From contig JADLKI010000009.1 of NCBI GenBank assembly GCA_015657395.1, positions 145,884-158,427 on the forward strand: a stretch of DNA of 12,544 nucleotides, written 5' to 3'. The notes under the pieces are model-generated. The model made no database searches. It was not told the origin of the DNA and was given only the letters and a program-made list of their open reading frames with translations. This DNA comes from Spirochaetales bacterium. GTDB lineage: Bacteria; Spirochaetota; Spirochaetia; Treponematales; Rectinemataceae. Positions 1 through 12,544 of the stretch are shown here, in pieces (within the stretch, counting starts at the first letter, position 1; the number at the start of each line of letters is the position of its first letter). Position numbers and translations under genes: made by a program.

Positions 1-843
1 GGCGACCGCATTCCGCTGGTAGGTGGCTTTCTTCATCTGGGGCGTGCCGAATCCATCCGCGGTATGGATGAGGATGACCCGGTCCCTGTGCGATACCACG
101 CTCTGCCGAGTCTGAATCATTCTATCCGCAAACTGGTGGACCACGAGCATCCTGATGCCGGGTATATTGTGTTCCCGGATGTATTCGTCCATGTAATCCT
201 GGGCCTCATTCAGCTCCTTTGCCGTGATAGACCCTATTTCCTTCATGGGGCTGAGCGTGCGCCACTCCGGGTCGATCGCGAGGTGCACATTGGGGTACTG
301 CAGGAAGGGCAGGATTCTCTCCATCGCCTCGCGCACGCTGTATTTGCCTATCTGGTGGTCGACGAAGACAAGCATGCCCTCGGATTGCGCATACTTGATG
401 TAGTCGATCAGCGTCCTGTCGTCGAGGTAGCCTATTTCCCCGCCCGGCCAGCAGGTCCCGTAAATGATGTAGAGTGCGGGGATCGCGCCGTCTTTGCCGT
501 TGGCCTGGTCATACTCGCCCGCAGTCTCCTTTACCATTGCCGCGATTTTCTCTTTGGGATACCGGCCCAGAATGCCCATCCGGTCAGAGAGCGGGCTCCC
601 GTAATACGCCACAATGGTGTTGTTCGCGACGAGCGGCACGCGGTCCCACAAAAAACCGCCGTTTGACTGATAGTTGGCCAGGCTCATGTTCTGGTCAATC
701 CGGGTAAAATTTTCCTTCCTGTACAGCGCGGGGAATAGTCGATAAGGAAAAGGCTCCGTCGCCCCCGCCAGAGACGGGAGCACCGCACACGTGAGCACCG
801 AGAACAGCAACACCTTCGTGATCGAACACTTTGCACAGCCCAT
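1..843 (-). CDS. Secreted protein of unknown function, C-terminus beyond window
   Basis: The frame is open from an ATG at 843 to the left edge, giving 281 residues with the C-terminus missing. The ATG is preceded by GGAAAGGG with 6 bases of spacing. The N-terminus looks like a signal peptide: K10, a hydrophobic run at about 11-25, then SLAGA and a likely cleavage near residue 28. A lipobox around C19 is not convincing. The mature part has strand-like segments ending in polar or acidic residues, suggesting a TIM-barrel-type fold: VAYYGSPLS (78-86), IPALYIIYGT (121-130), MLVFVDHQIG (157-166), HLAIDPEW (187-194), MLVVHQF (232-238) and ILIHTADGFG (257-266). From memory this resembles uncharacterised secreted proteins of actinobacteria and chloroflexi, but I cannot assign a function. 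The clustered D/H/E residues at the strand ends could form a catalytic or metal site, which is inference. It stands alone behind the rpmB terminator with its own upstream control region. Confidence 0.8.
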   Translation of the reverse strand, partial: MGCAKCSITKVLLFSVLTCAVLPSLAGATEPFPYRLFPALYRKENFTRIDQNMSLANYQSNGGFLWDRVPLVANNTIVAYYGSPLSDRMGILGRYPKEKIAAMVKETAGEYDQANGKDGAIPALYIIYGTCWPGGEIGYLDDRTLIDYIKYAQSEGMLVFVDHQIGKYSVREAMERILPFLQYPNVHLAIDPEWRTLSPMKEIGSITAKELNEAQDYMDEYIREHNIPGIRMLVVHQFADRMIQTRQSVVSHRDRVILIHTADGFGTPQMKKATYQRNAVA

Positions 844-857
844 GATGAACCCTTTCC

Positions 858-881
858 ACAGATACAGATACAGATACTGAT
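858..881. repeat. Hexanucleotide tandem repeat (ACAGAT)x3 plus a degenerate copy
   Basis: Three exact head-to-tail copies of ACAGAT occupy 858-875, followed by a degenerate fourth copy (ACTGAT, 876-881). On the coding strand of the left-edge gene the repeat ends just before the Shine-Dalgarno, so it would sit in the 5' leader. Slippage could change leader length. This is seen directly; any effect on expression is inference. Confidence 0.7.
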
Positions 882-886
882 TCATT

Positions 887-928
887 ATTGTATCGGCATG
901 GAAGGCATGCGTCTGTAGCGCGCATGCC
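887..928 (-). promoter_or_regulatory. Candidate promoter with overlapping inverted repeat for the left-edge secreted protein
   Basis: On the minus strand a TACAAT box at 892-887 matches the -10 consensus at five of six bases. No convincing -35 lies 16-18 bases upstream. Instead that position is covered by a perfect 8-base inverted repeat, GGCATGCG (904-911) and CGCATGCC (921-928), with a 9-base spacer. A further GGCATG half-site lies at 895-900. A poor -35 replaced by a dyad is the arrangement expected at an activated promoter. Transcription from this -10 would start near 880, leaving the hexamer repeat in the leader. The dyad is certain; the promoter role is inferred. Confidence 0.42.
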
Positions 929-968
929 CATCAAAATGAAAAAGAAGTGATACGCTAATCGCATATGG

Positions 969-1000
969 AAAAAGAAAAAGCCGCCCTCCGGGGCGGCTTT
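969..1000 (-). terminator. Rho-independent terminator of rpmB
   Basis: A perfect 10-bp stem (977-986 with 991-1000) closes a TCCG tetraloop. On the minus strand it is followed by two T runs separated by a single C. It lies 58 bases past the rpmB stop. The plus-strand side has only three T residues after the stem, so it works mainly for rpmB. Confidence 0.9.
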
Positions 1001-1058
1001 CGGTGTGGTCCTTTCATGCCCCATGATTCATGGCACACTACTCGCAACCAATGGGAAA

Positions 1059-1250
1059 TTACACGTACTTCTCTACTTTTCCGGATTTGAGGCAGCGGGC
1101 GCAGACTTTCATGCGGCGTATAGTCCCGTTCTCAATGGTACGAAGTTCAATGAGGTTGGGATACCAGGTTCTGCGCGTGCGGTTCTTCGCGTGCGACACG
1201 TTATTTCCGAAAAGGGTCCCTTTACCGCAGATTTCACAAACTCTCGACAT
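1059..1250 (-). CDS. rpmB: 50S ribosomal protein L28
   Basis: This 63-residue protein is a structural component of the large ribosomal subunit. It begins [20 protein letters not shown] and continues with [12 protein letters not shown], the diagnostic L28 N-terminal half. It carries two CxxC pairs, C5/C8 and C50/C53, so it is the zinc-binding (C+) form of the protein. The frame is open further upstream, but the ATG at 1250 is chosen because homologues start at MS(R/K)xC and GGAG lies 7 bases before it. It is monocistronic: its own promoter is 28 bases upstream and a strong terminator lies downstream. The length is normal for the family. Confidence 0.95.
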
Positions 1251-1278
1251 AGTTGTCTCCACAGAATATAGTCGATGC

Positions 1279-1307
1279 ACTATAGCGGAATCCTCAGAAC
1301 ATGTAAA
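1279..1307 (-). promoter_or_regulatory. Sigma-70-type promoter of rpmB
   Basis: On the minus strand, TTTACA (1307-1302) and TATAGT (1284-1279) each match consensus at five of six bases and are separated by exactly 17 bases. The predicted start is near 1272, giving a leader of about 20 bases that contains the rpmB Shine-Dalgarno. It lies between the ffh stop and rpmB, so rpmB can be transcribed independently of ffh. Confidence 0.75.
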
Positions 1308-1345
1308 GTGGTCTGTCGGGCGCACGCGCCTGAAATCGTCGTTGC

Positions 1346-2671
1346 CTATGGCTTGCCGCCGAACATCTTCGCCATCGCGCCCTTGTTCTTGACCATCTTC
1401 TTCATCATTGTCCTGGATTTCTCGAACTTCTTGAGGAGTCTGTTGACCTCCGCGACCGAGGTGCCCGAACCTCGTGCGATGCGGCTCCGCCGGGAAGGGC
1501 CGACAATGAGGTGGTTCTGGCGCTCCTTTTTGGTCATGGACAAGAGTATCGCCTCTTCGTACTTCATCTCCTGGAGGTCGATGCGGTCCTCGTCCACCTG
1601 GCCCGCAAGACCCGGGATCATCTCCAGCATGGACTTCACGGAGCCCATCTTCTTCACCTTGCGGATCTGATCGAGGTAATCCTCGAGCGTGAAGGTTTCC
1701 TGGCTTATCTTGCGCTCCAGTTCGGCGGCCTCTTTCTGGTCGTACACCTCCTGGGCCTTTTCGACGAGCGACACGATGTCGCCCATGCCCAGGATGCGGT
1801 TGGCGATCCTGTCGGGATAGAAGGGCTCAAGGCCGTCGATCCGCTCGCTGACGCCGATGAACTTGATCGCCTTGCCGGTGATGGACTTGAGCGAAAGCGC
1901 CGCGCCGCCCCGGGTGTCCGAATCGAATTTCGTGAGGATGACGCCGGTCACGCCGATCTTTTCGTCGAAGGCCTTCGCGATGTCGACCGCCGACTGGCCT
2001 GTCATGGCGTCCGCGACGAGGAGGCTCTCGACCGGCGAGAGGGCATCGCGGATGCGCGCGAGTTCCTGCATGAGGGGCTCGTCGATCTGGAGGCGGCCCG
2101 CGGTGTCGACGATGATAAGGTCGTGGCCTTCGCGGCGCGCGCGCGCCAGGGCGTTGCGCGCCACCAGCACAGGGTCCCTGACATCCTCGCGGGAGATATC
2201 GACGCCCACCTGAGTTGCCAGCACCGCGAGCTGTTCGGCGGCGGCCGGTCTCACGAGGTCGCAGGCCGCAAGCAGTACCTTGCGTCCCCGCTTTTTGAGG
2301 AGACTGGCGAGCTTGGCTGCCGTGGTCGTCTTTCCCGAGCCCTGAAGGCCGAGGAGGAGGATGACGCTCTGGGTGTCCGTGCCCTTGAGCGCGAGGTCCT
2401 GCCTCTCGTCGCCGAGGAGTGCCACCATACGGTCATAGACAATTTTTACGAACTGTTGGCCCGGCGTCACCGAGCGGAGCACTTTTTCGCCCTTGGCCTC
2501 CTCCAGCGCCCCGTTGATAAAGCGCCGGACGACCCGGACGTTGACATCGGCCTCGAGCAGCGCGATCTTTATGCGCTCGAGCGCATCCTCGACATTTTTC
2601 TCCGAAATCGAGGCTTTGCCGCTTATGCTCCGGAATACGTCGGTGAATGTTTCGGAAATTTTCTCAAGCAT
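1346..2671 (-). CDS. ffh: Signal recognition particle protein Ffh (SRP54)
   Basis: Ffh is the GTPase subunit of the signal recognition particle. It binds 4.5S RNA and hydrophobic signal sequences and delivers ribosomes to the receptor FtsY at the membrane. The protein has 441 residues, normal for the family. In order: the helical N domain (about 1-90), the P-loop [10 protein letters not shown] (108-117), the [11 protein letters not shown] insertion-box region (138-148), DTAGR (189-193), TKFD (247-250) and DTRGGAALS (252-260). The methionine-rich M domain with [13 protein letters not shown] and an MMKKM-containing tail follows from about 330. It starts 21 bases after the HD gene stop, with GGAAAG upstream, so it is probably the last gene of the lepB-ftsI-HD-ffh unit. 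The common partner rpsP does not follow; rpmB does, from its own promoter. The 4.5S RNA gene was not seen here. Confidence 0.97.
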
Positions 2672-2692
2672 ACGATCTTTCCATATATAGAA

Positions 2693-3256
2693 TTACAGGT
2701 TTCCCTTGAGTCCTGTTTCGGCTGCGGCCTCCCGCAGTGCCAGAATCGTTTCGCCGATGAGCTCTTCGAGGGGAATGCCGAGCATCTGTGCGCCCTGTTC
2801 AATGATGTTTCTGCGTACGCCCGCGGCAAAGGCCGCCGAGCCCCATTTTTTCTTCACCGACTTCACCTCCATGTCCAGCACGCTGCGCGAGGGCCGCACA
2901 TAGGCGCAGGCGGCTATGAAGCCCGTCAGCTCATCGGTGGCAAAGAGCACTTTCTCCATGACGTGGGTGGGCTCGACGTCGATGCAGATGCCCCATCCGT
3001 GGCTTTCGACCGAATGGATGAATGCGTCGTCAAAACCGGCGGAGCCGAGAATCTCCCGCGCATGGCGAAGATGCTCCTCCGGGTATTTCTCATAATCGAC
3101 ATCGTGCAGAAGTCCCACGAGACCCCAATATTCTTCGTCTTCCCCGTATTTTCTCGCAAAGTGGCGCATCGCGGCCTCAACCGAGAGGGCATGGCGCCAC
3201 AGCGATTCATCGGAATTCCACTGTCTCCACAGGACAACGGCCTGTTCTCTTGTCAT
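2693..3256 (-). CDS. HD-superfamily hydrolase, uncharacterised
   Basis: A 187-residue single-domain HD protein, predicted soluble and cytoplasmic. Likely metal ligands of the HD fold are visible: H22 (RHALSVEAAM), H51-D52 (GLLHDVDYEKYP), H86 (VESHG) and D108 (ATDELTGF). The C-terminal part carries RPSRSVLDMEVKSVKKKWGS and GIPLEELI, typical of a widespread group of small bacterial HD hydrolases that are usually annotated only as HD domain proteins. The substrate is unknown; phosphohydrolase activity on a nucleotide is the usual family guess. The ATG at 3256 is preferred over the in-frame GTG at 3265, because GAGG (3268-3265) sits 8 bases before the ATG and overlaps the GTG. It lies 33 bases after the penicillin-binding protein gene and 21 before ffh, so it is probably co-transcribed with both. 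Confidence 0.9.
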   Translation of the reverse strand: MTREQAVVLWRQWNSDESLWRHALSVEAAMRHFARKYGEDEEYWGLVGLLHDVDYEKYPEEHLRHAREILGSAGFDDAFIHSVESHGWGICIDVEPTHVMEKVLFATDELTGFIAACAYVRPSRSVLDMEVKSVKKKWGSAAFAAGVRRNIIEQGAQMLGIPLEELIGETILALREAAAETGLKGNL

Positions 3257-3289
3257 GGTGTACACCTCAGACAGAAATATTCTGGGTGT

Positions 3290-5164
3290 CTATTGTAGCC
3301 GAAGCACTATTCTTGTGCCAGCCTCCACCGCGGTGCCGACAGGGGGCGACTGGGCAACGACATACCCGTCGCCGGTGAGCCGGACTTCGAGATCGCTGCG
3401 CAAAAGGAGGGGCAGAAGCTGACGTTTGGAAAAGCCTGTCAGGTCGGGCATCTTCGTACCGACCACCGCGGGCGCCGGTTCCTGAATCGTCACGAGTCCT
3501 CCATGGCTTGTGTTCTGGCTCTTCCCGCGCGGCAAACCGAGGATGTCGATGGCGGACTCGGCTGCATCCCGGAGTATGGGTGCCGCAATCTGGCCCCCGA
3601 GGTAGGATTCGCCCTTCGGCTTCACGATCGCGACATAGACCGCTATTTTCGGATTGTCCGCGGGGAGTATGCCGAGCGTGCTCGCGATATAGTCGGTATC
3701 CGAATAGGCCCTTGTCTTGGAATCGATCATCTGGGCGGTCCCGGTCTTTACCGCCATGCGCACATCGGACACCTTTGCGCGCCAGCCCGTGCCCTCAAGG
3801 CTGGCCGCCGACTCCATGGCGGTGAGGATTGCCCTCGATGTTTCAGGTGAAATGACCCGCCGCACGGCGACGGTCTCGTGCGAATAGAGGGCTTTGCCGT
3901 CGGCATCTTCGATGCGCATCACGGTGTCGGGCTTCAGCAGGATGCCGCCATTGGCCATTGCCGACGCCGCGGTGATCATCTGCAGCGCCGTGACGCGAAT
4001 CTCCTGCCCGATCGCCACCGTGGGCTTTGTGCGCGCGGACCATTTTGCCGGCTCCCGGAGGCTGCCGGGGTTCTCGCCAGGAGAACCTATCCCTGTCTTC
4101 TCGGAAAAGCCGAAATTCAGGATATGCGAGTAGAATTCGCTCTCCGACATCCGGTCCGAGGCGTAGCCTGCGCCGGCGTTGCTGCTCTTTGCCAGAATAC
4201 CGGCCAAATCCAGCATGCCATACGGATGCAGATCTTTTATGACTATCTGCTCTCCGGATGGAAGTATTTTACGGTATGCGCCGTCGCAGTTGAACATCGT
4301 CTTTGGCGTAATGAGCCCTGCGTCCAGTATCGACGCCATCGAAAAAATCTTGAAGACGCTCCCCGGCTCATACGAGTACACGGACAACCGGTCTTCGCGC
4401 TCCGACTCTTTGAAATTCCCGAAATTGTTCGGATCGAAATCGGGCATCTGGACGTACGCGAGCACTTCCCCGCTGTTGACATCCATGGCCATCATGAAGA
4501 GCGACTCGGCCTTGTTGTCGCTCATCGCCTTGCGCGATATCTGTTCCAGGGCATACTGCAGGCGCGCATCGATGGTGAGGTAGACATCGTTGCCGCGGGC
4601 TTTGTCGCCATCTGTGCCTGCAAGCGCAGTATTGTATTTGTATTCAATCCCCTCGAGGCCCCTGTTGCCCTCTCCGGTGAAGCCCAGGAGATGCGATGCC
4701 AGCCTCCCCTCGGGATAAATCCGGCCATTCACCTCTTCCAGCACAAAACCCGCCAGCTGCCCCTTGTCCTGTTTTTCCTGCAGCGGTTTTACCTTATCGA
4801 CGTCGAGCCTTTTGGCAAGGTACACAAAATTCTGGCTGGACTCGCGGATCTTTTGCTCCAGGGTAGCGGCGTTGACATTGAGAGCGCGGGCGACAAGACC
4901 CAAGTCTTCGGTAATCCGATACGGATCGATTTCATTTTTGCGGATTGCGATGTTGAATTTGGGGATATCGAAGGCGAGCACCTTGCCGTTTCTGTCGAGA
5001 ATCCTTCCGCGCTCAACTGGTGTATTCTCGGCGACGGCGGTGCTGTCGGGGCCTTCGAAGGCCAGCGCCGCATACCGCACGAATACCACGGCTGCGAATA
5101 TGGCAAGCACGACAACGAGGGCGACAATTCTCCGATGAAAGCGAGCCTGCGCGTAATTCTCCAT
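3290..5164 (-). CDS. ftsI: Class B penicillin-binding protein, FtsI/SpoVD type, with PASTA domain
   Basis: This is a peptidoglycan D,D-transpeptidase that cross-links glycan strands, most likely at the division septum. Its 624 residues comprise a short cytoplasmic tail, one transmembrane anchor (about 13-35), a dimerisation domain beginning VERGRILDRNGKVLA (50-64), the transpeptidase domain, and a C-terminal PASTA domain (about 568-624). The catalytic motifs are complete: S269-V-F-K272, S327-S-N329 and K473-T-G-T476. The start follows the lepB stop by 3 bases, and its Shine-Dalgarno AGAGGT lies in the last codons of lepB, so translation is probably coupled. The PASTA domain is common in Gram-positive PBP2x and SpoVD and less expected in a diderm. 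Assignment to division rather than elongation rests on the FtsI-like N-terminal motif and is inference. Confidence 0.9.
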   Translation of the reverse strand: MENYAQARFHRRIVALVVVLAIFAAVVFVRYAALAFEGPDSTAVAENTPVERGRILDRNGKVLAFDIPKFNIAIRKNEIDPYRITEDLGLVARALNVNAATLEQKIRESSQNFVYLAKRLDVDKVKPLQEKQDKGQLAGFVLEEVNGRIYPEGRLASHLLGFTGEGNRGLEGIEYKYNTALAGTDGDKARGNDVYLTIDARLQYALEQISRKAMSDNKAESLFMMAMDVNSGEVLAYVQMPDFDPNNFGNFKESEREDRLSVYSYEPGSVFKIFSMASILDAGLITPKTMFNCDGAYRKILPSGEQIVIKDLHPYGMLDLAGILAKSSNAGAGYASDRMSESEFYSHILNFGFSEKTGIGSPGENPGSLREPAKWSARTKPTVAIGQEIRVTALQMITAASAMANGGILLKPDTVMRIEDADGKALYSHETVAVRRVISPETSRAILTAMESAASLEGTGWRAKVSDVRMAVKTGTAQMIDSKTRAYSDTDYIASTLGILPADNPKIAVYVAIVKPKGESYLGGQIAAPILRDAAESAIDILGLPRGKSQNTSHGGLVTIQEPAPAVVGTKMPDLTGFSKRQLLPLLLRSDLEVRLTGDGYVVAQSPPVGTAVEAGTRIVLRLQ

Positions 5165-5167
5165 CCA

Positions 5168-5596
5168 TTACCTCTGGGGAATGACCTTCCCTACAATTGC
5201 GTCAAAAGGCACAAGGCCAAAATCTCTCGAATCGATGGACTCAATGCCATTGTCCCCGATCAGAAAATATTCGGGCGAGTCCCTGCCGCCACGGATCTCT
5301 CCGATTCTCTTTATCACCATGTCCTGAGAATCGGGGCGCAGCGCGGCGACGACATCTCCCGGCAGAGGATATCTCCAGCGCACCACATAGTTTCCCCAGA
5401 AACCCCGGATTCCATACGCTGCCTTCAGAATCAGCACCACTTTCCCATTCCGGTAATGCGGCAGCATCGATTTTCCTTCCACTACTGCCGCATCGAGGAC
5501 GAAGATCCTCACGGCGATGGCCGCGACGACGACAAGAATGACGGTCACTGCAGTGCTGTCGAGCTTTTTCTTCCTGTGTCGAACTGCCCCGTTCAT
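5168..5596 (-). CDS. lepB: Signal peptidase I (S26 family), compact form
   Basis: Membrane-bound serine/lysine-dyad protease that removes signal peptides from exported proteins. Its 142 residues contain one N-terminal membrane segment (about 14-34). The catalytic serine lies in VEGKSMLPHYRNG (S43) and the general-base lysine in MVIKRIGEIRG (K96). The conserved box GDNGIESIDSRDFGLVP (114-130) is also present. It is short for the family because it lacks the second membrane segment and the large insertions of enterobacterial LepB; its size is closer to small Gram-positive or archaeal-type enzymes. GAGGA lies about 8 bases before the ATG. It is the first gene of the minus-strand lepB-ftsI-HD-ffh unit and diverges from the M23 peptidase gene. 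I found no convincing promoter in the spacer. Confidence 0.9.
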   Translation of the reverse strand: MNGAVRHRKKKLDSTAVTVILVVVAAIAVRIFVLDAAVVEGKSMLPHYRNGKVVLILKAAYGIRGFWGNYVVRWRYPLPGDVVAALRPDSQDMVIKRIGEIRGGRDSPEYFLIGDNGIESIDSRDFGLVPFDAIVGKVIPQR

Positions 5597-5652
5597 TCGA
5601 AAATTCCTCTTTCTACCTCTTGCATTCAGATTTCCGACAGCTTAGGTTAAAT

Positions 5653-5674
5653 TATCGGCTTATATCTGCCGATA
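5653..5674. promoter_or_regulatory. Inverted repeat in the divergent lepB / M23 peptidase spacer
   Basis: TATCGGC (5653-5659) and GCCGATA (5668-5674) form a perfect 7-base inverted repeat with an 8-base AT-rich spacer. It ends 11 bases before the M23 start, immediately before its AAAAGG ribosome site. On the minus strand it overlaps a weak -10-like GATAAT (5656-5651). It could be an operator serving both divergent genes or an RNA hairpin in the M23 leader. It has no T tail, so it is not a terminator. Confidence 0.45.
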
Positions 5675-5685
5675 CAAAAGGTGCG

Positions 5686-6969
5686 ATGAACTCACTTTAT
5701 CAGTCGGAAGATGCCGTGCTCGAGGCGGATAAGGTCCTCAACAAACCACTTGTCTCCGTATTGTCGGGCGAAAACCTCATTGTGAAGACGCCTGCAAAGC
5801 CCCACAAAGACCTGAAGGATAAAAAACGTCCCGGTCTTTTCGGAAGAACCCCCCAGGAAAGGAAGAAAAGGAAGCCCTCCAACAAAACAGCTCCGGAACC
5901 CCTCTTCAGCGGCCCGCTCTTCTCGCCGGCCGCCCTTACGTATACATATGAAGAGCCTCCAGAGCTCAGACTCGTTAAGAATAAAACGCCTAAAAATAAA
6001 ACGCCCATCCGTGTCCGCCTGCCGATAAAACCCAGCCGGAAAACTCTGCTGCGCGCGCTCATTGCCACCACGATCATTTTTTCAATAGGCGGCGCGGGCA
6101 TGCTCGTTGCCTCCCTCACCTCGCATTCTTATCCCGTCATTTCTCTGCCCGACGAGGACTCGGCCCAGGAAGCGCTCATGGCCATGCTTGAACCCGAGCC
6201 TTCGGCACCGCCGAGCGGCGATACGGCCCTTCCGCCGCTCCCCTCCCTCCTTGTTGAGAGAACATATACCGTGCGCAGGGGCGACACCCTGCAGACCATA
6301 GCGCGCCAGTTCGGTCTCCGCGAGGACACGATCATTTCGGCGAACAATCTCAGTTCAAAAAACCAGCTTGTGGCCAGCAAAACCCTGAAAGTGCCCAATA
6401 TGAACGGCGTGTACCATACTGTTAAAAGGAACGAAAATCTGTCGGTCATCTCGAGAGCCTATGGTGTAGACATGACGCGCATCGCCGACGCGAACAACAT
6501 TTCCTCATCGACGATTCGGGCGGGAGACCGGCTCTTTATACCCAGTGCGAAACTCAGCGCTTCGGTGCTGCGCGATTTCTACGGCGAAACCTTCATCTGG
6601 CCGGCCCGCGGTCCCATCTCCTCGCCCTTCGGCTACCGCATCAATCCTTTCAGCGGGCAAAGGACATTCCATTCAGCGATCGATATCGTCGTCAATCGCG
6701 GCACCCCCGTCAAAGCCACCCGTGAAGGCAAAGTCGCCGACACAGGCTACAATGCGGTGTTCGGCAACTATGTGATAATCCGGCATGCCGACGGCTATCA
6801 GTCGCTCTACGCCCACCTCGACACGATCCTCACCCGCAAAGGAGCGAGCGTGAACCAGGGAGAAGTGATCGGCCGATCAGGCAACACCGGCCAGAGCACG
6901 GGGCCCCACCTCCACTTTGGCATGTTCCGCAACGGCCAGGCGGTGGATCCGCGGAAATACCTCCAGTGA
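5686..6969 (+). CDS. Membrane-anchored murein endopeptidase with two LysM domains and M23 domain
   Basis: Likely a zinc-dependent peptidoglycan peptidase acting in the periplasm. From the ATG at 5686 it has 427 residues: a basic, proline-rich cytoplasmic segment of about 120 residues, one membrane helix (about 122-145), a short linker rich in acidic residues and proline, LysM1 (about 193-237, TYTVRRGDTLQTIARQFGL), LysM2 (about 242-286, YHTVKRNENLSVISRAYGV), and a C-terminal peptidase_M23 domain (about 314-423). Zinc ligands H329 and D333 (HSAID in place of the usual HxGxD) and H410 (HLHFG, with H408) are present, plus H377 (YAHL), so it should be active rather than an EnvC-like degenerate activator. 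The ATG is preferred over an in-frame TTG at 5620 because AAAAGG lies 4 bases before it. It is divergent from lepB and followed by a terminator-like hairpin. Confidence 0.92.
   Translation: MNSLYQSEDAVLEADKVLNKPLVSVLSGENLIVKTPAKPHKDLKDKKRPGLFGRTPQERKKRKPSNKTAPEPLFSGPLFSPAALTYTYEEPPELRLVKNKTPKNKTPIRVRLPIKPSRKTLLRALIATTIIFSIGGAGMLVASLTSHSYPVISLPDEDSAQEALMAMLEPEPSAPPSGDTALPPLPSLLVERTYTVRRGDTLQTIARQFGLREDTIISANNLSSKNQLVASKTLKVPNMNGVYHTVKRNENLSVISRAYGVDMTRIADANNISSSTIRAGDRLFIPSAKLSASVLRDFYGETFIWPARGPISSPFGYRINPFSGQRTFHSAIDIVVNRGTPVKATREGKVADTGYNAVFGNYVIIRHADGYQSLYAHLDTILTRKGASVNQGEVIGRSGNTGQSTGPHLHFGMFRNGQAVDPRKYLQ
5977..6006 (+). repeat. 15-bp tandem duplication inside the M23 peptidase gene
   Basis: Two adjacent 15-base units (5977-5991 and 5992-6006) agree at 13 of 15 positions. 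They keep the frame and duplicate an NKTP-containing basic pentapeptide (KNKTPKNKTP) in the cytoplasmic segment, just before the membrane helix. It looks like a recent in-frame slippage product in a poorly constrained linker. Confidence 0.7.
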
Positions 6970-6972
6970 GTC

Positions 6973-7016
6973 AAATAAGGCAGTAGGCCGGCGAAGCCAA
7001 GGGCGCTGTCTTATTT
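6973..7016 (+). terminator. Terminator-like hairpin after the M23 peptidase gene
   Basis: AAATAAGGCAG (6973-6983) pairs with CTGTCTTATTT (7006-7016) over 11 bp with one G-U pair. The T-rich run lies at the base of the stem, and GGC/GCC inside the loop can pair further. It begins 3 bases after the TGA. The A-rich and T-rich arms make it plausible as an intrinsic terminator, although the T tail is part of the stem. Confidence 0.6.
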
Positions 7017-7060
7017 TGTAGACATTTCCTCTTTCAAAAATTGTCTTTTATCATACATTC

Positions 7061-7072
7061 GGGCACCTGCCC
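7061..7072. promoter_or_regulatory. Palindromic dyad upstream of the sigma-54 promoter
   Basis: GGGCACCTGCCC consists of GGGCA and TGCCC around two bases. It lies about 95-105 bases upstream of the sigma-54 promoter element, within the range where activators of sigma-54 polymerase bind. It is the clearest short dyad in the 195-base gene-free stretch before the promoter. A role as an enhancer site is inference. Confidence 0.3.
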
Positions 7073-7107
7073 ACTGTACAAAGCCCTCTGCCTCCGAGAG
7101 ATCGATC

Positions 7108-7150
7108 ATAATAATTATTTGTATTATATAAATATATAAATTGTTAAAAA
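7108..7150. other. AT-rich tract between the candidate enhancer dyad and the sigma-54 promoter
   Basis: About 43 bases made almost entirely of A and T stand out in otherwise GC-rich DNA. The tract ends about 15 bases before the sigma-54 element. Such tracts are flexible or curved, and in sigma-54 systems they often bind IHF- or HU-type proteins that loop the activator onto polymerase. No exact IHF consensus was found. It could alternatively hide a weak sigma-70 promoter, but no paired -35/-10 is convincing. Confidence 0.5.
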
Positions 7151-7164
7151 CAGCAGCCTCATTT

Positions 7165-7180
7165 TGGCACGCGGTTTGCT
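7165..7180 (+). promoter_or_regulatory. Sigma-54 (RpoN) promoter of the alternative sigma factor gene
   Basis: TGGCACG-N4-TTGCT matches the sigma-54 consensus at every defined position, with a T just upstream and the GG (-24) and GC (-12) dinucleotides at the required spacing. The predicted start is about 7190-7191. This leaves a leader of about 26 bases that includes the Shine-Dalgarno GGGAGGA (7205-7211). Orientation and position fit only the gene starting at 7217. Confidence 0.85.
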
Positions 7181-7216
7181 GACTATTCTTTCGAGAACTA
7201 TCTTGGGAGGAATATC

Positions 7217-8038
7217 ATGACCGCCGCCGACAGCGATGAGAGCCTCGAGCTCTATTTTGATTCAATTCGCAAAATCCCTCTTGTGAGCCGACAAGAGGAA
7301 GCAATATTGGCCGGAAAAATCGCAAAGGGGGACAAGGCCGCCCTCAAACGTCTCGTGGAAGGCAATTTGCGCCTCGTGGTCCGCATCGCGAAATCACTGT
7401 GGAGTCCGCCACATTCACTTCTGGACTTGATTCAGGAAGGCAATATCGGACTTGTGAAGGCCGCTGAGCGTTTCGATGCCGGCAAGAATGTCAAATTCGC
7501 AACGTACGCCGTCTGGTGGATCCGCCAGTCCATCTCGCGCTCCCTGGTGAACACGGGCCGCCAGATTCGCCTGCCGCACCGGAAGGAAGACGCGCTGCGG
7601 CGGATCAATGCCATCAAAATGCGCAAGAGCCTCGAAATATCCAGGACTCCTACGGAGGAAGAAGTCGCGCAGGAGATGGGCTGCAGCGAGGCTGAAGTCT
7701 CCGCCATTCTCCATATGGGGGACCAGCCCGTGGCGCTGGAACAGGCCGGCGAAGATGAGCTCTCTGTCCTCGATGTGTACGAAGACTGGCGCTACAACCC
7801 GGAGCGGGAGATCGAAAAATCGAACATCGCATGGCAGAGCTCCTGGCTTCTGTCGACACTTCCCATGCGGGAAAGGGAGGTGGTATCGAGGCGGTTCGGG
7901 CTTGGCAGCGGGCGCGAGCAATCGCTGAAAGCGGTGGGCTCGGTGGTCGGCTGTTCGGCGGAAACCGTGCGGCACATCGAAAAAAAAGCGCTGCAGTCGC
8001 TGTGGCACACGGCAGCGAGGGTGGGTCTGACCGCATAG
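7217..8038 (+). CDS. RNA polymerase sigma factor, sigma-70 family (RpoD/RpoS-like, group 2)
   Basis: A 273-residue alternative sigma factor that should direct core RNA polymerase to a subset of promoters. Region 1.2 is at about 9-40 (SLELYFDSIRKIPLVSRQEE). Region 2 is at about 48-115, with NLRLVVRIAKSL, LLDLIQEGNIGLVKAAERFD and FATYAVWWIRQSISRSL. Region 3 is at about 116-180 (RQIRLPHRKEDALRRI) and region 4 at about 212-265 (LPMREREVVSRRFGL, then the helix-turn-helix around VVGCSAETVRHIEKKAL). Region 1.1 is absent, so it is not the housekeeping factor. Q104 of the -10 reading helix is kept. In the -35 reading helix, two arginines usual in RpoD (TRERIRQIE) are replaced (SAETVRHIE). GGGAGGA lies 5 bases before the ATG. 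Preceded by a sigma-54 promoter and followed by a strong terminator, it forms its own transcription unit. RpoS-like is the best guess; RpoH is less likely because the usual RpoH box is not evident. Confidence 0.92.
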   Translation: MTAADSDESLELYFDSIRKIPLVSRQEEAILAGKIAKGDKAALKRLVEGNLRLVVRIAKSLWSPPHSLLDLIQEGNIGLVKAAERFDAGKNVKFATYAVWWIRQSISRSLVNTGRQIRLPHRKEDALRRINAIKMRKSLEISRTPTEEEVAQEMGCSEAEVSAILHMGDQPVALEQAGEDELSVLDVYEDWRYNPEREIEKSNIAWQSSWLLSTLPMREREVVSRRFGLGSGREQSLKAVGSVVGCSAETVRHIEKKALQSLWHTAARVGLTA

Positions 8039-8044
8039 CACAGG

Positions 8045-8087
8045 GCGGCGCGGTGGTTCCTCCTGACCACTGCGCCGCTCGATTTTT
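8045..8087 (+). terminator. Rho-independent terminator of the sigma factor gene
   Basis: A 13-bp GC-rich stem (8045-8057 with 8066-8078) has one G-U pair and an 8-base loop. It is followed after TCGA by a run of five T residues (8083-8087). It starts 7 bases after the sigma factor stop and isolates that gene from the downstream operon. Confidence 0.9.
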
Positions 8088-8100
8088 ATGCACACTCGCC

Positions 8101-8129
8101 TTGATGAACGCTGCCGTTCAAGGTACCAT
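8101..8129 (+). promoter_or_regulatory. Candidate promoter with internal operator-like dyad for the yibQ-tsaD-M29 unit
   Basis: TTGATG (8101-8106) and TACCAT (8124-8129) are 17 bases apart and each match consensus at four of six bases. A perfect dyad, TGAACG-N4-CGTTCA (8105-8120), lies across the spacer, where a bound repressor would block polymerase. The predicted start falls on or next to the GTG at 8136. The dyad is certain; the promoter is weak and inferred mainly because the preceding terminator requires a new promoter somewhere here. Confidence 0.4.
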
Positions 8130-8135
8130 AGCTCC

Positions 8136-9188
8136 GTGAGAAAAAAACATGGTCATCAGGGCTTTTCGTATGTGCTCATCCTGGCGAGCGCCGCTCTCGC
8201 GGCATTTGCAGCCTTCGCGATAATAAATTCCTGTACGCCCAAAGAATCATCGCAAAAAAACCCAAAAAAGTCCCTATGGCACACCGGAGTATGTGATCGA
8301 ACTCCCCCGGGATATGAGGACCTGAAAGTGATTTCCCCGAATGAAGAGGGAGAGGGGGCTCAGCCGCTTTCAGGCTCTGCGCCTGCCGGTGACTCGCGTG
8401 CAGCTCCCCTGGGAGAAGCCACGGGAGATGCACGACTTGCGCGGCTTCAAGAGCCCCAGAAGGAAGTTCCAAAAGTCACGGGACACCCCGCCCTCATCAT
8501 CGTGATCGACGACGTAGGCTACAGCATCGACGAGCTCAGGCCTTTTCTGAAGCTGCCCTTCCCCATCACCTTCGCGGTGCTTCCGCAGCTTGTCCACAGC
8601 ACCGACTCCGCGCTCGCCATCCGCGATGCGGGCAAAGAGCTCATCCTCCACCAGCCCATGGAGGCACTGGGAGGCAACGATCCTGGCCCGCATGCGGTCT
8701 ATCTTTCGATGGACGAGGCGGCAATTGAAAAAACGGTGGCGGAGAACATCGACAGCCTCCCCTATCCTCCCGTGGGAATGAACAACCATATGGGCTCGGC
8801 CGTGACCCGGGACGAGAGAGCGATGAGACCCATCCTGAAACTTGTCAAAGAGCGTGGCATGTATTATCTTGATTCTCTCACGGCGCCGGGGACCGCAACT
8901 GTGCAGCTGTGCAAGGAACTGGGAACGTCATATATGGAGCGAAATGTGTTTCTCGACAATAATACCGACCGCGAATCGATCCTCGCGGCGATCGACGAGG
9001 GCAAGCGCATAGCGCGGAAAAACAGCGCCGCGGTGATGATCGGCCACGTGTGGTCGTCCAACCTCGCCGCCACTTTGATGGAAATCTATCCGGAGCTGGT
9101 CGAAGAGGGGTATTCGCTCTCGACCATACGAGAATACATGCAGATGCAGGCCGAAGAGAACTCAGGGCATGCGGATTCTGGGAATTGA
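8136..9188 (+). CDS. Divergent polysaccharide deacetylase, YibQ/DUF610 family
   Basis: Envelope protein of the YibQ-like branch of the NodB/polysaccharide deacetylase fold. From GTG 8136 it has 350 residues: a charged N-terminus, one hydrophobic segment (about 10-30) ending IINSC, a low-complexity linker (about 35-115), and the domain (about 118-335). Signature motifs are IIVIDDVGYS (121-130), ITFAVLPQ (144-151), ELILHQPMEA (168-177), VGMNNHMGSAVT (213-224), YYLDS (243-247), ERNVFLDN (268-275) and MIGHVW (301-306). IINSC could act as a loose spirochaetal lipobox at C33, or the segment may be an uncleaved anchor. In enterobacteria yibQ lies next to the murein-hydrolase activator gene envC, and a LysM/M23 gene lies nearby here. 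The start is uncertain: an in-frame ATG at 8088 abuts the terminator T run and has no ribosome site, while AAGG is 12 bases before the GTG. It overlaps tsaD by 20 bases. Confidence 0.88.
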   Translation: MRKKHGHQGFSYVLILASAALAAFAAFAIINSCTPKESSQKNPKKSLWHTGVCDRTPPGYEDLKVISPNEEGEGAQPLSGSAPAGDSRAAPLGEATGDARLARLQEPQKEVPKVTGHPALIIVIDDVGYSIDELRPFLKLPFPITFAVLPQLVHSTDSALAIRDAGKELILHQPMEALGGNDPGPHAVYLSMDEAAIEKTVAENIDSLPYPPVGMNNHMGSAVTRDERAMRPILKLVKERGMYYLDSLTAPGTATVQLCKELGTSYMERNVFLDNNTDRESILAAIDEGKRIARKNSAAVMIGHVWSSNLAATLMEIYPELVEEGYSLSTIREYMQMQAEENSGHADSGN

Positions 9189-10182
9189 GACTTCCTGCGA
9201 TGAGTGTGCGGTCGCCGTTGTCGAAGACGGGCGGCGCATCCTCTCGAATGTCGTCATGACGCAGATCCCCCTCCACGAGCGGTATCAGGGGGTCGTACCG
9301 GAGATAGCCAGCCGCGCCCACATCGAGTGGATCATGGGGGCGGTCAAACGCGCGCTCTCGGACGCAGGGCTCGACGCCGGGTCGATCGACGGCGTCGCGG
9401 CCACGGCCAGGCCGGGCCTCATCGGTTCTCTGGCGGTGGGGCTCTCGTTTGCAAAAGCCCTCGCATGGTCGCGCAATCTGCCCTTCAAGGGCGTAAACCA
9501 CATGCTCGCGCACCTGTATGCGCCGCAGCTCGTAGAGCCTATCGAATATCCGTTTTTGGGGCTCCTCGTGTCGGGGGGCCACACGATCATCTGCCGGGCC
9601 GATGATTTCGACAAAATCACGGTTCTGGGCACGACGATCGACGACGCGGCGGGAGAGGCCTTCGACAAGGTGGCGAAGTCCTACGGCTTCGGCTATCCGG
9701 GCGGACTCGTCATCGACCAGCTCGCGGAAAAGGGGGACGAGCGCGCGTTCAGATTCCCCCTACCCTCGCTGCACAAGGGCGAGCACCGCTACGACGTCTC
9801 CTACTCAGGCTTGAAAACCGCGGTGATCCATCATCTGCCGTCGTATCTGCAGCCCGGCGCCGCGGCCAGTCCGGAGAACATCGCCGCGAGCTTTCGGAAG
9901 ACCGCGATAGAGACCCTTCTCTCGCGCCTGTACAGGGCCGTGCGCGACACCGGCATCCGGACTGTCGTCGCGGGCGGGGGCGTCGCGGCCAATGCCTACC
10001 TGAGGCGCGAACTTGCGAAGAAAGATGAGCTCCGCGTGTATTTTCCGCCCCTGCCGCTGTGCGGCGACAACGGCGCGATGGTCGCCGGCATCGCGTGGCA
10101 CTACTTTGCGCGTGGGGAGACCGACGGCTGGGACATAGCCCCAAGCTCGCGGGTCATGGATTTCAAGCGGCGGCAGGAGTAA
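9169..10182 (+). CDS. tsaD: tRNA N6-adenosine threonylcarbamoyltransferase TsaD
   Basis: TsaD transfers the threonylcarbamoyl group from TC-AMP to A37 of ANN-decoding tRNAs, working with TsaB and TsaE in the cytoplasm. The 337 residues are normal for the family. Motifs of the ASKHA/Kae1 fold are MRILGIETSCDECAVAVV (1-18), GVVPEIASRAH (41-51), ARPGLIGSLAVG (80-91), the metal-binding H111-MLA-H115, VSGGHT (134-139), DDAAGEAFDKVAK (158-170), GGGVAANAYLR (269-279) and CGDNGAMVAG (298-307). D300 supplies the third iron ligand. It begins inside the 3' end of the YibQ-like gene (20-base overlap) and ends 5 bases before the M29 gene, so the three are almost certainly co-transcribed. The other t6A genes are not in the window. 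Confidence 0.97.
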   Translation: MRILGIETSCDECAVAVVEDGRRILSNVVMTQIPLHERYQGVVPEIASRAHIEWIMGAVKRALSDAGLDAGSIDGVAATARPGLIGSLAVGLSFAKALAWSRNLPFKGVNHMLAHLYAPQLVEPIEYPFLGLLVSGGHTIICRADDFDKITVLGTTIDDAAGEAFDKVAKSYGFGYPGGLVIDQLAEKGDERAFRFPLPSLHKGEHRYDVSYSGLKTAVIHHLPSYLQPGAAASPENIAASFRKTAIETLLSRLYRAVRDTGIRTVVAGGGVAANAYLRRELAKKDELRVYFPPLPLCGDNGAMVAGIAWHYFARGETDGWDIAPSSRVMDFKRRQE

Positions 10183-10187
10183 GCTCC

Positions 10188-11285
10188 ATGCATTCCCTCT
10201 CCGAAACTGCGCATATCGCGCTCTCCCGGTGTCTCGAGCTCAAGAAATCGGAAAAAGTCCTCATCGTCACGAATCCCGGCACAGAGCAGGCCGAGATCGC
10301 CGGGGCGCTGTATGAAGAGGCCATGGCCATGGGCGCCCGGGCGGAGCTCCTCTACCAGCCCGTAAAGACTCAAGGCGACTTCGCCGAGGACGATGTCATC
10401 CGCGGGATCGAGGCGTCTCCCGACGTCATCCTTTCGATCTCGGCGGAGAAACTCGGGAAAGACAGGGCGCGGCTCGCCGCAGCGCTCGTCGGGGCCGACG
10501 GCCGCTCGTACGATCACATCTTCAACTATCTTCTGCACGGCATGCAGGCGCTGCGGGCCGTGTGGACTCCCGGCATCACCAGCGACATGTTCCTCCGCGC
10601 TGTCCCTGTCGACTATGCGGCGATGCGCGACGCGGCCGACAGGCTGGAAGCCCTGCTGAACGAGGCGTCGGCCATCATGGTCCGAAGTCCGGCGGGCACC
10701 GACATCAGCTTCAGCGCCCTCGACAGAAAGGCGATGCGCGACGACGGCGACTTCCGCAGCGCGGGGAAGGGCGGCAACCTTCCGGCCGGCGAAGTGTTCC
10801 TCTCTCCGGCAGTAAAATCCGCCGAGGGGACCATCGTCTTCGACGGCTCGATCTCCGACATCGGCGGCGACATCGTGATCCGGACGCCCATCGTCTGCAC
10901 CGTGAAAGGCGGCTACATGCTGGGCATCGAGGGCGGCGAAGAGGCCCGCAGGCTCGAAAAAGCCTTGATGTACGGCCTCAACATGGCATCAACCCTCGTC
11001 CGCGAACAGGGGATGGATCCCGAGCTCGCTCTCTCCTACGGCACCAACGCGCGGCATCTGGGCGAATTCGGCATCGGCCTCAATCCGGCGGCGCGCATCG
11101 GCGGCAACATGCTCGAAGACGAAAAAGTCCTGGGCACCATTCACTTTGCGATAGGAGCGAACTACGACGAGGACGCGCCCGCCCTCATCCATCTCGACGG
11201 GCTCGTAAAGTCGCCCACGGTCGTGCTCCTCATGCCGGGCGGCGAAGAGATTCTCGTGATGGAGAACGGCGTCTTCGCGGAATGA
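10188..11285 (+). CDS. M29 family aminopeptidase (leucyl aminopeptidase type)
   Basis: Metal-dependent aminopeptidase of clan MQ, probably cytoplasmic, releasing N-terminal amino acids from peptides. It has 365 residues and no signal peptide. The C-terminal catalytic half carries the expected metal ligands: E202 in GGNLPAGEVF, E293 in NARHLGEFGIGLNP, H319 in GTIHFAIG, and H335 with D337 in IHLDGLV. It resembles the AmpS/AmpT group but is somewhat shorter than the roughly 400-residue members. The ATG at 10188 is chosen because AGGAG (10175-10179), in the last codons of tsaD, sits 8 bases before it; the longer open frame upstream only overlaps tsaD. It is the third gene of the yibQ-tsaD-M29 unit. 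The physiological substrate cannot be read from sequence. Confidence 0.93.
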   Translation: MHSLSETAHIALSRCLELKKSEKVLIVTNPGTEQAEIAGALYEEAMAMGARAELLYQPVKTQGDFAEDDVIRGIEASPDVILSISAEKLGKDRARLAAALVGADGRSYDHIFNYLLHGMQALRAVWTPGITSDMFLRAVPVDYAAMRDAADRLEALLNEASAIMVRSPAGTDISFSALDRKAMRDDGDFRSAGKGGNLPAGEVFLSPAVKSAEGTIVFDGSISDIGGDIVIRTPIVCTVKGGYMLGIEGGEEARRLEKALMYGLNMASTLVREQGMDPELALSYGTNARHLGEFGIGLNPAARIGGNMLEDEKVLGTIHFAIGANYDEDAPALIHLDGLVKSPTVVLLMPGGEEILVMENGVFAE

Positions 11286-11327
11286 AGTGGGTCCCCGCCG
11301 CCCCGCGCCGCGGCTCCTCCACGCTAT

Positions 11328-11355
11328 TTCACAAGTGCATAAAAATCGCTATACT
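11328..11355 (+). promoter_or_regulatory. Sigma-70-type promoter of lysS
   Basis: TTCACA (11328-11333) and TATACT (11350-11355) each match consensus at five of six bases with a 16-base spacer. The start is predicted about 7 bases beyond the -10, at or within about 2 bases of the lysS ATG at 11364. This separates lysS from the M29 gene even though the gap is only 78 bases. Confidence 0.65.
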
Positions 11356-11363
11356 CGCGAATT

Positions 11364-12544
11364 ATGGAACAGAAGAAGACCATTCACTGGGCTGACCAGA
11401 CAGCCGAAACAATCATCAAAACCTGGGGAGACAAGGACCTCTACACCTGCGCATCCGGCATCACGCCGTCCGGCACCGTGCACGTCGGCAATTTCCGCGA
11501 GATGATCTCCGTCGAGCTCGTCGTGCGTGCGCTGCGGGACCTCGGCAAAAATGTCCGTTTTATATACAGCTGGGACGACTACGATGTGTTCCGGAAGGTG
11601 CCCCTCAACATGCCCGACCCGGAGATGCTGGAAAAATATCTGAGATTCCCCATCACGATGGTGCCCGATCCCTGGGGCCGCGACGAGTCCTACGCCCGCC
11701 ACCACGAGGTCGATGTCGAAAAAATTCTGCCGGAAGTCGGCATCTATCCCGAATTTTTATATCAGGCGAGCAAATACCGTGCGGGGACCTATGTCCAGGG
11801 CATGCGGCGCGCCCTCGAGATGCGCGAGCACCTCAAGACCATTCTCGACAAATACCGCGACGAAGACCACAAGATCCAGGGCGAATGGTGGCCGGTCGCG
11901 GTGTTCTGCTCGAACTGCAACCGCGACACTACGCAGATCGACGGCTGGGACGGCGAGTGGGGCCTTTCCTACCACTGCGAATCCTGCGGACACGCGGAGA
12001 CGGGCGATATCCGCACGCTCAAAGGGGCCAAACTCGTCTGGCGGGTCGACTGGCCGATGCGCTGGGAATATGAAAAAGTGGACTTCGAGCCCGCCGGCAA
12101 GGACCATCACTCGCAGGGAGGCTCATTCGACACCTCGAAGCACGTCGTGGAAGATGTCTACGGGCGGAAACCTCCCGTCACCTTCCGCTACGACTTCATA
12201 GGCATCAAGGGCTCTCCGGGCAAAATGTCCTCTTCGAAGGGCAAAGTCGTCGACCTGTACGACCTTCTGCGCGTGTACCAGCCCGAGATCGTGCGGTACC
12301 TCTTTGCGGGCACCCGGCCCAACACCGAATTTGTCATCAGTTTCGACCTCGACGTCATCAAGATCTACGAGGACTATGACCGCACCGAGCGCATTTACTG
12401 GGGTGTCGACAAGGCGAAGAATGAAGATATAGAGGCCCTGGAACGCCGCATCTACGAGCTGTCGCAGGTGGACAAAGTTCCCGGGGAAATGCCCTATCAG
12501 ATACCTTTCAGACACCTCTGCAACCTTCTGCAGATCCACCTCGG
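11364..12544 (+). CDS. lysS: Class I lysyl-tRNA synthetase, C-terminus beyond window
   Basis: Charges tRNA-Lys with lysine. This is the class I, archaeal-type enzyme, unrelated in fold to the common bacterial class II LysRS. The visible part has 393 residues; family members run to about 520, so roughly a quarter is missing. It starts MEQKKTIHWADQTAE, aligned with known class I N-termini. Motifs are ASGITPSGTVHVGNFRE (30-46, HIGH-type HVGN at 40-43), FIYSWDDYDVFRKVP (67-80), a zinc ribbon C182/C185 and C205/C208, DWPMRWEYEKVDFEPAGKDHH (229-249) and GKMSSSKGKVV (286-296, KMSKS type). An in-frame stop at 11340 rules out a longer start other than a near-cognate ATT. No Shine-Dalgarno is visible before the ATG, and the -10 box ends 8 bases before it, so the mRNA may be leaderless. 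The sequence strongly resembles spirochaetal LysRS. Confidence 0.96.
   Translation, partial: MEQKKTIHWADQTAETIIKTWGDKDLYTCASGITPSGTVHVGNFREMISVELVVRALRDLGKNVRFIYSWDDYDVFRKVPLNMPDPEMLEKYLRFPITMVPDPWGRDESYARHHEVDVEKILPEVGIYPEFLYQASKYRAGTYVQGMRRALEMREHLKTILDKYRDEDHKIQGEWWPVAVFCSNCNRDTTQIDGWDGEWGLSYHCESCGHAETGDIRTLKGAKLVWRVDWPMRWEYEKVDFEPAGKDHHSQGGSFDTSKHVVEDVYGRKPPVTFRYDFIGIKGSPGKMSSSKGKVVDLYDLLRVYQPEIVRYLFAGTRPNTEFVISFDLDVIKIYEDYDRTERIYWGVDKAKNEDIEALERRIYELSQVDKVPGEMPYQIPFRHLCNLLQIHL

Follow-up and report, generated by a model that had tools for sequence, protein, structure and literature searches.

A sigma-54 promoter upstream of a probable RpoS orthologue in a Rectinemataceae genome points to an early spirochaetal origin of the RpoN-RpoS circuit

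The sigma-70-family gene described here, hereafter designated as sigma A, is best explained as the spirochaetal RpoS, a probable orthologue of Borrelia BB0771 that would be transcribed by the RpoN holoenzyme from a -24/-12 element at positions 7165-7180, with a predicted activator and a predicted regulon of its own, in a circuit inherited from an early spirochaete. Based on genomic comparisons, we give this reading a probability of about 0.86. The gene lies in a stretch of 12,544 nucleotides (hereafter, the window), which corresponds to positions 145884-158427 of contig C7 in a genome of 3.03 Mb, distributed over 21 contigs and 91.6% complete. A previous sequence-only reading of this DNA had recognised the logic of the Borrelia RpoN-RpoS cascade. 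The analysis supports this logic, which is probably older than Borrelia and of which transcription, the identity of the activator and the regulon are predicted components. The comparison proved stronger than had been claimed, since the tree, the neighbouring genes and two protein signatures make sigma A a probable orthologue.

In the proposed mechanism, a DNA-binding activator would sit on dyads at 7007-7057 and reach the RpoN polymerase, bound at the -24/-12 element from which it would transcribe sigma A, by looping over the intervening AT-rich stretch, thereby opening the promoter. The resulting RpoS would in turn direct polymerase to its own set of promoters. A further sigma factor, sigma B, encoded on contig C4 and likewise preceded by a sigma-54 site, would form a parallel arm, and a Rrp2-like two-component activator encoded on contig C20 is the best single candidate for the input. 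Such a circuit would have been inherited from an early spirochaete rather than assembled in Borrelia. The features of the locus are collected in Table 1.

Table 1. Features of the sigma A locus, in window coordinates.
Feature	Position	Strand	Basis
LysM + M23 peptidase gene upstream of sigma A	5620..6969	+	Pfam; neighbour kept in this family (Rectinemataceae, the window's family)
Enhancer-like dyad 1, TGTCT-N8-AGACA	7007..7024		starts 158 bases before the -24 element; family pattern TGTNT-N8-ANACA
Enhancer-like element 2, TGTCTTTTATCATACA	7042..7057		perhaps a degenerate second copy, ~34 bases downstream of dyad 1
Sigma-54 -24/-12 promoter TGGCACGCGGTTTGCT	7165..7180	+	exact match; one of five strict genome sites; kept in 59/59 testable sigma A rows
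Predicted transcription start	7191..7193	+	predicted, 12-14 bases after GC
Shine-Dalgarno GGGAGGA	7205..7211	+	5 bases before ATG; GGAG invariant in nine-genome genus alignment
Sigma A, group-2 sigma-70-family factor, 273 aa, probable Borrelia RpoS orthologue	7217..8038	+	Pfam regions 1.2, 2, 3, 4; trees and tests; synteny
Terminator-like stem after sigma A	8043..8080	+	16 pairs, 11 G-C, then GATTTTTATG
Divergent polysaccharide deacetylase	8088..9188	+	PF04748, E 5.1e-66; tblastn 29-30% identity in L201-L204
tsaD	9169..10182	+	TIGR03723, 389.7 bits (cut-off 296.1); tblastn 54-55% identity in L201-L204

The promoter sequence, TGGCACGCGGTTTGCT, is an exact TGGCACG-N4-TTGCT, in which GG (7166-7167) and GC (7178-7179) stand 10 bases apart, fitting the sigma-54 consensus TGGCACG-N4-TTGCW; the match and the correct -24/-12 spacing had been read in the same way from the sequence alone. 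When the window was scanned with up to two mismatches, two matches were obtained against 1.09 expected, the sole exact one being that at 7165-7180. The ATG of sigma A (7217) is located 36 bases downstream of this element. Transcription from sigma-54 promoters usually starts 12 bases past the GC. In Borrelia, the start of rpoS was mapped 14 bp past the GC doublet (available text of PMC1976401). With a start 12 to 14 bases past the GC, the sigma A transcript would begin at about 7191-7193 and have a leader of 24-26 bases, close to the 26 or so suggested before, and the strong Shine-Dalgarno then announced corresponds to GGGAGGA. Overlapping the predicted start is a near inverted repeat, TTCTTTCGAGAACT, at window positions 7186-7199, which is identical in five of the nine genus members. 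Downstream of the gene, the terminator that had been attributed to it takes the form of a terminator-like stem of 16 pairs, far the longer of two terminator-like sites found in the stretch, where 1.4 were expected.

Part of the expression might have another source. The M23 gene upstream is oriented in the same direction as sigma A, and a sigma-70-like match (9/12) occurs at 7191-7218, so that a sigma-70-type promoter or read-through from M23 could carry much of the expression next to a genuine sigma-54 promoter. However, the sigma-70-like match runs into the start codon of sigma A, and in an alignment of nine genus genomes no stretch upstream of the leader is better conserved than the -24/-12 element. 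We consider this alternative unlikely, and it is partly compatible with RpoN-driven transcription of an RpoS orthologue.

Conservation of the GG/GC dinucleotides in relatives, which had been put forward as a check, was borne out. Fifty-eight genomes were searched with sigma A and the 30 best loci were taken, all of which carry a GG/GC site upstream of the gene. The sigma A set was then composed of 60 rows, comprising these 30 loci together with 14 (of 15 taken) and 16 (of 19 taken) others. With a score of at least 12.5 and obligatory GG and GC in the scan, the -24/-12 site was found in 59/59 rows having upstream DNA (L198 has none), a figure that does not represent 59 independent events because the rows are related. 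For 50 of the 59 rows, a start codon with a Shine-Dalgarno-like stretch, as selected by script, follows 18-38 bases after the end of the site. The sites share C at position 4 (58), A at position 5 (57) and T at position 13 (all 59). In the remainder of the same loci, the background was 0.035 sites per 320 bp, falling to 0.0014 at a score of at least 14. The site upstream of sigma A is not there by chance. Among the control groups, for which the stretches scanned were longer than those of sigma A, it occurred in 2/15 rows of group C, one of them the B-like L302, and in 1/5 RpoD rows. Out of the 202 rows of the total selection (L230 was unused), five were left out of sigma A by tree or signature; the site is present in L208, L228 and L229 and absent from L227 and L280.

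The gene had been announced as coding for an alternative sigma factor, and its product can now be assigned to the group-2 factors, with Pfam regions 1.2, 2, 3 and 4. The closest named relative belongs to Rectinema sp. (80% identity), and relatives of sigma A, where named in databases, are called RpoD/SigA, primary sigma factor or sigma-70 family. These names would suit an ordinary housekeeping, RpoD-like factor having an incidental -24/-12 match. Yet a separate RpoD is encoded on contig C20 (open frame of 586 aa, signature TRERIRQIE), sigma A reached no cut-off among the 25 NCBIfam families listed out of 51, and the frequency of the site contrasts with that in RpoD rows despite the longer stretches scanned for the latter, which makes a housekeeping role very improbable. 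The bit scores of sigma A were 186.5 for TIGR02393 (RpoD_Cterm; cut-off 354), 200.3 for TIGR02394 (RpoS; cut-off 378.7) and 184.5 for the RpoS equivalog NF004207 (cut-off 394).

The relationship to Borrelia RpoS was addressed with trees built on chosen subsets of 103, 64 and 73 rows, which included a single proteobacterial RpoS. Two sigma matches were found in each of four Borrelia-type genomes (1.0-1.5 Mb), and the smaller sigma protein of L202 is 95% identical to a Borrelia recurrentis sigma factor and 90% identical to Borreliella bavariensis RpoS. A branch of the 64-row tree, with a support of 100/97, has 25 sigma A rows and two Borrelia-type rows on one side and separates the latter from RpoD, sigma B and C. 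When the two Borrelia rows were constrained to group with B, with RpoD and C, or with E. coli RpoS alone, p-AU values of 0.016, 0.0035 and 0.014, respectively, were obtained; a topology in which E. coli RpoS joined the sigma A group as a whole was not rejected (p-AU 0.209). The 73-row tree included 21 extra loci, drawn from the 80 loci kept out of 591 in a contig scan, which by title were mostly from other phyla: one Spirochaetia row fell inside and the 20 others outside the sigma A side (100/97), with weak forks adjoining the Borrelia rows. The branch leading to Borrelia RpoS is long, and the tree gives it no firm position among the sigma A rows. In the 103-row tree, group A included L280, which fell among B.

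The genomic context and the protein sequences point in the same direction. The deacetylase and tsaD are synteny markers common to the window and the Borrelia-type rpoS loci, and the order sigma - deacetylase - tsaD was found in all four Borrelia-type loci, in L191, L197, L198 and L199, and in the window. By tblastn, neither marker was found within 1.5 kb downstream of the sigma gene in L193-L196 and L200. Among the 30 loci L023-L052, the deacetylase was matched in 28 and tsaD in 27, and a tblastn match to the LysM/M23 gene was present upstream of sigma A in 29, the remaining one (L029) having only 259 bases there. The family COG0533 is presumably TsaD. Across bacteria, COG0568 sigma genes have been associated with sigma-54 promoters, and COG0533 was reported as enriched in Spirochaetia (accessible part of PMC12316311), a signal that the order sigma A - deacetylase - tsaD would explain; the same part of that paper draws no link between this signal and RpoS. 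Two signatures further characterise the sigma A proteins. The first, P-x-R-K-E in region 3, occurs in 56 of the 60 sigma A rows and in none of the 142 others, and in our own reading its R-K pair corresponds to R121/K122 in the portion of PMC6719511 available to us. The second, [ST]-x-E-[TSA]-[VI]-R in region 4.2, was detected in 58/60 and 1/142 rows; ETVR also occurs in one Melainabacteria row outside the sigma A group. Taken together, the tree, the shared neighbours and these signatures indicate that sigma A is probably an orthologue, beyond a mere analogue, of Borrelia RpoS (BB0771).

Convergence would mean that the promoter is real and that its wiring to a sigma gene arose independently here and in Borrelia. 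The long branch of Borrelia RpoS would allow for it, and sigma-54 sites also precede sigma B genes, which form a separate clade, so that wiring of this kind is common in the phylum. We nevertheless hold independent origins to be quite improbable, given the shared downstream gene order, the tree and AU tests, and the fact that the further lineages sampled in the class that have upstream DNA also carry the site (L191, L194, L197 and L199, genome G177 being among them). As promoter and gene have been kept together in many spirochaetes, inheritance is preferred, and the chain known from a pathogen, the Lyme bacterium, is probably an old spirochaetal circuit. The standing of BB0771 as RpoS has been questioned; it was reported to group with homologues of several proteobacterial classes and was concluded to be a divergent but true RpoS (PMC6719511, in the text available). 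That conclusion and the present reading differ on where RpoS came from.

Compared with gammaproteobacterial RpoS, sigma A has regions 1.2-4 in common. In contrast, the 64-row tree groups E. coli RpoS with RpoD and C (97/83), and the scores of sigma A lie below the RpoS equivalog cut-offs. A joint clade with sigma A was not rejected by the AU test (the value of 0.209 cited above). A LysM/M23 gene lies upstream of sigma A as nlpD does upstream of rpoS in E. coli. This link was set aside as a possible coincidence, the gene being kept in this family and having no tblastn match in the Borrelia-type loci. In the flagellar hierarchies of Vibrio and Pseudomonas, sigma-54 acts ahead of FliA (sigma-28); there too RpoN switches on a second sigma factor, but this is the flagellar sigma-28 and not, as predicted here, a group-2 factor.

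Both rpoN and sigma-54 activators, which the sequence-only reading had proposed to look for, occur in the genome, as one rpoN (E 4.4e-51) and eight PF00158 matches (E 4e-59 or better); in the phylum, 142 of 149 genomes yielded an rpoN. The GAF[T/S]GA loop, which has a role in such activators, is exact in only four of the eight. Two of them are identical copies, and the zero tree distance between L007 (C6:107835) and L008 (C6:119453) may stem from recent gene duplication or from a repeat in the assembly at the contig end. In a quick tree of 21 activators (the eight own ones and 13 of 40 matches from other genomes), the Rrp2 proteins from two Borrelia-type genomes formed a set (SH-aLRT 99) with a single activator from each of four others, namely the genome under study (contig C20), G177, G063 and G039. 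The Rrp2 relative on C20 displays receiver, sigma-54 and Fis-type HTH domains and is directly preceded by a histidine kinase gene, confirmed by a family model. Each Borrelia-type genome searched had one strong activator match, and the Rrp2 relative is the only strong activator type common to the Borrelia-type genomes and the T. pallidum-like G039 among the genomes searched; by elimination, it is thus the best single candidate for the input.

Further upstream, the ATCATACA block precedes sigma A in seven of the nine genus members, as read from their alignment. The pattern TGTNT-N8-ANACA is present in 11 of 28 upstream regions of the family, 117-158 bases before the -24 element, and absent from the other 17; the 0.03 occurrences expected from shuffles flatter the dyad, as the alignment had been inspected before the pattern was set. 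In an unbiased scan of 4-mer dyads, GTAT-N8-ATAC ranked first (9/28 against 0.17), and no dyad exceeded four in 60 shuffles. Upstream of sigma B, another dyad, TGTGT-N9-ACACA, starts 165 bases away in four genus members. Across 50 loci of the genome under study, the dyads were found only at the two sigma genes, with the exception of a single match some 1.4 kb away from another site. The dyads upstream of sigma A and sigma B look like enhancers, and since they differ, different activators may serve the two arms.

In Borrelia, RpoN drives rpoS (PMC1976401), and B. burgdorferi has been described as having appropriated RpoN for this purpose (PMC6719511; both in their accessible parts). The present locus resembles the Rrp2-RpoN-RpoS cascade of B. 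burgdorferi in having an RpoN promoter immediately in front of the sigma gene, itself a probable orthologue (PMC1976401, available text), in the deacetylase and tsaD that are also found downstream in the Borrelia-type loci, and in a Rrp2-type activator behind a histidine kinase, whose action on the sigma A promoter is putative. It differs in the number of strong activator matches, eight as opposed to one per Borrelia-type genome searched, and in a second sigma gene with a sigma-54 site. Enhancer-like dyads are found here, whereas Borrelia Rrp2 worked without an enhancer, and a LysM/M23 gene takes the upstream place that flgI-flgJ occupy in Borrelia (both from the available text of PMC1976401). 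The nearest named relative is Rectinema.

Sigma B, located on contig C4 outside the window, is a second, paralogous sigma-70-family gene whose product is 36% identical to sigma A and belongs to a distinct clade. Neither this gene nor the enhancer-like dyads had been noticed in the sequence-only reading. A perfect strict sigma-54 site stands 24 bases before its ATG, and sigma B relatives carry a site in 51/54 rows of the same order and 30/64 in the rest of the phylum. The two genes have different distributions. In nine Treponema-type genomes (f3), the search with sigma A gave nothing beyond E 3.7e-47, where their other sigma factors also score, and they were thus regarded as being without sigma A, as were two f5 genomes (G033 and G052); sigma B was detected at E <=1e-73 in eight of these nine. 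Conversely, no sigma B match better than 5e-48 was found in the four Borrelia-type genomes, and none at a clear level in G005, G016 and G019, all of which have sigma A. In the T. pallidum-type genome G039 (one contig of 1,139,633 bp), TGGCATGATATTTGCT precedes a sigma gene that is B-like (L302); first taken as group C, this gene is on a long branch of the 103-row tree, where its placement is unsure. Among the proteins listed for the T. pallidum proteome is TP1012, a sigma factor of RNA polymerase (PMC5015957, in the part available), and L302 presumably corresponds to it. Changed or lost sites occur in some Treponema-type genomes, L179 and L180 reading TAGCAT and L185 having none.

It is rather likely that an RpoN circuit with two arms, each with a different group-2 sigma factor under sigma-54 control, already existed in the common ancestor of the class Spirochaetia or in an earlier ancestor within the phylum. 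Borrelia would have kept arm A alone, turning it into a host-adaptation switch, and treponemes would have kept arm B alone, including the reduced T. pallidum-type genome with its sigma-54 site. If so, Borrelia RpoS, whose status is disputed, would be an old spirochaete factor that came down together with its promoter, irrespective of its deeper link to proteobacterial RpoS. An unrecognised RpoN-driven sigma factor is thereby predicted in treponemes. Relatives beyond Borrelia with the same promoter and neighbours make both the appropriation of RpoN and the status of BB0771 testable by comparison, and those that are not pathogens offer models for the circuit. In the literature searched, as accessible mostly without subscription papers, no description was found of an RpoN-driven RpoS across spirochaetes or of a second arm.

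Some features of individual genomes may be mentioned. In G177, the Rrp2 relative (L319, C1:688596) is about 7.6 kb from the sigma B gene (L163, C1:696655). Two Borrelia-type genomes have a broken rpoN match, with stops or a split frame (G128:C1:472400-472828 and G155:C1:475649-476073), for which sequencing errors are possible, and rpoS keeps its sigma-54 site in both (L203 and L204). No rpoN was found in B. turicatae, and that of B. hermsii is intact (PMC3162934, available text).

Within the genome under study, the strict pattern YTGGCACN5TTGCW gave five matches, with none in a reversed control, and two of the five precede sigma-70-family genes, namely sigma A and sigma B. The relaxed pattern TGGCAYN6TGCW had 24 matches against 16 in the reversed control, many of which are thus due to chance. 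Downstream proteins were looked up for six sites of the relaxed scan. Strong sites were found 64-96 bases before frames for Hsp20, an AhpC-type peroxiredoxin, glutamine synthetase III and a periplasmic sugar-binding-type protein, functions that fit stress and nutrient control without proving it. One site (G000:C20:16442-16457, L354) lies 23 bases before a 280-aa open frame without a Pfam match. The perfect site preceding the AhpC-type peroxiredoxin gene (G000:C6:107164-107179, L340) points away from an activator gene whose sigma-54 domain is about 650 bases off, and the site of the Hsp20 gene, 96 bases before it, is also perfect (G000:C17:70500-70515, L353).
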